Source: Eggerthella sp. YY7918 (lineage in GTDB: Bacteria; Actinomycetota; Coriobacteriia; Coriobacteriales; Eggerthellaceae). Taken from it: a stretch of DNA of 64,000 nt. Made by a program: the position numbers and the translations under genes. Each line of letters begins with the position of its first letter. Position 1 is the first letter of the stretch. The notes below the pieces were generated by a model. That model saw only the letters and a list, made by a program, of their open reading frames with translations. It did not search any database and was not told the DNA's origin. Below are positions 1 through 64,000 of this stretch, piece by piece. The stretch is from NCBI RefSeq assembly GCF_000270285.1, contig NC_015738.1, forward strand, positions 806,001-870,000, written 5' to 3'.

Positions 1-1893
1 TTCGGTGTACTGTTCAATGCCTGGCACGATGCAGCTGATGCCACGCACCAGCAGCGTTACCGGCACGCCCGCTTGCGATGCCTCGGCAAGCTTGTCGATA
101 ACGTCTTTGTCGGTGACGGAATTCGTCTTGAAGAACAGTCCACATGGTTCACCGGCCCGTGCTCGTTCGATCTGCGCGTCTATGCCTGCAAGAATCATAG
201 GCTTGATCTGCAGCGGCGCCACCCACATGATGTCGTAGTTGTCAGACGTGTTTTCAAGCCCCATATTGCGGAAGAATTCAACCGCATCGCGTCCGAACGT
301 TTCGTCGGTGGTGATAAACGACAGATCGGTGTAGAGCTTCGCCGTCTTTTCGTTGTAGTTGCCGGTGCCCAGCTGCGTGATGTGCTGCAAGCCGTGGTCG
401 GTCTGGCGCGTAATGCAGCAGATTTTCGAGTGCACTTTAAAATCGCGGAAGCCGTAAATCACCTTGCAGCCGGCCTGTTCAAAGCGCTGCGACCACTCGA
501 TATTGTTGCTTTCGTCGAAGCGCGCACGCAGCTCGAACAGTGCCGTGACTTCCTTGCCGTTTTCGGCCGCGGCAATAAGCGCCTCGGCCAAATGCGATTG
601 GCTGGCCAAACGGTACAGCGTGATCTTGATGGAAATGACTGTGGGGTCGTTCGCCGCCTCGCGCAGAAGCTGCACGAACGCGTCCATCGTCTCGTAGGGG
701 TAGGACAGCAGCACCTCTTTCTCGCAAACCTGATCGATGACCGGACGGTTGCGATCGAGGCAGGCGGGCCACTGCGGCGTAAACGGCGTATTCGTCAGCG
801 CGATGCGCTTCTTTTCCGGCAAGAATCCCGGAAGGCCCCACGTATAGCTCATGTCAAGCGGCACGGTGGTAACGTAGGATTGATATGCTTTGAGGTTGAG
901 TCGTTTCAGCAGGAGTTTTTCCACGGTTGAAGACAGGGGACGCTCGCTTTCCAGACGCACCGGCGCCAGTCGCGAGCGCTTCTTAAGGATGCGTTTCATG
1001 TGCTCGCGGTAGTCTTCGTCCTGCTCGTCGGTGCCTTCGGTGGCGTCAAGGTCGGCGTTGCGCGTGACGCAGATAACGTTGGTGTGCTTGACGGTGTACA
1101 TCGAGAACACCTCGGCGGCCACCATTTCGATAACGTGCTCAAGCAAAATGAACTGAAGGCCGTCGCCCGGCAATTCAATAACGCGCGCGCACTGGCGCGG
1201 CATAGGAATAAGCCCGAGCGTGACGCCCTGCGCCCCCATGTTTTTCGCTTTCTTCGCCTCTTTGATTGCAGCCTTGTATTCCTTGTCGGAAACGTCGCTC
1301 TTGTCGACCTTCACCTTTGATTTCTTGATGTCCTCTTCCTCGTTGAGGCGAACAACCACATACAACGCCCCATTTTCCAGGTGGGGGAAGGGGTGACGGG
1401 CATTGATGATCTGCGGCGAGAGGAATGGCATGACGTTTTGATGCACGTAGTCGGACAGGAAAGCGCGCTGCTGGTCATCCAGATCTTCGGGGCGCAAATG
1501 GCACACGCCCTGCTCGTGCAGCAGACGGCGAACCTCTTCAAACGTGCGCTCTTGTGTGGGGTACAGCTCGTGGCAGCGCGCGTAGATGGCATCGAGCTGC
1601 TCGGCGGGCGTCATGCCTGACTTCGAATCGATGATATGCTTCTTGACCAGCGCGAGGTCGGTCAAGCTGCCGACGCGCACCATAAAGAATTCCTGCAAGT
1701 TGCTCCAGAAGATGGAGATGAAGTTCAAACGCTCCAGTAAAGGCACCGTTTCGTCAGCGCCTTGGTCAAGCACACGCTCGTTAAAGGTCAGCCACGAAAG
1801 CTCGCGATTCTGTAGGTAGGGAGCGGTCTTTTCGCGCGTCTCTTCCTGCGCGTCCGATACCTCGTTCAAAGGTTTTTCCAATGTTGTATCCAT
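1..1893 (-). CDS. ppk: Polyphosphate kinase (PPK1), C-terminus beyond left edge
   Basis: PPK1 reversibly transfers the terminal phosphate of ATP to polyphosphate. The frame starts at an ATG at 1893 preceded by AGGGGA and stays open to the window edge, so about 630 residues of a family that usually has about 700 are visible; the missing end is an edge effect. The N-terminal domain carries NRELSWLTFNERV from residue 29. The phosphate-accepting histidine of the family fits H488 in KVHSK, followed by QLGTGNYNEKTA and, near the edge, RGISCIVPG. It lies 18 bp downstream of the ppx gene on the same strand, so the two probably form one transcript for making and degrading polyphosphate. Identification is firm. 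Confidence 0.95.
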   Translation of the reverse strand, partial: MDTTLEKPLNEVSDAQEETREKTAPYLQNRELSWLTFNERVLDQGADETVPLLERLNFISIFWSNLQEFFMVRVGSLTDLALVKKHIIDSKSGMTPAEQLDAIYARCHELYPTQERTFEEVRRLLHEQGVCHLRPEDLDDQQRAFLSDYVHQNVMPFLSPQIINARHPFPHLENGALYVVVRLNEEEDIKKSKVKVDKSDVSDKEYKAAIKEAKKAKNMGAQGVTLGLIPMPRQCARVIELPGDGLQFILLEHVIEMVAAEVFSMYTVKHTNVICVTRNADLDATEGTDEQDEDYREHMKRILKKRSRLAPVRLESERPLSSTVEKLLLKRLNLKAYQSYVTTVPLDMSYTWGLPGFLPEKKRIALTNTPFTPQWPACLDRNRPVIDQVCEKEVLLSYPYETMDAFVQLLREAANDPTVISIKITLYRLASQSHLAEALIAAAENGKEVTALFELRARFDESNNIEWSQRFEQAGCKVIYGFRDFKVHSKICCITRQTDHGLQHITQLGTGNYNEKTAKLYTDLSFITTDETFGRDAVEFFRNMGLENTSDNYDIMWVAPLQIKPMILAGIDAQIERARAGEPCGLFFKTNSVTDKDVIDKLAEASQAGVPVTLLVRGISCIVPGIEQYTE

Positions 1894-1911
1894 GCCGTCC
1901 CCTTTCGCCAT

Positions 1912-2835
1912 TTATCCCAGCATACGTTCGATAAGAAAACCCTCGCGTACGCCATATTTGCAAATTTCGAGCCGTTCGGCGCCAAGTTCTTCGAAAAGCG
2001 TATCGAGAATGACGCAGCCGGGTGTAAGCGTATGGATTCGTTCTGCCGAGGCTTTAAGCGCGGTATGGGCAAATGAGTCCGGATCGCTTTTGCACCATTC
2101 CAGTATCGCACGAATCTGGCCTGCCGTCATGGATTTCGGACGAACGAGGTCGCCGCTGGCCTGCGCCTGCATCTTGGCGGCTGCACGCACGCTGCCACCG
2201 ATGCCATACAAAGTGCGTGCACAATAGGTTTCGCGCCGTGGCAAAGCTGCCAGTCGGGCACGCAGCGCGGTAGCAATGCTACTCATTTCGGCCGCATGGG
2301 GCAGCACGGCTCGTACGTACTGCGTAAACGAAGAAAGGGAACCCATCCCTATGCTGGTGTTGTCGAAGTCACGCCCGCCCTCAATGCGCGTGAGTTCGGT
2401 CGATCCGCCGCCGATATCCACCAGGGTGCCGCGTTCTACCGCACGGTCGCAGGTGGCTCCGACAAAACCTAGATGAGCTTCGTCGTGTTCGGACAAAAGG
2501 GTGATGGGAAGGTCGGTTTGCTCCTCAAGCGCGCGTACCACCTCGGTACAATTTACGGCGTTGCGCACGACGGCGGTGGCGAACACCTCAAGGCGTACGC
2601 AGTTAAAGTAGCGCGCCCGTTTCGCATGGCCACGCAGCACACTTGCTGCCTTGTTGATGCCGGCCTGCGTGAACACGCCGTCGTCCACATAGGCCGAAAG
2701 TCCCGCCATCACCTTGTCGTTGATTAGGCTTTTGAAATCCCTATTGGTGTAGGTGGTGCGACGATCATCTTTCACCTCGTAGATAACAAGGCGAATCGAA
2801 TTGGATCCTAAGTCTATCAGTCCGTAGTTAGGCAT
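1912..2835 (-). CDS. ppx: Exopolyphosphatase, Ppx/GppA family
   Basis: Ppx/GppA enzymes of the ASKHA fold release phosphate from polyphosphate or hydrolyse pppGpp. The 307-residue protein opens with MPNYGLIDLGSNSIRLVIYE, the phosphate-1 motif of the fold, and has a second nucleotide motif VDIGGGSTELTRIEGG near residue 135. I chose the ATG at 2835 because GAGGGAAG stands just upstream; the frame extends further 5' but without a ribosome site. It has the length of the short Ppx forms and lacks the C-terminal HD-like extension of E. coli Ppx. It is followed by ppk and faces the divergent PPK2 gene across about 250 bp. Whether polyphosphate or pppGpp is preferred cannot be read from the sequence. 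Confidence 0.9.
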   Translation of the reverse strand: MPNYGLIDLGSNSIRLVIYEVKDDRRTTYTNRDFKSLINDKVMAGLSAYVDDGVFTQAGINKAASVLRGHAKRARYFNCVRLEVFATAVVRNAVNCTEVVRALEEQTDLPITLLSEHDEAHLGFVGATCDRAVERGTLVDIGGGSTELTRIEGGRDFDNTSIGMGSLSSFTQYVRAVLPHAAEMSSIATALRARLAALPRRETYCARTLYGIGGSVRAAAKMQAQASGDLVRPKSMTAGQIRAILEWCKSDPDSFAHTALKASAERIHTLTPGCVILDTLFEELGAERLEICKYGVREGFLIERMLG

Positions 2836-3053
2836 GGATACTTCCCTCGAGTTCAGATGGTGTCGGCGCACAATGCAGTTCGTCGACTCTTCCATTCTAA
2901 GCAATTGTGGACGATTGAGGGGTTCGTGCCAAAAACTGATAACGAGAATTTACAGAAAGCGCTTGTCATCCCATGGCTTGTTGTTGATTGAGGGGCCTGG
3001 TGGTAAACAAAGCGTTTGAACCTCTGGCAAAACTCCCCGCTCATAACGTCGTG

Positions 3054-3062
3054 TGCTATGAT
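3054..3062 (+). promoter_or_regulatory. Candidate extended -10 promoter for the PPK2 gene
   Basis: TGC followed by TATGAT gives an extended -10 element 25 bp before the chosen start at 3088. No convincing -35 box stands at the right distance, which is common for extended -10 promoters. The rest of the 2836-3087 divergent region shows no other clear element. Confidence 0.35.
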
Positions 3063-3087
3063 GACCCTTCCGGGGAAAGGACCTCAT

Positions 3088-4827
3088 ATGCTGGAAACCG
3101 TGGACTTTTCGCAAGAACCGCTTTCAAAAGAAGCGTACAAGCCGCGCCGTGACGCGCTTATGGAACAACTCGTGGTTCTGCAGCAGCAGGCACGCGAGCG
3201 GGGTGTCGGTCTGGTCGTGCTTTTTGAGGGCTGGGATGGCGCCGGCAAAGGCAGCCGTATATCTGACCTTATGTATCATCTTGATGCGCGAGCCACCAGC
3301 GTATATGTTACCGAGAACCTCGACGTGAAAGCTGCACGCACCTTTCCCGGCGCACCGTATGGGGTGACGGGGTTCCAGCCGGTTATGCAAGAGTTCTGGA
3401 AGGCGCTCGGCATGCGCGGCACCATTACGTTTTATGATCGCGGTTGGTATACGGCCGCCACCCAGCACATGCTTTATACCGAATATGGTCGCCTCTCCAT
3501 CAAAAACGACAAGAAAGCACGTGCGAAGGGGCACATGGCCGATGCTATTGCCAAAGCGCGCGACGAGCGTCATATCGACGTGCTGCGCCGGTATCTTACC
3601 TCTGCGGCGGATTTCGAGAAGCAGCTGACCGACGATGGCTATCTTGTGGTCAAGTTTTTTGTGCACGTAACCAAGGAAGCGCAGAAAAAGCGTCTCAACC
3701 GCCTTTACGACGACCCTGCTACGCGTTGGCGCGTGAGCGAGCGCAAGCTTGCAAGCGTCGGCAACTACGAGGAGGCGTATCGCCTCTACGACAATCTGCT
3801 GGAAGGCAGCGATTTCTCCTACGCTCCGTGGCACCTCATAAATGGCGAGGACAAACGTGGCGCGAACCTTTGCATTGCCGAGACGCTTGTGGGCGTGCTT
3901 ACCGAAGCGCTTGCGGCCCAGCCTAACGAAGATGCCGCCGCAGCAGCGGCAAAGGCGCAAGCGAATTCGGCCGGTGCGCTCAAAGAAATTCCTTCCGCAG
4001 ATCGCACGCCTGCCGACGAGGCGCGCATTCTTGAAGAGGCCGAGCGCGAGGCGGCTGAGGCTCGTTCGCACGCTCCGCGCGCGTCGCGTTTTCGTGTGGT
4101 GGATAATCCGCCCAAAGTTGACGAAATCGATCATTCCCTTGTACTCGATCTTGAGGACTACAAACGCGAACTCAAAGAGCAGCAGCATCTTCTTAACAAG
4201 CTTGAGATGGAAATGTATCAGAAGCGCATTCCGCTCATGCTTATGTACGAAGGCTGGGATGCGGCGGGCAAGGGCGGCAATATCAAGCGCGTTGCTCAGG
4301 CGCTCGATGCGCGTGCCTATACCATTTTTCCCAGTCCGGCCCCTACAAAGCCCGAGCTGTTACACCCGCATTTGTGGCGTTACTGGACGCGGCTTCCTAA
4401 GGCGGGGCATGTAGGCATTTATGACCGCAGCTGGTACGGCCGTGTGCTGGTGGAACGGGTGGAAGGATTCGCGTCGACGGCCGAGTGGGCGCGCGCCTAC
4501 GATGAAATTAACGAATTTGAGCAGGAGTTGGTGCGCTGGGGAGCCATCTTGCTGAAGTTCTGGGTCGATGTAAGCCCCGAAGAGCAGTTGCGGCGCTTTA
4601 CCGATCGTCAGAACGATCCGGCCAAGCAATGGAAGATTACCGATGAGGACTGGCGCAATCGCGATAAGTATCCTCAATATAAGGCGGCCGTGGAGGATAT
4701 GTTCCGCCTCACGTCGACGCCGTTCGCGCCTTGGATTGTGCTTGAAAGCGATGACAAGCATTATGCGCGAGTCAAAGCGCTCAAAATTATCAACGAAGCA
4801 CTGGAAGCGCGCTTGCGCGAAAAGTGA
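3088..4827 (+). CDS. pap: Two-domain polyphosphate kinase 2 (polyphosphate:AMP phosphotransferase type)
   Basis: The 579-residue protein contains two PPK2 domains in tandem. The first has a Walker A motif GWDGAGKG at about residue 48 and FYDRGWYTAA; the second has GWDAAGKG at about residue 389 and YDRSWYGRVLVERV. An alanine- and glutamate-rich linker of about 80 residues (roughly 270-350) separates them. Two-domain PPK2 enzymes typically phosphorylate AMP to ADP with polyphosphate, which is the reason for the symbol; ADP to ATP activity cannot be excluded. The start at 3088 follows GGAAAGGAC. It is divergent from ppx-ppk, so the locus can make, hydrolyse and use polyphosphate. Confidence 0.88.
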   Translation: MLETVDFSQEPLSKEAYKPRRDALMEQLVVLQQQARERGVGLVVLFEGWDGAGKGSRISDLMYHLDARATSVYVTENLDVKAARTFPGAPYGVTGFQPVMQEFWKALGMRGTITFYDRGWYTAATQHMLYTEYGRLSIKNDKKARAKGHMADAIAKARDERHIDVLRRYLTSAADFEKQLTDDGYLVVKFFVHVTKEAQKKRLNRLYDDPATRWRVSERKLASVGNYEEAYRLYDNLLEGSDFSYAPWHLINGEDKRGANLCIAETLVGVLTEALAAQPNEDAAAAAAKAQANSAGALKEIPSADRTPADEARILEEAEREAAEARSHAPRASRFRVVDNPPKVDEIDHSLVLDLEDYKRELKEQQHLLNKLEMEMYQKRIPLMLMYEGWDAAGKGGNIKRVAQALDARAYTIFPSPAPTKPELLHPHLWRYWTRLPKAGHVGIYDRSWYGRVLVERVEGFASTAEWARAYDEINEFEQELVRWGAILLKFWVDVSPEEQLRRFTDRQNDPAKQWKITDEDWRNRDKYPQYKAAVEDMFRLTSTPFAPWIVLESDDKHYARVKALKIINEALEARLREK

Positions 4828-4864
4828 GATCGCGTTACTATGAGCAGCAGCAATCAGAGACCGT

Positions 4865-4879
4865 GCGCTTTTTAAGCGC
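4865..4879 (+). other. Short hairpin after the PPK2 gene
   Basis: GCGCTT and AAGCGC pair around a TTT loop. The hairpin lies 38 bp after the PPK2 stop and just before the ribosome site of the small membrane peptide. It is too short to call a terminator and may only separate the two translation units. Confidence 0.3.
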
Positions 4880-4900
4880 TTGAACAAAAGGGGTAGGCAA

Positions 4901-5017
4901 ATGTCGATTTTTGGTTTTCAGGTGCCGATGGAGGCCATCTGGATCATTGTGGCCATCATCGTGCTGGTCATCATCGTGTTTATCGCGAAGGGCTTCATCG
5001 ACGAGATGAAGAAGTAG
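4901..5017 (+). CDS. 38-residue single-pass membrane peptide
   Basis: A tiny gene of unknown function. It starts with ATG after AAAAGGGG at a usual spacing and encodes a short N-terminus (MSIFGFQVPMEAI), one continuous hydrophobic helix rich in Ile and Val at about residues 12-30, and a charged tail ending DEMKK. A strong terminator follows 50 bp later, which supports a real transcription unit. It could be the end of the PPK2 operon, since only 73 bp separate them. The topology (short N-terminus, positively charged C-terminus) resembles many small stress or transporter-associated membrane peptides, but I recognise no family. Confidence 0.6.
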   Translation: MSIFGFQVPMEAIWIIVAIIVLVIIVFIAKGFIDEMKK

Positions 5018-5067
5018 CACAGCGCTCGGATCGATCGGCTGGGAGAATTGCGCTTTCGCGTAGATCA

Positions 5068-5094
5068 CGCCCCCATCACGGGGGCGTTTGCTTA
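5068..5094 (+). terminator. Rho-independent terminator
   Basis: CGCCCCC and GGGGGCG pair around ATCAC, followed by TTTGCTT. It ends the PPK2 and small-peptide unit before the sortase gene. Confidence 0.75.
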
Positions 5095-5156
5095 TTATGG
5101 TAAAAGTCTCTTGAAGAGATCGTGTTCCGTCAGAAGAACGTTCGAAAGGTTTATCC

Positions 5157-6344
5157 ATGGCCGATAGTCGACAGCAATCACATGCGCGGCGCGGCAGTCA
5201 TGTGCATAAACGCACACCATCGGAAACGGTGCCAACCCATGCCCGCCTGACCTCCGAGGCTGGTCGAAGTGCAGCGCACTCTGCTCCCGTAGGTACACGC
5301 CCCGGATCGCACTCTGCTCCCGCAGGTACCCGTTCCGCGTCTGCAGGCGCGCGTCCCGCTTCTGCTGGGGCTTACCGTGCAACCACGCCTTCGCCAAACG
5401 CCTATCGCCCTGCGGCAGCTTCACCGGGTGGTTTTCGCCCCGCGCAGCCCACGAAGGGTGGCTCAGGTGGACAGAGGCAATCCCCGGGTAAGCCCGGAAA
5501 GAAAAAGGGTGGTCCTTGGCGCGCGGTATTTTGGGTAGCGCTTGCGGTGCTACTCGCTTCGCTTATTGCTTTGGGCGTTATTGCCTACAATTACTGGCAA
5601 GGTCAGCAGCTTTATGATGAAATTGCCGATCAGGGCTTTGTTCCGCCGACCGACATTGAAGGTACGGCTTTAGCTGATATCACCGTAGATTGGGATGCTC
5701 TCAAGGCCATCAACCCGGACACCGTGGGATGGATATACATTCCCGATACGCAGGTGAATTATCCTATCGTGCACACGACGGACAATGAGAAATACCTCAC
5801 GCGCGACTTTAAGGGTACCGAGGGATGGCTTGCCCAATACGGCGCTATCTTCCTCGCCGCTGAAAACAAAGGTGACTTCAGCGACTCCAACAATATCCTT
5901 TACGGCCACAACATGCAGGATGGGTCTATGTTTGCCTGCGTTTCGGGCTTTACCGATGCGACCCAGTTCGCCGAACACCGTACGATATACCTTCTTACGC
6001 CGCAGGGTAATTACCGCTTGCAGACGTTCGCGCTCATACACACCACTGCCGACGATCTTATTGCGCAAACGACGTTTACCGACGAGGAGCAACGTCGGGC
6101 GTATCTGCAAGACAAGATAGATCGATCGGTCGCTTCGGTGGACGATGTGCCTGCGGTTTCCGAGATGTCGCAGTCACTCATGCTTTCCACCTGCGATAAT
6201 CTACCAACCGATGGTCGCTATGTGCTGTATGCATACGTTGCGGAAAGCACGGTGAAAGCCTCTTCCGATGCAAGCCAAGGGGGAGCGGCTTCGCCTGATG
6301 CGGTAGACGCTGTTGATGAAGCTTCAAAGGAACTTGCTTCGTGA
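5157..6344 (+). CDS. srtB: Class B-type sortase with long basic cytoplasmic tail
   Basis: Sortases are membrane transpeptidases that link surface proteins or pilins to the cell wall. The 395-residue protein has an unusually long polar N-terminal tail (about 1-120) rich in Ala, Ser, Pro, Gly and Arg with repeated SAP.GTR and SAGARP units, one membrane helix at about 122-145, and the catalytic domain at about 165-370. The triad is visible: H250 in YGHNM, C346 in LSTC, and R354 in GRYVL. The spacing and the GWIYIPDTQVNYP segment fit class B. The start follows GAAAGG. No LPXTG- or NPQTN-type substrate or pilin lies in the window, so its targets are elsewhere. The tail may be largely disordered. 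Confidence 0.85.
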   Translation: MADSRQQSHARRGSHVHKRTPSETVPTHARLTSEAGRSAAHSAPVGTRPGSHSAPAGTRSASAGARPASAGAYRATTPSPNAYRPAAASPGGFRPAQPTKGGSGGQRQSPGKPGKKKGGPWRAVFWVALAVLLASLIALGVIAYNYWQGQQLYDEIADQGFVPPTDIEGTALADITVDWDALKAINPDTVGWIYIPDTQVNYPIVHTTDNEKYLTRDFKGTEGWLAQYGAIFLAAENKGDFSDSNNILYGHNMQDGSMFACVSGFTDATQFAEHRTIYLLTPQGNYRLQTFALIHTTADDLIAQTTFTDEEQRRAYLQDKIDRSVASVDDVPAVSEMSQSLMLSTCDNLPTDGRYVLYAYVAESTVKASSDASQGGAASPDAVDAVDEASKELAS

Positions 6345-6432
6345 GTTGAGAGTATGCGGTTGATCGATAGAACAGTTTGAAAAGCTTGCAGGACGAAGGT
6401 CTGATTCGAATATCGGGGCGCAAGGAGTAAAT

Positions 6433-7578
6433 ATGACCGAGAGAATAACGGTGAGTGCGGCGCAAACGGAAGATGGTCCTCATATGCCCAGCTGGATGGA
6501 TGAGGATGCCGTAACGTACGCTCAGGCGGGTGTTGACACCGCCGAGGGTGCTCGCGCGGTCGAGGCCATCAAGAGTGTTGTGCACGACACGTATCGACCC
6601 GAGGTGGTGGGCGACATCGGCGGCTTCGGCGGGCTGTTCTCCATCGCGGCGGCCAAGGATATGACCGACCCGCTGCTGGTCAGCGGCACCGACGGCGTGG
6701 GTACGAAGCTGAAAGTCGCCCAGATGGCCGACAAGCACGACACCGTGGGTATCGATCTGGTGGCCATGTGTGCCAACGACATTCTGGCCACGGGTGCTGA
6801 GCCGCTGTTCTTCCTCGATTACGTCGCTATTGGCAAGCTGAAGGCCGAAGCCGTGGCCGAGATTGTGGCAGGCATCGGCGAGGGCTGCAAGCAGGCGGGC
6901 TGCGCGCTCATCGGCGGCGAGATGGCCGAGCATCCCGGCGTTATGGATCCGGATGACTACGACCTGTCCGGCTTCTGCGTGGGTGTGGTTGACCGTCCGA
7001 AGATGCTCGATCCCGAGAGCGTGCGCCCCGGTGATGTGCTCATCGGCCTCGCGTCGAGCGGCCTGCATTCCAACGGCTACTCGCTTGCGCGCAAGGTGTG
7101 CGTGGAGGGCATCACCCACTACGAGCTGCGCATTGAGCGCGAGGAGCTTGAGGGTCGCAGCCTGCAAGAGGCGCTGCTTGAGCCCACGCGCATCTACGTG
7201 AAGCCCGTGCGCGCCGTGCTGGATGCGTGTCCTGGAGCCGTGCGCGCGCTCGCGCACATCACGGGTGGCGGCATCTCCGAGAACCTCGATCGCGCCCTTC
7301 CCAAGACCTGCGATGCCGAGGTGGATCTGGGCACGTGGCCCGTGCCTACTATCGCGACATTTGTATGTAATGCGGCCCATCTGGACGAAGCCGAAGCGCT
7401 CAAGACCTTCAACATGGGTCTTGGCATGGTGCTTATCGTGGATCCCGCACAGGCAGAGGCTGTCGAAGCCGCTCTCGCCGAAGCCGGCGAGAAAACGTAT
7501 CGCGTCGGTCGCATCATTGAAGGGGAAGGCCAAGTCCGCTACGCGAACGAAGGCGCTCTGTACAACTACGAGGGGTAG
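6433..7578 (+). CDS. purM: Phosphoribosylformylglycinamidine cyclo-ligase (AIR synthetase)
   Basis: PurM closes the imidazole ring, turning FGAM into AIR with ATP, in the fifth step of purine synthesis. The 381-residue protein shows the family's SGTDGVGTKLKVAQ near residue 94, the GVGIDL-like VGIDLVAMCANDIL segment, LIGGEMAEHPGVM, and ASSGLHSNGYSLAR. An N-terminal extension of about 25 residues precedes the conserved TYAQAGVD start. AAGGAG stands just before the ATG. It is followed after 13 bp by purN, so the two are cotranscribed. Confidence is high. Confidence 0.96.
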   Translation: MTERITVSAAQTEDGPHMPSWMDEDAVTYAQAGVDTAEGARAVEAIKSVVHDTYRPEVVGDIGGFGGLFSIAAAKDMTDPLLVSGTDGVGTKLKVAQMADKHDTVGIDLVAMCANDILATGAEPLFFLDYVAIGKLKAEAVAEIVAGIGEGCKQAGCALIGGEMAEHPGVMDPDDYDLSGFCVGVVDRPKMLDPESVRPGDVLIGLASSGLHSNGYSLARKVCVEGITHYELRIEREELEGRSLQEALLEPTRIYVKPVRAVLDACPGAVRALAHITGGGISENLDRALPKTCDAEVDLGTWPVPTIATFVCNAAHLDEAEALKTFNMGLGMVLIVDPAQAEAVEAALAEAGEKTYRVGRIIEGEGQVRYANEGALYNYEG

Positions 7579-7591
7579 CGGAAGGATTGCT

Positions 7592-8206
7592 ATGGCTGAA
7601 CCGCTGAAGATCGGGGTGCTGCTGAGCGGTGGCGGGACGAATCTGCAGGCCGTCATTGATGCGATTGCGAACGATGGGTTGCCCGTAGATATCGTGCATG
7701 TGGTGTCGTCGCGACCGGACGCGTACGGTATCGAGCGGGCGCGGACGGCAGGCATTCCGACGACGGTGCTCAATCGCGACGTGTATGCCGATCCGGAGGC
7801 TGCCGATGCGCGCATCGTGGAAGCGCTCCGTTCGGCGGGGGCCGAATACGTGGTTATGGCGGGCTACATGCGTAAGGTAACGCCGGTCATGTTGAAGGCA
7901 TTTCCCGATCGCGTGCTCAATCTACATCCGGCGCTGCTGCCGTCGTTCAAGGGCGCGCACGCTATCGCCGACGCGTTCGATGCGGGCGTGAAGGTGACGG
8001 GCGTGACGGTCCACTTCGCGAATGAGGACTACGACAAAGGCCCCATCGTGGCGCAGCGCCCCGTAGAGGTGCGCGAAGGCTGGACGCTCGATGAGCTGGA
8101 AACCGCCATTCACGAGGTCGAGCACGAGCTCTATCCGCAGGTATTGCGTTTGTTGGCCGAGGGTCGCATCGTCGTAGGTGACGATCGGAAAGTGCACGTC
8201 GGCTAA
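7592..8206 (+). CDS. purN: Phosphoribosylglycinamide formyltransferase
   Basis: PurN transfers a formyl group from 10-formyl-tetrahydrofolate to GAR in the third step of purine synthesis. The protein has 204 residues, the usual family length. It shows the N-terminal GVLLSGGGTNLQAVID, the catalytic N and H in VLNLHPALLPSFKG, and a conserved Asp in NEDYDKGPI. The start at 7592 was chosen over longer frames because it follows GGAAGG directly after the purM stop. The next gene begins one base after its stop codon. Confidence 0.96.
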   Translation: MAEPLKIGVLLSGGGTNLQAVIDAIANDGLPVDIVHVVSSRPDAYGIERARTAGIPTTVLNRDVYADPEAADARIVEALRSAGAEYVVMAGYMRKVTPVMLKAFPDRVLNLHPALLPSFKGAHAIADAFDAGVKVTGVTVHFANEDYDKGPIVAQRPVEVREGWTLDELETAIHEVEHELYPQVLRLLAEGRIVVGDDRKVHVG

Positions 8207-8207
8207 C

Positions 8208-9155
8208 ATGGAGGCGTTTCTTGTCGCAGAATCGGCAATGGCGACCTTATTCATCCTGCTTGCTCTCGGGTTCATTGCCCGCAAAACGGGTATCGTCGAC
8301 GATAGCTTTGACACGACCCTTTCCAAAGTGGTTATGACCATTACCTGTCCGGCGATGATTCTTAATTCGGTGCTCTCAAGCACTGAATCGCCCTCGACCG
8401 ACACGATTCTGCTGATACTGGGCATCTCGTGCGTCACGTACGTCGTAATACTTGTGGCGGCATGGTTACTGCCTTTGGTGTATCGGGTCCCCAAACGATC
8501 GCGCGGTCCGCACCGGTTCACCATTGCATTCGGAAACACGGGCTTTATCGGGTTTGCCGTGCTCGGGGCTATTATGGGCGGTCAGTCGGTACTGTATGCG
8601 TCGATTTACAACATCCCCTACAACCTCATCATGTTCACTATCGGTACGGCAATGATGGCCACCTCGGGTGACGTGAAGATGTCGCGTACCGATCAGTTTA
8701 AAACCGTCGGCCGCAGTCTTGTGAGTCCGGTTATGCTCTCGTGCGTGGTTGCTCTGTTTCTGGCGCTGTTTCATGTCACCGACACCGAGGGTATCGCGGG
8801 CAAAACATGCCAGATGCTCGGCCAGATGACGCCGCCTGCGTCAATGCTGGTCATCGGGTCGACAATGGCGAAGTTCAACCTGAAGACCATGCTCGGAAAC
8901 GCGTCCGCCTACGTCACCACCTTTGTGCGGTTGCTGATCGTGCCGGCTCTCGTGTTTTTGGTGGGCGGGTTCTTTACCACCGATCCTTTTTTGCTTGCTG
9001 CGCTTGTGCTCGTTTCCGCTATGCCGGTGGCCAGTATGGGAACTATCATGTGTTTGACGTACGGCGGCGATTTGACCACCATGTCGCAGTGTACGTTTCT
9101 CTCCACCGCGTTATCGCTCATTACGATTCCGCTCGTGGCGGCATTCGTACTTTGA
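8208..9155 (+). CDS. AEC-family (auxin efflux carrier-like) permease
   Basis: A 315-residue integral membrane protein with about ten hydrophobic helices arranged as two halves, typical of the AEC family, which exports or imports organic acids and other small metabolites. Segments such as TCPAMILNSVLSS and AFGNTGFIGFAVLGAIMGG match the conserved proline and asparagine positions in the broken helices. The ATG at 8208 lies one base after the purN stop, so translation is probably coupled; an in-frame start 30 bp upstream inside purN is possible. Placement in a purine operon beside an XdhC-like protein suggests a purine-related or carboxylate substrate, but this is only context. Confidence 0.8.
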   Translation: MEAFLVAESAMATLFILLALGFIARKTGIVDDSFDTTLSKVVMTITCPAMILNSVLSSTESPSTDTILLILGISCVTYVVILVAAWLLPLVYRVPKRSRGPHRFTIAFGNTGFIGFAVLGAIMGGQSVLYASIYNIPYNLIMFTIGTAMMATSGDVKMSRTDQFKTVGRSLVSPVMLSCVVALFLALFHVTDTEGIAGKTCQMLGQMTPPASMLVIGSTMAKFNLKTMLGNASAYVTTFVRLLIVPALVFLVGGFFTTDPFLLAALVLVSAMPVASMGTIMCLTYGGDLTTMSQCTFLSTALSLITIPLVAAFVL

Positions 9156-9188
9156 CAGGAGTTATCTCACAGAAGGCAGGTAAGAAAC

Positions 9189-10178
9189 ATGGACAGAAGC
9201 GTACTCAGTGCCATTGTAGCCGATCTGAAAGAGGGCCGCACGCCCATTTTGACAGGGGAGGACTTCCCCTGCTTTACGCCCGAAGCTCTTGAAGGTAACC
9301 GACATGTGAATTCGTCGTATCTCGATGTCGTTTCTGCAAGTCTTACTGCTGCCGATATCCCCACGTTTGAACGCGCTCTGCGCGCTATGGAGGAGGGCGA
9401 CCTTGCGTGGCTCGGTTTCAAGATTGTCTACGATGCGGACGAAGCCGTTCGCAACACCGACAACGAGGTGACGAAAAAGTATGGCGACACCGGGTCGGCT
9501 GACGGACGGCCGCTCGTGTTCTTCTGCAACGATGCGAAGGAGATTGTCGCTTCGCGTGAGCCGAGTCCCCGCGATACCTTCCAAATGAAAGATGTCACGC
9601 GCGGCCCGTCGATGCACAACGAGCAGTTCGAAGGCCTCACCTGGCTCTCCGTGCCGCTGTTCGAGCAGGTGCACGTGTGGTTGCTCGGCGCCTCCGATGC
9701 CGCAAGCGAGGTGGCGGCGCTGGCCGACCATGTGGGTTTCGCTGTGACGGTGGTGGATTACGATCCGGCTTACGTCAACGAAGCACGCTTCCCTTCGGCG
9801 CATCGTATCGTGCTTCCGGGGGGCAACTTCGACGCTCTCGATCAGATGGAATGCAGGCCCGAGGACTACGTGTGTGTGCTCACGCGCGGTCACATGTTTG
9901 ATCCCGAGGGCTGCGTGTGGGCCACAAAACATCGCGCGCACTACGTTGGCATGATGGGATGTGCGGGCAAAAACGACACGGTGCATGATCTTGTGCTGGC
10001 TCGCGGCGCTACCGAAGAAGATTGGCAGCGCGTCAAGCGCCCCATCGGCCTCAAGTTCGGCGCGAAGACACCCGCCGAATTAGCTATCGCCATCGTCGCT
10101 GAACTGGTAGACGTTCGTTACAAACAACGCTACAGTGAAGAAGCCCGCTTAAAGCACGAGCAAAGCCTGGGTAGGTAA
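9189..10178 (+). CDS. XdhC/CoxI-family protein
   Basis: XdhC-family proteins help insert or sulfurate the molybdenum cofactor of xanthine dehydrogenase-type hydroxylases. The 329-residue protein has the N-terminal XdhC/CoxI part and a C-terminal Rossmann part that starts at VWLLGASDAASEVA and continues to VTVVDYDPAYVNEARFP, with the family's GMMGCAGKNDTV and RPIGLKFGAKTPAELAIAIVAE. No molybdenum hydroxylase, molybdenum transporter or Moco synthesis gene lies in the window. It sits between the AEC permease and purH, and follows AAGGCAGG before its ATG. A link to xanthine or hypoxanthine use is plausible from the purine context. Confidence 0.85.
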   Translation: MDRSVLSAIVADLKEGRTPILTGEDFPCFTPEALEGNRHVNSSYLDVVSASLTAADIPTFERALRAMEEGDLAWLGFKIVYDADEAVRNTDNEVTKKYGDTGSADGRPLVFFCNDAKEIVASREPSPRDTFQMKDVTRGPSMHNEQFEGLTWLSVPLFEQVHVWLLGASDAASEVAALADHVGFAVTVVDYDPAYVNEARFPSAHRIVLPGGNFDALDQMECRPEDYVCVLTRGHMFDPEGCVWATKHRAHYVGMMGCAGKNDTVHDLVLARGATEEDWQRVKRPIGLKFGAKTPAELAIAIVAELVDVRYKQRYSEEARLKHEQSLGR

Positions 10179-10210
10179 AGCGGAACAAACAAGAAAGGAT
10201 GTAAGGCCAT

Positions 10211-11785
10211 ATGAGCGATCCGAAAGTCAAGCGTGTGCTCGTATCCGTGACGGACAAGACGAAGGTGGCGGACTTCGCCCGCGCCCTTGTCGAGGAGTTC
10301 GGTGCGGAAATCATCTCTACGGGCGGTACGGCCCGCGTTCTCAAGGAGGCTGGCGTACCGGTTACTCCCATCGATGACGTAACGCAGTTCCCTGAAATGA
10401 TGGACGGGCGTGTGAAAACGCTGCATCCGCGCGTGCATGGTGGTCTTCTGGCCAAGCGCGACAACGCCGACCATATGGCCCAGGCGGCCGAACACGGCAT
10501 TGAAATGATCGACATGGTAGTGGTGAACCTCTACGCATTCGAGAAAACGGTGGAAAGCGGCGCCGACTTCGGCACCTGCATCGAAAACATCGACATCGGC
10601 GGTCCCAGTATGCTGCGCTCCGCTGCGAAGAATTTTGAGAGCGTGGCCGTGGTTACGCGTCCGGAAAGCTATGATGCCATCTTGGCTGAAATGCGCGATA
10701 ACGACGGTGCTACCACGCGCGACACGCGTGCGAAACTGGCCCTCGATGTGTTCCGTACTACGGCAGCCTACGACGGCGCTATTGCCGCATGGATGGGCGC
10801 GCAGCTGGATGACGAAGGCGACGCGAAATTCCCCGAGGCGCGCAACCTTCGCCTGACCAAAGTGCAGGATTTGCGCTATGGCGAGAACCCGCACCAATCC
10901 GCCGCGTTCTATCGTCGTGACGATTACGTAAATGCCGAGCATTCGCTGGCGCACGCGCATCAGCACCAGGGCAAGGAGCTTTCGTACAACAACTACCTCG
11001 ACCTCGATGCCGCCTGGACGGCCGTGCGCGAGTTCGACAAGCCAGCCTGTGTCATCGTGAAGCATCTCACGCCCTGCGGCGTGTGTCAGGATGACGACCT
11101 CGTGGCCGCCTATCAGCGTGCTCATGCGTGCGACCCGGTGAGCGCCTACGGCGGAGTCATGGCGTTCAACCGTCCGGTGACCAGCGATGTGGTAGTGGCT
11201 ATCTTCGACAACAAGCAGTTTGTGGAAGCCATCATTGCGCCCGAGTTCGCCGGCGACGCGCTTGACATGTATTCTGCCAAGAAGAACGCACGCCTGCTGT
11301 CCACCGGCGGTGTGAACCCGGCCGGCGGGGAAGTGGAGTACCGCTCCGTCGAAGGCGGCCTGCTAGCCCAAGATTCCGACGCGGTGCTGGAAGACCCCGC
11401 GACGTTCACGGTGGCATCCAAGCGCCAGCCCACGCCCGAGGAAATGGAGCAGCTGGTGTTTGCTTGGAAGGCTTGTAAGTCGGTCAAGTCGAACGCCATT
11501 CTTATCGCCAAGGATTTTGCAACGGTAGGCGTAGGCGGAGGTCAGCCCAACCGCGTCAATTCGGCGCGCATTGCGGTGGAGCAGGCAGGCGAGAAAGCTC
11601 AGGGTGCTGTGGCGGCATCGGATGCGTTCTTCCCATTCCGTGACGGTTTCGACACGCTGGCCGAGGCGGGTATCACGGCAGTTATCGAGCCAGGCGGTTC
11701 CATCCGCGACGAAGAGGTTATCGCCGCCGCCGATGAACAAGGTGTGGCACTGGTATTCACGGGTCATCGCCATTTCAGGCACTAA
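10211..11785 (+). CDS. purH: Bifunctional AICAR transformylase / IMP cyclohydrolase
   Basis: PurH carries out the last two steps of IMP synthesis. The protein has 524 residues, as expected. The N-terminal cyclohydrolase part (about 1-195) shows [44 protein letters not shown] and [16 protein letters not shown]. The C-terminal transformylase part has [30 protein letters not shown], the catalytic Lys-His pair in [11 protein letters not shown], and [27 protein letters not shown] precedes the ATG. It closes the purM-purN block and a strong hairpin follows. Confidence 0.97.
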
Positions 11786-11801
11786 ACAAACGCGACAATA
11801 A

Positions 11802-11838
11802 GAAGGTTCCTATGAGTTTTAGAGTCATAGGAACCTTC
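11802..11838. terminator. Long perfect hairpin after purH without U-tract
   Basis: GAAGGTTCCTATGA and its exact complement form a 14-bp stem with a 9-nt loop, beginning 17 bp after the purH stop. No T-run follows on the plus strand. It fits the U-less terminators described in Actinobacteria or an mRNA-stabilising end. The rest of 11786-12024 shows a possible -10 (TATACT at 11845) and no gene. Confidence 0.5.
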
Positions 11839-12024
11839 AACTGGTATACTTACGCTTTCGATTTGGAACCTGGGAAACGGGTTGCAAACAGTGGGCTGAA
11901 AAGGGTGCGGAATTGGCCATGCGGCCCACAGAGGGGGTATACTGCCTTTTGGCGAGGATGAGTATATGGTTAACCCTCTCTTCTTTGCGTTAAATTCCTC
12001 GTCCGTGAAGGAGGATGTTTCGCC

Positions 12025-13173
12025 ATGATAGTGCTCGATGAGCCCTATGTGTCCGAGCCGCTGGTGGCGTGGCTTGAGTCCTCGCACCATCCGGTGCTCG
12101 ATAACGCGATGGCTCGTTCGATAGCCGCCGATCGGTCGTTGAATCTCGTTTCGGCTGACGAGGCAAAAAGCCGCATTGACGGGGGAGAGCGCGTTTATAC
12201 AAACTCGGAAAACGCGTTGTCGTGGATTGTCGATAACGTGCAAAACGAAAGTCTTGTGCGCGGCATCTCGCTTTTCAAGGATAAGGCCGCCATGCGCGAA
12301 GCGTTGTCCGCGCTCGATCCGGATCTGTTCTTTAAAACGTGTTCAATCGATGAGCTGCTCGAACTTGATTTTGATCAGCTTGAACTTCCATTTGTGCTCA
12401 AGCCGTCGGTTGGGTTCTGCAGCGTGGGCGTATATGCCATTCAGAATCGCGAGGACTGGGAACATGCCCTTGCGGATATCGCCCAGAATGCCGCCTCATG
12501 GCGCAACCTGTATCCTGAAAGCGTCATCGGCTCTGGTTCCTTCATTTTTGAAGGCTACATCGGCGGCACCGAGTATGCGCTCGATGCGTTTTTCGACGAG
12601 GAAGGCTCGGCGCACATTCTGAACGTATTCCGTCACGACTTTGCATCGGCTGACGACACAAGCGATCGTTTGTATATCACCAGTCCCTCTATCATTCGAG
12701 AGACATTGGCGATGTTTACGTCGTGGCTCGATAGCGTCAACGCGATTGTGGGGGCTCGTAACTTCCCGGTGCATGTGGAGGTGCGCGTTTCGGGAGGGCA
12801 TGTATGTCCTATCGAATTTAACCCGCTCCGCTTTGCGGGCTTGGGCGGTACGGATTTGAGTCTGCATGCCTACGGCTATCGCACCTATGAGGCGTTTTTG
12901 ACCAATGAACTGCCCGATTTTGAAGCGGCGTTTGAAGGCAAGGAAGACAAGGTGTACTCCATGTCGCTTCTGAACCCGCCTGCTGAAGCATCGGGCGACG
13001 AGCAATTCGATTATGAAGCGCTTCAAAGCAGGTTTTCTCACGTGCTTGATATGCGCCCGTTCGATGTGCGTCGTGTGGGTAACTACGGGTTCCTTTTCCT
13101 GGAAACCGATGCGGAAACGGCTGATGAGTTGGCGTATATTCAAAATACGGACCTCAAGGAGTTCCTTCGCTAA
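12025..13173 (+). CDS. ATP-grasp domain protein of unknown substrate
   Basis: ATP-grasp enzymes join a carboxylate to an amine or thiol through an acyl phosphate. The 382-residue protein shows features of the fold: LPFVLKPSVGFCSVGVYAI (nucleotide-binding Lys and glycine-rich loop) near residue 118, the acidic EGYIGGTEYALDAFF segment, and VHVEVRVSGGHVCPIEFNPLRFAG with the metal-binding Glu and Asn. The substrate domain is not recognisable. It precedes an LPG-synthase-like membrane protein by 30 bp, so the pair may make and move a lipid or peptide conjugate; this is inference. The start at 12025 follows GAAGGAGGATG at good distance. Confidence 0.8.
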   Translation: MIVLDEPYVSEPLVAWLESSHHPVLDNAMARSIAADRSLNLVSADEAKSRIDGGERVYTNSENALSWIVDNVQNESLVRGISLFKDKAAMREALSALDPDLFFKTCSIDELLELDFDQLELPFVLKPSVGFCSVGVYAIQNREDWEHALADIAQNAASWRNLYPESVIGSGSFIFEGYIGGTEYALDAFFDEEGSAHILNVFRHDFASADDTSDRLYITSPSIIRETLAMFTSWLDSVNAIVGARNFPVHVEVRVSGGHVCPIEFNPLRFAGLGGTDLSLHAYGYRTYEAFLTNELPDFEAAFEGKEDKVYSMSLLNPPAEASGDEQFDYEALQSRFSHVLDMRPFDVRRVGNYGFLFLETDAETADELAYIQNTDLKEFLR

Positions 13174-13203
13174 AGCGAAGGACGTGCCGGGTAAGGGAGG
13201 GTC

Positions 13204-14241
13204 GTGAAACTAAGCGTACGCAATCTGCTTATCGGTCTGGTCATCGTCATCGTGTTGGCTGTGGTTCTGCTGCGCGGCGATCAGCTGGTTGAGCTTGCTG
13301 AGACCATCAAGAAGGGCGCAATCATTCCCCTTATTGCGGCGCTGCTTACTCAGCTGGGCAAGTACTTTGCGCAGAGCTTCGCGTACTCGTTCGCGTTTGA
13401 GGCGGTCGATGAGCACATGAGCCCGCGCTCGACGTTACCGCTGGTGTTCGGTACGTTCTTTATGAATACCATCGCCCCGTCGCTCAACTTGGCGGGTACG
13501 ACTCTTGTGGTTGACGACGCGCGTCGCCGGGGGATCGCGCCTGGCAAGGCCACGTCGGCGGCGTTGCTTATGCAGATCACCGTGGATACGGGTTTCGCCG
13601 CCATCATGCTCCTTGCGTTTTCCATCCTTGCGGCAACGGTGGGGCTGTCCCCGCTGTGGTTCTTGCTGGGGCTTGTCGTTATCGCCTTGGTGAGCTGCAT
13701 GGTGCTTATTCTGGTGCTGGGTCGCAAGCGTCCTGCGCTCGTGCTGCGCATGCTGCGCCCCGTAGAGCGGCTGGTCGATCGCATTCGCGCCCGCTTTAAG
13801 AAACCGCCGCTTGATTCATGGGTTGAAAAGACGGTTGCCTCGTTTTCCGACGCGGCGGGCCTTATTGCTCACAATCCAAAGACCACCGCCAAGACCTTCG
13901 GCTGCTCTCTTGTAGCCAGCACCTGTGAGCTGGCCTGCTTTGCGTTGGTCGGTCTTGGGTTTGGCGTGACAAGTCCCGAAGCGCTTATCTGCGGCTATGT
14001 TGTTGCAACGCTGTTCGCCATGATTTCGATTACCCCGCAAGGTGTGGGCGTGGTGGAAGCGGCGGTCGTGGTGGCGTTCACTTCGTTTGGGGTGTCGGGC
14101 GCGGCGGGTCTTTCTATCGCGCTTGTGTATCGCGGCATTGTGTTTTGGATGCCGTTTCTCATCGGGGCAATTCTCATTCAAACGACCAAGACGTTTCGCC
14201 ACGATGCAAAGCGCACGGTGCGAAAGGGATCGCGCAAGTGA
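13204..14241 (+). CDS. Lysylphosphatidylglycerol synthase-like membrane protein (flippase-like domain)
   Basis: A 345-residue polytopic membrane protein starting at GTG after GGGAGGG. About eight hydrophobic helices are visible, with the LPG-synthase transmembrane-domain motifs GTFFMNTIAPSLNLAG near residue 80 and ITPQGVGVVEAAVV near residue 275. This domain flips lipids in MprF, and stand-alone versions are widespread. There is no lysyl-transferase domain, so the protein does not itself modify phosphatidylglycerol. It lies 30 bp after the ATP-grasp gene and probably shares its transcript. The C-terminus is short and strongly basic. Confidence 0.82.
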   Translation: MKLSVRNLLIGLVIVIVLAVVLLRGDQLVELAETIKKGAIIPLIAALLTQLGKYFAQSFAYSFAFEAVDEHMSPRSTLPLVFGTFFMNTIAPSLNLAGTTLVVDDARRRGIAPGKATSAALLMQITVDTGFAAIMLLAFSILAATVGLSPLWFLLGLVVIALVSCMVLILVLGRKRPALVLRMLRPVERLVDRIRARFKKPPLDSWVEKTVASFSDAAGLIAHNPKTTAKTFGCSLVASTCELACFALVGLGFGVTSPEALICGYVVATLFAMISITPQGVGVVEAAVVVAFTSFGVSGAAGLSIALVYRGIVFWMPFLIGAILIQTTKTFRHDAKRTVRKGSRK

Positions 14242-14392
14242 TATGAGGCGCACGTAAGTACGGTCCCCTTCAAAAAACTCTCACTATTCGACTCGAGAAA
14301 GATATATGGCACGCCTTCGGCTACAATAGGGTGCTGCAGTAAGAGACATTCGCACAAGCATGTTCAAGAGAACGTTTTCGGACAGGAGTTCT

Positions 14393-15865
14393 ATGAAACT
14401 GAAAAATACAAAGTGGGCTTTTGTTTCGCTTTCACTCGCTTGTGCCTTAGCGTTTGTTGGCTGTTCGAACGGCGACGCCACGTCTTCGAAAACGCAATCT
14501 GTTCTCAGCCCTTCCGACCCTGTACAGATTGAGCTTTGGACCTACTACAACGGCGCTCAGCAGCAGGCTTTCGAGGAGTTGGTGAAGGAGTTCAACGAAA
14601 GTCGCGGCAAAGAGCTTGGTGTGGTGGTGAGCGGGTCGAGCCGTGGTGGCGTAAACGAACTTGCAGCCGCGGTAACGGATTCAGCTCAGGAGCTTGTAGG
14701 TTCCGAGGCTATGCCCGACGCCTTCCTTTCGTATGCCAATACCGCTCTTGTTGTTGACGGGTTTGGCAAGGTGGCCGATCTTTCGGGGTATCTGTCCGAC
14801 GAGGAAAAAGCTCGCTACGTTGAAGAGTTTCTTGAAGAGGGCGACATCGACGGAAACGGTTCGCTTAAGGTGTTTCCCGTCGCCAAATCAACCGAGACTC
14901 TTCAGATCAATATGACTGACTGGCAGGCGTTTGCCGATGCGACCAACTCGTCGCTCGACGAGCTTTCGACGATTGAAGGAATTACGACCGTTGCGCAGCG
15001 CTACTACGAATGGACGGATGCGAAAACCCCTAACGTGGTGGGTGACGGCAAGCCCTTCTTTGGACGCGATGCGATGGCGAACTACCTGATTACCGGTTCG
15101 AAGCAGCTCGGCCACGAGATATTCAATCTTAAGGATGGCACCTGCACGTTTGATCTTGACCGCGATACGCTCAAGGCGCTTTGGGATAACTACTATGTGC
15201 CGATGGTGCAAGGCTGGTTCTCTGCCGAAGGCAAGTTCCGCTCCGATGCTGTTAAGACGGGCGGTCTTGTGTGCTACGTGGGGTCATCGTCATCGGTCGT
15301 CTATTTCCCCAAGACGGTAACGGTGGACGACGCGGTGTCCTATCCTATTGAATTTGGAGCGCTGGCGGCACCGACGTTTAAGGAAGGCGAACCCTGCGCT
15401 GCTCAGCAAGGTGCTGGCTTTGTGGTAACCAAGTCGGATGAGAAAAAAGAAACAGCGAGCGTTGAATTTTTGAAGTGGTTCACGGATAAAGCTCAGAACA
15501 CTGACTTTTCTATTCTTGCTGGGTATGTGCCCGTAACAAAAGATGCTCTTTCGTATGAAAACCTTTCTGCAGCTGCTGAGGAGCAAGGTGAAGCTGCTGA
15601 AAACTACCTGATCAACCTTCCGGCAACGCTTGAAACGATCGAAGCTGGCGTGTATGCGGCCAAGCCTTTCGAGCATGGAGTAGAGGCGCGTGCCGTATTG
15701 GAGAGCGCTCTTTCCGATAAGGCGATTGCCGACCGGGCGGATGTGGTGGCAGCCATAGAATCGGGGGCGACGCCCGATCAAGCTGTTGCTCCCTACCTTG
15801 AAGAAGCCGTGTTCGACGCATGGTTTAGCGATCTTTCCGCCCAACTTGAGGCGACCAATGCGTAA
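14393..15865 (+). CDS. Extracellular solute-binding lipoprotein
   Basis: A 490-residue lipoprotein resembling the sugar-type (family 1) binding proteins of ABC importers. The start at 14393 follows GACAGGAG. A signal peptide of 23 residues ends in the lipobox FVGC with C24 as the lipidated cysteine. The mature part begins with a Ser/Thr linker and then IELWTYYNGAQQQAFEELV, the typical first strand and helix of this fold. It has no permease or ATPase gene next to it; instead a membrane GGDEF-EAL protein follows after 45 bp. That arrangement suggests ligand sensing rather than, or in addition to, uptake. Confidence 0.85.
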   Translation: MKLKNTKWAFVSLSLACALAFVGCSNGDATSSKTQSVLSPSDPVQIELWTYYNGAQQQAFEELVKEFNESRGKELGVVVSGSSRGGVNELAAAVTDSAQELVGSEAMPDAFLSYANTALVVDGFGKVADLSGYLSDEEKARYVEEFLEEGDIDGNGSLKVFPVAKSTETLQINMTDWQAFADATNSSLDELSTIEGITTVAQRYYEWTDAKTPNVVGDGKPFFGRDAMANYLITGSKQLGHEIFNLKDGTCTFDLDRDTLKALWDNYYVPMVQGWFSAEGKFRSDAVKTGGLVCYVGSSSSVVYFPKTVTVDDAVSYPIEFGALAAPTFKEGEPCAAQQGAGFVVTKSDEKKETASVEFLKWFTDKAQNTDFSILAGYVPVTKDALSYENLSAAAEEQGEAAENYLINLPATLETIEAGVYAAKPFEHGVEARAVLESALSDKAIADRADVVAAIESGATPDQAVAPYLEEAVFDAWFSDLSAQLEATNA

Positions 15866-15910
15866 CATAGCCTTTTCGTAACGAGAAGGAAGGGTAGGGA
15901 CAGCAACCGG

Positions 15911-18900
15911 ATGAGCAGATATGCAAGGCGAGCAAAAGGGGCGCGACGAGGGTTAACCTTCAAGGTGCTTGTCGTCGTGCCTTTTTGCATCGCCCTTGCT
16001 ATTCAGGGGATTGCTTGCGTCGTTGCGCTGAATAGAAGCGCCGTTCTCGAACAGATGGAGGCCGACGCCTACGATCTGTTTTCAGAGCGCGTTGAGAGTC
16101 GTGCGGGATACCTTGAGAACGACATGATGTTTCAGTGGTCAAGCTTCGACTCGGTTGTGGATCAGGTGGATGCACACATCGTCGAACAGCTGAACGCGCG
16201 CTCCCTTACGGCAAGCGATTTGCAAACCGGCAGCGAGGCTGCGCTGGCCTGTGTTGAAGCGGTGTCGGGCGACGTGCTGTCTTTGGTGCAGCGTTTGGAC
16301 GTGGATGGGGCATTCGTCGTACTTGCCAACGGCGATACCTCGCATGGCGAGGATGGCCATACCGCCCTGTACGTTCGGGATTCCAATCCAACTCTTGTTG
16401 CGGAAAACGATGCCGATCTTATGCTGGCGGCATGTCCTATCAGCGTCGGTCGGAATCTGGGGCTTGCGCTTGACAGCCAGTGGTCGGCAACCTTTTCGCT
16501 TGCTGCAGAAGGCCAGGCGCAAAGTGCGTTTTACTACGAGCCCGTGCGGGCAGCAGAGAACTACCCGGATGCGGTGGTGACCGATCTGGGCTATTGGGGG
16601 CACCCGGTAGATCTTGGTTGGGCTGGTACGCCGTCGATTACGTACAGCATGCCGCTCAGGGATGCTCAAGGCGGCGTCGTGGGCGTATTGGGCGTGGAGG
16701 TACAAATCAACCGCGTGATGGCGCTGTTTCCCTACACCGACCTCAGCGATGAAGGCGATGGCTCGTATATACTTGCCGCCACCGGCGAGGAAGGCGGGTT
16801 CGCTCGCGATGGCGGCGTTGAACCCTTGGCCGGGGTCGAGCGTTCTTATACGGTTTTAGCTTCTTCCGGTGCGACGCAGAGTTTATATATAGAAGGAGGA
16901 GAGTTTTCTGCTGCGCTGGACGAGAGCGGTCGCATGACCATCGAGAAGGCGGCGGACTCTTCGGCGAGAAGTCGTGCGGTTGCAAGTGCGGTTGAGCTTA
17001 CGCTTTACGACAGCACATCGCCTTTTGCGTCCGAGCACTGGGCGCTTGTGGGGCTTGAAAGCGAGGCAGACCTTTTTGTTGCAACCCGTTCGCTGTCGCA
17101 AAATCTCCTCGTGACGTTTATCATCTCGCTTGCGATAGGCCTGATCGTTGCCGTGATTACCGCATGGTTGTCTTCGTCTCGCTTGCGTCAGCTTATGGGG
17201 GAGGTTCGTGCGGCACGACCCGAACAGCCCATTTCGTTTACGCCCACGGGCATTGTGGAGGTCGATGAGCTTTCCGAATCCATTGAAGCGCTTGGCGCGG
17301 AGGTCGCGTCGTCGGCATCCCGTCTTTCGCAAATCTTGCGCTTGTCTGACCACAATGTGGGGGCATTCGAATTCAATACCGATGCCCAAACCGTTACGTG
17401 CACCGATGGATTTTTCGATACGCTCTCGTCGCTTGGGTTGCCGAAGTCCGTTGATTTTGGTGTGAAGAGCCTGGTCAATGCAACCTTGTCTGTTGATGAA
17501 TTCGAGCAGATGATGCGGCTGTACGAACCTTACCTCACCAAAGAGGACGAAGGGCGCTATCTCATACACGGGCCGCTTCGCGCCACTTGGGTGCGTTTGG
17601 TTATCTTTGTCGATGAGGGAGATCGTCGTACCTACGGCCTTGTGGAAGATGTTACGCATGAAATTCAAACGCGCCAGCGCATCGAGCACGAACGCGACCA
17701 CGATATTTTGACAGGGCTTTTGAACCGTCGCGCATTCGAGCAGACGGTGACGCAGCGTTTGAGCGATAATCCTCCCGGATTTGCCGCGATGCTCATGCTT
17801 GATCTGGATAATTTGAAGTTCGTCAACGACACGTATGGCCACGATTGGGGCGATCACTACATCAAGATGGCCGCCCGCGTGATGGCCACTTCGTTTAAGG
17901 ATTCAGGCTTGTGTTCGCGAATTTCAGGCGATGAGTTCCTTGCCTTTGTTGACGGGTGCGCCAATCGCGCAGAGGCTGAAAAGCTGTTCGAGAAGTTCGT
18001 TCGTGCGCTTGATGCCAGCGTGCTTAAGCCTCCAGATGGCAAGTTGCTTAAAGTGCGGGCATCCACCGGCGTGGCCTATTACCCCGATGATGCCACCGAC
18101 TTCCCCCACCTGCGCGAATATGCCGACTTCGCCATGTATCTGGCCAAGAATAGTCGCAAGGGCGAACTGGTTGCTTTCGATAGGGAAATCTACGATCAGA
18201 AATCTTTCATGCTCAATGGCAAAGAAGAGCTGAATCGCCTCTTTGACGAAGAGCTTGTCGATTTCTACTTCCAGCCCATTGTGGATGTGGATGCCGGTGA
18301 GGTGGTGGCGTATGAAGCGCTTATGCGTCCCTGTATCGACACCATAGCCGCGCCCGATATTTTGCTGGCGCTCGCACGTTCGCAATCGAAGCTGTACCTC
18401 GTTGAGCGCCTGACCTTCTTTGGCGCGCTTGAAGCGTATGCCCAATGCGAAGGGGTGCCGGGCGCTACGCTTTTCGTGAACAGTATTGCCACGCAGCGGC
18501 TGTCGGCCGACGACGAAGTTGCTCTTGAAGAGCGATTCCCCGACTTGCTCTCGCGCATGGTTATCGAGATTACCGAAAACGATTACAGTCGTGAGATGGC
18601 TGTGTACAAAGAAGCGCTCGCTCATCGTTTTGGCGCACGCCTGGCCATTGACGATTTTGGAAGCGGTTACAACGGGGAAACGTCGCTTTTGGACTACCGG
18701 GTGGACTACGTGAAGCTTGATATGGGCATTGTGCGGGGCATCGATACGACAAAAGATCATCAGGATATTGCAAAGAACCTGATCAACTATGCCCATGATC
18801 GCGGTATTCGCGTAATTGCGGAGGGTGTGGAGACTGAAGCGGAATTGCGCGAATTGGTTGTGTTGGGCGTTGACTATCTGCAGGGTTTTCTGATCGCGCG

Positions 18901-18973
18901 TCCGGAACCTAAGCCCCGCGACATCCCCGAGGATGTGAAGCAGCTCATTCGCTCCCTGTCCGACAAGCGCTGA
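15911..18973 (+). CDS. Membrane-bound GGDEF-EAL protein with extracytoplasmic sensor domain
   Basis: A 1020-residue protein predicted to make and/or degrade cyclic di-GMP. Order: cytoplasmic basic start, membrane helix about 18-40, extracytoplasmic domain about 41-395 that looks like a double Cache-type sensor, second helix about 396-420, a PAS-like linker about 470-590, GGDEF domain with SGDEF at 672-676, and EAL domain with EAL at 802-804. The EAL domain keeps EITENDYS, AIDDFGSGYN, AEGVE and QGF, so it may be catalytic. The SGDEF variant is compatible with activity, but the upstream RxxD inhibitory site is absent. The binding-protein gene just upstream may present its ligand to the sensor domain. 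Confidence 0.9.
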   Translation: MSRYARRAKGARRGLTFKVLVVVPFCIALAIQGIACVVALNRSAVLEQMEADAYDLFSERVESRAGYLENDMMFQWSSFDSVVDQVDAHIVEQLNARSLTASDLQTGSEAALACVEAVSGDVLSLVQRLDVDGAFVVLANGDTSHGEDGHTALYVRDSNPTLVAENDADLMLAACPISVGRNLGLALDSQWSATFSLAAEGQAQSAFYYEPVRAAENYPDAVVTDLGYWGHPVDLGWAGTPSITYSMPLRDAQGGVVGVLGVEVQINRVMALFPYTDLSDEGDGSYILAATGEEGGFARDGGVEPLAGVERSYTVLASSGATQSLYIEGGEFSAALDESGRMTIEKAADSSARSRAVASAVELTLYDSTSPFASEHWALVGLESEADLFVATRSLSQNLLVTFIISLAIGLIVAVITAWLSSSRLRQLMGEVRAARPEQPISFTPTGIVEVDELSESIEALGAEVASSASRLSQILRLSDHNVGAFEFNTDAQTVTCTDGFFDTLSSLGLPKSVDFGVKSLVNATLSVDEFEQMMRLYEPYLTKEDEGRYLIHGPLRATWVRLVIFVDEGDRRTYGLVEDVTHEIQTRQRIEHERDHDILTGLLNRRAFEQTVTQRLSDNPPGFAAMLMLDLDNLKFVNDTYGHDWGDHYIKMAARVMATSFKDSGLCSRISGDEFLAFVDGCANRAEAEKLFEKFVRALDASVLKPPDGKLLKVRASTGVAYYPDDATDFPHLREYADFAMYLAKNSRKGELVAFDREIYDQKSFMLNGKEELNRLFDEELVDFYFQPIVDVDAGEVVAYEALMRPCIDTIAAPDILLALARSQSKLYLVERLTFFGALEAYAQCEGVPGATLFVNSIATQRLSADDEVALEERFPDLLSRMVIEITENDYSREMAVYKEALAHRFGARLAIDDFGSGYNGETSLLDYRVDYVKLDMGIVRGIDTTKDHQDIAKNLINYAHDRGIRVIAEGVETEAELRELVVLGVDYLQGFLIARPEPKPRDIPEDVKQLIRSLSDKR

Positions 18974-19197
18974 GAGATAGCGCTTGCAAGGCGATGGTGC
19001 GGGTTGAGGGCGGTTGCCAACGGTGTCTCCCAGTCTCATGTTCACGTCTGCCTACGCAAGTTGTAACGCGAATCAAAGCAGAACCTCAGCGCGCATTTCT
19101 AGGACTCACGAACGAGATTGTCCAATGATGCGGCAGGCTGTAGTGGATATACTTACATATGAGTAACGAGCATTTAGAATTCAATCTGGAGGATAGC
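18974..19197. other. Intergenic region before the thioesterase gene
   Basis: About 220 bp with no coding frame I can support. It holds a possible -10 (TATACT at 19148) but no matching -35 and no clear terminator hairpin for the GGDEF-EAL gene. Confidence 0.4.
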
Positions 19198-19641
19198 ATG
19201 TCGCTTGTAGATACCCTGCATATGACCGTTCTGACAAAAACTCCCGAACGCGTTGAAGCAACGATTCCTATTACCCCTGAGCTTTTTCAACCCCATGGCT
19301 TCTTGCACGGGGGTATAACGATTGCTCTGCTTGAGTCGGTTGCCAGCTTTGGTGCGGAATGCCATACAGATTTCGACAAGGAACTTCCTTTCGGAATTGA
19401 AGTTCAGGTGCGCCATCGTAAAAGCGGTCAAAAAGGAACACTTCTTGGCGTGGCGGAGTTGGACCATGAAGAGCCTTCGAAGTCGGGCGGGCGTAAGCAG
19501 TTTTGGAACGTGGCGGCCTACGATGACGAGGGCGATGTGATCTCTGACGGCAGGGTCATAACGAAGGTTGTCAGCTTGGAGCGTCTGGCAGAAAAAGAGC
19601 GCGAACGCTCTGCGTCGAAAGCATCTCAGCGCGCTTCATGA
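19198..19641 (+). CDS. PaaI-like hotdog-fold acyl-CoA thioesterase
   Basis: A 147-residue hotdog-fold protein. The conserved HGGITIALLESVASFG near residue 37 carries the family's HGG and the catalytic acidic residue further along the helix. Proteins of this type hydrolyse acyl- or aryl-CoA esters. I chose the ATG at 19198, preceded by GGAGG at ideal spacing, over an in-frame ATG at 19159 that has no ribosome site; the resulting start MSLVDTLHMTVL fits the family. Its end overlaps the 3' end of the convergent TetR gene by 6 bp. It may release free acids from the CoA pathway encoded next door, though its own promoter is separate. Confidence 0.82.
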   Translation: MSLVDTLHMTVLTKTPERVEATIPITPELFQPHGFLHGGITIALLESVASFGAECHTDFDKELPFGIEVQVRHRKSGQKGTLLGVAELDHEEPSKSGGRKQFWNVAAYDDEGDVISDGRVITKVVSLERLAEKERERSASKASQRAS

Positions 19642-20301
19642 TCGTGCCGCATATCGATTGATCGGGTGCGATTGGATGGCGGTATACAGCGATTCGTGAA
19701 GAATGTTCCAAAAGGGATTGGACTTGTCATCAAGCAGCACCTCGGGCTCGCTGCTTTCCAGGCAGAACCCAACGGTTGAAATCAAATAACGAGAACCCAT
19801 TAAAGCGAGCATATGCCTTGTTTCATCAGGCATGTATCGTCCATCGAGAATGAACAGAATATCGTTTTCGATAGCAGGTACATAAAGATTGACCAAACAT
19901 TGTCTAAATTCCAGTTCTTGGGGAGCAAACAGTTTTCGAAAAAACTGCTTTTTGTTCAGCGTGCAGCATACAAAGGTTTTCAAAAACTTTGAACAATCGA
20001 GTGTACGCGCGCCAGTTTCCACGTGTGCGTAGTATGCAATGGGTTGGTGTGATGAGGATTTTGCCGCGGGGGACATGAGCACAAGTTCATGTTCGGAGAA
20101 CGCTGCTCGGAGATATTCATCAAGGTTTCTTTGTAGCACCCACAGTGCCACCTCGAATTTGCTGGAGTAATGGTAGTAAAACGTGTTGCGATTGAGGCTG
20201 AGCTTCTCAATGATGCTTGCAATGCGTACTTGAGAGAGGGATGATCTCTCCACTTCGTCGATGAATTCGTCGACAATTGCTTGCTGCGTATTCCGCTTCA
20301 A
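19636..20301 (-). CDS. TetR-family transcriptional regulator
   Basis: A 221-residue regulator with the TetR helix-turn-helix near the N-terminus (SQVRIASIIEKLSLNRNTFY followed by YHYSSKFEVALWVLQRN). The ligand-binding part is divergent and cysteine-containing. The start is inferred to be TTG at 20301 because GAGGGGG lies 5 bp upstream; the open frame continues to a TTG at 20343, but that codon touches a perfect -10 (TATAAT), so it would lie at or before the transcription start. It is divergent from the CoA-transferase/dehydratase operon and is the obvious candidate to regulate it, sensing perhaps an acyl-CoA. Confidence 0.82.
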   Translation of the reverse strand: MKRNTQQAIVDEFIDEVERSSLSQVRIASIIEKLSLNRNTFYYHYSSKFEVALWVLQRNLDEYLRAAFSEHELVLMSPAAKSSSHQPIAYYAHVETGARTLDCSKFLKTFVCCTLNKKQFFRKLFAPQELEFRQCLVNLYVPAIENDILFILDGRYMPDETRHMLALMGSRYLISTVGFCLESSEPEVLLDDKSNPFWNILHESLYTAIQSHPINRYAARS

Positions 20302-20342
20302 AAGTTCCCCCTCGCACACGATGAGCTTATCGCATTGAATCA

Positions 20343-20348
20343 ATTATA
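20343..20348 (-). promoter_or_regulatory. -10 box of the TetR gene promoter
   Basis: A perfect TATAAT on the minus strand, about 42 bp before the inferred TTG start. The -35 region is AT-rich and weak. The 20302-20559 divergent region is clearly AT-rich compared with the genes. Confidence 0.55.
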
Positions 20349-20448
20349 GGCAAAATGAAAAAATGTTTAACGTTTTATACTAAATTCCAAAGTTGATGCG
20401 TTTCTCTCAAAAATGATACAACAAATTGACGAGGTGTTTTCCAAATTA

Positions 20449-20495
20449 ACTGTACAGAAATTGATTTTGACTATTAAATGGCCATTTTGTAGGCT
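20449..20495 (+). promoter_or_regulatory. Candidate promoter and palindrome upstream of the CoA-transferase operon
   Basis: TTGACT at 20467-20472 and TAGGCT at 20490-20495 are separated by 17 bp, a plausible sigma-A-type promoter with a weak -10. The 8-bp palindrome CTGTACAG lies about 10 bp upstream and could be part of a TetR operator. Confidence 0.35.
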
Positions 20496-20559
20496 TCACA
20501 CTGTCCTCATATCCGATACATCGAAGTTAACCGTAAGGCGCGAGTAATGAGGAGGCACA

Positions 20560-21804
20560 ATGGAGGATGTCAAGCGTCCACTCGATGGGGTCAAGGTTGT
20601 GGAAATGGCGACGTTTATCGCCGTTCCGGCGGTTGGTCGCATTTTGGCTGATATGGGGGCCGAGGTTATCAAGATTGAGTCGTCTAAGGGCGATAATCTA
20701 CGTTTTACGGCGCCGAACGAAGGACGCCCGAGCGATCCACATGAGGACACAAATTTTGATTTGGAGAACGCCAATAAAAAGGGTATCGTGCTTGACCTGC
20801 GTAGCGACAAGGGCAAAGAAGTCCTGTTTAAGTTGCTCGATGATGCCGACGTATTTTTGACCAATTGGCGTCCGCAGGCACTTGCTCGCCAGAATCTTAC
20901 CTACGAGGACATTAAAGAGCGCTATCCCCGTTTGGTGTATGCAAGTCTTACCGGTTATGGCGACAAGGGTCCCGATAAAGATCTGCCTGGCTTTGACTAC
21001 ACCGCCTTTTTTGCCCGCTCCGGTTGGGCTGGTTCGTTGTATCAAAAAGGAACGGTGCCTTCCAATCTCATTCCCGCACTCGGCGACCACCAGGCGGCGC
21101 TTGCGCTGACTGTCGGCGTTTTGTCGGCGCTGTTCCGTGCAGCAAAAACAGGGCAAGGTGAAAAAGTGTCCACTAATCTGCTGCACACCGCCGTGTGGGT
21201 GCAATCGTTCCAGATTCAGGGCGCTCAGTACGGAACCGAATTTAACGGGGTGAGTTATCCGTTTGATCGCCGCGACAATCCGTTGCCCTATCAACCTGCT
21301 GTCAAAACGAAAGATGGTCGGTTCTTGCAGGTTATGGGCCCGAACTATGGCATCTACTTCCCCCTCATCATGAAGGCAATTGGTCGCGAGGACCTTATCG
21401 ATGATCCCGTTTTCTGCGACCAGAAGAAGCTGCAGGATGCGGGCAAGGTGGGAGAGCTGTACGACATCGTGCAGGAAGGTTTTCAACAGAAGACAGCCGA
21501 GGAGTGGGCTCCTATTCTCACCGAGCTCGACATCCCCTTTGCACTGTGTAAGACCTACGAAGAGGTGGTCGACGACGAACAGGCGTGGGCAAACGACGTG
21601 TTCTACAAAATGGACTACCCACGTGGCGAGAAGGCATTGGTACGCGTTCCGATTGATCTGGAGGAGACGCCACTGCCTCCTTACGAGAAAGCGCCTCTTC
21701 TGGGTGAAGATACCGAATGCGTGCTGAAAGACCTTGGCTATTCCGATGAGGACATCAAAGCCATGCTCGATCAAAACATCGCCATGCAGGGCGAACGTAA
21801 ATAG
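20560..21804 (+). CDS. Class III (CaiB/BaiF-type) CoA-transferase
   Basis: Family III CoA-transferases move CoA between carboxylic acids. The 414-residue protein starts after GAGGAG and shows the conserved N-terminal LDGVKVVEMATFIAVPAVGR and DMGAEVIKIES, LDLRSDKGKEVLFKLL, and PGFDYTAFFARSG, where D146 is the expected acyl-carrying aspartate. It is followed by the two dehydratase subunits, the arrangement seen in the HadA-HadBC and FldA-FldBC amino-acid fermentation systems, where the transferase loads CoA from the product acid onto the 2-hydroxy acid. The substrate here is unknown. Confidence 0.9.
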   Translation: MEDVKRPLDGVKVVEMATFIAVPAVGRILADMGAEVIKIESSKGDNLRFTAPNEGRPSDPHEDTNFDLENANKKGIVLDLRSDKGKEVLFKLLDDADVFLTNWRPQALARQNLTYEDIKERYPRLVYASLTGYGDKGPDKDLPGFDYTAFFARSGWAGSLYQKGTVPSNLIPALGDHQAALALTVGVLSALFRAAKTGQGEKVSTNLLHTAVWVQSFQIQGAQYGTEFNGVSYPFDRRDNPLPYQPAVKTKDGRFLQVMGPNYGIYFPLIMKAIGREDLIDDPVFCDQKKLQDAGKVGELYDIVQEGFQQKTAEEWAPILTELDIPFALCKTYEEVVDDEQAWANDVFYKMDYPRGEKALVRVPIDLEETPLPPYEKAPLLGEDTECVLKDLGYSDEDIKAMLDQNIAMQGERK

Positions 21805-21832
21805 CGCTGTAGGGTTGAACGGAGGAGATTCA

Positions 21833-23068
21833 ATGACGGTTGAAGAGAACGGTGTTGTCGAGAAGCTTCCAGCGAAGAAGGTCTTGGCAAACATTGCGGA
21901 TCGCGTGTACAAAGACGCGCTTGAGGCGAAGGCTCGTGGTGAAAAGATCGGCTGGATATCATCCAATTTTCCGCAGGAGATTCCCGAGACGCTGGGTTTG
22001 CACTGTGTCTATCCCGAAAGCCAAGCAGCTGCTATCTCTGCGAAGGGCGGAAGCCTTCCGCTGCTTGAGCATACAGAAGGCGACCTAGGCTATTCCAGTG
22101 ATTTGTGTGCGTATGCACGCATCAGTCTGGCTTATGCCGACTTGGGTGCGTGCCCAAATGGCGAATGTGAGATGCCGCTTCCGGATTTTGTGTTGTGCTG
22201 TAACAATATCTGCAACTGCATGATGAACTGGTACGAGAACATCGGGCAGATGCTTGATATCCCGGTGATCATGATAGATGTGCCCTTTAACGACAAATAC
22301 GACGTCGATCAAAAGCGTGTCGACTACATGAAAGGGCAGTTTGACGACTGTATCAAGCAGCTCGAAGAGATCACCGGCAAGAAATGGAATGAGCAGCGCT
22401 TTCATGAGGTGTGCGATATCTCTTGCAAGGTGGGCGAAGCGTGGCTTGAGGCTACACAGTACATGGGCTACAAGCCTTCGCCGCTCAATGGCTTCGAACT
22501 GTTCAACCATATGGCCGTTGCCACTATGGCACGCGGTAAACAGGAGTCGCTTGACGGATTCCTTCAGCTCATTGAGGAGTATAAGCAAAATGTGGCCACA
22601 GGTACTTCCACGTTCAGGGAAGAAGAAACGAGCCGCGTTATGTTCGAAGGTATCGCTTGTTGGCCGTTTCTGCGTGCGACTTTGAGTCCCCTCAAGCACA
22701 ATGGTGCCAACGTAACCGCCTGCGTGTATGGTCCCTCATTTGCGTTCATGTACGGTAACACCGACGAGATGATGAAGGCGTATGCGGGTGTTCCGAATGC
22801 CATCAACCTTGAACGCGCGACCGAGCTGCGTAAAAAGCTGTGTTTAGAAGGCAAGGTGGATGGTGGCCTGGTGCATATCAATCGCTCCTGCAAAATGTGG
22901 TCGGGCATTGCGCCTGAGATGGGGCGCCGCATTAGCGAAGATATCCACATCCCCATCGTTACATTCGATGGCGATCAGTCCGACCCGCGCAACTTCAGTG
23001 AAGCTCAATACAACACACGAGTTGAAGGTCTGCTCGAGGTTATGAACAGCACTAAGAAGGGGGAGTAG
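21833..23068 (+). CDS. 2-hydroxyacyl-CoA dehydratase, larger subunit (HadB/FldB-like)
   Basis: One half of an iron-sulfur dehydratase that removes water from an (R)-2-hydroxyacyl-CoA through a ketyl radical. The 411-residue protein starts after GGAGGAG and has the family's cysteine pattern, including YSSDLCAYARISLAY, FVLCCNNICNCMMNWYENI and, near the C-terminus, HINRSCKMWSGIAPEMGRR followed by FDGDQSDPRNFSEAQYNTRV. It lies 28 bp after the CoA-transferase and 4 bp before the smaller subunit. The activator gene stands about 3.9 kb downstream. A benzoyl-CoA-reductase-like role is less likely because only two subunits are present and a CoA-transferase precedes them. Confidence 0.9.
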   Translation: MTVEENGVVEKLPAKKVLANIADRVYKDALEAKARGEKIGWISSNFPQEIPETLGLHCVYPESQAAAISAKGGSLPLLEHTEGDLGYSSDLCAYARISLAYADLGACPNGECEMPLPDFVLCCNNICNCMMNWYENIGQMLDIPVIMIDVPFNDKYDVDQKRVDYMKGQFDDCIKQLEEITGKKWNEQRFHEVCDISCKVGEAWLEATQYMGYKPSPLNGFELFNHMAVATMARGKQESLDGFLQLIEEYKQNVATGTSTFREEETSRVMFEGIACWPFLRATLSPLKHNGANVTACVYGPSFAFMYGNTDEMMKAYAGVPNAINLERATELRKKLCLEGKVDGGLVHINRSCKMWSGIAPEMGRRISEDIHIPIVTFDGDQSDPRNFSEAQYNTRVEGLLEVMNSTKKGE

Positions 23069-23072
23069 GGAT

Positions 23073-24203
23073 ATGGCGAGAATCCAAGACTTACTGAATG
23101 GTTTTTCAGAAGTTGCATCCAATCCGACGGTCGAACTTGATAAGCATCTTGCTGCAGGCAAGCGCGTTATCGGCGTCGGACCGTACCACGTACCTGAAGA
23201 GCTGGTTCACGCTGCTGGCGCGGTGCCGTTTGGCGTATGGGGCGCTATCGGTCAGGCGGTTGAAGCGAAAAAATACTTTCCTCCGTTTTATTGCTCAATT
23301 TGCCAAATGACGCTTGAAATGGGCCTTACCGGAAAGCTTGACAGACTGTCTGGCATGATGATTACCGGCATCTGTGATACGCTCCGTGCTTTTTCACAAA
23401 ATTGGAAGGCGGGCATGGGCAGTCGCGTTCCCATGATCTACGTGACAAATGCGCAGAATCGTTTCTTGCCTGCTGGTCGTACGTACAATATTGAGGCATA
23501 TGCCGAAGTCAAGCGTGGTGTTGAGGAATGCTGTAACGCCGTTATCGAAGACGATGATCTGCGTGCATCTATTGCGCTGTATAACGAATGGCGCGCCGCA
23601 ATGCGCGAATTTGTGCACTTGGCGGGACAGCACCCGGCTGAGGTCAGTGTTTCTGCACGAGTCTCTGTCATTAATTCTAGCTATTACATGGCCAAGGAAG
23701 ACCATCTTGCGAAGATTCACGAACTTAACGCCTTGTTGGCTGAGCTGCCTGCTTCTACGAATGGATTCAAGAAAATTGTGCTCTCGGGTGTGTATGAAGA
23801 CATCCCGGCTATTACGGACATTCTTGAAGATAACAACTTCGTCGTTGTTGCTGACGATCTTGCGAAGGAGTCCCGCGCATTCTCGCGCCAAGTTCCTCAG
23901 ACGGGCGATCCCATAGAGGCGCTGGCAGAAGGCTGGTGCGCGCTGAAGGAAGACACAGAACTGTTCGATCCCAAAAAACGTCACATCCGTAAGGTTGTAT
24001 CGCTTGCCAAAGAACACGAAGCTCAAGGGGTTGTCATCCTTCTCGCCAAGTTCTGCGATCCGGAAGAGTTCGAGGCGCCACTGGTGACAAAAGCGCTCAA
24101 GGAAGCAGGCATTCCTGTTGTGACTATCGAAGTGGATCAGTCAACCGAAAGCTATGAACAGGCGCGCACGCAACTTGAAACGTTTGCTGAGATATTGGAT
24201 TAA
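23073..24203 (+). CDS. 2-hydroxyacyl-CoA dehydratase, smaller subunit (HadC/FldC-like)
   Basis: Second subunit of the dehydratase, 376 residues. The N-terminus has VIGVGPYHVPEELVHAAGAV and FGVWG, then FYCSICQMTLEMGL and MMITGICDTLRAFSQNW with cysteines expected to bind the second [4Fe-4S] cluster; the C-terminal half shows VVILLAKFCDPEEFEAP and a conserved IPVVTIEVDQSTESYEQART, typical of the family. The ATG is 4 bp after the larger subunit, preceded by GGGGGAG, so expression is coupled. A terminator-like hairpin follows the stop. Confidence 0.9.
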   Translation: MARIQDLLNGFSEVASNPTVELDKHLAAGKRVIGVGPYHVPEELVHAAGAVPFGVWGAIGQAVEAKKYFPPFYCSICQMTLEMGLTGKLDRLSGMMITGICDTLRAFSQNWKAGMGSRVPMIYVTNAQNRFLPAGRTYNIEAYAEVKRGVEECCNAVIEDDDLRASIALYNEWRAAMREFVHLAGQHPAEVSVSARVSVINSSYYMAKEDHLAKIHELNALLAELPASTNGFKKIVLSGVYEDIPAITDILEDNNFVVVADDLAKESRAFSRQVPQTGDPIEALAEGWCALKEDTELFDPKKRHIRKVVSLAKEHEAQGVVILLAKFCDPEEFEAPLVTKALKEAGIPVVTIEVDQSTESYEQARTQLETFAEILD

Positions 24204-24220
24204 AGCCGATGTGTCGTGAT

Positions 24221-24253
24221 GCGGCGTATTTTGCATGGCAATTCATACGCCGC
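24221..24253 (+). terminator. Hairpin between the dehydratase and MFS genes
   Basis: GCGGCGTAT and ATACGCCGC form a 9-bp stem; CTTCTTGCTT follows, a weak U-tract. It may reduce read-through from the transferase-dehydratase unit into the transporter gene. Confidence 0.5.
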
Positions 24254-24293
24254 CTTCTTGCTTAGCCCTGTATGAGATGAGAAATGAGAACTA

Positions 24294-25622
24294 ATGAGTG
24301 AGGACATAAAAAAGAAGAACAAAGGCGAGTTTCATTACGCGTTTTTGATCGTCGCTTCGGGCATAGTTATTACGTGCATTCCCTGTGCGTTGGTACTATC
24401 CTGTGCCGGCATTTTCTTTTCGCCCGTGTCGGATTACTTTGGGGTGCCTAAGGCTACCTTCACCACATACTTCAGCATTTTGAATTTGTTCCAAATGCTC
24501 ACGCTGCCTTTTGCGGGCAAAATCATGTCGCGTTTCGATCTTCGCATTGTGCTTTCGGCGTGTGTGCTGATCGATGGTCTTGCCTATATCGCCATGTCGA
24601 TGTTCAGCCAGGTATGGATGTTCTACATCTCCGGCGCGCTTTTAGGAATCGGTATTGCTCCGCTCATCTACATGGCAGTGCCAACGCTCATCAATGCTTG
24701 GTGCGTGAAGAAAGTGGGCTTCTTTGTGGGTTTATGCATGGCGTTTACCGGCATCGGAGGGGTAATTTTCAACACCGTCGGTACGGCAATCATTGTTTCT
24801 GGGGACGAAGGATGGCGCATGGGCTATCTGGTGTTCGGTATCCTCATGCTTGTCTGTACGTTGCCATTCACACTCTTTGTTGTGCGATCTCGTCCCTCCG
24901 ACAAAGGTCTTGAGCCCTATGGTGCAGGTGAGACTTTTGTACCCGGCAAAAAGGGTATGCAGACTCCTCCTGATCTTGAGGGGGCTCCAGTGGGTCTTGC
25001 TATGAAAAGTTTTGCCTTTGTTCTGGTGGCAGCTTTCGCATTTTTGGTTACGTTCAATCAGTTTGTATACTCGTTCCTGCCCAGCTATGCGCAATCCTTC
25101 TCTGACACCATTCCGGCCATTGCGGCGCTTTCCGGTGTGCTTGCGTCTTCGTGCATGGCGGGACAGGCGCTTGGAAAAGTTGTACTCGGCGCGGTTAATG
25201 ATCGCTCGGTGAGAGCGGGCCTTGGTCTTGCGGTCGGGTCTGGCGTGGTGGGCGTGTTGCTCATGTGGTTCTTGCCGGGTCAGGCAGTGTTGCTTTTAAT
25301 CGGTGGCTTTTTGTTTGGCTTCATTTATGCCTGCATCACCGTACAAACACCTCTTCTTACGCGTGCCGTGTTCGGTTCGTATGATTACGCCAACATCTAT
25401 TCGCGTGTTTCCATGTTTGGCACGCTTGCTGGTGTGTTGTCGCCGGTCTTTCTTGGGTGGCTTGTCGACCAGCCGGGAGGTTTCGACGGCATGTTTCTCA
25501 TCAGTCTCGCCAGTATGGCAATTTGCTTTGTACTTGGCATGATTGCCCTTGCTCAAGGAGACAAGTTGAAAGCGACGCGTCCCCTCAAAGATGGTAAGCC
25601 GCTGGAAACGCCAGTCCACTGA
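24294..25622 (+). CDS. MFS transporter, OFA-like
   Basis: A 442-residue major facilitator with about 12 membrane helices, resembling the oxalate/formate antiporter-type group that often carries monocarboxylates. An acidic and basic cytoplasmic start (SEDIKKKNKGEFHY) precedes helix 1. The central loop at about 205-240 is hydrophilic. The ribosome site is weak (GAGAA). It lies inside the dehydratase cluster between HadC-like and acyl-CoA dehydrogenase genes, so import of the substrate acid or export of the reduced acid is likely. Substrate cannot be deduced. Confidence 0.85.
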   Translation: MSEDIKKKNKGEFHYAFLIVASGIVITCIPCALVLSCAGIFFSPVSDYFGVPKATFTTYFSILNLFQMLTLPFAGKIMSRFDLRIVLSACVLIDGLAYIAMSMFSQVWMFYISGALLGIGIAPLIYMAVPTLINAWCVKKVGFFVGLCMAFTGIGGVIFNTVGTAIIVSGDEGWRMGYLVFGILMLVCTLPFTLFVVRSRPSDKGLEPYGAGETFVPGKKGMQTPPDLEGAPVGLAMKSFAFVLVAAFAFLVTFNQFVYSFLPSYAQSFSDTIPAIAALSGVLASSCMAGQALGKVVLGAVNDRSVRAGLGLAVGSGVVGVLLMWFLPGQAVLLLIGGFLFGFIYACITVQTPLLTRAVFGSYDYANIYSRVSMFGTLAGVLSPVFLGWLVDQPGGFDGMFLISLASMAICFVLGMIALAQGDKLKATRPLKDGKPLETPVH

Positions 25623-25670
25623 AGATAACGCACAGCTGATGCGAACTCCAAACGGAGCACATAGATAACA

Positions 25671-25706
25671 AGACAAGTAATACGACAAGTAGCAAGACAA
25701 GAGAAA
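25671..25706 (+). repeat. Three imperfect 12-bp tandem repeats in the acyl-CoA dehydrogenase leader
   Basis: AGACAAGTAATA, CGACAAGTAGCA and AGACAAGAGAAA stand in tandem, sharing GACAAG at a 12-bp period, ending 9 bp before the start codon. They occupy the place where a ribosome site is expected. Confidence 0.6.
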
Positions 25707-25715
25707 GAGACTACG

Positions 25716-26876
25716 ATGGCAATTGATTTTTCCCTCACCGATGAACAAGAACTGCTGGTTGAGAGCATTCAAGAGTTTTGCGAGCGCTACCTTGATGAAA
25801 AGAAAATCGTCGAGATGTTTGAAGCTCACGGTATGTCCGATGAACTGATTAAAGCCTATCTCGAAGCGGGTTTCGGTCTTATGGGTATCCCCGAGGAGCA
25901 GGGCGGTGTTCCTTGCGACCGCGTGACGCTCGGACTACTAACTGAGGAATTCGCACATCACTCGGGCGCTATCACACCATTTTTGAACAATACGCTTGCC
26001 ATGTGCGACATGATCGATTTCGGTAGCCCCGAACAGGTGGAAATGTGTATGAACGTCTATCTGGAAACAGGCAAGCCCATCTTCTCGCTTGGCTTCTCGG
26101 AGCCCGGTGCCGGGTCCGATAACGCTTCTATGACCGCTGTTACCAAAAAGCAAGCCGACGGCACGTATCTCTTGAACGGTCAGAAGACGTGGGTTACTCA
26201 GGGCGAAGTATTTCCTTATGTGCTGGTTGTTGCCAAAGACGAAGATCCTGCTCCGGAAAACCGTACCATGTCCATGTGGCTTGTGCCGCTTGAGACGGCT
26301 GGTCTTTCGACGGCGAAGCTTGAAAAGCGTGGCCAGCAGATTATGCCGTTTTGCGAGATGTACTTCGACGATGTCGTGCTGACCGAAGATATGCGCGTAG
26401 GGCAAGCAGGGGAGGGCTTCGGGAACCTCATGAAGAACTTCGAAATGGAGCGTTCTCTGATTGTTGCCCAGTGTCTCGGTTGTGCTCAGGCCTGTATGGA
26501 TGATGCGGCCAAGTACACCAACGAACGCATCACATTTGGTAAACCAATCTCGAATTATCAGATGATTCAGCAAAAGTTGACCGACATGGAAACGGCCCTT
26601 ATCAACGTGCGTAACCTATTGCGTTACACGTTATGGAAGATGGACAATGGTCAATCGGTTCGTATCGAAAGTGCTCTGCTCAAGCGCTATGGTGCCATGC
26701 AGTGCGCCTGGGTGTGCGACGAGGCCGTGCAAATTTTCGCGGGCTTGGGTTATACCACCGAGACGCGCGTGGGCCGTATTGCCAACGATGTGCGTGGCAT
26801 GCGTATCGCAGGCGGTACTGATGAGATTATGGTTTACATCGCCGGTCGGCAGCTAGCTAAAAAATACGCGAGGTAG
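25716..26876 (+). CDS. Acyl-CoA dehydrogenase (first copy)
   Basis: A 386-residue flavoprotein of the acyl-CoA dehydrogenase family. It shows FSLGFSEPGAGSDNASM (FAD-contacting region), the ERSLIVAQCLGCAQACMDDA helix, and the C-terminal RGMRIAGGTDEIM. The last motif has Gly where short-chain dehydrogenases carry the catalytic Glu (YEGT), as in family members whose base sits elsewhere. In this pathway it would reduce the enoyl-CoA made by the dehydratase, as AcdB does in Stickland clusters. No EtfA or EtfB gene is in the window, so the electron donor is encoded elsewhere. Confidence 0.9.
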   Translation: MAIDFSLTDEQELLVESIQEFCERYLDEKKIVEMFEAHGMSDELIKAYLEAGFGLMGIPEEQGGVPCDRVTLGLLTEEFAHHSGAITPFLNNTLAMCDMIDFGSPEQVEMCMNVYLETGKPIFSLGFSEPGAGSDNASMTAVTKKQADGTYLLNGQKTWVTQGEVFPYVLVVAKDEDPAPENRTMSMWLVPLETAGLSTAKLEKRGQQIMPFCEMYFDDVVLTEDMRVGQAGEGFGNLMKNFEMERSLIVAQCLGCAQACMDDAAKYTNERITFGKPISNYQMIQQKLTDMETALINVRNLLRYTLWKMDNGQSVRIESALLKRYGAMQCAWVCDEAVQIFAGLGYTTETRVGRIANDVRGMRIAGGTDEIMVYIAGRQLAKKYAR

Positions 26877-26888
26877 GGCGTCGCCGCG

Positions 26889-26923
26889 CCGAGACGCTGT
26901 GTATGCTCTTTGCAGCGTCTCGG
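26889..26923. terminator. Perfect hairpin without U-tract after the first acyl-CoA dehydrogenase
   Basis: CCGAGACGCTG and its exact complement form an 11-bp stem with a 13-nt loop, 12 bp after the stop codon. No T-run follows. Confidence 0.45.
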
Positions 26924-26969
26924 TACGTTGGCTGACCTTTGATACGAGGCGCGACAAGGGGATGAAAGC

Positions 26970-27764
26970 ATGGAAGCGACATTCTTTTTGGGCATCGATT
27001 CTGGATCGACGGCTTCAAAGTGTGTAATTGTCAATGAACAGGGCGACATCGTGTCAAGCGGCTTGTTCTCGCAAGGTGCGGGCACGGCGGGGCCTTCAGC
27101 GGCGGTCGAGAAAGCGCTTGTGCAGGTTGGTATCACCCGCAACGATATTGTGAAGTCGTGTGCGACTGGCTATGGACGCAACTTAGTCGACTGGGCGGAT
27201 GATCAGAAATCGGAGCTTTCCTGTCATGCGAAAGGCGCCGCAAAGCTGTTTTCGGGCGCAAGGACCATCATCGACATTGGCGGCCAGGATGCCAAAGTGC
27301 TTTCTGTCGATTCTGCAGGTCGCTTGGAACAGTTTGTCATGAACGATAAGTGCGCGGCTGGTACAGGACGCTTTCTTGATGTGATGGCATCGGTATTCGG
27401 CGTTAAGGTGAGCGATCTGGCCGATTTGGACGCACGGTCTACGAAGGTTGCTCCCATATCTTCGACCTGTACCGTGTTTGCCGAGTCTGAAGTCATTTCA
27501 AAACTGGCTGCGGGGGAAGAAATACCCGACATCGTGGCTGGTGTACACACATCGGTGGTCGAGCGTATCTATGGCCTCGCAAAGCGCCTGGGCGTGAAGC
27601 CGCAGGTGGCTATGACTGGCGGGGTGGCTTTGAACGCAGGGTTATGCCGACGCTTGGAAGAGCGTCTGGGGTATTCTCTTATGACTTCCGAGCTTTCCCA
27701 ACTTTGCGGAGCTTTGGGCGCGGCGCTGTTTGCGCGTGGGATGCAACAAGCGACTCAGGGATAG
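26970..27764 (+). CDS. 2-hydroxyacyl-CoA dehydratase activator (HadI/FldI-like)
   Basis: The activator is an ASKHA-fold homodimer with one [4Fe-4S] cluster at the dimer interface; it delivers an ATP-driven low-potential electron to the dehydratase. The 264-residue protein shows FLGIDSGSTASKCVI, ATGYGRNLV, TIIDIGGQDAKVL, and two cluster cysteines, C128 in NDKCAAGTG and C167 in SSTCTVFAESEV; MTGGVALNAGL follows. Length and motifs match the family well. It is separated from its dehydratase by a transporter and a dehydrogenase but is clearly part of the same cluster. Confidence 0.93.
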   Translation: MEATFFLGIDSGSTASKCVIVNEQGDIVSSGLFSQGAGTAGPSAAVEKALVQVGITRNDIVKSCATGYGRNLVDWADDQKSELSCHAKGAAKLFSGARTIIDIGGQDAKVLSVDSAGRLEQFVMNDKCAAGTGRFLDVMASVFGVKVSDLADLDARSTKVAPISSTCTVFAESEVISKLAAGEEIPDIVAGVHTSVVERIYGLAKRLGVKPQVAMTGGVALNAGLCRRLEERLGYSLMTSELSQLCGALGAALFARGMQQATQG

Positions 27765-27767
27765 CAT

Positions 27768-29297
27768 ATGGCTTCCGAAAGAAAAGACTGGCGCCACAAG
27801 ACGCTTGCGAGCGCTCTGCGCGATGGCTACGTTCATACGCCGGGCAAACAGATGATCATTGGCGTAAATGAGAGCATAACGTATGCAGGGGCGTATCAAC
27901 GCGCGAATGTACTTGCCTGGCATCTGAGCCGCGTGTGTGGCGTGCGTGAGGGTTCTACGGTGGTCATTTCAGCACCGAATGAGATATATGTGCCCGTAGT
28001 TATGGCGGCAGTTCAGATGTGCGGCGCTCATCTCGTGCACATACCCCCCGACTTGCAGGATTTTGAACTCCGCCGCAATATCGAGCTGGTTCCTCCCGAC
28101 CTGTTTGTTGTTTCCTCTGAACGTACGCGCAAAACGATTGCATCCATTTGCCCTGATCATCCTATAATAATGATCGGCGGCTTTGCCGGCGAGGCGACTT
28201 CGGTCGAGCAAATCACCCGTCAAGCGTCGCTTGAATCGGATTGGGAATTCCCCGCTTCGAAGGCCCGCACGACCATTGTGCTGTATTCGTCCGGGTCTAC
28301 GGGAACTCCGAAAGCCATCGTAAACTGGGCCGATTCCTTTACTCTGAATGCTGTTGCACTGCGGCAGGCGCTTAATCTTACGCCTGATGATGTTGTGTAT
28401 GTTCCCGTGCCGTTTGCTCATGTATTCGGGATAGTGGGCCTCTATGCAACCATCCTTGCGGGGGCGACGGTAGTGACGAGTGCAAAGTATCGCTCTGAAA
28501 CGGCGCTCAATTTGATATCCAACACGCGAGCGACCGTCCATCTGGGTGTTGCTACGATGTTTCTGCGCGAGTTGCGAGAAAACCAAGATGAGGAATGGGA
28601 TCTCGGCAGTTTGCGCTGCGGTCTTGTGGCTGGTGCAGGGTGTCCGGCCTCGGTTCTTTATGAATATGAGAATCGCTACGGATGTAGAATCATGCAATCG
28701 TATGGCATGACCGAGACAGCCGCTACTCTTACGGTTACGCCGCTTGATGTGCCTGTCGAGGTTCGCGCGCAGACGGTTGGTATTCCCATCGAGGGTGCGG
28801 CCATTGCGCTTGCTGAAGGTACTAACGAGATTTTGTGCAAGACGCCATCGCTTATGGTGGGTATCGTGCAGGTGCCTGGGGTTTGTGAGCTTGATCTTGA
28901 CGAAGATGGTTGGTTGCATACAGGAGATGTAGGCTCTTTTGACGAGCATGGTTTTTTGTCGGTGGTCGGTCGCATTAAAGATATCGTTATCCGTGGTGGC
29001 ATCAACATTTTTCCTGCGGAGGTGGAAGCGCTCTACGAATCGTGTCCCGGTGTTGTGGAGTCGTGTTTGGTGGGTTATTCCGATCTTGAACTGGGAGAAC
29101 GCACGTGTTTGTGCGTCATCATGGCAGAAGGCGATACTCAAACTTCGCTTGACTTGCGGCGATTTGCCGTGGGGCGCACGGAGAAGTGTCGCATTCCCGA
29201 TACCGTAATGAAGATGGCTGAGTTTCCGCGTTTGGCTAATGGTAAAATCGATAAAAACGAGTTGAGAAGCCACGTCAAACGTGTGCTTGGAGCGTGA
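27768..29297 (+). CDS. Acyl-CoA synthetase / AMP-dependent ligase
   Basis: A 509-residue adenylate-forming enzyme. The P-loop-like motif YSSGSTGTPKAIVNW lies near residue 175, the YGMTETAATLTVTP motif near 310, WLHTGDVGSFDEHG near 384, the hinge GRIKDIVIRGGINIFPAEVE near 402, and the C-terminal catalytic Lys in NGKIDKNEL. It can activate a free acid to an acyl-CoA at the expense of ATP, offering an entry that does not depend on the CoA-transferase. The ATG is 3 bp after the activator stop. It ends 6 bp before the second acyl-CoA dehydrogenase, so the three are cotranscribed. Confidence 0.9.
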   Translation: MASERKDWRHKTLASALRDGYVHTPGKQMIIGVNESITYAGAYQRANVLAWHLSRVCGVREGSTVVISAPNEIYVPVVMAAVQMCGAHLVHIPPDLQDFELRRNIELVPPDLFVVSSERTRKTIASICPDHPIIMIGGFAGEATSVEQITRQASLESDWEFPASKARTTIVLYSSGSTGTPKAIVNWADSFTLNAVALRQALNLTPDDVVYVPVPFAHVFGIVGLYATILAGATVVTSAKYRSETALNLISNTRATVHLGVATMFLRELRENQDEEWDLGSLRCGLVAGAGCPASVLYEYENRYGCRIMQSYGMTETAATLTVTPLDVPVEVRAQTVGIPIEGAAIALAEGTNEILCKTPSLMVGIVQVPGVCELDLDEDGWLHTGDVGSFDEHGFLSVVGRIKDIVIRGGINIFPAEVEALYESCPGVVESCLVGYSDLELGERTCLCVIMAEGDTQTSLDLRRFAVGRTEKCRIPDTVMKMAEFPRLANGKIDKNELRSHVKRVLGA

Positions 29298-29303
29298 GGA
29301 TGT

Positions 29304-30443
29304 ATGGAGCGTTTTGAGGATTGTCGGCAAGTTAATAGCCTGGTAGACGAGTTCTGCGATGAATATCTGACCGAGGAGAAGGTGCGCGATTGGGTGCATT
29401 CGTGCGGCATTCCGCGCGCAGTGCATGAAGCATTCTTCAAAAGCACGTTAGGCACTTACTGTATGCCGGTGAATTTGGGCGGGATCGATTGTCCCTTCAT
29501 TGAGCGCGCCGCACTCATCACGCGCATCACGCAGCGCGCCGGCGCCATGATGCCGTTTTTAACCGATATGTTGACATGTGCGCTGCTCTCCACCATGCGA
29601 GCGCAATCGCAGCAGGAAATCGAGGACGAGTTTCTTGAACGTACGGGCGCGCTTACGTTTTCCCAGGCGTTTTCAGAGATGGGTGCTGGGACCGATGCTT
29701 CCGCTGTTGAAACGACAGTTACGGTGGAGGATGGCGTTGCCTATATCGACGGCGAGAAAACGTTTGTTTCCGGTGGGCAGTTTTCTTCTGACGTGCTTGT
29801 TCTTGCGCGCGATCCACTTCACGGTCAAGCCGATGGCGGGCTGGCGCTGTGGCTTATTCCCATCGATGCTCCTGGTGTTTCCACGTTCCCGCTCAATACG
29901 GTAGGGCAGGAAATGCTCGCTGCCGCCTCCGTCAAATTCGACCGTGTGAAGCTTTTGCCTCATTGGCAAATCCAGACCGAAGGCAAGCTGTCTTCCATGA
30001 TGAAACGCCAGTATGATCTCGGCCGTATTCTTATTTGTGCTTCGAGCTTGGGTCTGGCGAGTGCGGCTATGGACGACGTGCTTAACCATGCGGCTACGCA
30101 CATGACCAAGGGACAGATCCTTGGTACATTACCGCAGATTCAAGAAAAGCTTACCGACATGGAGGTAAAGCTGCGCGCCATGGAAATGCTCATCCGCGAC
30201 GCGGCACATGAGGCCGATACGCAAGAGCATGGATTTTTGGACTGCGCGCTTATGAAGCGCTTCGTGCCGAAAGCGGCAACCGAGGTGGCTTCTGAGGCCT
30301 TGCAGATATTCGGCGGTATTGGCTATACCGACAATACGCGTGTGGGACGCATCTGGCGCGACTGTCGCGGGAATCAGATAGCTCAAGGTACCGATGAAGT
30401 TATGGTGCGCTACGCCGCTAAGCTGCTGATTGAGAGGCGTTAG
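29304..30443 (+). CDS. Acyl-CoA dehydrogenase (second copy)
   Basis: A 379-residue paralogue of the first acyl-CoA dehydrogenase in this cluster, clearly diverged. It shows FSQAFSEMGAGTDASAVET, the YDLGRILICASSLGLASAAM helix, IFGGIGYTDNTRVGRIWRD and AQGTDEVMVRYAAK at the C-terminus, with Gln-Gly at the position equivalent to AGGT in the first copy. Two dehydrogenases may serve two chain lengths or act as a heteromer. It is convergent with acpS, with only 14 bp between the stops. Confidence 0.88.
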   Translation: MERFEDCRQVNSLVDEFCDEYLTEEKVRDWVHSCGIPRAVHEAFFKSTLGTYCMPVNLGGIDCPFIERAALITRITQRAGAMMPFLTDMLTCALLSTMRAQSQQEIEDEFLERTGALTFSQAFSEMGAGTDASAVETTVTVEDGVAYIDGEKTFVSGGQFSSDVLVLARDPLHGQADGGLALWLIPIDAPGVSTFPLNTVGQEMLAAASVKFDRVKLLPHWQIQTEGKLSSMMKRQYDLGRILICASSLGLASAAMDDVLNHAATHMTKGQILGTLPQIQEKLTDMEVKLRAMEMLIRDAAHEADTQEHGFLDCALMKRFVPKAATEVASEALQIFGGIGYTDNTRVGRIWRDCRGNQIAQGTDEVMVRYAAKLLIERR

Positions 30444-30457
30444 GATTCCTCGTAGTT

Positions 30458-30829
30458 TTAAGGGCGTTCTCCCACAACGAACGCTACCGAAAAGTGCTTG
30501 TCGTGGGAGATGGAAACATGCACGTGGGTGTCGTCGGGCAGCACCCCTTCAAGAGCTCCGCGCATATACACGCGCGGCTCGCCGGTGGGGTCTGAAAGGG
30601 TTTCTATATCCTTCATCTGGGCGGTTTCTGCCCAGCCATTAAAAGCCTTGATGACTGATTCCTTCACGCAGAAACGCCCCGCAAAATAATGCAAAGGGTT
30701 TGTTGAGGCTAATGCCTCGGCATGTTCGGCCGGCGTAAACGTTCGGCGGAAAAATGCGTCATCCCATTTTCCGTCAAGTGCGGCCAACTGTTCGTGTTCC
30801 AAAATGTCAGTGCCGATTCCGATGATCAT
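30458..30829 (-). CDS. acpS: Holo-[acyl-carrier-protein] synthase
   Basis: AcpS transfers 4'-phosphopantetheine from CoA to the serine of acyl carrier proteins. The 123-residue protein has the usual length, the metal-binding GIGTDILEHEQ at the N-terminus with D8, the FAGRFCVKESVIKAFNG motif containing the conserved Glu and Lys, and VHVSISHDKHFSVAFVV at the end. It may be the housekeeping copy; its position inside the catabolic cluster, together with the ACP gene at 36103, may also mean it serves that carrier. Confidence 0.92.
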   Translation of the reverse strand: MIIGIGTDILEHEQLAALDGKWDDAFFRRTFTPAEHAEALASTNPLHYFAGRFCVKESVIKAFNGWAETAQMKDIETLSDPTGEPRVYMRGALEGVLPDDTHVHVSISHDKHFSVAFVVGERP

Positions 30830-30894
30830 ATGCGAGCCCCGCTTCCAAAGTGACCGAAATCCATGTTCGCAAACGTTTAATGTGCTCTCTTGCC

Positions 30895-32484
30895 TTACTT
30901 TTTTGTGCGAGTAACAAGTTTATCGAAACGATCTTGGATGCGCAGCACATGAAAGGTCATTTGAATGCAGGCAATTGTTTCGGCATCCTTGAAATCGTGT
31001 CCCATAATTTCCCGAATCTTACCCAGGCGGTAGTACAGGGTGTTTTTATGAATGAAAAGCTTTTCGGCTACGGCTTCGGGGTCGGTGGGGTTTTGAAGGT
31101 ACTCATACAGTGTGAGCGTAAGGTAGGTGTCATTTTCAATATCGGTATCGATTACATGCACAAGAGGCGGATAGCGATAGGAATACAAAAGCGACCCATC
31201 CATGACGTTGGATACGATGTCAAGCAGGCGGAAACGGGGGAACGGATACACGCGCAGGTCGGGATCTACTTTGCGGCCAGTTAAAACTGAGCGTCGAGCT
31301 TCGGTAATATAGCTTGGTGTACGCTCGGGGTTTAGATAGATGCTGCTGATGCCGACATCGGCCGCCGTGTCGGCCAGTGCGTGCCTGATAACTTCTTGAT
31401 CGCATAAACTTTCTTCGTGGATATCGTCGTCGCTCAGAAGAAAGATAATTTCGGTTTCATTGATAACGTAGATGCTGTTGGGGACAAGCGGGTGGAGTTG
31501 TTTTGCGAGAGAATTTACGCGTTCGGAGGGCATATAGTCTCGAGAAAGATCCACCAGCAAGATATGCATATACTTTTTTAACTGATATCCGAAAAACGAA
31601 AACCGCAGACGCAGTTGATCGGTGTCTTCTGGATATTTACCCTCTTCAAGCTGGCGAAATAAGTGCGTGTAATACAGCGATTTATTCAGCAGGTACGAAT
31701 TGCTCTTCTGCATCTCGATGCTCACGATTTGCGAGATGGCGGGGATCATTTCAATGCGGCTTTGACGTAGGTGCTCATTTTTTGTAAAGAAGCTGATAGA
31801 TCCGATGATGTTGTCGCGACTATGGATGAACGAGAAATGATTTGTGAATACATTACCCTTATCGTCATACCAGTCGAACACCACAAGGTCGCTCGGTTGC
31901 GCGGGGGAGATCAATCCCTTGTGCTTCATGAGATTCAGGGCGTCTTCCGGTAGCATTCCTGATGTTTTGTCGGCGCCGTCTGCAATCCAAGTAGGAAAGC
32001 CGTCCGAACTTGCGAGGAAGGACAGTGAGGTGTCGAGGATGCAAGCGGGGGTGCCAATGATGGAGGCTGCGGCATTGATGAGACTCTTAAGCGAGCTTCC
32101 GCGGTTCACGAGCCTTGTGAGTTTAAGCACCTGCTCCTTTTTTCGCTGAAGCTCGCGAAATTCCTGCGCGACGAACTCAAAGCTTTCCAGCCAGTCGTTG
32201 CGATGACTGATAAGCACTATCGATGAATTAGGGGAGAGCGGCTTTAAGGGCTCGTCGACATATAAAAAGAAAAGGCGATCGTCGATGAAGTCGTTGGGAA
32301 GGCTGTTGAAATAAGAGACGGGTGAAAAGAACACGACATCCTTATTGCGCAGCGTCATACTCATGGGACCGGAAAGCAGAGCGACGCCGGTGAATTGTCG
32401 TTCAGAAATTGGGGTTCCCTTGATCGTAATTGTGTCAGAGTCCAATAATGAAATGATCTCTTGAGCTTCCACCCTTACCCCCAT
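30895..32484 (-). CDS. PucR-family transcriptional regulator
   Basis: A 529-residue regulator. The C-terminal PucR helix-turn-helix is clear: DPEAVAEKLFIHKNTLYYRL and then GKIREIMGHDF near residue 495. The N-terminal two thirds contain a purine-catabolism-regulator-like start and a GAF-like sensor region (about 150-270). PucR regulators often control catabolic genes for nitrogenous or aromatic compounds. It is divergent from the CocE-type hydrolase across 230 bp that holds a perfect inverted repeat, so it probably controls the hydrolase-MFS-ACP-Pta-Buk half of the cluster. Confidence 0.87.
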   Translation of the reverse strand: MGVRVEAQEIISLLDSDTITIKGTPISERQFTGVALLSGPMSMTLRNKDVVFFSPVSYFNSLPNDFIDDRLFFLYVDEPLKPLSPNSSIVLISHRNDWLESFEFVAQEFRELQRKKEQVLKLTRLVNRGSSLKSLINAAASIIGTPACILDTSLSFLASSDGFPTWIADGADKTSGMLPEDALNLMKHKGLISPAQPSDLVVFDWYDDKGNVFTNHFSFIHSRDNIIGSISFFTKNEHLRQSRIEMIPAISQIVSIEMQKSNSYLLNKSLYYTHLFRQLEEGKYPEDTDQLRLRFSFFGYQLKKYMHILLVDLSRDYMPSERVNSLAKQLHPLVPNSIYVINETEIIFLLSDDDIHEESLCDQEVIRHALADTAADVGISSIYLNPERTPSYITEARRSVLTGRKVDPDLRVYPFPRFRLLDIVSNVMDGSLLYSYRYPPLVHVIDTDIENDTYLTLTLYEYLQNPTDPEAVAEKLFIHKNTLYYRLGKIREIMGHDFKDAETIACIQMTFHVLRIQDRFDKLVTRTKK

Positions 32485-32631
32485 AGAACCTGCATGTACA
32501 ACAAAAATACGAATAAATATGATATCAGAGGAGACAGCATTCTAAACAAATACGAGAAAAGCATGAGAAATAAACACCTTTTCTTTGTGTTGCAGACCAA
32601 TGACGGGGATGATCTGAGATGCCATGATGCC

Positions 32632-32658
32632 CCTATTGAAAACCCCGGAATCAATAGG
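32632..32658. promoter_or_regulatory. Inverted repeat between PucR and hydrolase genes
   Basis: CCTATTGA and TCAATAGG are exact complements separated by 11 bp, so the half-site centres are 19 bp apart, about two helical turns. It lies 57 bp before the hydrolase start and is a candidate operator. The rest of the 230-bp region is AT-rich with no clear gene. Confidence 0.5.
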
Positions 32659-32714
32659 AATCGTCTATGGACGGTTTATGAGGTTGGGGAGTCTTGAAAG
32701 GAAGGAGTTTGAGT

Positions 32715-34511
32715 ATGGCTGAAGAAAAAGCTCCAGGCATCGTCAAGTCGATGGAGTTCGGCGGCGAAACGTTCGACGTTCCTTTTGCCAAGGGCAATCC
32801 AGGCAAGTCTCGTGAAGAGCTTGACGAGATCAAGCGTAAATTGCGCGAGGAAGGCGGGGCGAGCGACGGCGAGATGGTGGCCACCATGGGGTTCTGCGCG
32901 CCGTATCAGCCGCGTACCTATATGACCGAGCTGCCGGGGGTGATCTGTGAGCGCGATCAGGCATGTGTTTTGCGCGATGGAGTAACCATTTACGCCGACA
33001 TCTATCGTCCGGCTAACACCGATGAGAAGGTGCCTGTTATCTGCGCATTCGGGCCGTTTGGTAAAAATCCCAGCGAGGGTATGGATTCTTGGCAGCTTAT
33101 GGGCGTGCCGCCTAAGACCGTGTCGCAGTACTCGAAGTTTGAGTCTCCGGATCCAGGATATTGGTGTCGCAATGGCTATGCGGTCGCCAATGTCGACCCG
33201 CGCGGTGTGGGTAACTCAGAAGGCGACGTGTATCTGTGGGGACATCAGGATGCCCAAGATGGCTATGACTTCATCGAGTGGGTTACCCAGCAAGAATGGT
33301 GCAACGGAAAAGCCACGATGCTCGGCAATTCCGGCGTATGCATGTCGCATTGGCGCATCGCTGCCACGCGTCCGCCTCATCTGGCTTGTTTGGCTGCATG
33401 GGAAGGCCAAGGCGACCTGTATCGCGAATCCTATTTCTGCGGGGGGATTCCGAACCCGGACTATGAGACGCACATCATCGAGGCTTTGGCGGTGAACAAC
33501 TACATCGAGGATACCCCCGCGATGGTTGCCAAGTATCCGCTGATGAACAACTACTACAAAGACAAGATTGTCGACTGGAACAAGATTCGCATCCCTACGT
33601 ATGTAACCGCTGGCTGGGTGCATCATCATCTTCGTGGTGCGTTTGAAGGTTTTCGCCGTATCCGCTCGCCCAAGAAGTGGATGCGTGCTCATCGCGATTT
33701 CGAGTGGCCTGATAGCTATAATCCGGAAAGCCTTGAAGATGTCAAACGCTTCTTCGACCGCTATCTCAAAGACATCAACAACGGCTGGGAATTCACCCCG
33801 CGTGTACGTATCGATGTTATGGATGCCTACGATTACGATTACGCATCGAAGCGTCCGGAAGAAAGCTTCCCGCTAAAGCGTACCGAGTATAAAAAGATCT
33901 ACCTGAACGCAGCCGACGGTACCGCTTCTTACGAGCCGTTTGCTACTGAGTCCGAGGTGGTCTACGACCCGAAAACCGAGACGACGAGTTTCAACTTCCG
34001 TTTCGAGGAGGATACCGAGATCACGGGCTTTATGAAGCTGCATCTTAACGTCGAGTGCCGTGGTCACGACAACATGGACTTGTTCCCGTGGGTCATCAAG
34101 CTGGACAAAGATGGCAATTACGTGCCGATTCGCGTCATGGGCGCGCCATTCCGTGGTGCGTGGGGATTCTTGCGCTGCAGCCATCGCGAGCTCGATCCGC
34201 AGTACGCAAGCGATTTTCAGCCTGTACATGCGCACACGAAGGAAGAACGCATGGCGCCTGGCGAAATTGTGCCGGTGGACATCGAGTTTTACCCGCACTC
34301 CCGCATCTGGCACAAGGGTGAGCAACTGTCTGTGGTGGTAGCCGGCCGGTTCGTGAAAACCGAATGGTTCCACGATACCGATATGAACCATAAGACGGAC
34401 AACGGGGACGGCATGCATGTTATCCATACGGGTGGCCAGTATGACTCGTATTTGCAGATTCCCGTCGTGCCTCCGAAGTACCAGGTTGGCGATTATACCT
34501 ATCGCGGTTAG
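32715..34511 (+). CDS. CocE/NonD-family hydrolase
   Basis: CocE/NonD proteins are serine hydrolases of esters and amides (cocaine esterase, glutaryl acylase, X-prolyl peptidases). The 598-residue protein has the alpha/beta hydrolase core with AVANVDPRGVGNSEGD and the nucleophile elbow MLGNSGVCMSHW, where S206 is the expected nucleophile, then a C-terminal beta-sandwich with PVDIEFYPHSRIWHKGEQLS. It has no signal peptide and an N-terminal extension of about 65 residues. The start was chosen at 32715 after AAGGAG. It opens the plus-strand unit following PucR and could free an acyl group from an imported ester or amide. Confidence 0.87.
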   Translation: MAEEKAPGIVKSMEFGGETFDVPFAKGNPGKSREELDEIKRKLREEGGASDGEMVATMGFCAPYQPRTYMTELPGVICERDQACVLRDGVTIYADIYRPANTDEKVPVICAFGPFGKNPSEGMDSWQLMGVPPKTVSQYSKFESPDPGYWCRNGYAVANVDPRGVGNSEGDVYLWGHQDAQDGYDFIEWVTQQEWCNGKATMLGNSGVCMSHWRIAATRPPHLACLAAWEGQGDLYRESYFCGGIPNPDYETHIIEALAVNNYIEDTPAMVAKYPLMNNYYKDKIVDWNKIRIPTYVTAGWVHHHLRGAFEGFRRIRSPKKWMRAHRDFEWPDSYNPESLEDVKRFFDRYLKDINNGWEFTPRVRIDVMDAYDYDYASKRPEESFPLKRTEYKKIYLNAADGTASYEPFATESEVVYDPKTETTSFNFRFEEDTEITGFMKLHLNVECRGHDNMDLFPWVIKLDKDGNYVPIRVMGAPFRGAWGFLRCSHRELDPQYASDFQPVHAHTKEERMAPGEIVPVDIEFYPHSRIWHKGEQLSVVVAGRFVKTEWFHDTDMNHKTDNGDGMHVIHTGGQYDSYLQIPVVPPKYQVGDYTYRG

Positions 34512-34528
34512 TAGTTAGGTGGTTTTTG

Positions 34529-34568
34529 GGTATGCGGCAGGATTTGGGGAACACCCCTGCCGCATACC
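34529..34568. terminator. Perfect 13-bp hairpin without U-tract after the hydrolase
   Basis: GGTATGCGGCAGG pairs exactly with CCTGCCGCATACC around a 14-nt loop, 17 bp after the stop. There is no T-run after it. Confidence 0.5.
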
Positions 34569-34667
34569 TGATGAGAAGTTTGGGATTTGTCCTGAACAAA
34601 GGAAGGCGCTTGCGCGCCGCATCCGTCGATGCACCTCGTGTGTGCATCCTCGAAACTAGGAGGAAAA

Positions 34668-35990
34668 ATGGCAGAAGGCAAGAAATTCAATGCCTGGATT
34701 CCCAATTTTGGGGCGAAGGGCTGGGGTATTACGTTTACCTGCTTCGTGTTCTTTATCTTTTACACATTCTGGAACTCGGTAACCAATACGCTGTTCGGGA
34801 TGTTCACCGAACAGTATGGCTGGCAGCAGACCGACATGTCCTATGTGATTACTATCGCCGGCTGGATATCGCTGTTTGCCGTTGTACTGTTCGGTGCACT
34901 TGGCCGCAAGATCGGTGCAAAGATGGTCAGCGTTATCGGTCTTATTGGCAGTGCTCTTGGCTTTGTGATTTTGGCTTGCATGACAAACTTTGCAATGTTT
35001 GCGGCTGGCGTCATCGTTTTCTATTTCTGCATGGTGGCGTATGCAACCATCGGCGTAGGCATGCTGGGTTCAAGCTGGTTCCCTCGCACCAAAGGTGCTT
35101 TTATGGGCATTGCCACCATTGGTATGACGTTCTGCTCGGCCGCGATGAATCCCATTATTCTTGGTTTCGTGGGCGCTGGCCTCGGTGTGTCGGCGTTCTT
35201 CTGGGCATGCGCTATCGTGTTGGTGATCATGGCTGTTGTCGTACTGCTGTTCGTGAAGAACAATCCTGAAGAGGCAAATGCATACCCCGACAACGATAGG
35301 TCCATCAGCCGCGAAGAGCTTGATGCTGAGTTTGCAGCTGCCATGGAATACAAGAAGACGAGTCCTTGGACCACTGCGAAGGTCCTCAAAACTCCTCAAA
35401 CCTGGCTTATTGGCTTGGGCACAGGTATTCCCATGATGGTTGGCGCCGGCGTTATCGCCTTGCTTGTTCCGACCTTGGCTGCATTCGGTCAAGATCCGAT
35501 GTTTGGTGTGCTGTTGCTCAGCTCCATGTGGCCCGTCGGTCTACTTGGGCATTATCTGATCGGTGTCATTGACCAAAAAATCGGCACGAAGAAAACAACG
35601 CTCATCGTGGTATGTATTCTCGGCATTGGGGGACTGTTGTGCTTCCTCGGTGGCACGAACGCGGTTGCTTGCGCTATCGCGACGGGTATGTTCATGTTTG
35701 GCCTGTCCGGCGCTGCAAACGTCTGCATGTCCATGACAACCTCTATCTTCGGTCGTGCCGACTTTGAAGTCGCTTACACTCCCATTCAGGTCATCTTCAA
35801 TATTTTGAACTTTGCTGGTGTATCTGTCATGTCCACGATCGCCGCCCTGTTCGGTCCCACTACCGTCATGCTTGCGGTGTTCCTCATGTGCATCGTGGCC
35901 TTTGGAATTGTCTCTGCGATTCCGTATCGCCAGATTGCTTCAAAGATTCGCGGCGACGAAGAGGTTGCTAACGCTAGTCCTGTCAAGTAA
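34668..35990 (+). CDS. MFS transporter (second)
   Basis: A 440-residue major facilitator with about 12 helices; the first reads TFTCFVFFIFYTFWNSVTN. It is distinct from the MFS protein at 24294 but of similar size, again with a hydrophilic central loop (about 195-240) carrying DNDRSISREELDAEF. The start at 34668 follows AGGAGG. Genes around it (hydrolase before, ACP and Pta after) suggest it moves the substrate or end product of the same pathway. Confidence 0.86.
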   Translation: MAEGKKFNAWIPNFGAKGWGITFTCFVFFIFYTFWNSVTNTLFGMFTEQYGWQQTDMSYVITIAGWISLFAVVLFGALGRKIGAKMVSVIGLIGSALGFVILACMTNFAMFAAGVIVFYFCMVAYATIGVGMLGSSWFPRTKGAFMGIATIGMTFCSAAMNPIILGFVGAGLGVSAFFWACAIVLVIMAVVVLLFVKNNPEEANAYPDNDRSISREELDAEFAAAMEYKKTSPWTTAKVLKTPQTWLIGLGTGIPMMVGAGVIALLVPTLAAFGQDPMFGVLLLSSMWPVGLLGHYLIGVIDQKIGTKKTTLIVVCILGIGGLLCFLGGTNAVACAIATGMFMFGLSGAANVCMSMTTSIFGRADFEVAYTPIQVIFNILNFAGVSVMSTIAALFGPTTVMLAVFLMCIVAFGIVSAIPYRQIASKIRGDEEVANASPVK

Positions 35991-36102
35991 AAGGACGCGG
36001 TTATTGTAAAGCACAAAACGGATGTGTCCGAAGCATCAAATCGGGCGCATCCGTAAAGTCAAATGAAGCTCCAAAAGGGGCAAAAGTTGAAAGGAAGCGA
36101 AT

Positions 36103-36354
36103 ATGAACGAATTTCAGGAAGAGGTTGTAGGCATTCTGAAAGATAAGGCGGTCGAGATTTTCAACGCTGATCCTGCGACGCTGTCGGGCGATACGCGCTT
36201 CGTCGAGGATTTGCACTGCAAGTCCGTCAATATCGTGCAGTTTGCCTCTGCGCTTGAGGATGAGTATGAGGTTGAAGTTCCGTTCATGGAGCTCAATAAA
36301 ATGAAGACGTTTGGTGAAGCTGCCAAGCTTATTGACGACAAGCTGTCTATGTAA
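36103..36354 (+). CDS. Acyl carrier protein with atypical phosphopantetheine site
   Basis: An 83-residue acidic four-helix carrier protein. The likely modification serine is S41 in EDLHCKSVNIVQFASALED; ordinary fatty-acid ACPs have Asp-Ser-Leu here, whereas this one has Lys-Ser-Val and a Cys two residues before. The C-terminal KTFGEAAKLIDDKL is typical of ACPs. AAAGGAAG precedes the ATG. It lies between an MFS carrier and a Pta-family enzyme, not among fatty-acid synthesis genes, and an acpS gene is 5 kb upstream. It could carry the acyl group between CoA and phosphate, or belong to a separate small pathway. Confidence 0.85.
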   Translation: MNEFQEEVVGILKDKAVEIFNADPATLSGDTRFVEDLHCKSVNIVQFASALEDEYEVEVPFMELNKMKTFGEAAKLIDDKLSM

Positions 36355-36362
36355 CAACGCAC

Positions 36363-36389
36363 CGCCGGCCCGTCTTTGACGGGCCGGCG
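36363..36389. terminator. Very GC-rich 12-bp hairpin after the ACP gene
   Basis: CGCCGGCCCGTC pairs perfectly with GACGGGCCGGCG around a TTT loop, 8 bp after the ACP stop. No U-tract follows; it could terminate transcription or shield the abundant upstream message. Confidence 0.55.
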
Positions 36390-36498
36390 CGGATTGGTGC
36401 CAGCAGCACGATGCTCTCGTAGGAAAAGCGGTGTAGGCAAGGATCGCGTTGCTGATACCAATCCCAAACCAAATAACTTCACGGAGAAAGGGAAGCAT

Positions 36499-37494
36499 AT
36501 GGCAACACTGATCGAAAAGCTCATTGAGGACGCGAAGGATGTACCTAAGCGTGTGGCTTTGCCAGAGTGTGAGGCCGACAATACGCTCTTGGCAGCTCGT
36601 CAGGTGCTCGACGAGGGCATTGGAACTCCCGTGCTTGTGAGTCCTCTCGACGTAATCAATGAAACCGCCGCGCGGGCGGGAGTTTCCATTGACGGCATGG
36701 AGGTCGTCGACAATACGGACGAGGCTGCAGCCGATACGCTTGCCGAGCGCTATATGGCAGGCGGTGAGCGCCTTATTTCCGCAAAGGGGGCTCGTCGCAA
36801 AATCAAGAATCCAATGTACTACGCTATGATGATGGAAGAGCTAGGCGACGTGGACTGTACGTTCTGTGGCCACACCAACACCACGGGCGATGTGCTCATG
36901 GCGGCGCAGACAATTATTGGTCTGCAGGAAGGCGTCGATGTTCCAAGCATTCTCGCCTTAGTGGAAACTCCTGGGTTTGAGGGTCCCGAGGGCAATGTGA
37001 TGTGCTTTTCCGACTGCGGTCTGAATCCTGAACCTTCTGCAAGCGAGCTTGCTTCTATTGCGATTGCTGCGGCGGACGGTGCAAGGTCTCTTATGGGCTG
37101 GGAGCCGCGCGTCGGTTTCCTGTCGTTTTCTACAACGGGTTCTGGTGCGGGTGAGAGCGTTGATAAGGTCAATGAGGCTATTAACCTCGTGCATGAGCGT
37201 CGTCCTGACATCAAGGCTGATGGTGAGTTCCAGCTCGATGCTGCCATTGATCCGAAGGTTGCCGCCAAAAAGGTCACGCGCGAAAGCGACGTGGCGGGGC
37301 GCGCCAATGTGCTTATCTTCCCCGATCTCAACACTGCAAATGTTGCAGTGAAGCTTATTCAGCGCTTTGCACACGGTCAGGCGTTTGGGCACAACCTTTC
37401 CGGCTTCAAATGTCCTGTTGCCGATTCTTCGCGTGGTGCGACGGTGCAGGAAATCGTTGGCGACATTGCGATGCTTGTGCTGTCAGCACGTTAA
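36499..37494 (+). CDS. pta: Phosphate acyltransferase, Pta family
   Basis: Pta-type enzymes exchange CoA for phosphate on an acyl group. The 331-residue protein matches the length of stand-alone phosphate acetyltransferases and shows DCGLNPEPSASELASIAIA, RVGFLSFSTTGSGAGESVDK, GEFQLDAAIDPKVAAKK, GRANVLIFPDLNTANVAVKL and the C-terminal SSRGATVQEIVGDIAML. I chose the ATG at 36499 after AAAGGGAAG. The partner kinase here is of the butyrate kinase group, so the acyl group may be longer than acetyl. Together they would yield one ATP per acyl-CoA. Confidence 0.9.
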   Translation: MATLIEKLIEDAKDVPKRVALPECEADNTLLAARQVLDEGIGTPVLVSPLDVINETAARAGVSIDGMEVVDNTDEAAADTLAERYMAGGERLISAKGARRKIKNPMYYAMMMEELGDVDCTFCGHTNTTGDVLMAAQTIIGLQEGVDVPSILALVETPGFEGPEGNVMCFSDCGLNPEPSASELASIAIAAADGARSLMGWEPRVGFLSFSTTGSGAGESVDKVNEAINLVHERRPDIKADGEFQLDAAIDPKVAAKKVTRESDVAGRANVLIFPDLNTANVAVKLIQRFAHGQAFGHNLSGFKCPVADSSRGATVQEIVGDIAMLVLSAR

Positions 37495-37509
37495 CCTGGG
37501 GGGCTGGCT

Positions 37510-38481
37510 GTGCGTGAGGTCGATACCGAAAGTTTGAAACGGGTGGTGCGCTACCTGCGCGATGGGGCATTCCGCACTTTGCGTGAAAAGACCCTGTTTG
37601 GGGTAGAGGTGCCGCCTGATGAAGCTTCCGGCCGTCACGCACCCTGCTGGGTGCATAAGGCGCATGGCGAGGGCTTGAAGCCTGTGGTCTTTGAAATTCA
37701 TGGTGGCGGGTTTGCGCTTGGTGATGCGCGTAAAGAAGATGCGTTATGCGAGTGGGTGCGCGATGTCTTCGATGTGCATGTCGTGGGTGTTAACTACCGT
37801 TTGACTCCCGAGTACCCCGCCCCAGCGGCGCTTGATGATGTGCTTTCGACTATGGCATACGTAGGGCGTGGGGGTGTTTGCACTGCTGATCCAACGAAGT
37901 TTTACTTACTTGGTTATAGCGCGGGTGCGAACCTTGCGCTTGCCGCTGCGCTTGCTGCGCAAACACGGAGTGACTTCAATGTAGCCGGTTTGGTGTTGCA
38001 TTACCCGTTTCTTGATGCGTTCACACCACCCGATCCTGCCAAGGGACGTGCGATTGATCTGCCCTACGAAATGATGGTTGCGTTTAATGATTGGTATACA
38101 GCAGGAGCCGATGCGCGCGATCCGTTCATATCGCCTGCGTTCGCGCATGATGTTCAACTCGCCGCGTTACCTTTGGTGACGATGTATCCGGTGGTGGACG
38201 ACCCCCTGAAAGAGCAGGCCGATGCGTTGTATGAACGGATGAAACGTGTCGGATGTGACGTGCTGTATCGTCCTGTGGAGGGCGTATACCACGGCTACAT
38301 TGAGGATGCTGCCGACATTGAGATGTATCGGGCAACATCGATGTCTCAAACGGTCGCGATTCGCCCCGATAGCTTTGCGCAGGTAGCAGGTCAGAAAATG
38401 AAGGAGAGCCTAGAAGATGTGTTGGGTCCAGTAAAGCGGGATCTTCCATTTCCTGGGATAGAAAGCGAGGGGATGTTATGA
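37510..38481 (+). CDS. Alpha/beta hydrolase, HSL-type esterase
   Basis: A 323-residue esterase of the hormone-sensitive-lipase group. The oxyanion motif HGGGFALGDAR lies near residue 64, followed by VNYRLTPEYPAP and the nucleophile motif GYSAGANLALAAAL with S137; the acid and base fit the Asp in YPVVDDPLKEQA and the His in EGVYHGYIED. It begins at GTG at 37510 after GGGGGG. It is the second hydrolase of the cluster and overlaps the next gene by 4 bp (ATGA), so they are translationally coupled. Confidence 0.87.
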   Translation: MREVDTESLKRVVRYLRDGAFRTLREKTLFGVEVPPDEASGRHAPCWVHKAHGEGLKPVVFEIHGGGFALGDARKEDALCEWVRDVFDVHVVGVNYRLTPEYPAPAALDDVLSTMAYVGRGGVCTADPTKFYLLGYSAGANLALAAALAAQTRSDFNVAGLVLHYPFLDAFTPPDPAKGRAIDLPYEMMVAFNDWYTAGADARDPFISPAFAHDVQLAALPLVTMYPVVDDPLKEQADALYERMKRVGCDVLYRPVEGVYHGYIEDAADIEMYRATSMSQTVAIRPDSFAQVAGQKMKESLEDVLGPVKRDLPFPGIESEGML

Positions 38482-38909
38482 CGAAATGGACGCTGGGGGT
38501 TGTGCTTTGCGACCTTGTGCTCGCGGTGGTTATCAATACGTCTGCCATGCTGCTTTCAGGAGCGGCTATCACATTCGCGTCATGGTATCCCGGAACGGCA
38601 AGCGCCTTCTTTACAAATGTACTGTTGCAGCTCATCGTGCCCGTGCCCGCCATTGGACAGGCAATCAGTCGCCCTCTTGCAGACAGCAAAGCGCGGTTCG
38701 TCTTGTCGGTGTTCGTAGAAAATCTCATTTTCGTAACCTGCATCTCCTTCACGATGGCGGTGCTTCAGGCAGGTGATCGCCCGGTTTTAGACGTGTGGCT
38801 GCAAACGTATGTGCAGCTGATGATTGTCGGCTACCTCACATCGCTCGTACTGTGGATGGTTTCGAATTACAAAACAGATGCTGCGAAGTCTGCTATTGCA
38901 TCCAAATAG
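38478..38909 (+). CDS. Small four-helix membrane protein of unknown function
   Basis: A 143-residue protein with four hydrophobic segments (about 5-27, 42-62, 78-98 and 110-130) and a short polar C-terminus ending KSAIASK. Its start codon overlaps the stop of the esterase gene. I do not recognise the family. It precedes butyrate kinase, so it could be an accessory to transport or to the esterase. Confidence 0.65.
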   Translation: MTKWTLGVVLCDLVLAVVINTSAMLLSGAAITFASWYPGTASAFFTNVLLQLIVPVPAIGQAISRPLADSKARFVLSVFVENLIFVTCISFTMAVLQAGDRPVLDVWLQTYVQLMIVGYLTSLVLWMVSNYKTDAAKSAIASK

Positions 38910-38954
38910 GTAAAAGCGGCGTAAGCCGTGGCAAATAGAAAGGAAACTCAAACT

Positions 38955-40073
38955 ATGGGTTATAAAATTTTGACGCTTTCACCGGGTTCTACGTCTACAA
39001 AAGTGGCTGTGTTCGATGGGGCAGAGGCGGTGTTTAATCTGAATGTGACACATCCGGCTGAGGATCTGGCAAAATTTGATCAGGCGGCTGACCAATTTGA
39101 CTACCGCAAAAAGACCATTCTCGACGCGCTTGACGAACAGGGTATTAAGCTTGCCGACATAGATGCCTTTTCCGGCTATTGCGGATCCATGGGTCCCACC
39201 GTGGGCGGTATCTTCGCGATCGATGACACGGTGTGCGACCATGTGCTCAATGCCGGCGTAAATCATCCCGCTATTTTGGGTGCGCCGCTTCTGCATGCGT
39301 TTGCCAAAGAAGTAGGTAAGCCTGCGTATGCGGTAAACCAGCCCGACACTGACGAACTTGAGGATGTTGCGCGCATTACCGGCTATCCAGGAGTGTATCG
39401 CAAGAGCCATGTCCATTGCCTCAATCAGAAGGAATGCGCTATCCGTTGCGCAGGTGAACTGGGCAAGACTTACGAAGAAGGCACGTTTATTGTTGCTCAT
39501 GTCGGAGGCGGTCTTTCGGTTGCCTGCCACGATCACGGTCGCATGGTGGACACCAATGACGTGCTTGAAGGCTCGGGTCCCTTTGCGCCGAATCGATCGG
39601 GAGATGTCCCGCTGAAGCCCGTTGTGAAGCTGGCGTTTAGCGGCGAGCACGACAAAAAGGAAATCGATGGCGTGATCGGTAAAACTGGCGGTCTTGTGGG
39701 CCTGTGCGGCACCGATGACGCGCGTACCATCTGTGCGCGCATTGAAGAGGGCGACGAGTGGGCGCGTGTGGTGTACGATGCGATGGCCTATCAGGTGGCT
39801 AAAGCTATCGGCGGTTTCGCGACCGTACTGAAGGGCAAGGTTGACGGCATTGTTTTGACCGGCGGTGTTTCGCACGATCCTCATTTTGTAAACTACGTAA
39901 GCGAACGCGTGAGTTGGATCGCGCCCATCAAGGTGTACGCAGGCGACTTCGAGATGGATGCTCTAGCGGCCGGTGCAATTCGCGCTCTTGATGGCAAAGA
40001 GGACGTCATGACCTATACGGGCGAGCCTTCTTGGAAAGGGTTCCAGATGCCCGGCGCAATTCCCGAAGCGTAA
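38955..40073 (+). CDS. buk: Butyrate kinase
   Basis: Butyrate kinase makes ATP and a carboxylate from an acyl phosphate. The 372-residue protein is of the acetokinase/butyrate kinase family, with ILTLSPGSTSTKVAVFDG at the start, the YRKSHVHCLNQKECAIR segment, FIVAHVGGGLSVACHDHGRM, NRSGDVPLKPVVKL and VLTGGVSHDPHFVNYV. The start at 38955 was chosen as it matches the family N-terminus and follows AAAGGAAA. With the Pta-family gene it completes an acyl-CoA to ATP module. Branched or other short acyl groups may be the true substrate. Confidence 0.92.
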   Translation: MGYKILTLSPGSTSTKVAVFDGAEAVFNLNVTHPAEDLAKFDQAADQFDYRKKTILDALDEQGIKLADIDAFSGYCGSMGPTVGGIFAIDDTVCDHVLNAGVNHPAILGAPLLHAFAKEVGKPAYAVNQPDTDELEDVARITGYPGVYRKSHVHCLNQKECAIRCAGELGKTYEEGTFIVAHVGGGLSVACHDHGRMVDTNDVLEGSGPFAPNRSGDVPLKPVVKLAFSGEHDKKEIDGVIGKTGGLVGLCGTDDARTICARIEEGDEWARVVYDAMAYQVAKAIGGFATVLKGKVDGIVLTGGVSHDPHFVNYVSERVSWIAPIKVYAGDFEMDALAAGAIRALDGKEDVMTYTGEPSWKGFQMPGAIPEA

Positions 40074-40105
40074 ACACCAGTCTGAAGCGAAAGAAATAAC
40101 GTCGC

Positions 40106-40160
40106 TGATGGGCGAGATGCTTTTTGCTATGCAAGGGGCCGTCTTGCCCATCAATTTTTT
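40106..40160 (+). terminator. Terminator after butyrate kinase
   Basis: TGATGGGC and GCCCATCA pair across a long loop and are followed by ATTTTTTGG. It separates the catabolic cluster from the tRNA gene. Confidence 0.6.
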
Positions 40161-40229
40161 GGTCCCAGTTGGAAGGCATTTTTGGAGAAATGATTTTGCT
40201 TGGAAGTTCTGTTGCTTTCCGGTCCGTTG

Positions 40230-40238
40230 TGCTAAGAT
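40230..40238 (+). promoter_or_regulatory. Candidate extended -10 of tRNA-Pro
   Basis: TGC directly before TAAGAT, about 36 bp before the tRNA, with TTGCTT at 40212 as a weak -35 at 15 bp spacing. Confidence 0.35.
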
Positions 40239-40273
40239 ATCTGCCGCTGCCTAAAGAGGTGGCATAAGATTAT

Positions 40274-40350
40274 CGGGTTGTGGCTCAGCTTGGTAGAGCG
40301 CTGCGTTCGGGACGCAGAGGCCGCAGGTTCAAATCCTGTCAACCCGACCA
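40274..40350 (+). tRNA. tRNA-Pro (CGG), CCA encoded
   Basis: A complete cloverleaf. The acceptor stem is CGGGTTG with CAACCCG, the anticodon stem is CTGCG/CGCAG with loop TTCGGGA giving anticodon CGG (proline), and the T arm contains GGTTCAAATCC. The terminal CCA is encoded. Its last 50 bases are the left attachment repeat of the island that follows. Confidence 0.95.
40301..40350 (+). repeat. attL: 50-bp direct repeat within tRNA-Pro
   Basis: The 3' 50 bases of the tRNA, from CTGCGTTCGG to ACCCGACCA, recur without mismatch at 46621-46670. The bases before and after the repeat differ, so 50 bp is the exact identity. Confidence 0.93.
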
Positions 40351-40359
40351 GATACTCCA

Positions 40360-40388
40360 GGTCAGACGCTTGTGTCTGACCTTTTTTG
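40360..40388 (+). terminator. Terminator carried by the island just after tRNA-Pro
   Basis: GGTCAGAC and GTCTGACC pair around GCTTGT, followed by TTTTTT. It lies inside the island and now ends the tRNA-Pro transcript. Confidence 0.8.
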
Positions 40389-40452
40389 TGTCCCGATCAG
40401 GTTCAAACAGGGTTATAGGGGGTTATAGGCCAAAATGTGTACCCTAAGTGGT

Positions 40453-40572
40453 TTAGTAATCAATACGATACGGATCGCTCATGTGCAATTCACTCCATTG
40501 AATGGCGCCGCCCCATTGAGCTACAACTTCGTCTTTATGATTGGTGTTGTTTGCTGCTTGATAAAGTTGTGC
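40453..40572 (-). pseudogene. C-terminal remnant of a second IS1249-like transposase
   Basis: The minus strand encodes about 39 residues ending in WSELHMSDPYRIDY before a stop, closely similar to the end of the neighbouring transposase (WNDLHMGSPYRIDY). It is cut at 40572, exactly where the inner IS end begins. This remnant shows the two insertions are related but diverged. Confidence 0.7.
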
Positions 40573-40614
40573 TTATAGGCCAAAATGTGTGTCTGGCAGA
40601 TAATCCTGATCGTT

Positions 40615-41731
40615 TCAATAATCTATGCGATACGGGCTGCCCATATGCAGGTCGTTCCATTGAATTGCGGTACCCCACCGCTCGATGAGCTCATCGCGTC
40701 CATGCGTATCGGATGCGGCTCTAAAGAGGCTTGCTATCGTTTCGTCTGTGGGCATCTTTTCGAGAATGTCAGATGCAGGCAAGGGGCGCTCTGTATGCAT
40801 GTAGCACCACCAAAAGATGGCCTTGATCCTTCTATCGATGCTCAGGCCTCTATGTTCGCCCAGCATGATTCTCAGCTGCCTGTTCACCCCTCCTTCTATC
40901 CTGTTGTTAGTTGCAGGAATGGCGCCCCCCCTCCATAAGGCCCTCGTCTAAATACGTGAACAGTGTGCCGGCTCGCGCGAGCTTCTCAAGCCCCCTTCGC
41001 GCACGACGCAGACGCTCGTGCTTGTACTGGCTTTTGCCGTCGATAATCGTTTTTTCTTTGAGAAACTCATCCCAGCGTGTGCACCAATTTGAAAACGAGG
41101 CGAGCCATATGGCGGCACCCTGGGAGTCTGTTACTTGTAAAAGTTCTTTAGCGATTCCATAGAGCTCTACGCTGGCTTGGAGCTTTGGTCTTGTGGTGGT
41201 CTGGCGCTTCACCTGCTCAAAGGCGTGGAAGGTGCACCTCTGCACGCGGGTGTGGGGCCGAATGACGCGCCGCGCCTTCTCAAAGCCACTCCCTCCATCA
41301 GTGACGACTACATCGGGAGCTGCTATGCGCACCAGAAGCGCGGCCCATGTGGCCGAGCACTCGCTTCTTGCCAAATGCCAGCCAATGACAGCGCTTTGGG
41401 TACAGGCGATGAGCACGACCGCCTTGCGCCCAAGCCATATGCCATCAACGTGGACGACGTGGTGTATCTCGTCGCAGAAGGGAGCGACGGGCCATATGCT
41501 CCAAAACAAAGAGGTGAGGCGCCTGAACGTTCTAGCGGACACGCCCGTCTCACATTGCCTCTTTTTGGAAAGTAGCCAGTCCAAGAACAGTTTGAAGAGC
41601 TTAGCGGACCTGTCATAGCTTCGCGTGGTGGATGCGCCGCAAGACTTGCAGCGCCACCTAGTAGCGCCTGCGCTCGTCGTGCCATTGCGCTTCGTTTCGC
41701 CCCCGCACGCAGGGCATGTTATGTTCTTCAT
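40615..41731 (-). pseudogene. IS1249-like transposase, frameshifted
   Basis: The first frame (41731 to 40907) encodes a zinc-ribbon start (ITCPACGGETKRNG, WRCKSCGAS), then the DDE core with VHVDGIWLG and VVTDGGSGFEKARR. It stops after GLMEGG. Skipping one base of a run of seven G (C on the plus strand, near 40925) restores IPATNNRIEGGVNRQLR, the conserved end region of this family, and continues to 40615. The joined product would have about 370 residues. The error needs a one-base deletion to repair, so a -1 ribosomal slip would not rescue it; mutation or a sequencing error in the G run is more likely. Confidence 0.82.
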
Positions 41732-41955
41732 CCCATAATTGAATCATGAGATTTTTAAAAGAGGCATTTGTACCTTCTGACCTGCGCTGTCAAGTCAGAA
41801 TCGGACACACATTTTGGTCGGGTGTTTAAAAACAAGATCAATTTTTAAAGCGCGACTTTTCATTGTATGAACTGGAGTTATATAGCAAAACCAGACACAC
41901 ATTTTGGCCTATAACCTACCATTGGTGCGGGAGACGGTGTTGTTTGACTTCGAAA

Positions 41956-41983
41956 GTCAGGCGAAGCTTTTGCTTCGCCTGAC
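41956..41983. terminator. Terminator of the minus-strand micro-ORF unit
   Basis: GTCAGGCGAAGC pairs exactly with GCTTCGCCTGAC around a four-base loop. TTTCG follows on the minus strand and AAAATTC on the plus strand, so it mainly serves transcription from the right. The flanking stretch 41917-41955 holds no gene. Confidence 0.65.
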
Positions 41984-42032
41984 AAAATTCATTCATACGT
42001 CTTGCCCGGAAGGCGCAAGAATTCTTGAAGCG

Positions 42033-42116
42033 TTATCCATCCACCTTTGGAGGGGCGGGATAATAAGGTCCTGAAGTTCCGATGAAACGACCACGTGGGT
42101 AAGTGATGAAAAACAC
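42033..42116 (-). CDS. 27-residue micro-ORF, third of a set
   Basis: Starts with GTG 6 bp after a perfect AGGAGG and encodes MFFITYPRGRFIGTSG, then YYPAPPKVDG. No family is recognised. It is rich in aromatic, Pro and Gly residues. The strong ribosome site, the two similar neighbours upstream and the terminator downstream support it being translated. It might be a peptide product, a toxin-like peptide, or a RiPP precursor for the radical SAM enzyme of the island. Confidence 0.5.
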   Translation of the reverse strand: MFFITYPRGRFIGTSGPYYPAPPKVDG

Positions 42117-42165
42117 AGTACACCTCCTTTACTCGATTAATGAAATCGTAGGTTTTGATAACCTA

Positions 42166-42231
42166 TTACTTGCGTCCGCCAATGCGGCCAGTCCCGCCAA
42201 GACGGTAACCGCCATTGCGCTGAGAGCCCAT
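42166..42231 (-). CDS. 21-residue Gly/Arg-rich micro-ORF
   Basis: ATG at 42231 stands 8 bp after AGGAGG. The product begins MGSQRNGGYRLGG and ends TGRIGGRK: seven Gly-Gly or R-x-G elements and no acidic residue. A second reading frame (ATG at 42235, 36 residues, hydrophobic) overlaps it but has poor spacing to the ribosome site, so I prefer the 21-residue frame. Function unknown; the composition resembles glycine-rich modified peptides or RNA-binding tails. Confidence 0.45.
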   Translation of the reverse strand: MGSQRNGGYRLGGTGRIGGRK

Positions 42232-42266
42232 CTCATTCACCTCCTAACTTTGTAAGCTTCCTGTAT

Positions 42267-42380
42267 TTACCTGTTGCTCGGGCAGCTTGGATTTGAGCAA
42301 ATGGTCCCCGAGTCGTTCGTGATAGCATCTCCACCGCAATCTGGACAATCGATTTCAACACCTTCGCGCTGGTCAGACAT
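42267..42380 (-). CDS. 37-residue zinc-ribbon-like micro-ORF
   Basis: ATG at 42380 follows AAGGAGAGAGG. The product, MSDQREGVEIDCPDCGG to the C-terminal SNPSCPSNR, has four cysteines (12, 15, 28 and 33) in a CxxC-x12-CxxxxC arrangement, which fits a small zinc ribbon. It is first of three minus-strand micro-ORFs (37, 21 and 27 residues). A zinc ribbon this small suggests a nucleic-acid-binding or regulatory peptide. Confidence 0.55.
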   Translation of the reverse strand: MSDQREGVEIDCPDCGGDAITNDSGTICSNPSCPSNR

Positions 42381-42413
42381 TCCTCTCTCCTTTCTCTGTA
42401 GGATTTAATTTTT

Positions 42414-42427
42414 GAAGATCGATCTTC
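42414..42427. promoter_or_regulatory. Perfect 14-bp palindrome upstream of the micro-ORF unit
   Basis: GAAGATCGATCTTC, 34 bp before the first micro-ORF start, is a perfect palindrome and a candidate operator. On the minus strand TATGAT at about 42442-42447 could be the -10. Confidence 0.4.
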
Positions 42428-42543
42428 TTTCGACGCTTAAATCATACTCCGTTGAATCCTGCGTAGTCCTAGGGTGTGAAACTCTTTCAAGGGATTTTCG
42501 AGGATGACACCTGTGTACATCCAGGAAAATCTAGGATATTCTT

Positions 42544-42558
42544 GATAGCTAAGCTATC
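42544..42558. promoter_or_regulatory. Inverted repeat upstream of the plus-strand island operon
   Basis: GATAGCT and AGCTATC flank one A. It overlaps a -35-like TTGATA at 42542-42547 and lies about 50 bp before the 450-residue gene, so it may control that promoter. Confidence 0.4.
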
Positions 42559-42606
42559 TACTTACTGTATGTAACTTTGCATGAGTAAAACCGGAGGGGA
42601 TTCCAG

Positions 42607-43959
42607 ATGACTGAACGGATTTTCGTCTCGGAATGTGTCTACTATGATTGCAACGGTCGTGTATTGGTAAGTCCCGGAAAAATATCCCAAGCTTTTCTGC
42701 CGGGTCAAACGAATCTTTTCCTAAAGATCCATAAATCTCCGGAACGTACGATGTATGTTGGCCCATCAAAGAACCTACAGAACACCATTTCAGCTATAAA
42801 TATGCGTGGTGTTGCTGTGGGTTTGCCCTATGGGTCTGTTATTCAGAATATTGGTTCAGGAAACTATAGAGCGAGTTATTTTTGTAAAAACGAGGAGAAA
42901 CTTGATAGTTTACTCAATGGTGTCGAATCTAACGGAGGGCTTGCAAAAAATCTTGCCGCATCGTACTTTGGTAGTTCAACGGAAGAGGAAAAAGGTAGCA
43001 TTGCTGATGCGAATTGGTTTCTTTCTGAGTCGTTCGAAGATAAAGATGAGTCACTAAAAGAGGTCTTTTTCGATGAAGTGAATAGGCATATTAAAGCTCT
43101 ATGCACTAATGCTCAATCGGTTTTAATTGAATATAGCAGTGATACGACTATAGATGTTAGCGGGTGGCCAAAGAAACCCTATCACGTCAAAAGTACCGTT
43201 CGGAGAAGGAGGGTTGGTGTAGGATCAAACGTCTTTTATGATTGTTTTCACTTCGCGGATAGACTAAGGGCGGAAACTTTCAAATATAGCAGCATAAGAA
43301 TTATTGATGAGGATGGAAATGTGATACTCGATATGGATAGACTTCCTTCTAATAAGGAGGGTCTTTCCAAGGATGACATAATAGAGTCATTCAGTGTTGC
43401 CGATTGGGATGTATCGTGCGAAATTCGAACTCAAGAAATTGAAAAGCGTATAGGTTCTTCGATTGATGTATTAGAGTATGCTTTAAGAAAAAAGATCGAT
43501 GACAACAGCTTTTATAAAGTAATTTTGCGATGTTGGACTTGTTGTGGTGCGGAGTACAAATGGCGTAATTGCAGCGACGCCGAACAACCAAAAAAGGGAA
43601 AGAAGGGGCTATATTGCTCAACTGATATTCGCATAGAAGCTCCTCATGATACAAAAACGACTATTGAGTTGGTATGCGAATTTGATACATGGTCTGTTGG
43701 ATTTAGCACGTTCTTTCAGGAATACGTTTATGAACCATCCATTAGGGCAAGTATAAAGGGAAGAAATGAGGAATATACATTTACGCTCAGGCAATTCTCT
43801 TCTCAATCTCCATTTTGGAGGAGAAAAGATGGCAAACATTTTGTAACGGACTTGGCAACAGAGATGTTAAGTGATCGGCTAATTGCTTGGAAATATACCG
43901 AGCAGTGGTTAATGATCGGTGAGGGCTATGCTATTGTTGTCGAAGCCGCAAAACGCTAA
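42607..43959 (+). CDS. 450-residue protein of unknown family, first gene of island operon
   Basis: I recognise no family. The ATG follows GGAGGGG at 7 bp. The protein appears soluble: no signal peptide and no membrane helix. The first 75 residues look beta-rich (RIFVSECVYYDCNGRVLVSP); residues about 115-165 are acidic and helical; STVRRRRVGVGSNVFYDCFH lies near 200. A cysteine group CWTCCGAEYKWRNC near residue 310 could bind metal, and the C-terminal quarter has FTLRQFSSQSPFWRRKDG. The precursor-like peptide gene begins 8 bp after its stop, so it is cotranscribed with the peptide and the radical SAM gene. A role as peptide-binding partner, modification enzyme or effector are all open. Confidence 0.7.
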   Translation: MTERIFVSECVYYDCNGRVLVSPGKISQAFLPGQTNLFLKIHKSPERTMYVGPSKNLQNTISAINMRGVAVGLPYGSVIQNIGSGNYRASYFCKNEEKLDSLLNGVESNGGLAKNLAASYFGSSTEEEKGSIADANWFLSESFEDKDESLKEVFFDEVNRHIKALCTNAQSVLIEYSSDTTIDVSGWPKKPYHVKSTVRRRRVGVGSNVFYDCFHFADRLRAETFKYSSIRIIDEDGNVILDMDRLPSNKEGLSKDDIIESFSVADWDVSCEIRTQEIEKRIGSSIDVLEYALRKKIDDNSFYKVILRCWTCCGAEYKWRNCSDAEQPKKGKKGLYCSTDIRIEAPHDTKTTIELVCEFDTWSVGFSTFFQEYVYEPSIRASIKGRNEEYTFTLRQFSSQSPFWRRKDGKHFVTDLATEMLSDRLIAWKYTEQWLMIGEGYAIVVEAAKR

Positions 43960-43967
43960 GTGAGGAA

Positions 43968-44339
43968 ATGAAAATGCTTACTACTCAAACTCTGTCAATT
44001 CTGAGGACAAAAACTTCACAGGGGACCGATCTCCGGTCGGCGATTGCGAGATGTGAAGTTCGAAAGGTAAAGAGCAGTCATGCTCTACCTAGTAAAACTA
44101 CTGACTCATTTTCACAATTCGACTGCACCGAAACAGATCCGGTCATAATTGGAGGAGTTCTTTTCTTGAGTAATGAGAGTGGGGCTGGCACTCCTGTGTC
44201 TTCTGCAAATTACGATTGTAATTGCGATTGCGTTAGCTATATCTATTCTAACAAATTCATAGGTATCAAAACTGATTGGCCGACGAATTCTATTTGTCTC
44301 GATTGCAATTGTGATTGTACGGAAATTACCGCAATCTGA
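43968..44339 (+). CDS. Cys-rich peptide with duplicated DCNCDC motif, likely RiPP precursor
   Basis: A 123-residue protein (121 from the second ATG at 43974, which has the better distance to GAGG). The first half is polar and basic without hydrophobic signal; nine cysteines occur, seven of them in the last 40 residues as NYDCNCDCVSYI (84, 86, 88) and ICLDCNCDCTEITAI (110, 113, 115, 117). FDCTETDP near residue 52 is a partial echo. The stop overlaps the start of the radical SAM gene by one base. A leader-like part plus repeated Cys-Asn-Cys cores next to such an enzyme is the usual picture of a thioether-forming RiPP; metal-binding is the alternative. Confidence 0.7.
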   Translation: MKMLTTQTLSILRTKTSQGTDLRSAIARCEVRKVKSSHALPSKTTDSFSQFDCTETDPVIIGGVLFLSNESGAGTPVSSANYDCNCDCVSYIYSNKFIGIKTDWPTNSICLDCNCDCTEITAI

Positions 44340-45346
44340 TGTCGTCGTCTCATAAGAAAACGAGTGTTTGGTTAACAATTAACCGTGCATGTAACTTGCG
44401 ATGTACTTGGTGCTACGGAGCTTCTTCAGGTTTTGCGCATGATCTTGTAATGTCTCTTGATGTTGCTAAGCAGTGTATTGAATTTGCGCAACGTTGTGGC
44501 GTTTCAAGAGTCGTTTTGATTGGCGGTGAACCGACGCTCCATTCAGAAATTCTTTCCGTTATAGATTTGATTCATAGCTATGGAATGAAGATAGCTCTTG
44601 TTACTAATGGTGTATGTTTTGGAGTCGAAAAACATGGAAGCAAAATTCTCGAACGACTAGATTATGATGACTCAATCAATGTTTCCATTAAAGGGGTTTC
44701 TCGAAATGAATACGGTGCTCTTTGCTCGGATCTCGGCGCGTTTGATAGGGTCGTCAAAGGTTTAAGCATTCTCGGAGCAATCACCGCTCCCCGCACCTCT
44801 ATTTCATACGTGGTTTCCGAGAATAATATTGAAGTTCTGGAAGAGACGTTGTTGTCGATTCGCGAGATGACTGATCTTCCGTTAGGGCTTTCATTTTGTG
44901 GGCCGTGTTTTGACAAAGATGGATTTGAAGGAAAGATGTCAATCCAAGATCGTTCAGAGCTTGTTAATATGTGCTTAAATGTTTTAGGAAACACTTCTGT
45001 CAAAGACATTTCTCTTCATTTAAATCTATCAATGTGCAAAGTCAATGCCTTCGAGCTTGGTAAAGCTCTTGAGCGTTGTAATATTCACACAGGTTGTCAT
45101 GTTCTCAATAATTCTGGTATTGTTTTTGACACTAATGGAGATCTGCTATTGTGCAATCATCTTGTAGGAATGCCAATTGGTAGATTTGGGGAAGACTATC
45201 GTACTGCGGATAGCTTTCAAAATTATCTTGATTCACAAGCATATTCTGACGCATGGAGCGCCTTTACTCGATTGCCGTTTAATGATTGCGAAGGATGCGA
45301 TTCGCTTCTCATATGTGGCGGGGGATGCCCGCTTCACTTCTTTTAA
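44339..45346 (+). CDS. Radical SAM/SPASM-type peptide-modifying enzyme
   Basis: A 335-residue radical SAM enzyme. The cluster motif CNLRCTWCYG (CxxxCxxC) lies near residue 19, VVLIGGEPTLHSEI near 58, and the C-terminus carries auxiliary-cluster cysteines: HTGCHVLNNSGIVFDTNGDL, LLCNH, then CEGCDSLLICGGGCPL. The protein ends three residues after that motif, which is earlier than many SPASM enzymes. The start ATG shares one base with the stop of the Cys-rich peptide, so translation is coupled; an in-frame start at 44315 lies inside the peptide gene. The predicted job is to form carbon-sulfur or similar links in the peptide. Confidence 0.85.
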   Translation: MSSSHKKTSVWLTINRACNLRCTWCYGASSGFAHDLVMSLDVAKQCIEFAQRCGVSRVVLIGGEPTLHSEILSVIDLIHSYGMKIALVTNGVCFGVEKHGSKILERLDYDDSINVSIKGVSRNEYGALCSDLGAFDRVVKGLSILGAITAPRTSISYVVSENNIEVLEETLLSIREMTDLPLGLSFCGPCFDKDGFEGKMSIQDRSELVNMCLNVLGNTSVKDISLHLNLSMCKVNAFELGKALERCNIHTGCHVLNNSGIVFDTNGDLLLCNHLVGMPIGRFGEDYRTADSFQNYLDSQAYSDAWSAFTRLPFNDCEGCDSLLICGGGCPLHFF

Positions 45347-45479
45347 TCGTTACTTAGGTATATGGGATATGCACCTGCGGGGGCTAAAAAGCATCAAGGT
45401 AGATGATGAAACGGTAAGACTCATGCGGGATGACTTCGTAGCTGTCAGTCGCGTTCTGCCTTTGTCGAAAGAAACATGA
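45343..45479 (+). pseudogene. Possible frameshifted C-terminal tail of the radical SAM enzyme
   Basis: The +1 frame stays open beyond the radical SAM stop and reads TSFNRYLGIWDMHLRGLKSI and on to SRVLPLSKET, ending in ATGA that overlaps the next start. It contains plausible protein-like sequence but no start codon with a ribosome site near 45340, so it may be the original C-terminus cut off by a one-base change after CGGGCPL. It may instead be noise between two real genes. Confidence 0.4.
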
Positions 45480-46294
45480 GTCAAAAAGGGAGGATGACTG
45501 GGAGGATGGAAATGCTTAGCAAGACTGTTAATCATGTGCAATGGAATCAATTCATTGCATTGGAAGAGGACTTTGTGGCTAGCTTGCGATACGTTGAGCT
45601 TTGCGAAAGTAATCTAAAAACTTATTCGACGGAATACGCGAAGTTGTTATTAGCCGCTGGGTCTGAAATTGATGTGGGATTAAAGCAGATATACTCTTTG
45701 TTGACACATAAAAGTAGTGAGAATAAAGGCATATGTGCATGTAAAACAGCTTTGCTTGACTATGAAAGAAAGGCGGGCGAGGATGTAATAAGGCTTTCCG
45801 ATATAGCGGTTGGTATTAAGAATAACGAAGTGCTTATATTTCCCTGGGATGCTTGGAGAGGTGAAGCTAAAGAAAATCCGATATGGTGGGATAATTACAA
45901 CGACGTTAAGCACCAAAGGGCCGAACGGTTTGACCTTGCCAATTTGGAAAATGTCCTTTTTGCATTTGCGGGGCTTGAGGCAATATTGGTAACGTATTAC
46001 AGACTTGCTGGTGCAATTACAATCATCCCTGCTGCAAAACATTTTCGTCTTCCTCCTGCTGTTGCGGCGCCGGCAGATTTTCCTGGGGGAGTATCTGGCT
46101 TTCGCGTTGATGAAAACCATATTCGCGAATATGTTCAAGGTGGGCAAGCTATGTTTGAATTATTGTTGGGTGGCATGTCGGGGCCGATGCCTGACTTTTC
46201 GGTGCAGAGAGTTCTCATTCCTGATCGTGGCTTTGTTAAGTACGATGATTGTAGAAATGAGGGCGAGCAGGCAGGGGAAGGCATCTCTGGCTAG
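45476..46294 (+). CDS. HEPN-like protein at the end of the island operon
   Basis: A 272-residue protein with helical character. Residues about 138-180 read WWDNYNDVKHQRAERFDLAN followed by LENVLFAFAGLEAILVTYYR, a pattern I associate with HEPN-like proteins found in toxin-antitoxin and defence contexts; the classic RNase motif Rx4-6H is not evident. The start at 45476 overlaps the tail frame (ATGA); starts at 45494 or 45512, after GGGAGG, are also possible. The last 70 residues are rich in Gly and Pro. It could be an immunity, toxin or accessory protein of the peptide system. Confidence 0.55.
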   Translation: MSQKGRMTGRMEMLSKTVNHVQWNQFIALEEDFVASLRYVELCESNLKTYSTEYAKLLLAAGSEIDVGLKQIYSLLTHKSSENKGICACKTALLDYERKAGEDVIRLSDIAVGIKNNEVLIFPWDAWRGEAKENPIWWDNYNDVKHQRAERFDLANLENVLFAFAGLEAILVTYYRLAGAITIIPAAKHFRLPPAVAAPADFPGGVSGFRVDENHIREYVQGGQAMFELLLGGMSGPMPDFSVQRVLIPDRGFVKYDDCRNEGEQAGEGISG

Positions 46295-46620
46295 CCCGTA
46301 CTTCTGCAAAGAGCGAGGTGTTGTGGCTGTACGGACGATTTCTCGTGAAATTGGGAAGTTTTCTTTTCAAAGTTGGTGGTTTGTTGTAATATACCCAGAG
46401 TTGTCCGGCGGGTGCGTTTATGCAAGTTCGATTGACGCTGCCAGAAAAGGCAGGGTCGGCATAGACACTCGGCAGGGTTCAATTTAGTTCAACAAGTTTG
46501 AAAGCATTTTGTTGAGCCTGTTGAAGTTTGTTGATACTTGTTAGGGTGACAAGATGACCTCATGAAATGGAACTTACTAAATTGCGAGGTCATTAGGGTA
46601 AGGTAAGATTTGGCTGTTTT
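46295..46620. other. Non-coding right end of the island
   Basis: No gene can be supported. Near the attachment site the stretch 46490-46545 repeats TTGTTGA/GTTGAA-like units, and ATGACCTC at 46554 is repeated inverted as GAGGTCAT at 46586. These may be arm sites for an absent integrase or remnants of its gene end. Confidence 0.45.
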
Positions 46621-46670
46621 CTGCGTTCGGGACGCAGAGGCCGCAGGTTCAAATCCTGTCAACCCGACCA
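46621..46670 (+). repeat. attR: 50-bp copy of the tRNA-Pro 3' end
   Basis: Identical to 40301-40350, including CCA. It is not a tRNA gene because the 5' half is missing. Confidence 0.93.
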
Positions 46671-46679
46671 TGGAGCTGA

Positions 46680-46716
46680 AGGGGATGTACTTTTGATCGA
46701 AGAGCATCCCCTTTTT
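46680..46716 (+). terminator. Original tRNA-Pro terminator, displaced by the island
   Basis: AGGGGATG and CATCCCCT pair and TTTTTGC follows, 10 bp after attR. This is where the tRNA-Pro transcript would have ended before insertion. Confidence 0.7.
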
Positions 46717-46798
46717 GCATAGGTGTGTTGTTCCGGCGTGTCCGGGGCAAAGTGGGGCCGCAACGTGCGCACCCTGAACGAGCAATTTGGAGGAACGT

Positions 46799-47059
46799 AT
46801 GAAAATCCTTGGAATGGGGATGCCAGAGCTTCTCATCATCCTTGCGGTGATTCTGCTCATCTTCGGGCCGAAGAACCTTCCGAAACTGGGTAGTGCCCTC
46901 GGCAAGACCGTCAAGAACCTTCGCGACGGTATCGGTGGCGATAAAGCTATCGAAGAGGTTGACGACGAAGAAGAAATCGTCGAAGAGGTGGAAGAGCAGC
47001 CGGTCAAGAAGACCACGGCCAAAAAGACCACCACGGCAGCAAAGAAGAAGGCAGAGTAG
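46799..47059 (+). CDS. tatA: Sec-independent translocase protein TatA
   Basis: An 86-residue TatA/E protein: short N-terminus, one membrane helix (GMPELLIILAVILLIFGPKN) followed by LPKLGSALGKTVKNLRDGIGG, the amphipathic helix, then an acidic stretch and a Lys/Thr/Ala-rich tail. The start at 46799 follows GGAGGAACGT; an in-frame start 12 bp upstream is less well placed. It is needed to export folded proteins such as the Tat-signal flavoprotein at 58421. A strong terminator follows. Confidence 0.93.
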   Translation: MKILGMGMPELLIILAVILLIFGPKNLPKLGSALGKTVKNLRDGIGGDKAIEEVDDEEEIVEEVEEQPVKKTTAKKTTTAAKKKAE

Positions 47060-47077
47060 CCAGATTCTGTTCAGCAT

Positions 47078-47120
47078 GCGGTATGTGCAGATGGCTTCGC
47101 CTCGCACATACCGCTTTTTT
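47078..47120 (+). terminator. Rho-independent terminator after tatA
   Basis: GCGGTATGTGC and GCACATACCGC pair over 11 bp and six T follow. Confidence 0.85.
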
Positions 47121-47220
47121 CATATAATGCCGGAACATGTTCTCGGCACACAACCGCAAGCAAACGTAATGGAAGCACGCACGGCGCGTGCCTGTTTTTA
47201 TACATGGATAGGTGACACGT

Positions 47221-47691
47221 ATGGCAGATGGTAATTTCATCCTTACGCAGGAAGGTAAGGACAAGCTCGAAGAAGAGTTGCATTTCCTTGAAACGGAGAA
47301 GCGTGCCGAAATTGGCGAGCGCATCAAAGTAGCGCGCGAATTCGGCGATATCTCCGAAAATTCCGAGTACGACGACGCGAAAAACGAACAGGGTATGACA
47401 GAGGCGCGCATCGCCGAGATCAGCCGCATTCTTTCAGAGGCTACCGTTGTCAATACCCCCAAGCGTTCAAGCCGTGTGAACATCGGTTCAACGGTCACGG
47501 TCGACATGGGCAGCAACGAGCGCGTTTTCACCATCGTAGGCGGTGCGGAAAGCGACGCGGCAGCTGGCAAGATTTCCAACGAGTCGCCGGTCGGCGCAGC
47601 GCTTCTCGGCCACAAGAAGGGCGACAAAGTGCAGGCCACCGGCCCAACTGGTCGCGAGATTGACATGACGATCGTCAAGATCGAACACTAG
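47221..47691 (+). CDS. greA: Transcription elongation factor GreA
   Basis: GreA rescues backtracked RNA polymerase by stimulating transcript cleavage. The 156-residue protein has the N-terminal coiled coil with LTQEGKDKLEEELHFLET and the conserved acidic tip REFGDISENSEYDDAKNEQG, then the C-terminal domain with SPVGAALLGHKKGDKV. The ATG at 47221 was preferred to one 9 bp upstream as it matches the family start. It is followed by lysS, a common arrangement. Confidence 0.95.
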   Translation: MADGNFILTQEGKDKLEEELHFLETEKRAEIGERIKVAREFGDISENSEYDDAKNEQGMTEARIAEISRILSEATVVNTPKRSSRVNIGSTVTVDMGSNERVFTIVGGAESDAAAGKISNESPVGAALLGHKKGDKVQATGPTGREIDMTIVKIEH

Positions 47692-47722
47692 AAATTCCGC
47701 TGTTCAACAACGGGAAATTTCT
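47690..47722 (+). terminator. Hairpin between greA and lysS
   Basis: AGAAATTCCG and CGGGAAATTTCT pair with one bulged base; only GCTTTG follows. It is weak and may act as a partial terminator. Confidence 0.4.
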
Positions 47723-47765
47723 GCTTTGACTGACTACGCCAATTTGTGAGTTTTAAGGATAACCT

Positions 47766-49715
47766 ATGAGCGACATTCCCGAGCAGACTGAAGTCATCGA
47801 AGACGACCCCATCGAGGTGCGCCGAGCAAAGCGCGAAGCGCTTATCGCTGCAGGCATTGACCCGTATGGACATGGGTTTAAGTATTCGCACCATTTGGCC
47901 GAACTGGCCGAGAAGTATGCCAGCCTTGAAGACGGTGCCTCTACGGAAGACGAAGTCCAGGTGGCAGGTCGTATCATGGCGAAACGCGATCAGGGAAAGA
48001 TTGCCTTTTTAGAACTGCGCGATTCAACGGGAGACATCCAGTTGTTCTGTCGCATCAATACGCTGGGGGAGGATGCCTACGCCCAGCTGAAAGACCTCGA
48101 TGTGGGTGACTGGATCGGCGTTACCGGCACCATGATGCGCACGAAGCGCGGGCAGCTCTCGGTCGCGGTGACGTCGTTCGAACTTTTGAGCAAGTCATTG
48201 CGTCCTCTGCCCGAAAAGTTTCACGGATTGGCAGACAAAGAGACGCGCTATCGCCAGCGCTACGTCGATCTTGTCATGAACCCTGAAGTGAAGGGTACGT
48301 TTGAGAAGCGCTTCAAGATCATTGCTGCCATTCGCCGCTACATGGAGGAGCAGGGCTACTACGAGGTGGAAACGCCCATCCTGCATCCTATCTTGGGCGG
48401 CGCGAACGCGCGTCCTTTCATCACGCATCACAATGCGCTCGATAAGGATTTTTATCTGCGTATTGCTACCGAACTGCATCTGAAGCGCCTGCTGGTAGGC
48501 GGGTTTGAGAAAGTCTTTGAGATCGGACGCCAGTTCCGCAACGAAGGTATGGACCCGTATCACAATCCTGAGTTCACCACCATGGAGTTCTATCAGGCCT
48601 TCAGCGATCTTGAGGGCATGATGGATCTCACGCAGGGCGTGGTGCAGGCGGCGGCGCTGGCCGCGTGTGGCACGACGAAGGTGGAGTACCAAGGACACCA
48701 GGTGGACCTTGGTGGCACGTGGCGTCGTGCCACCATGATTGAGCTGGCGAGCGCCGGCGCGGGCGAGGATGTGAGCTTCGAGCGCACGCGCGACGAACTG
48801 GTGGAAATCCTCGAGCGCAACGGCGGTCATGCCGAAGACGCGTGGGGTAAGGGCAAGCTCATTGCCGAGATTTTTGAGGCGGTGGCTGAGGAAAAGCTCA
48901 TTCAGCCCACGTTCGTGACCGAGCATCCGCTTGAGGTGTCGCCACTGGCCAAGAAGAAGGCGGGCGACGAGAACCTCACCGAGCGCTTCGAGCTGTTCAT
49001 TTGCGGCCATGAGTACGCCAACGCCTTCGGTGAGCTGAACGATCCGGTTGACCAGGCAGAGCGTTTTCGTAAGCAGGTGGAGGCGAAGGATTTGGGCGAC
49101 GACGAGGCCATGGGCTACGACGACGATTACGTGCGCGCACTTGAGTATGGCATGCCCCCAGCGGGCGGCTGCGGCATCGGCATCGACCGTTTGGTCATGC
49201 TGCTCACCGACGCGCCGTCTATCCGCGATGTGTTGCTTTTTCCTCACATGCGTGATGAAAAAGCAACACGCGCCCGTGCTGCGGCTGCCGAAGCTCCCAC
49301 GGCAGCGACCGCTTCCGCGCCCATCGACTTCTCGAAAGTGGTCATTGAGCCCCTGTTCGAGGACGAGGTGGACTTCGACACGTTCAGCAAGTCGGACTTC
49401 CGCGCCGTGAAGGTGAAGGAGTGCGTCGCCGTGCCGAAGAGCAAGAAGCTGTTGCAGTTTACGCTTGACGACGGCACAGGCACTGATCGTACCATCCTCT
49501 CCGGCATTCACGCCTATTACGAGCCGGAGGAGCTGGTGGGCCGCACGCTCATCGCCATCACCAACCTGCCGCCGCGCAAAATGATGGGCGTCGACTCGTG
49601 CGGCATGATTATCAGCGCCATCCACGAGGAACCCGGCGAAAATGGCGAGCCGGAGGAGCGCCTCAACCTCCTCATGGTAGACGATCGCATCCCCGCCGGC
49701 GCCAAACTGTACTAA
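47766..49715 (+). CDS. lysS: Lysyl-tRNA synthetase (class II) with C-terminal tRNA-binding domain
   Basis: The catalytic part covers about residues 1-500: OB-fold with VQVAGRIMAKRDQGKIAFLE, class II motif 2 FRNEGMDPYHNPEFTTMEFY, and motif 3 GIGIDRLVMLLTDAPSIRD. An Ala/Pro-rich linker leads to a second domain (about 535-649) with DFRAVKVKECVAVPKSKKLL and ALITNLPPRKMMGV-like TLIAITNLPPRKMMGVDSCG, which is the Trbp111/EMAP-II type tRNA-binding OB fold normally seen at the end of methionyl-tRNA synthetase. The total of 649 residues exceeds the usual 500 for this reason. The start follows AAGGAT. Confidence 0.94.
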   Translation: MSDIPEQTEVIEDDPIEVRRAKREALIAAGIDPYGHGFKYSHHLAELAEKYASLEDGASTEDEVQVAGRIMAKRDQGKIAFLELRDSTGDIQLFCRINTLGEDAYAQLKDLDVGDWIGVTGTMMRTKRGQLSVAVTSFELLSKSLRPLPEKFHGLADKETRYRQRYVDLVMNPEVKGTFEKRFKIIAAIRRYMEEQGYYEVETPILHPILGGANARPFITHHNALDKDFYLRIATELHLKRLLVGGFEKVFEIGRQFRNEGMDPYHNPEFTTMEFYQAFSDLEGMMDLTQGVVQAAALAACGTTKVEYQGHQVDLGGTWRRATMIELASAGAGEDVSFERTRDELVEILERNGGHAEDAWGKGKLIAEIFEAVAEEKLIQPTFVTEHPLEVSPLAKKKAGDENLTERFELFICGHEYANAFGELNDPVDQAERFRKQVEAKDLGDDEAMGYDDDYVRALEYGMPPAGGCGIGIDRLVMLLTDAPSIRDVLLFPHMRDEKATRARAAAAEAPTAATASAPIDFSKVVIEPLFEDEVDFDTFSKSDFRAVKVKECVAVPKSKKLLQFTLDDGTGTDRTILSGIHAYYEPEELVGRTLIAITNLPPRKMMGVDSCGMIISAIHEEPGENGEPEERLNLLMVDDRIPAGAKLY

Positions 49716-49749
49716 AGCGACGCTTCGCGCCTCTAAAGCACTGAACTCC

Positions 49750-49786
49750 GAAAGCCGCTCGCGCTCTACGCAAGCGGCTTTCGTAT
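49750..49786 (+). terminator. Terminator after lysS
   Basis: GAAAGCCGCT and AGCGGCTTTC form a 10-bp stem; the 3' arm itself ends in TTTC. Confidence 0.65.
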
Positions 49787-49964
49787 CTGATGCTGGGTGT
49801 ATGAGGGCTGCCAAGTAGTCGTGCACGTTTCAGGTCCTCGTCAGAAACGAACACTTTCGGAGGCATTGGCAGGTGTGGGGCGCTTGCGCGTGAGGTCGTG
49901 CTAGGATAAAAGGGTCGCTGCCAAGCCGCAAGTTATGGAGCGAGCGTGTGCGGCGTGCATCGCG

Positions 49965-49991
49965 TTGGCACTCTCTTGACGAGAGTGCTAG
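49965..49991. promoter_or_regulatory. CIRCE operator (HrcA site) upstream of clpC
   Basis: TTGGCACTC, 9 bp, GAGTGCTAG matches the CIRCE pattern TTAGCACTC-N9-GAGTGCTAA with two changes. A -35-like TTGACG falls inside the 9-bp spacer and TACCAT at 49996 could be the -10, so HrcA binding would block this promoter. It lies 46 bp before the clpC start. Confidence 0.85.
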
Positions 49992-50036
49992 CATGTACCA
50001 TGAAACACAGAAGCTCCGCGAGAATCGAGGCTTTAC

Positions 50037-52601
50037 ATGTCATTTGAGAAATTTACCGACAAGGCCCGCAAGGTCCTTGTTTTAGCTCAGGACGAAGCGC
50101 GTTCCCTGCATCAGCCCTACGTGGGCACCGAGCACATCCTGCTCGGTCTCATCCAGGAAAAGGACGGCCTAGCCGCCCAAGCGCTCGATCGCCTGAACGT
50201 CAAGTACGACGGCGTGGTGCAAGCCATCCGTCAGGTGGTCACCATCGATGAGGATACCGATGTCTCTGGGCATCTCTCCTTCACTCCACGCGTGAAGCGC
50301 GTACTGGAGAACAGCCTGCGTGAGGCTATGCAGATGGGCCAATCCTATATTTCCACCGAGCATTTATTGCTTGGTATCGTGCGCGAGGGCGACGGCACGG
50401 CGCTTGAGGTGCTTACGCGTCTCGGCGTTTCCGGCGATGATGTGCGCAGTGCGCTCAACGACCTGGTGGGACAGAGCCCGGTGTATGCCGGACGCAACCC
50501 GTTCGATCCGAACGCGGGTTCTTCCGACAGCGTGCTGAAGGAATTTGGCACAGATCTTACGCAGAAGGCGCGCGACGGCAAACTCGATCCGGTTATCGGT
50601 CGTGCAGGCGAAATCGAGCGCGTCATGCAGGTGCTCTCCCGTCGCCAGAAGAACAACCCGCTGCTTATCGGCGAGCCCGGCGTGGGCAAGACCGCCGTGG
50701 TGGAGGGCTTGGCTCAGCTGATCGTGTCGAATCAGGTGCCCGACATCCTGCGCGGCAAGCGTTTGTTCACGCTCGACGTGAGCGCGCTCGTGGCGGGCTC
50801 CAAGTACCGCGGCGAATTCGAAGAGCGCCTGAAGAAGTGCATCAAAGAAGTGATGGATGCCAAAGACATCATCCTGTTCATCGACGAGATGCACACGCTC
50901 ATCGGCGCGGGATCGGCCGAAGGTTCCATCGATGCTGCCGCCATCCTGAAGCCGCCGCTGTCCCGCGGTGAGATTCAGGTGATCGGCGCTACCACCATCG
51001 ACGAATACCGCAAGCACCTTGAGAAGGATTCGGCGCTTGAGCGTCGCTTCCAGCCTATCACGGTGGGCGAGCCCAATGAGGAACAGGCCATGCGCATCAT
51101 GGAGGGTCTGCGTGATCGCTACGAGGCGCACCATCAGGTGCACTTCACCGACGACGCGCTGCATGCTGCGGTGTCGTTGTCGAACCGCTATATTCAAGAT
51201 CGTTTCCTGCCTGACAAGGCTATCGACGTGCTTGACGAGGCGGGGGCGCGCATGCGCATTCGCAACATGACGCTGCCCAAAGAACTGCGTGAACTTGATG
51301 ACGAGCTGCGCAAGCTTCGCAGCGAAAAAGACACCGCCATCGGTGCTCAGGATTTCGAGCGCGCCGCCCAGCTGCGCGACCAGGAGTCTGAGCTCAAAAA
51401 GAAGCGCGAAGAGGCCGAAAAGAAGTGGGAAGAGGACGCTCAGAAGTCCATCCATCAGGTAACGGTGGAAGACATTGCCGACGTCGTATCCATGTCCACT
51501 GGCGTGCCGGTTTCCAACCTCACCGAGGCCGAGACCGAAAAGCTGTTGCGTATGGAAGCCGTGCTGCACGAGCGCGTTGTTGGTCAGGAGGAAGCGGTTA
51601 CCGCGCTTTCGAAGGCTATCCGTCGTTCGCGCTCGGGGTTGAAAGACCCGAAGCGTCCTGCCGGTTCGTTCATCTTCCTGGGCCCCTCGGGCGTGGGTAA
51701 GACCGAACTTTCCAAGGCGCTTGCCGAGTTCTTGTTCAATTCCGAGGATGCATTGCTTTCCTTCGACATGTCCGAGTACATGGAGAAGCATAGCGTGTCG
51801 CGCCTGGTGGGTTCGCCTCCGGGCTACGTGGGCTTCGACGAGGGCGGCCAGCTGACCAAGGCCGTGCGCCAGCGTCCCTACTCGGTTGTGCTGTTCGACG
51901 AGATCGAGAAGGCGCATCCCGATGTATTCAACATCCTGCTCCAGATTTTGGAGGAAGGGCGTTTGACCGACGCGCAGGGTCGCACGGTGGACTTCCGCAA
52001 CGCGGTCATCATCATGACATCGAATGTGGGTGCCCGCGAAATCGCCCAGCCCACCACGCTCGGCTTCTCGGCCGAGGAACATACCGGCCTCTCCGACAAG
52101 GAGATCAAGAGTCGCGTTATGGCCGAGATGAAAAAGCTGTTCCGTCCCGAGTTCTTGAACCGTATCGACGAGATCATCGTGTTCAAGTCCCTCACCGATG
52201 AGCAGATTGCCGAAATCGTGAAGCTCATGGTGGCCGATCTGCGCGAGCGCTTGATCGCCCAGAACATGTCCATCAACCTGACCGAGGCAGCTTGCAAGCT
52301 CATCGCGAAGGAAGGCACCGATGCCACGTTTGGCGCGCGCCCGCTGCGTCGTGCCATCCAGCGCCTGCTCGAAGATCCTTTGTCCGAGGAGATTTTGGAA
52401 GGCAAGTGGGCAAGTGGCTCCATCATCGACGTGGATGCAGTGGATGGCGAGCTGGTGTTCACTCAGGGTTCAGGCGCTATTCCTGAGCCGCGGAAGCGTG
52501 ACAACATAGCGCGAGAAGCCGAACTGCTGCTGACAAACTACGATCTGGGCCATGCTGGCGTGCGTGGCGGCGGATCGACGGCTGGCGGAGCGGCGGACTA
52601 G
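50037..52601 (+). CDS. clpC: ATP-dependent Clp protease ATP-binding subunit ClpC
   Basis: A Hsp100 unfoldase feeding ClpP. The 854-residue protein has the double N-domain ([20 protein letters not shown] and [13 protein letters not shown]), the first AAA+ module with [18 protein letters not shown] and [17 protein letters not shown], the UVR-type middle region with [20 protein letters not shown] near residue 440, and the second AAA+ module with [20 protein letters not shown]. The [10 protein letters not shown] pore and the C-terminal D2 region are intact. The CIRCE operator upstream points to heat-shock control by HrcA. A terminator follows. Confidence 0.97.
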
Positions 52602-52620
52602 TACTACCACTCTCAGAACG

Positions 52621-52668
52621 CCCCTGTTCCTTGGGTTCGAACCTGAAGCCCGGGGAGCAGGGGTTTCT
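52621..52668 (+). terminator. Terminator after clpC
   Basis: CCCCTGTTCC pairs with the GGGGAGCAGGGG region (one wobble), followed by TTTCTTGTG. Confidence 0.65.
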
Positions 52669-52766
52669 TGTGTTCTGCGACCGTATTTGTCGTATACTAG
52701 GCACGTTGCTCGTCTGCTAGGGGCACCGAGAGAAACGCAGCAAATGACCCGATTTCAGGAGGTTCC

Positions 52767-53711
52767 ATGTTCGGAGACAACCTCGATCGTATTGTAAAAG
52801 CTATCGAGAAAAACTACGAGGTCGATGAGATATTCTTTACGAAGCCCGGACGACGCTTTCCCAGCCGTTCGGCGGTAAAGGGTGTGATCAAGGACCTGCG
52901 GCGGGTGTTGTTTCCGGGATATTTCGGCGAGGAGATGCTTACGCCGTCCACCAGTCCGGAGTACTTCATCGGAGAGACGCTCATACAGATTGAGCGGGTA
53001 CTGCGTGAACAGATCATTCTCGCGCTTACCTACACATCCGACGACCGCCATGTGGAGGGGGCCGATCCGGCGCGCTACCTGTGCGGCGAGGCTACGCCCG
53101 AGCATATCTGCAAGCGTGCCAGCGAAGTGTGCACGGTATTCTTCGACGAACTTCCTCGCATCCAGCGGGTGTTGCTTACCGATGTGCAGGCTCTCTACGA
53201 TGGAGATCCGGCCGCCGGATCAAAAGAGGAGGTTATTTTCTCGTATCCGGGCCTCTATGCCATCTACGTGTACCGCATTGCACACGTGCTTTACCAGCAA
53301 AACGTGCCCATCATCCCGCGCATCATGACCGAGCTTGCGCACAGCGGCACGGGTATCGATATCGGCGCTGGCGCCCAGATCGGTGAATATTTCTTCATTG
53401 ACCACGGGACGGGTGTTGTCATTGGGGAGACCACCGTCATCGGTGACCATGTGAAGTTGTATCAGGGCGTGACGCTCGGTGCGCTGTCCACGCGTGGCGG
53501 GCAGCGGCTTGCCGGGGTGAAGCGCCATCCCACCATCGAAGACAACGTGACTATCTACTCAAACGCCTCGGTGCTCGGCGGCGAAACGGTCATAGGGGCA
53601 GGATCGGTCATCGCTGGCTCTGCGTTCGTTACTTCGTCGGTTCCCCCCAACTCGCGCGTGTCGCTGAAGGCGCAGGAAATTACCGTGCGTCAGCCGGGCG
53701 AGCGGGACTAG
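52767..53711 (+). CDS. cysE: Serine O-acetyltransferase (EpsC type)
   Basis: Makes O-acetylserine for cysteine synthesis. The 314-residue protein has an all-helical N-terminal half and a left-handed hexapeptide-repeat C-terminal half: [19 protein letters not shown] with the catalytic His, [20 protein letters not shown] and [12 protein letters not shown], then [26 protein letters not shown] precedes the ATG. The N-terminus is longer than in E. coli CysE, as in the EpsC subgroup. It stands before ispD, with 22 bp between them. Confidence 0.92.
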
Positions 53712-53733
53712 ACCCAAAGTGGAGGAGGATCAA

Positions 53734-54576
53734 ATGGCGCAGACCATCGACCCGGTATTTTCGTCGGCCGTACTCAATACGCCAGAGCTGGCGCTCGACG
53801 ATCTTGATCTCGACGCATTGTCGCAGGCTATGGGAGGGCTCAAGGGCGAGGTTGATAAGAACCCCCAGACGGCAGCTATTATCTTGGCAGGCGGCACGGG
53901 CGAGCGCTTTGGCAAAGAGGGCGGCAAGCAGCTGGTTGAGATAGCGGGCAAGCCCATTCTCACGTGGTCGGCCGAAGCATTTGACGCTGTCGGCGACATT
54001 GGGCTTATCGTCATCGTGTGTCCGGAAGAGCGCTGCGGGGAATACCTCAAGCGCGCCATTGATCCGTTCCCGTTTGTTACGCCCATCGTGGTAGCGCCTT
54101 CGGGTCCCAGCCGACAGGAGTCGGCGTTCTCTGGTTTGGAATATGTTCCCGACGAGTACGAGTACGTCATTCTGCACGACGGCGCGCGTCCGCTCATTAC
54201 GCCGGACCTTATTGCGCACACTATCGCCACGCTTAAGGGCAACATTGACTGCGACGGCGCTGTGGTGGCGCATCCGGCCGTGGACACCCTCAAAATAGTG
54301 GAAAACGGCGTCATCATGGGCACGCCTGATCGTCGCGTGTTCTGGAACGCGCAGACGCCGCAGGTGTTTCGCGCGGGAATCTATCGTCGTGCTCACGCCT
54401 CGGCGCTCTCTGACGGATTTATGGGTACCGACGACTCGTCGCTTATCGAGCGACTTGGCGGGCGCGTGCTTGTGGTGGAGGGTAAGCGCGACAACATCAA
54501 GTTGACGGTGCCTGAGGATTATCTCATGCTGGCGGCCGCTGTCCGGACGATGTACATGCAAGGAGCTGAGGAATGA
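53734..54576 (+). CDS. ispD: 2-C-methyl-D-erythritol 4-phosphate cytidylyltransferase
   Basis: Third enzyme of the MEP isoprenoid pathway. The 280-residue protein carries a N-terminal extension of about 47 residues (acidic and Ala/Leu-rich) not found in typical 230-residue IspD. The core starts AAIILAGGTGERFGKEGGKQ with the CTP-binding loop, then VAPSGPSRQESAFSGLE, ILHDGARPLITPDLI, WNAQTPQVFRAGIYRRAH and TDDSSLIERLG. I chose ATG 53734 after GGAGGAGG. A large palindrome separates it from ispF. Confidence 0.93.
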   Translation: MAQTIDPVFSSAVLNTPELALDDLDLDALSQAMGGLKGEVDKNPQTAAIILAGGTGERFGKEGGKQLVEIAGKPILTWSAEAFDAVGDIGLIVIVCPEERCGEYLKRAIDPFPFVTPIVVAPSGPSRQESAFSGLEYVPDEYEYVILHDGARPLITPDLIAHTIATLKGNIDCDGAVVAHPAVDTLKIVENGVIMGTPDRRVFWNAQTPQVFRAGIYRRAHASALSDGFMGTDDSSLIERLGGRVLVVEGKRDNIKLTVPEDYLMLAAAVRTMYMQGAEE

Positions 54577-54680
54577 TTTGCGGAGGGGAGCGAGGCGGCA
54601 TCACCCAGTCGCTCAGACAGTCCTCGCTTCGCTGCGGAACTCGCTTGGTGGGCGACGCCGCCTCGCTCTCGCATGTCATT
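54572..54680. repeat. Large imperfect palindrome between ispD and ispF
   Basis: GAGCGAGGCGGC at 54588-54599 pairs exactly with 54657-54668, and the outer AATGA and TCATT (54572 and 54676) extend it; CACC/GGTG inside also pair. The 109-bp structure spans the ispD stop and most of the intergenic space, like a REP or BIME-type element or an mRNA-processing hairpin. Confidence 0.6.
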
Positions 54681-54694
54681 AGCGAAGGAGCCGA

Positions 54695-55201
54695 ATGATG
54701 CAACCTGCAATGCTCAATCTGACATCCTTGCGTATTGGGCAGGGTTATGATGTGCATGCGTTTGCGGAGGGGCGGCGGCTCATTTTAGGGGGCGTGGATA
54801 TTCCGCATACGAAGGGGCTTTTGGGTCATTCAGATGCGGACGTGCTTGCCCATGCGATTTCCGATGCGCTTTTGGGCGGCATTCGCGGGGGAGATATCGG
54901 CAAGTTGTTTCCCGATACCGATCCTGCTTTTAAGGATGCGGATTCTCTCAAGCTTTTGGCCGCTGTGGCGGATAAGGTGCGCGAAGAGGGCTATGAGATT
55001 ATCGACATCGATTCTGTTATCGCGGCGCAAGCGCCCAAGCTTTCGCCGTATCGCGAGGCCATGCGCGAAAACTTGGCCGCAGCCATGGGTATTGCGAAGG
55101 ATAACGTCGGCGTTAAAGCCACCACGACCGAACACCTTGGATTTGAAGGTCGCGAAGAAGGCATTTCGGCCACCGCCGTCTGTCTTTTGTGTCGCCGCTG
55201 A
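54695..55201 (+). CDS. ispF: 2-C-methyl-D-erythritol 2,4-cyclodiphosphate synthase
   Basis: Forms MEcPP in the MEP pathway as a trimer. The 168-residue protein shows [20 protein letters not shown] with the metal-binding Asp and His, [40 protein letters not shown] and a conserved [20 protein letters not shown]. Two adjacent ATG codons follow AAGGAG; the second (54698) has the better spacing. It is slightly longer at the N-terminus than usual. It follows ispD, and cysS lies downstream. Confidence 0.95.
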
Positions 55202-55319
55202 CGCGCGGTGACACACGGTCGGAGACGCGCGCCGTACGAGTTCGCTTGTGTTAGAATCTAAGGCCGTCTACGTTCGCGTGGAGGCGACATTCGGACAGGC
55301 AGGATGCGAGGATGCTACC

Positions 55320-56837
55320 ATGATCAGGTTATACGATACTAAACGACGCACTAAGGTCGATTTTGAGTCGCGCGAGCGCGGCAAGGTGGGCATGTATGTC
55401 TGCGGTCCGACCGTGTACAACTACATCCATGTGGGCAATGCGCGCACCTTCATCTCGTTCGACGTGATTCGTCGCTATTTCATGTGGCGCGGGTTCGATG
55501 TGACCTATGTGTGGAACATCACCGACGTGGACGACAAGATCATCGCGAAGGCAAACGAGGAAGGCCGCAGCGCTGCCGATGTAGCCGCCGAATATACGCA
55601 GGCGTTTATCGAGGACATGCACAAGGTGAACGTGCTTGATCCCACCGTGCGTCCGAAAGCGACTGAGGAAATTCCATCCATGCTGGAGCTGATCGCCGAG
55701 CTTATCGAGAGCGGACACGCCTACGAGGTGGATGGCGATGTGTACTTCAGTGTGCGCTCGTATCCGGCCTATGGTGAGCTGTCGGGTCGCAATGTCGACG
55801 AGATGGAAAGCGGCCACCGTGAACTGCGTGCCGAAAGCACGGGAGCGGCTAACGTGGCCGATCGCAAACGCGATCCGCTCGACTTCGCGCTGTGGAAGGC
55901 CGCGAAGCCCGGCGAGCCTGCGTGGGAGTCGCCCTGGGGGATGGGTCGCCCCGGCTGGCATATTGAGTGCTCGGCCATGTCGCGTAAGTATCTGGGGCTT
56001 CCCTTTGATATCCACGGCGGCGGCGGCGATTTGGTGTTTCCGCATCACGAAAACGAGCGCGCCCAGAGCGAAGCGGCGTGCGGTTGCACGTTCGCAAACC
56101 ATTGGATGCACGGCGGTATGCTGCAGATCAACTCTGAGAAGATGAGTAAGTCGCTGGGCAACTTCAAGCTGCTGCGCGATGTGCTTGAGCATACCAGCCC
56201 CGAGGTGCTGCGCTTCCTTATGCTGCAGACGCACTATCGTAGTCCGCTGGACTTTTCGGATGAGCGTTTGACTGAAGCCGACGCTGCGCTCTGCCGCATT
56301 GGTAACGCCGTAAAAAATCTTGATTGGTTGCTGGAAAACGCCTCCGATATCCCCTCGCCGCTTGATATTCGTGCGCTTATGGCGCGCACGAAGGAGGCGA
56401 AGCTTGCATTTATTTTGGCGATGGATGACGACTTCAACACCTGCAAGGCGCTCGGTGAGGTGTTCGATTTCATCGCTGACGTGAATGCGCAAACTGTCGG
56501 CAAGAGCATTTCTGTTTCCGATGTGCCTGCGGTGCGCGACGCGCGCGAGCTTATTGTCGAGTTGATGGGTGTGTTTGGTATCGATCTTGCCGCGGTGAGC
56601 GGCAATGCGTGTGCGGCGGAGGCGTACCCCGCCGAGGTCATATCGCTCGCCGCCGAGATTGCCGGGTATACCGGCGCTGATGCCGCCGAGGCGGTAGAGG
56701 CGCTTCTGGCTGCCCGCGCCGATGCCCGCGCCGCCAAAGATTGGTCGCGCGCCGATGCCGTCCGCGACGGTCTCACCGATCTGGGCTTCACTATCGAAGA
56801 CACCCCGCAAGGAGCGCGCGTAAGCTACGAGGGGTAG
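55320..56837 (+). CDS. cysS: Cysteinyl-tRNA synthetase
   Basis: Class I synthetase charging tRNA-Cys. The 505-residue protein has [20 protein letters not shown] (HIGH-equivalent HVGN and a zinc-binding Cys), [30 protein letters not shown] and [14 protein letters not shown] (further zinc ligands), and EKMSKSLGN for the KMSKS loop. The start was chosen at 55320, where the family N-terminus begins; the open frame continues 72 bp upstream. Position after ispF is common in Actinobacteria and cyanobacteria-like MEP clusters. Confidence 0.95.
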
Positions 56838-56950
56838 TGGGGTGAGATGATTGCGGGAAGGGGGCTGCTATAGATTGCGCCGATGAGAAAAAGGCAGAGA
56901 GCCTAGCTCAAAGACTCTGGTCCCGAATCCCTTCGACACCGTTTTACTTT

Positions 56951-58306
56951 ATGGGGTTGGGGCTCATTCGAGCTTGGACCGGGATTATGTATGCAGAAGG
57001 AGCGGCGGAGTTTTCTTCGCAGCCGCATTCTTCCTACATGGCTTTTGATTTTGTGACGGCTTTTGTTCTGGTTGTGCTCGCCGCGCTTTCTTATCATGTT
57101 GCTCCGCTGTACCGTCGACGTTTTGTTATGCCGCTGACTGCTTTGCTTCTTGTTGTTTGCACGTTGCTAAACTTCTTACCTGTTTTTTCGCCCGCAAATT
57201 CGTATGTTTCGATGAATGCCATAGCTATTGTTTTCGGTGCTGTTGGGATCGCGCTATATCTTATGTTGTGGTCGGAACTTTACGGATGCATAGGTCCGCT
57301 TAAAGTGGCGCTATACTATGCTGCTGGAATAATGGTTAGTGCGCTTGTGCTATGGGTGTTGAAAAGCACATCCCTAATCTGTTTGTTTGTATGTATGTGC
57401 GTCCTGCCCATTATTCTCATGATCAGTCTCTGGCGTGCCTACGCCCATCTGTCTCTTGACGATGTGCCGAAAGCGCCGGTTGCAAAGTCTTCGTTTCCTT
57501 GGAAGCCTGCACTTGCAATGGCCGTTTACGCTTTTGCCAGAGGTATGCAGGTGAGCCTGTCGTCAGACGATGTTGGTGCAAGTTCGAGTATTGGGTTTTT
57601 CGGTGGCGCTTTGCTCGTCTATATTGGTATCGCTTGGAAGAGAGAGGACTTCAACTTCTCGTCTCTTTGGAAGATTGCCATGCCTCTTATGCTGCTCTCG
57701 CTCTTTCCCTGGGGACGCTTCCTTCCTTTTGGTAGCACGCTTTCAGGGACGTTGTCGCTTGCCGCTTATGCGCTCATGCTTATCTTGATGATGTCGATTC
57801 TTGGCAACATTTCCTACCGCTATGGCGTGTGTGCGTTATGGTTATTCGCTATCGAGAGAGCGACGAGGCTTGTTGCCGTTCAGCTTGGGGAACTGTGGGG
57901 CGGCAATCTCGGCGCTGCGACGATGCTGTCTCCTGAGGCTTCCCAAATAGTTGCTAATGTTGTGTTCGTCGTTCTCATTGTTATTACAGCGCTCATGTTT
58001 GCATCTGAGAGACAGATTGATTCGTCATGGGGAATCATTCTTAAAATGCCTATCTCTCGTGATACGAGCCTTGCGCTTGCGAAGACGCGTTTGGGTGTGC
58101 GCTGCCACGAGCTGGCGCAGAGTTATGAACTCACTGCCCGCGAAGAAGAGATACTACTGCTCATATTCCAGCAGAATAAACCACGCGATATAGCGCGTAT
58201 TTTGCAAATTGAACTCAATACTGTCAACACTCATATCAAGCATGTTTACCAGAAACTCGGTACTCACTCGCGCAAGGAGACTCTCGCACTTTTAGGTATT
58301 GAATAG
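56951..58306 (+). CDS. Membrane-anchored LuxR-family transcriptional regulator
   Basis: A 451-residue protein with about 10-12 membrane helices over residues 1-365 and a LuxR/GerE helix-turn-helix at the C-terminus (SYELTAREEEILLLIFQQNK, then ARILQIELNTVNTHIKHVYQ). Such membrane LuxR regulators are abundant in Eggerthellaceae and usually control nearby respiratory reductases. Here it is convergent with a Tat-dependent flavoprotein gene. The reading frame stays open about 35 codons upstream and reads like protein (LWSRIPSTPFYF just before the start), but no ATG, GTG or TTG occurs there, so the real start may be non-standard or lost. Confidence 0.85.
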   Translation: MGLGLIRAWTGIMYAEGAAEFSSQPHSSYMAFDFVTAFVLVVLAALSYHVAPLYRRRFVMPLTALLLVVCTLLNFLPVFSPANSYVSMNAIAIVFGAVGIALYLMLWSELYGCIGPLKVALYYAAGIMVSALVLWVLKSTSLICLFVCMCVLPIILMISLWRAYAHLSLDDVPKAPVAKSSFPWKPALAMAVYAFARGMQVSLSSDDVGASSSIGFFGGALLVYIGIAWKREDFNFSSLWKIAMPLMLLSLFPWGRFLPFGSTLSGTLSLAAYALMLILMMSILGNISYRYGVCALWLFAIERATRLVAVQLGELWGGNLGAATMLSPEASQIVANVVFVVLIVITALMFASERQIDSSWGIILKMPISRDTSLALAKTRLGVRCHELAQSYELTAREEEILLLIFQQNKPRDIARILQIELNTVNTHIKHVYQKLGTHSRKETLALLGIE

Positions 58307-58356
58307 CCGACTCGTTCTCGCTTTTTCACTTCATTTCCCGTAACGGAAAATGTAAA

Positions 58357-58389
58357 AGACCGAGTACCTTTTGTAGGGCGACTCGGTCT
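58357..58389 (-). terminator. Terminator between convergent LuxR and flavoprotein genes
   Basis: AGACCGAGT and ACTCGGTCT form a 9-bp stem; on the minus strand TTTTAC follows, so it chiefly ends the flavoprotein transcript. Confidence 0.6.
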
Positions 58390-58420
58390 GGGGCGGGCAC
58401 TTGAAGGGATCGATCAGTTG

Positions 58421-60022
58421 CTAGATGATCGGGTCGTCGAACGTTCCCATAAGCGATTTCACAGCTAGAATGCCCCCAGTTACAGAGCGGGAGTTCGAGA
58501 ATCCACCGAAACCGTTCACTGGATAGTCATAGCCGAAGAATGAACCCTGCACATTGCCAGCGGCATAGAGCTTTGGGATGGGTTCAAAATCCGTATTCAG
58601 TACTTGTAGATATTCATTACAAGTAAGTCCTTGGGCTGCAACGAGACGGGCGGGCATACGTTCCATTGCGTAGAATGGGGCATCCTTGATGCCATTCCAG
58701 CTGAAGACAGAGGCATCAACGGCATAGTCTTCGTCTATACCTTTATCTACTAGTTCGTTATAGCGATCAACTGTCTTTTTGACTGCGTCATAAGGTAGAT
58801 TAGCAACTTCGCAAAGTTCTTCAAGAGTATCGGCTTTAAGGATGGCGCCGGCTTCTAGAGCTGTATCAAGCGCTTCTTGCGTGCCAGGCCGGCCTCCGTT
58901 CTTATAGTCAGTAGCGTGTTCCATTAGGTGGGAGTCGATGATCTGAAATGCTCGATGCTCAGGTTGGGCAGCAATAGCTGTTGAAATGTTCTGGAAGTTA
59001 ACGTTTTCATTTGTGAAGCGTTCACCCTTGATGTTTACGTGCAGCCATGGAATTCCCGAGAAGGGTGAGTAAAAAGGAAGCCCGCTCGGATCGATGTGCA
59101 TTTGTACGCCTGAAGGAGGATTGTCTATTGATGCACCAACCCAAAGACCCATTTTTAGCCCGTCTCCGGTGTTGCATGGTGCTCCGTGTCGCGTAGGGAC
59201 ACCTATCATCTCAGGACAAAACGCTTCGAGCATTTCTTCATCGTCCGAAATATCGCCAGTACAGAGTATGACACCCTTTGCGGCGTTCACTTTTACGTAA
59301 CTGTCATCTTTCGCTTGCCCGAATACGCCGTTAATGGTTCCGTCGTTAGCTTGGATGAGCTGTACGGCTGGCGTGTCGTAGCGATAGGTTGCCGCCTCCT
59401 GCTCAGCGCGCGCAACAATGTTGTCGTGGAACTGCATCCATCCTTCATAGCGCGTGGCTATGTCGTCGTTGAGGATGAACTGGTATCGCACATGATCCCC
59501 GGATTTTGAAAACGTCGGTTTCGGTTCTGTAATAATGCTTGTTAGCCATGCATAAGCTGGGCCGGTTGCTTGCATGATGTTGCGCACTAGTTTTATATTC
59601 GCTTTTCCATCTGCATAGTCTGCATATTTTTGCAAGTCAACAAGCACATCGGTTTTGATACCCAGTTCATCTTCGTGTATGTCGTTCCAGATGCCGGAGG
59701 CTTGTCCATTTACCTGGTTTTTTGATCCCTTTTGCAATACAACGACCTTGAGTCCTTGCATGGTTGCATATAGGGCAGCGGGGTTTCCAGCTACGCCTGC
59801 ACCTACAATACATACATCGCAATCAAGTGTTTCGGAAACCTGCGAATCGTCAATAGGCCTAGGCGCAATCGACCAGCTCCAGCGTCCCTGCGACGCGTCA
59901 TCGCTCATCTCGTTCGCTTTGTCTGCCTGTGTTGGGGCGCAGGCAGACAAAGCTGCTCCGCCCGCTGTCAGGGCTCCAAGTGCTAACGATCCCTTAATAA
60001 AACTTCTTCTTGTGACCTCCAT
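58421..60022 (-). CDS. Tat-exported FAD-dependent reductase, fumarate/urocanate reductase type
   Basis: A 533-residue flavoprotein with a Tat signal (TRRSFIKG) and a lipobox LSAC with C28, so it is likely an exported lipoprotein. After a 35-residue linker the FAD-binding motif reads CDVCIVGAGVAGNPAALYA; the end has KLYAAGNVQGSFFGYDYPVN and FGGFSNSRSVTGG. It has no FMN-binding or cytochrome domain, so a partner must supply electrons. Related enzymes in Eggerthellaceae use diverse organic acceptors (urocanate, cinnamates, steroids, drugs); the acceptor here is unknown. GGAAGG precedes the ATG. Tat export fits with tatA in this window. Confidence 0.87.
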   Translation of the reverse strand: MEVTRRSFIKGSLALGALTAGGAALSACAPTQADKANEMSDDASQGRWSWSIAPRPIDDSQVSETLDCDVCIVGAGVAGNPAALYATMQGLKVVVLQKGSKNQVNGQASGIWNDIHEDELGIKTDVLVDLQKYADYADGKANIKLVRNIMQATGPAYAWLTSIITEPKPTFSKSGDHVRYQFILNDDIATRYEGWMQFHDNIVARAEQEAATYRYDTPAVQLIQANDGTINGVFGQAKDDSYVKVNAAKGVILCTGDISDDEEMLEAFCPEMIGVPTRHGAPCNTGDGLKMGLWVGASIDNPPSGVQMHIDPSGLPFYSPFSGIPWLHVNIKGERFTNENVNFQNISTAIAAQPEHRAFQIIDSHLMEHATDYKNGGRPGTQEALDTALEAGAILKADTLEELCEVANLPYDAVKKTVDRYNELVDKGIDEDYAVDASVFSWNGIKDAPFYAMERMPARLVAAQGLTCNEYLQVLNTDFEPIPKLYAAGNVQGSFFGYDYPVNGFGGFSNSRSVTGGILAVKSLMGTFDDPII

Positions 60023-60389
60023 GTTTCACCTTCCTTGTCTCTTTATGCCTGCATACCAGATAATTCCAACCATATATTTCTGCGGTGTTCTGGACATCAC
60101 CATTGATCGCGACGAAATTAGGTATCTTCTTCTATGACCTACCAAAAAACTGCATTTTTCTGGTGAGAAACGCTTCTGCCGGAATTTATTAGGGTTGGAC
60201 GACCAGTTGTGAGTACTTGCGAGTTTGCGTACGACTTGACTGAGTAAGGCAAGTTTTGATGGCTAGATGATCTATAGCAAAAGGAACGGATGGTATCATG
60301 TTTTGCATATTGACAGAAGGTGGTCATACGACGTGTTAGTTTCAGCGAATAGAGGCTTGGCGGAAGAGCTAGACGTTGCTTCTTCGGTG
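60023..60389. other. Divergent region between flavoprotein and U32 genes
   Basis: AT-rich control region of about 365 bp. It contains TTGACT at 60236 without a good -10 at 17 bp, and an 11-bp palindrome TAGATGATCTA at 60264. An open frame begins at ATG 60267 and joins the U32 gene, so part of this may be its N-terminus; no other gene is visible. Confidence 0.4.
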
Positions 60390-61640
60390 ATGTCTTTGAG
60401 ACCGAGCATTCCTGAACTGCTTGCCCCTGCAGGGGGACGGGTGCAGTTGGAGGCGGCGTTGCGCTTTGGGGCCGATGCGGTCTATCTGGCGACCGATCGC
60501 TTCGGGCTGCGGCAACGTGCCGAGAATTTTGCACTTGAAGAAATTCCTGCAGCGGTGGACTACGCCCACGCAGCGGGCGCAAAGGTGTATGTGACGCTCA
60601 ATGCCATCATGGATGCCGACGATCTTGAGGTTCTGCCTGCGCATATGGAGGCGCTTGCGGCGGCTAAGGTCGATGCATTCATCGTAAGCGACCTCGGCGC
60701 GTTGCGCCTTGCGAAACGCCATGCCCCGCAGATGGCGTTGCATGTAAGCACCCAGGCGTCGGTGAGCAATGCTGAAGCGGCTTGCGCCTGGTATGAGTTG
60801 GGTGCGAGCCGCGTGGTGTGTTCCCGTGAAATGAGCGTTGATGATATCGCCCGCATGCGCGCCGCAACGCCGCGCGAGTTGGAGCTGGAAGCATTCGTGC
60901 ACGGTGCGATGTGTATGGCGGTGTCTGGTCGCTGTCTGCTCAGTTCGGCCATGACGGGGCGCTCGGGCAACAAGGGTCACTGCACCCAGCCTTGCCGTTG
61001 GAGCTACGCTCTTGTTGAAGAAAAGCGTCCTGGCGAGTTCTTCCCGGTGGAAGAGGATACGCGCGGAACATATGTCATGAACGCGCAGGATCTCAACATG
61101 ATTGCACATCTGGACGATCTTGCTGCAGCCGGGGTGGATTCGTTTAAGATCGAAGGCCGCAACAAGAAGGCGTTTTACGTAGCGACGGTCGTGCATGCCT
61201 ACCGCGCGGTGCTCGACGGGGCCGACCCCGCTGAAGTGGCACCTGAGCTACTGACCATTTCCCATCGTCCCTATTCGACGGGGTTCTACTATGGTCAAGC
61301 TGATCAATCGCCCGACTGCGATGGCTATATGAGAGAATGCTTGCATGCTGCCACGGTCCTGTCCTGCGATGCGACGGGAGAGGGGCACTGGCGTGCCACC
61401 GTCAGGTGTTTCAACCGCTTCTGCGAGGGCGACAGTCTTGAGGTTCTTTCTCCCCAGCGTCCTCTTTTCGAGGCGACCGTGCGCAACCTTGCGTGGCTTC
61501 CCAATGGTGGCGTGGGAAGCACCGCTCCGTCGCCCCAGCCGACTGCGGTCGCGAATCGCTCGGCCATGTGCTATGCCTTCGACACCACCACTGCTTTGCA
61601 CGTGGGCGACATTCTGCGCATGCGCGTTGCTTCCGAATAA
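60390..61640 (+). CDS. Peptidase U32-family protein
   Basis: U32 proteins include collagenase-like peptidases and the TrhP/YegQ-type proteins that help hydroxylate tRNA wobble uridine. The protein (416 residues from 60390) shows ELLAPAGGRVQLEAALRFGA, DAVYLATDRFGLRQRAENF, HVSTQASVSNAEAACAW and the cysteine-bearing SGRCLLSSAMTGRSGNKGHC followed by TQPCRW, a proposed iron-sulfur or metal site. The ATG at 60390 matches the usual family start but has no good ribosome site; GTG at 60387 and ATG at 60267 are in frame. The tRNA-modification role is more likely than proteolysis. Confidence 0.85.
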   Translation: MSLRPSIPELLAPAGGRVQLEAALRFGADAVYLATDRFGLRQRAENFALEEIPAAVDYAHAAGAKVYVTLNAIMDADDLEVLPAHMEALAAAKVDAFIVSDLGALRLAKRHAPQMALHVSTQASVSNAEAACAWYELGASRVVCSREMSVDDIARMRAATPRELELEAFVHGAMCMAVSGRCLLSSAMTGRSGNKGHCTQPCRWSYALVEEKRPGEFFPVEEDTRGTYVMNAQDLNMIAHLDDLAAAGVDSFKIEGRNKKAFYVATVVHAYRAVLDGADPAEVAPELLTISHRPYSTGFYYGQADQSPDCDGYMRECLHAATVLSCDATGEGHWRATVRCFNRFCEGDSLEVLSPQRPLFEATVRNLAWLPNGGVGSTAPSPQPTAVANRSAMCYAFDTTTALHVGDILRMRVASE

Positions 61641-61687
61641 GCGGATAGCGTACCTCGGTGAATCTGAAGCGATAGGGTACTGCTAAG

Positions 61688-61704
61688 TGGCCGTAACGGC
61701 TTTT
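61688..61704 (+). terminator. Short hairpin with T-run after the U32 gene
   Basis: GCCG and CGGC pair around TAA and TTTT follows. The stem is only 4-5 bp, so termination is doubtful. Confidence 0.3.
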
Positions 61705-61781
61705 CGAGGGCGCCGCGCTACACTTGAATGCATCTTACGAACGGAACGAAAGCAACGCTTCCGAAGAAAGCGAGGTGCATT

Positions 61782-62618
61782 ATGCCTAATCATGCCTATC
61801 GTGCTACGACGGCGCCAGGAGTTGTCCAGCGCGCCCGCAGCACAAAAACCGGCCGAAAACTTGAGCGTGGCGGCTATCTGACCGCCGAAGTGGTGGCGGT
61901 GTGGATAGCCTATTTCTTTACCATTATCGGCAATGCCATTATCGAAGGGGGTCAGGTGGGCGGTACGACGTCGGCAACCGTGGCCTATGGTGTCTTCACA
62001 TGGTTTACGCCTGCTGGCTATGTGTTTGCCATCTGGTCGCTTGTCTATGTGGCGCTCATCTTTTGGCTGGTGGCCTTTACGCGTCAGGCCCCGATGCGCT
62101 CCAAGCGGTTGAGTACGACTGCGATTCTGTTCATAGCGAGTAGCGTGCTCAATGTTCTGTGGCTCGCGCTCTGGCACTTTGAGCTCGTGGCGCTGTCGTT
62201 TATCGTCATTTTGGCGGAGTGGGCAGTTCTGGCCGCGCTGTACTTCAATGTGCGACAGACAGCAAAGACGGCATCGGGCTGGGTTCCCATTTCTATCTAC
62301 ACCGCGTGGGTGACAGTGGCAACTCTTGCAAACATGGCTATTCTCATTACGCGTCTTCTTGACGGCGGCGTAGCATTCTTCAATGGGCTCTCCGTCATTG
62401 CTCTGACGGCGGGCGTGCTCGTTTTGGGCTATGTGATGAAGCGTAGTTACAACGATGCTGTGTTCCCTCTCGTGTTTTTATGGGCGCTTATCGGCGTAGG
62501 CATTCACGTGGCCGAGGTATCGTGGTTCGTCGCGACCATCGTCTTTTTGCTGTGCATCGCGGGTGCAGTGGTGACTTTTGTCCCGCTGGCCAAGGTGCGT
62601 GCAGCACTGCGAAGCTAA
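61782..62618 (+). CDS. TspO/MBR-related membrane protein
   Basis: A 278-residue protein with seven or so membrane helices, of the group related to tryptophan-rich TspO proteins. The segment FTPAGYVFAIWSLVYVALIF near residue 76 resembles the P-x-x-x-x-x-W pattern of TspO; Trp and Ala are frequent. It is longer than true TspO (about 160 residues). A basic N-terminus of 30 residues precedes helix 1. The start at 61782 follows GAGG at 6 bp. Function in bacteria of this kind is not settled; tetrapyrrole or stress signalling is known for TspO itself. Confidence 0.7.
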   Translation: MPNHAYRATTAPGVVQRARSTKTGRKLERGGYLTAEVVAVWIAYFFTIIGNAIIEGGQVGGTTSATVAYGVFTWFTPAGYVFAIWSLVYVALIFWLVAFTRQAPMRSKRLSTTAILFIASSVLNVLWLALWHFELVALSFIVILAEWAVLAALYFNVRQTAKTASGWVPISIYTAWVTVATLANMAILITRLLDGGVAFFNGLSVIALTAGVLVLGYVMKRSYNDAVFPLVFLWALIGVGIHVAEVSWFVATIVFLLCIAGAVVTFVPLAKVRAALRS

Positions 62619-62733
62619 GGCAAAAGGAGGCTGGCACTCTCATTGGCTAAGGATTCTGCTTTTTCCCATACCACCCGCCATGACTTCTTGCTATGATAAG
62701 CGTCAAGAGAAACCCGGATGAAAGGGGTCGTTT

Positions 62734-63033
62734 ATGGGAACGAAAGCTGCTGAGGCGCTCGAAATATCTTTCGACGAGCTGCCAACCTACTTGCATGCGA
62801 AGCACTCCGTGTACATGGAAGTTGACGGCGCAACGTATTACCTTACCGATGTGAACGATCGGTACTGGCGAGCCCAGGATACGACCCAGTTCAACGACAA
62901 GGGCCACTATGTGGATGCGAGCGAACTCGTGCCGACGGTGAGTGAGTTTTTGACGCTTCCCTTTGTGGACGGAAAGTCGGTTACCGACGTGTTTGACCAG
63001 GCGACGTTCTACGCTTCGGAGAAAAAAGAATAA
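62734..63033 (+). CDS. 99-residue protein of unknown function
   Basis: An acidic soluble protein with no signal or membrane helix, starting after AAAGGGG. It has aromatic-rich beta-like stretches (SVYMEVDGATYYLTDVNDRYW, shortened here as MEVDGATYYLTDVND) and a C-terminal helix. I recognise no family. It stands alone with its own terminator, so it is probably a single-gene unit. Confidence 0.65.
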   Translation: MGTKAAEALEISFDELPTYLHAKHSVYMEVDGATYYLTDVNDRYWRAQDTTQFNDKGHYVDASELVPTVSEFLTLPFVDGKSVTDVFDQATFYASEKKE

Positions 63034-63041
63034 GACAGACG

Positions 63042-63071
63042 GCGGCCGCGTCACGCGGCCGCTGCTTTTTT
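63042..63071 (+). terminator. Strong rho-independent terminator
   Basis: GCGGCCGCG and CGCGGCCGC pair around TCA, followed by TGCTTTTTT. Confidence 0.88.
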
Positions 63072-63263
63072 ATCTGCTCGGTGTGCCGATGACTGCGCGA
63101 TCTCGTGAAGTTGTTTTGCGCGAGTCCTCTGTGCTCACATTTGGAATTCCTCGTTGCTGCGACATGGTCAGGTGTGGCCACTTTCCGCACGATGGGTGAG
63201 AATTGAGAAAATGAGGGGTTGACCACAGAGCAGCTTCCGGTATACTGAATCTCGCACTTTTTC

Positions 63264-63339
63264 GGGGCCTTAGCTCAGCTGGGAGAGCGCATGGCTGGCA
63301 GCCATGAGGTCAGGGGTTCGATCCCCCTAGGCTCCACCA
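63264..63339 (+). tRNA. tRNA-Ala (GGC), CCA encoded
   Basis: Complete cloverleaf: acceptor GGGGCCT with AGGCTCC (one G-T pair), D arm TAGCTCAGCTGGGAGAGC, anticodon stem CATGG/CCATG with loop CTGGCAG giving anticodon GGC (alanine), T arm with GGTTCGATCC, and encoded CCA. Confidence 0.95.
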
Positions 63340-63348
63340 TCAAGTACG

Positions 63349-63374
63349 GGCGGATCACTCGATCCGCCTTTTTT
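63349..63374 (+). terminator. Terminator after tRNA-Ala
   Basis: GGCGGATC and GATCCGCC pair around ACTC, followed by TTTTTT. Confidence 0.88.
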
Positions 63375-63423
63375 ATTCGAAGCACCCAAGCGCCGCTCGT
63401 GTGAAGGTGTACGGGGAGATGTT

Positions 63424-63891
63424 ATGACGCGCGCAAAGCAGGTGGAGCGACTCGGCGATGATGGGGTAGTCATGACCGCATGGCAGATATGGCTGCGCCG
63501 ATTATGCTTGCTTGTTGTGGTGTGGGCTCTGGCTGAGTTCGCCTTAGGGGCGCTGCTATGGGCGGCGTATCTGCTCAACATTCCCTTACTGGGCGATATA
63601 GGCCGCGACCTTGTGTCTCCCGAACTCAGCGTTATGGCATTTCTCGGGGCGTTGCTGAATCTGGTTATTGGCGCTCTTGGAATACGTGGGGCAAAAGACC
63701 CGCGCAGGATCACGCTCTTCTTTTGGATAACGTTCATCGACGCCATGCTTACCGCATGGGCTTTGGCCAGCAGTGTGTCGTATGGAAGCTGCGACGTGAC
63801 GTCGCTCGTAAGCGGTCTGTTCGTGATCGCTCTTGCGGTGTGTGCCTGGCAGGTGCGCGGCCAAACGGGATACTTCGACATACATCCCTAG
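63424..63891 (+). CDS. Small membrane protein of unknown function
   Basis: A 155-residue protein with a basic N-terminus and four hydrophobic helices at about 22-50, 68-88, 98-118 and 125-145. No family recognised. GGGGAG precedes the ATG. It lies between tRNA-Ala and a bidirectional terminator shared with the minus-strand gene at the edge. Confidence 0.65.
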   Translation: MTRAKQVERLGDDGVVMTAWQIWLRRLCLLVVVWALAEFALGALLWAAYLLNIPLLGDIGRDLVSPELSVMAFLGALLNLVIGALGIRGAKDPRRITLFFWITFIDAMLTAWALASSVSYGSCDVTSLVSGLFVIALAVCAWQVRGQTGYFDIHP

Positions 63892-63916
63892 GCGTCCCGA
63901 CAGTCAAAGCAAAAAG

Positions 63917-63944
63917 AGAGCCGTTCCGCGAAGGGAACGGCTCT
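63917..63944. terminator. Bidirectional terminator at the right edge
   Basis: AGAGCCGTTCC and GGAACGGCTCT form an 11-bp stem. On the minus strand CTTTTTG follows, so it ends the gene entering from the right. Confidence 0.75.
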
Positions 63945-63969
63945 AAGCCAATCAGGTATGCGTTTTCGG

Positions 63970-64000
63970 CTAGTTCTCTACTGCTTCCAGCTGTGCGACG
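63970..64000 (-). CDS. C-terminal end of a minus-strand gene beyond the right edge
   Basis: On the minus strand the last nine codons before a TAG read VAQLEAVEN. The terminator 26 bp further on supports a real gene end. Too little is visible to name it. Confidence 0.4.
   Translation of the reverse strand, partial: VAQLEAVEN

Follow-up and report, generated by a model that had tools for sequence, protein, structure and literature searches.

Among the ranthipeptides, a class whose history is given in PMC11002830, the residues that pair with cysteine as acceptors are Asp in freyrasin and Asn in NxxcA, the latter having Cys23 joined to Asn20 (PMC8326336). PapB accepts Cys-Xn-Asp with n = 0-6, i.e. 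the Asp follows the Cys, and the transposed order was left unprocessed in one test (PMC9413430).

Here we describe a gene pair with related features in the window, i.e. the whole stretch of 64,000 nucleotides of Eggerthella sp. YY7918 DNA that was analysed. A Cys-rich peptide gene is followed directly by a radical SAM/SPASM gene (Table 1). Our best reading is a new family of radical SAM RiPPs, most likely thioether peptides of the ranthipeptide type: we consider it probable that the enzyme acts on the Cys-rich C-terminal part of the peptide, most likely by thioether formation, and that the pair belongs to a wider, undescribed family.

Table 1. Features of the tRNA-bounded island and of the peptide/enzyme pair; positions are those of the window.
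Feature	Position	Strand	Basis or remark
Island left end, 3' 50 nt of tRNA-Pro(CGG) 40274-40350	40301..40350	+	tRNA, repeat
Insertion sequence within island	40421..41916		20-24-nt inverted ends
Transposase-like ORF of the insertion sequence	40907-41731	-	Pfam lines just under cut-offs
450-aa ORF, family unknown	42607..43959	+	directly 5' of peptide, probably same transcript
Putative precursor peptide gene	43974..44339	+	121 aa, from ATG at 43974; 123 aa from 43968
First DCNCDC block of peptide	44214..44231	+	motif position in ORF
Second DCNCDC block of peptide	44301..44318	+	motif position in ORF
Radical SAM/SPASM enzyme, 335 aa	44339..45346	+	motifs, Pfam, NCBIfam, predicted structure
CNLRCTWC (radical SAM cluster motif CX3CX2C)	44390..44413	+	sequence motif
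SPASM-type CX2CX5CX3C (C317, C320, C326, C330)	45287..45328	+	alignment
Open +1 frame past enzyme stop, possible displaced enzyme C-terminus	45345..45479	+	ORF list, alignment
272-aa ORF	45476..46294	+	no Pfam match
Island right end, exact 50-nt copy of tRNA-Pro 3' end	46621..46670	+	repeat

The peptide and its radical SAM neighbour

Of the two possible starts of the peptide, at 43968 and at 43974, the second (an ATG) has the more favourable distance to the GAGG, a sequence reading that would give 121 residues. In the 123-residue form the cysteines are at positions 29, 53, 84, 86, 88, 110, 113, 115 and 117. The first-pass annotation had described this longer ORF, with seven cysteines in its last 40 residues and two DCNCDC blocks 29 residues apart, and the description is reproduced from the coordinates and residue positions: the last 40 residues hold 7 out of the 9 cysteines, and the blocks start at residues 83 and 112. 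It had also noted a one-base overlap with the radical SAM gene, which is correct, the A of the peptide TGA (44337-44339) being shared with the ATG at 44339. The DNA copies of the two blocks differ at 3 out of 18 nucleotides, and every difference is found at the third position of a Cys codon. The double motif did not occur in any of 100 shuffled versions of the window, and none was found in the viral contigs. The peptide is present as a single copy within its own genome; no NCBIfam profile matched it and a plasmid search with it gave no match.

The neighbouring gene was proposed earlier to be a radical SAM gene with extra C-terminal cysteines, and this is confirmed by a Pfam Radical_SAM match (E 2.3e-15), by the CNLRCTWC motif and by a SPASM-like CX2CX5CX3C arrangement whose four Cys columns are invariant in 9 out of 9 aligned rows (the window enzyme counted among them). 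The enzyme is also matched by phrog_1802 (E 1.8e-17). Its predicted structure is fairly confident (pLDDT 82.5) and best matches the folds of BlsE, anSMEcpe, 5why (which we take to be CteB) and SuiB with a TM of about 0.6, and EpeE is also among the matches. An exact 8-mer search for near relatives of the enzyme found none in the genome contigs and none in the viral contigs.

The 3' end of the enzyme gene deserves a separate comment. The stop at 45346 may be native, or it may stem from a recent frameshift or an error in the sequence. It is rather unlikely, in our opinion, that the system of the window is decaying, i.e. that a frameshift close to the 3' end of the gene has left the enzyme inactive. 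Such a decay would be consistent with the +1 frame, which is open to 45479 and shares ATGA with the start of the 272-aa ORF; following the last Cys it encodes N-R-Y, as compared to N-Y in 7 out of 9 relatives. However, the enzyme of a relative (L054, see below) ends at about the same point, and the cluster cysteines of the window enzyme are all upstream of the stop.

Recurrence of the pair and the Asp/Asn-Cys rule

The pair was looked for from both sides. On the peptide side, the DNA pattern GATTGYAAYTGYGAYTGY-N48-78-TGYNNNTGY matched 37 contigs across 84,980 species genomes; 22 out of the 37 matches are in open frames shorter than 60 residues, and the second motif is out of frame in 9. A scan of the 37 loci for radical SAM motifs flagged two, of which L070 was rejected as a false flag caused by its own Cys run. 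In the other one, L054 (UBA2450, Bacillota; 1 out of 37 contigs), a radical SAM gene adjoins a DC-rich ORF with 24 cysteines, and its enzyme is the closest relative of the window enzyme across all searches (32% identity over 329 aa, E 7e-55). The 37 matches also include Cys-rich ORFs in L052, L066 and L084, loci with no recognised radical SAM gene: L084 (Blautia parvula, 7377-7998) has an ORF of about 200 aa with 52 cysteines in CxC/DCDC repeats, and L052 (Bacteroidia, 4040-4255) has a 71-aa peptide with 15 cysteines, a DCDCDCNCDC run and a leader-like start, no radical SAM gene being recognised within either 8-kb locus.

The searches with the enzyme gave eight more relatives, each matching over the full length and with an E of at most 1e-20 in the search that found it. 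In the class, 3 out of 396 genomes had a match at E 1e-20, i.e. the window's own genome, L014 and L015. L099 and L100 were the two new matches in 279 genomes (limit 1e-25), L101 and L102 the two in 391 genomes (limit 1e-40) and L177 the one new match in 395 genomes (limit 1e-40), while L103 was the only locus below 1e-30 among 70 viral loci. A further 43 genomes of the order of L177, some of them already covered, gave no new relative, and the L177 enzyme as query had no match in plasmids, phages or viral contigs. The window enzyme itself matched 60 plasmid records, the 20 listed being all at or below 30% identity; the neighbourhoods of two rhizobial plasmids and one Nostoc plasmid had no dense D/N-Cys ORF.

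A D/N-Cys peptide is present within 1 kb of the enzyme gene in 5 out of the 8 relatives picked by the enzyme, and in 3 out of 8 it is on the same strand and adjoins the enzyme gene. L099 has a 114-aa peptide with 27 cysteines, 164 nt 3' of the enzyme gene and on the same strand. L177 has two peptides on the same strand, one of 53 aa 21 nt 5' of the enzyme gene and one of 55 aa 4 nt 3' of it. The weakest case is L103, where a 71-aa peptide with five cysteines is on the same strand and overlaps the enzyme stop by one base. Together with L054, these loci show that the adjacency noted by the first-pass annotation is repeated elsewhere, and its refuting condition, that such a peptide never adjoins a relative of the enzyme, does not hold; a putative precursor gene adjoining a putative maturase gene, which is the general mark of a RiPP locus, is found in the window and again in L054, L099, L177 and L103. 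Two of the points against our best reading come from the enzyme-picked loci. First, no D/N-Cys peptide was found near the enzyme gene in 3 out of the 8 enzyme-picked relatives (L102, L014 and L015); the gene next to the enzyme in these three presumably encodes a UvrA-like ATPase. Second, the peptides of L100 and L101 (26 and 27 aa, both with DCCDDCDW) are on the other strand, convergent to the enzyme gene and beside a second radical SAM gene. This second, radical SAM/SPASM-like gene is located at 1796-3179 in L100 and at 2572-3973 in L101, and the DCCDDCDW peptide overlaps it or directly follows it, alike in both genomes; the Pfam test of this gene covers L100. A second radical SAM-like gene is also found further upstream in L014 and L015. 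Other points against our best reading, given in their places in this text, are the leader of the window peptide, the peptides with a non-significant D/N excess, the positive control loci, the order of Cys and Asp in PapB substrates, the lack of a recognised RRE/PqqD-like gene or exporter, and the C-terminus of the window enzyme, whose native form may have been lost.

The leaders MNLEFINKL and MELDFLNKL of the two L177 peptides resemble each other as well as SLDFINK of L099; this likeness is not visible in the window, L054 or L103. In the tree the enzymes of the window, L054 and L103 are grouped together (98/97), and all ten enzymes of the clade are separated from two phage radical SAM enzymes (100/100). 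The exact place of the window enzyme is unsure because its branch is long.

What the peptides have in common is Asp or Asn at position -1, and often -3, of the cysteines. In the window peptide 7 out of 9 cysteines have a D/N neighbour, versus 2.1 in shuffled peptides (p 0.00035). The residue at -1 is D/N in 7 out of 9 cysteines in the window, 18/24 in L054, 22/27 in L099, 7/8 and 4/9 in the two L177 peptides (L177a and L177b, respectively), 3/5 in L103, and 2/3 in both L100 and L101. For the window, L054, L099, L177a and L103 this exceeds shuffled sequences with a p of at most 0.015 (p values uncorrected for nine offsets in eight peptides), and the excess is not significant in L177b (p 0.07), L100 and L101. 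Position -3 is also enriched in the window (6/9), L054, L099, L177a and L103; note that odd offsets from Cys are indistinguishable in CXC arrays. Position +4 is enriched only in L103 (4/5) among the eight peptides, while it is not enriched in the window (2/9) and is depleted in L054 (1/24).

In order to judge these numbers we used a control filter, written after the peptides had been seen, that selects small ORFs with a ribosome-site-like motif, located within 1 kb and having at least 3 D/N-flanked cysteines. It was positive for 7 out of 10 clade loci (a count that takes in the window as well as L054, the latter found via its peptide) versus 23 out of 82 other radical SAM loci, and for none of the 8 radical SAM loci in the window's own genome. 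With at least 2 such cysteines the counts are 7/10 and 33/82, one of the controls being from the own genome. As for background, 24 loci not picked by motif have 3 comparable ORFs in 244,258 bases, none of them dense, and 60 loci including motif-picked ones have 13 ORFs in 522,723 bases, 8 of them dense. A D/N-Cys small ORF beside a radical SAM gene is therefore not unique to this clade. All 23 positive control loci come from viral contigs, a few of which are almost the same in sequence, and we read them as a second, related phenomenon beyond noise, because several are multi-Cys phage proteins adjoining radical SAM genes.

In six viral contigs (L125, L132, L137, L146, L156 and L160) radical SAM genes are found near CNC/DCNC-repeat proteins. 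Four of these (L125, L132, L146 and L160) were read gene by gene and have several radical SAM-like genes each; L160 also has an ORF with 52 cysteines at 8911-10566. SD.RLK, which we take to be a tail-fibre-like motif, forms the C-terminal end of the repeat proteins in L132, L137 and L146, and the viral loci look like cases of radical SAM modification of phage structural proteins. One might go further and propose that [D/N]-C repeats are a general radical SAM substrate code, where one clade writes chains of small Asp/Asn-Cys thioether rings on free bacterial peptides and other radical SAM enzymes, sometimes several per phage, do so on Cys-rich tails of phage structural proteins. We regard this generalisation as quite unlikely, but if it were true, phages would have covalently hardened, oxidation-proof protein tips.

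By analogy with PapB and NxxcA, the peptide is most likely the substrate, a thioether the product and Asp/Asn the acceptor. We picture that the enzyme would bind the peptide encoded just before it, and that the 5'-deoxyadenosyl radical would take a side-chain hydrogen from the Asp or Asn beside a Cys. The thiol of the neighbouring Cys, held by an auxiliary cluster, would then close a C-S bond (-2 Da per link), so that each peptide would end up with several small rings of the thioether kind within its two DCNCDC blocks. An unlikely alternative is that the peptide is indeed the substrate, but of another reaction such as epimerisation, oxidation of Cys or Asp, or C-C bond formation, giving a thiol-rich peptide that binds metals or clusters. 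The fold matches span anSMEcpe, SuiB, 5why and EpeE alike, presumably enzymes of differing chemistries, the NCBIfam models listed represent unrelated chemistries and are all below cut-off, and up to 27 closely spaced cysteines with acidic neighbours could bind metal. What speaks against it is that two known ranthipeptides, freyrasin and NxxcA, have Cys as the donor and Asp or Asn, respectively, as the acceptor (PMC8326336). With thioether formation as the preferred reading, the loci would provide a number of enzymes with their peptides in which donor and acceptor are arranged unusually, i.e. D/N before Cys and up to 27 cysteines, and such pairs could test how far radical SAM thioether chemistry iterates.

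The island and its other genes

The 50-nt tRNA-Pro repeats are 6,320 bp apart and delimit an island of about 6.3 kb. The GC content is about 0.38-0.42 at 42.5-46.0 kb versus 0.55-0.61 beyond 47.5 kb. Three out of 40 family genomes (G112, G030 and G207) have an unbroken match from the repeat through the next genes, presumably tatA and greA, with the whole tRNA-Pro present, which is the island-free layout; the genus-mate G112 is without the peptide/enzyme pair. In other genomes the two sides are kilobases apart, and the contents of the seven such sites that were read differ. The tRNA-Pro(CGG)/tatA junction (40274-46670 in the window) seems to be a preferred site of integration within the family. 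No integrase was recognised on the island. The tRNA-Pro repeats, the low GC and the island-free layout in relatives make it probable that the pair arrived as the cargo of a small mobile element.

The operon order is 450-aa ORF, peptide, radical SAM gene and 272-aa ORF, and together with the insertion sequence these are the only genes recognised on the island. The 450-aa ORF had no profile or database match except for one Pfam line below cut-off, it was found in 1 out of 197 class genomes, which is its own, and its structure predicted without an alignment is unusable (pLDDT 32.9). Distant relatives of the 272-aa ORF, which we take to be HEPN-like, occur in plasmids (8 records), in phages (3 records) and in 3 out of 197 genomes besides its own. 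No exporter, transporter or peptidase, and likewise no RRE/PqqD-like gene, was recognised among the operon ORFs; the lack of a recognised transporter or peptidase may be a hint at a product that works within the cell. RiPPs encoded on mobile islands might in that case have a new, intracellular role.

One may ask whether the four ORFs form one defence module, where the modified peptide gates the putative HEPN-like protein. We consider this very unlikely. It is true that the four ORFs are alone on the island apart from the insertion sequence, that the radical SAM gene of L099 overlaps a UvrD-helicase gene by 4 nt (the C-terminus of this helicase is presumably HEPN-like), and that an integrase as well as a type I specificity gene is found in the vicinity of L100. 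However, the 272-aa gene was rejected as a fixed partner of the enzyme, since no radical SAM gene is annotated in 5 out of 5 plasmid neighbourhoods of its relatives and none was recognised at the 3 genome loci. The neighbours of the other pairs differ as well, and PADLOC matched only the radical SAM enzyme among the four ORFs, via viperin models, i.e. no anti-phage system beyond a generic radical SAM fold. Finally, it is highly improbable that the peptide is an unmodified metallothionein-like protein with a radical SAM neighbour acting on something else: CXC arrays alone can bind metals, and the Cys-rich ORFs of L052, L066 and L084 do without a recognised radical SAM gene, but the same enzyme clade adjoins such peptides repeatedly in distant genomes, the N-termini are leader-like and none of three peptides scanned has a match to any Pfam family, metallothionein included.

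Comparison with described radical SAM systems

The first-pass annotation had read the locus as a ranthipeptide/sactipeptide-like RiPP layout with a Cys spacing that it did not know from a described class. The layout is repeated beyond the window; the statement on spacing holds as far as it was tested, i.e. NCBIfam gave no meaningful match for any of 8 peptides and D/N is at -1/-3 rather than +4. Among the seven peptides of the relatives, six had no NCBIfam match and the one of L054 gave weak MSCRAMM repeats. In titles and abstract starts we found no description of such peptides, which is weak evidence as subscription papers and preprints are largely outside this coverage, and the string DCNCDC was found in one paper, on mitosis timing.

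It is instructive to compare the pair with the radical SAM systems it resembles. The phage radical SAM genes (phrog_1802 enzymes, phrog_26958) are similar in as much as they adjoin CNC/DCNC-repeat proteins, but their enzymes are distant and elsewhere in the tree, and their cysteines are in the tail of a larger protein that looks structural. The SCIFF/CteB ranthipeptides share the combination of a Cys-rich peptide and a SPASM enzyme, with 5why among the fold matches of the window enzyme; on the other hand no SCIFF model matched any of the 8 peptides, and D/N-C arrays are not known from SCIFFs.

The NCBIfam models give the same picture at the level of the enzyme. Out of 85 models that matched the window enzyme 25 are listed, and none of these 25 reaches its own cut-off. 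The sactipeptide model StsB, which is among them, gives 64.3 bits versus a cut-off of 625. The best full-length model among the 25 is PapB (NF047865), and the PapB/freyrasin system is similar in that it combines a radical SAM/SPASM maturase with a Cys- and Asp-rich precursor. The PapB cut-off of 340 bits is however not reached by the window enzyme (66.6 bits), nor by those of L054 (51.4), L099 (63), L103 (56.1) and L101 (60.1), and for L177 the model is absent from the matches at E 1e-12. In contrast to freyrasin with its six CX3D motifs, the window peptide has one CX3D (C53) and one CX3E (C115), and follows the -1/-3 rule instead; its order, D/N before Cys, is the opposite of that in PapB substrates.

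The Streptococcus ranthipeptide NxxcA is similar to the window peptide in having its acceptor Asn three residues before the Cys, a position where D/N is enriched here. It differs in having one ring as compared to arrays of up to 27 cysteines, and the likeness is drawn from the peptide pattern rather than from kinship of the enzymes. As a pattern of residues, the D/N-Cys arrangement resembles NxxcA more than freyrasin, in which the Asp is four residues after the Cys.
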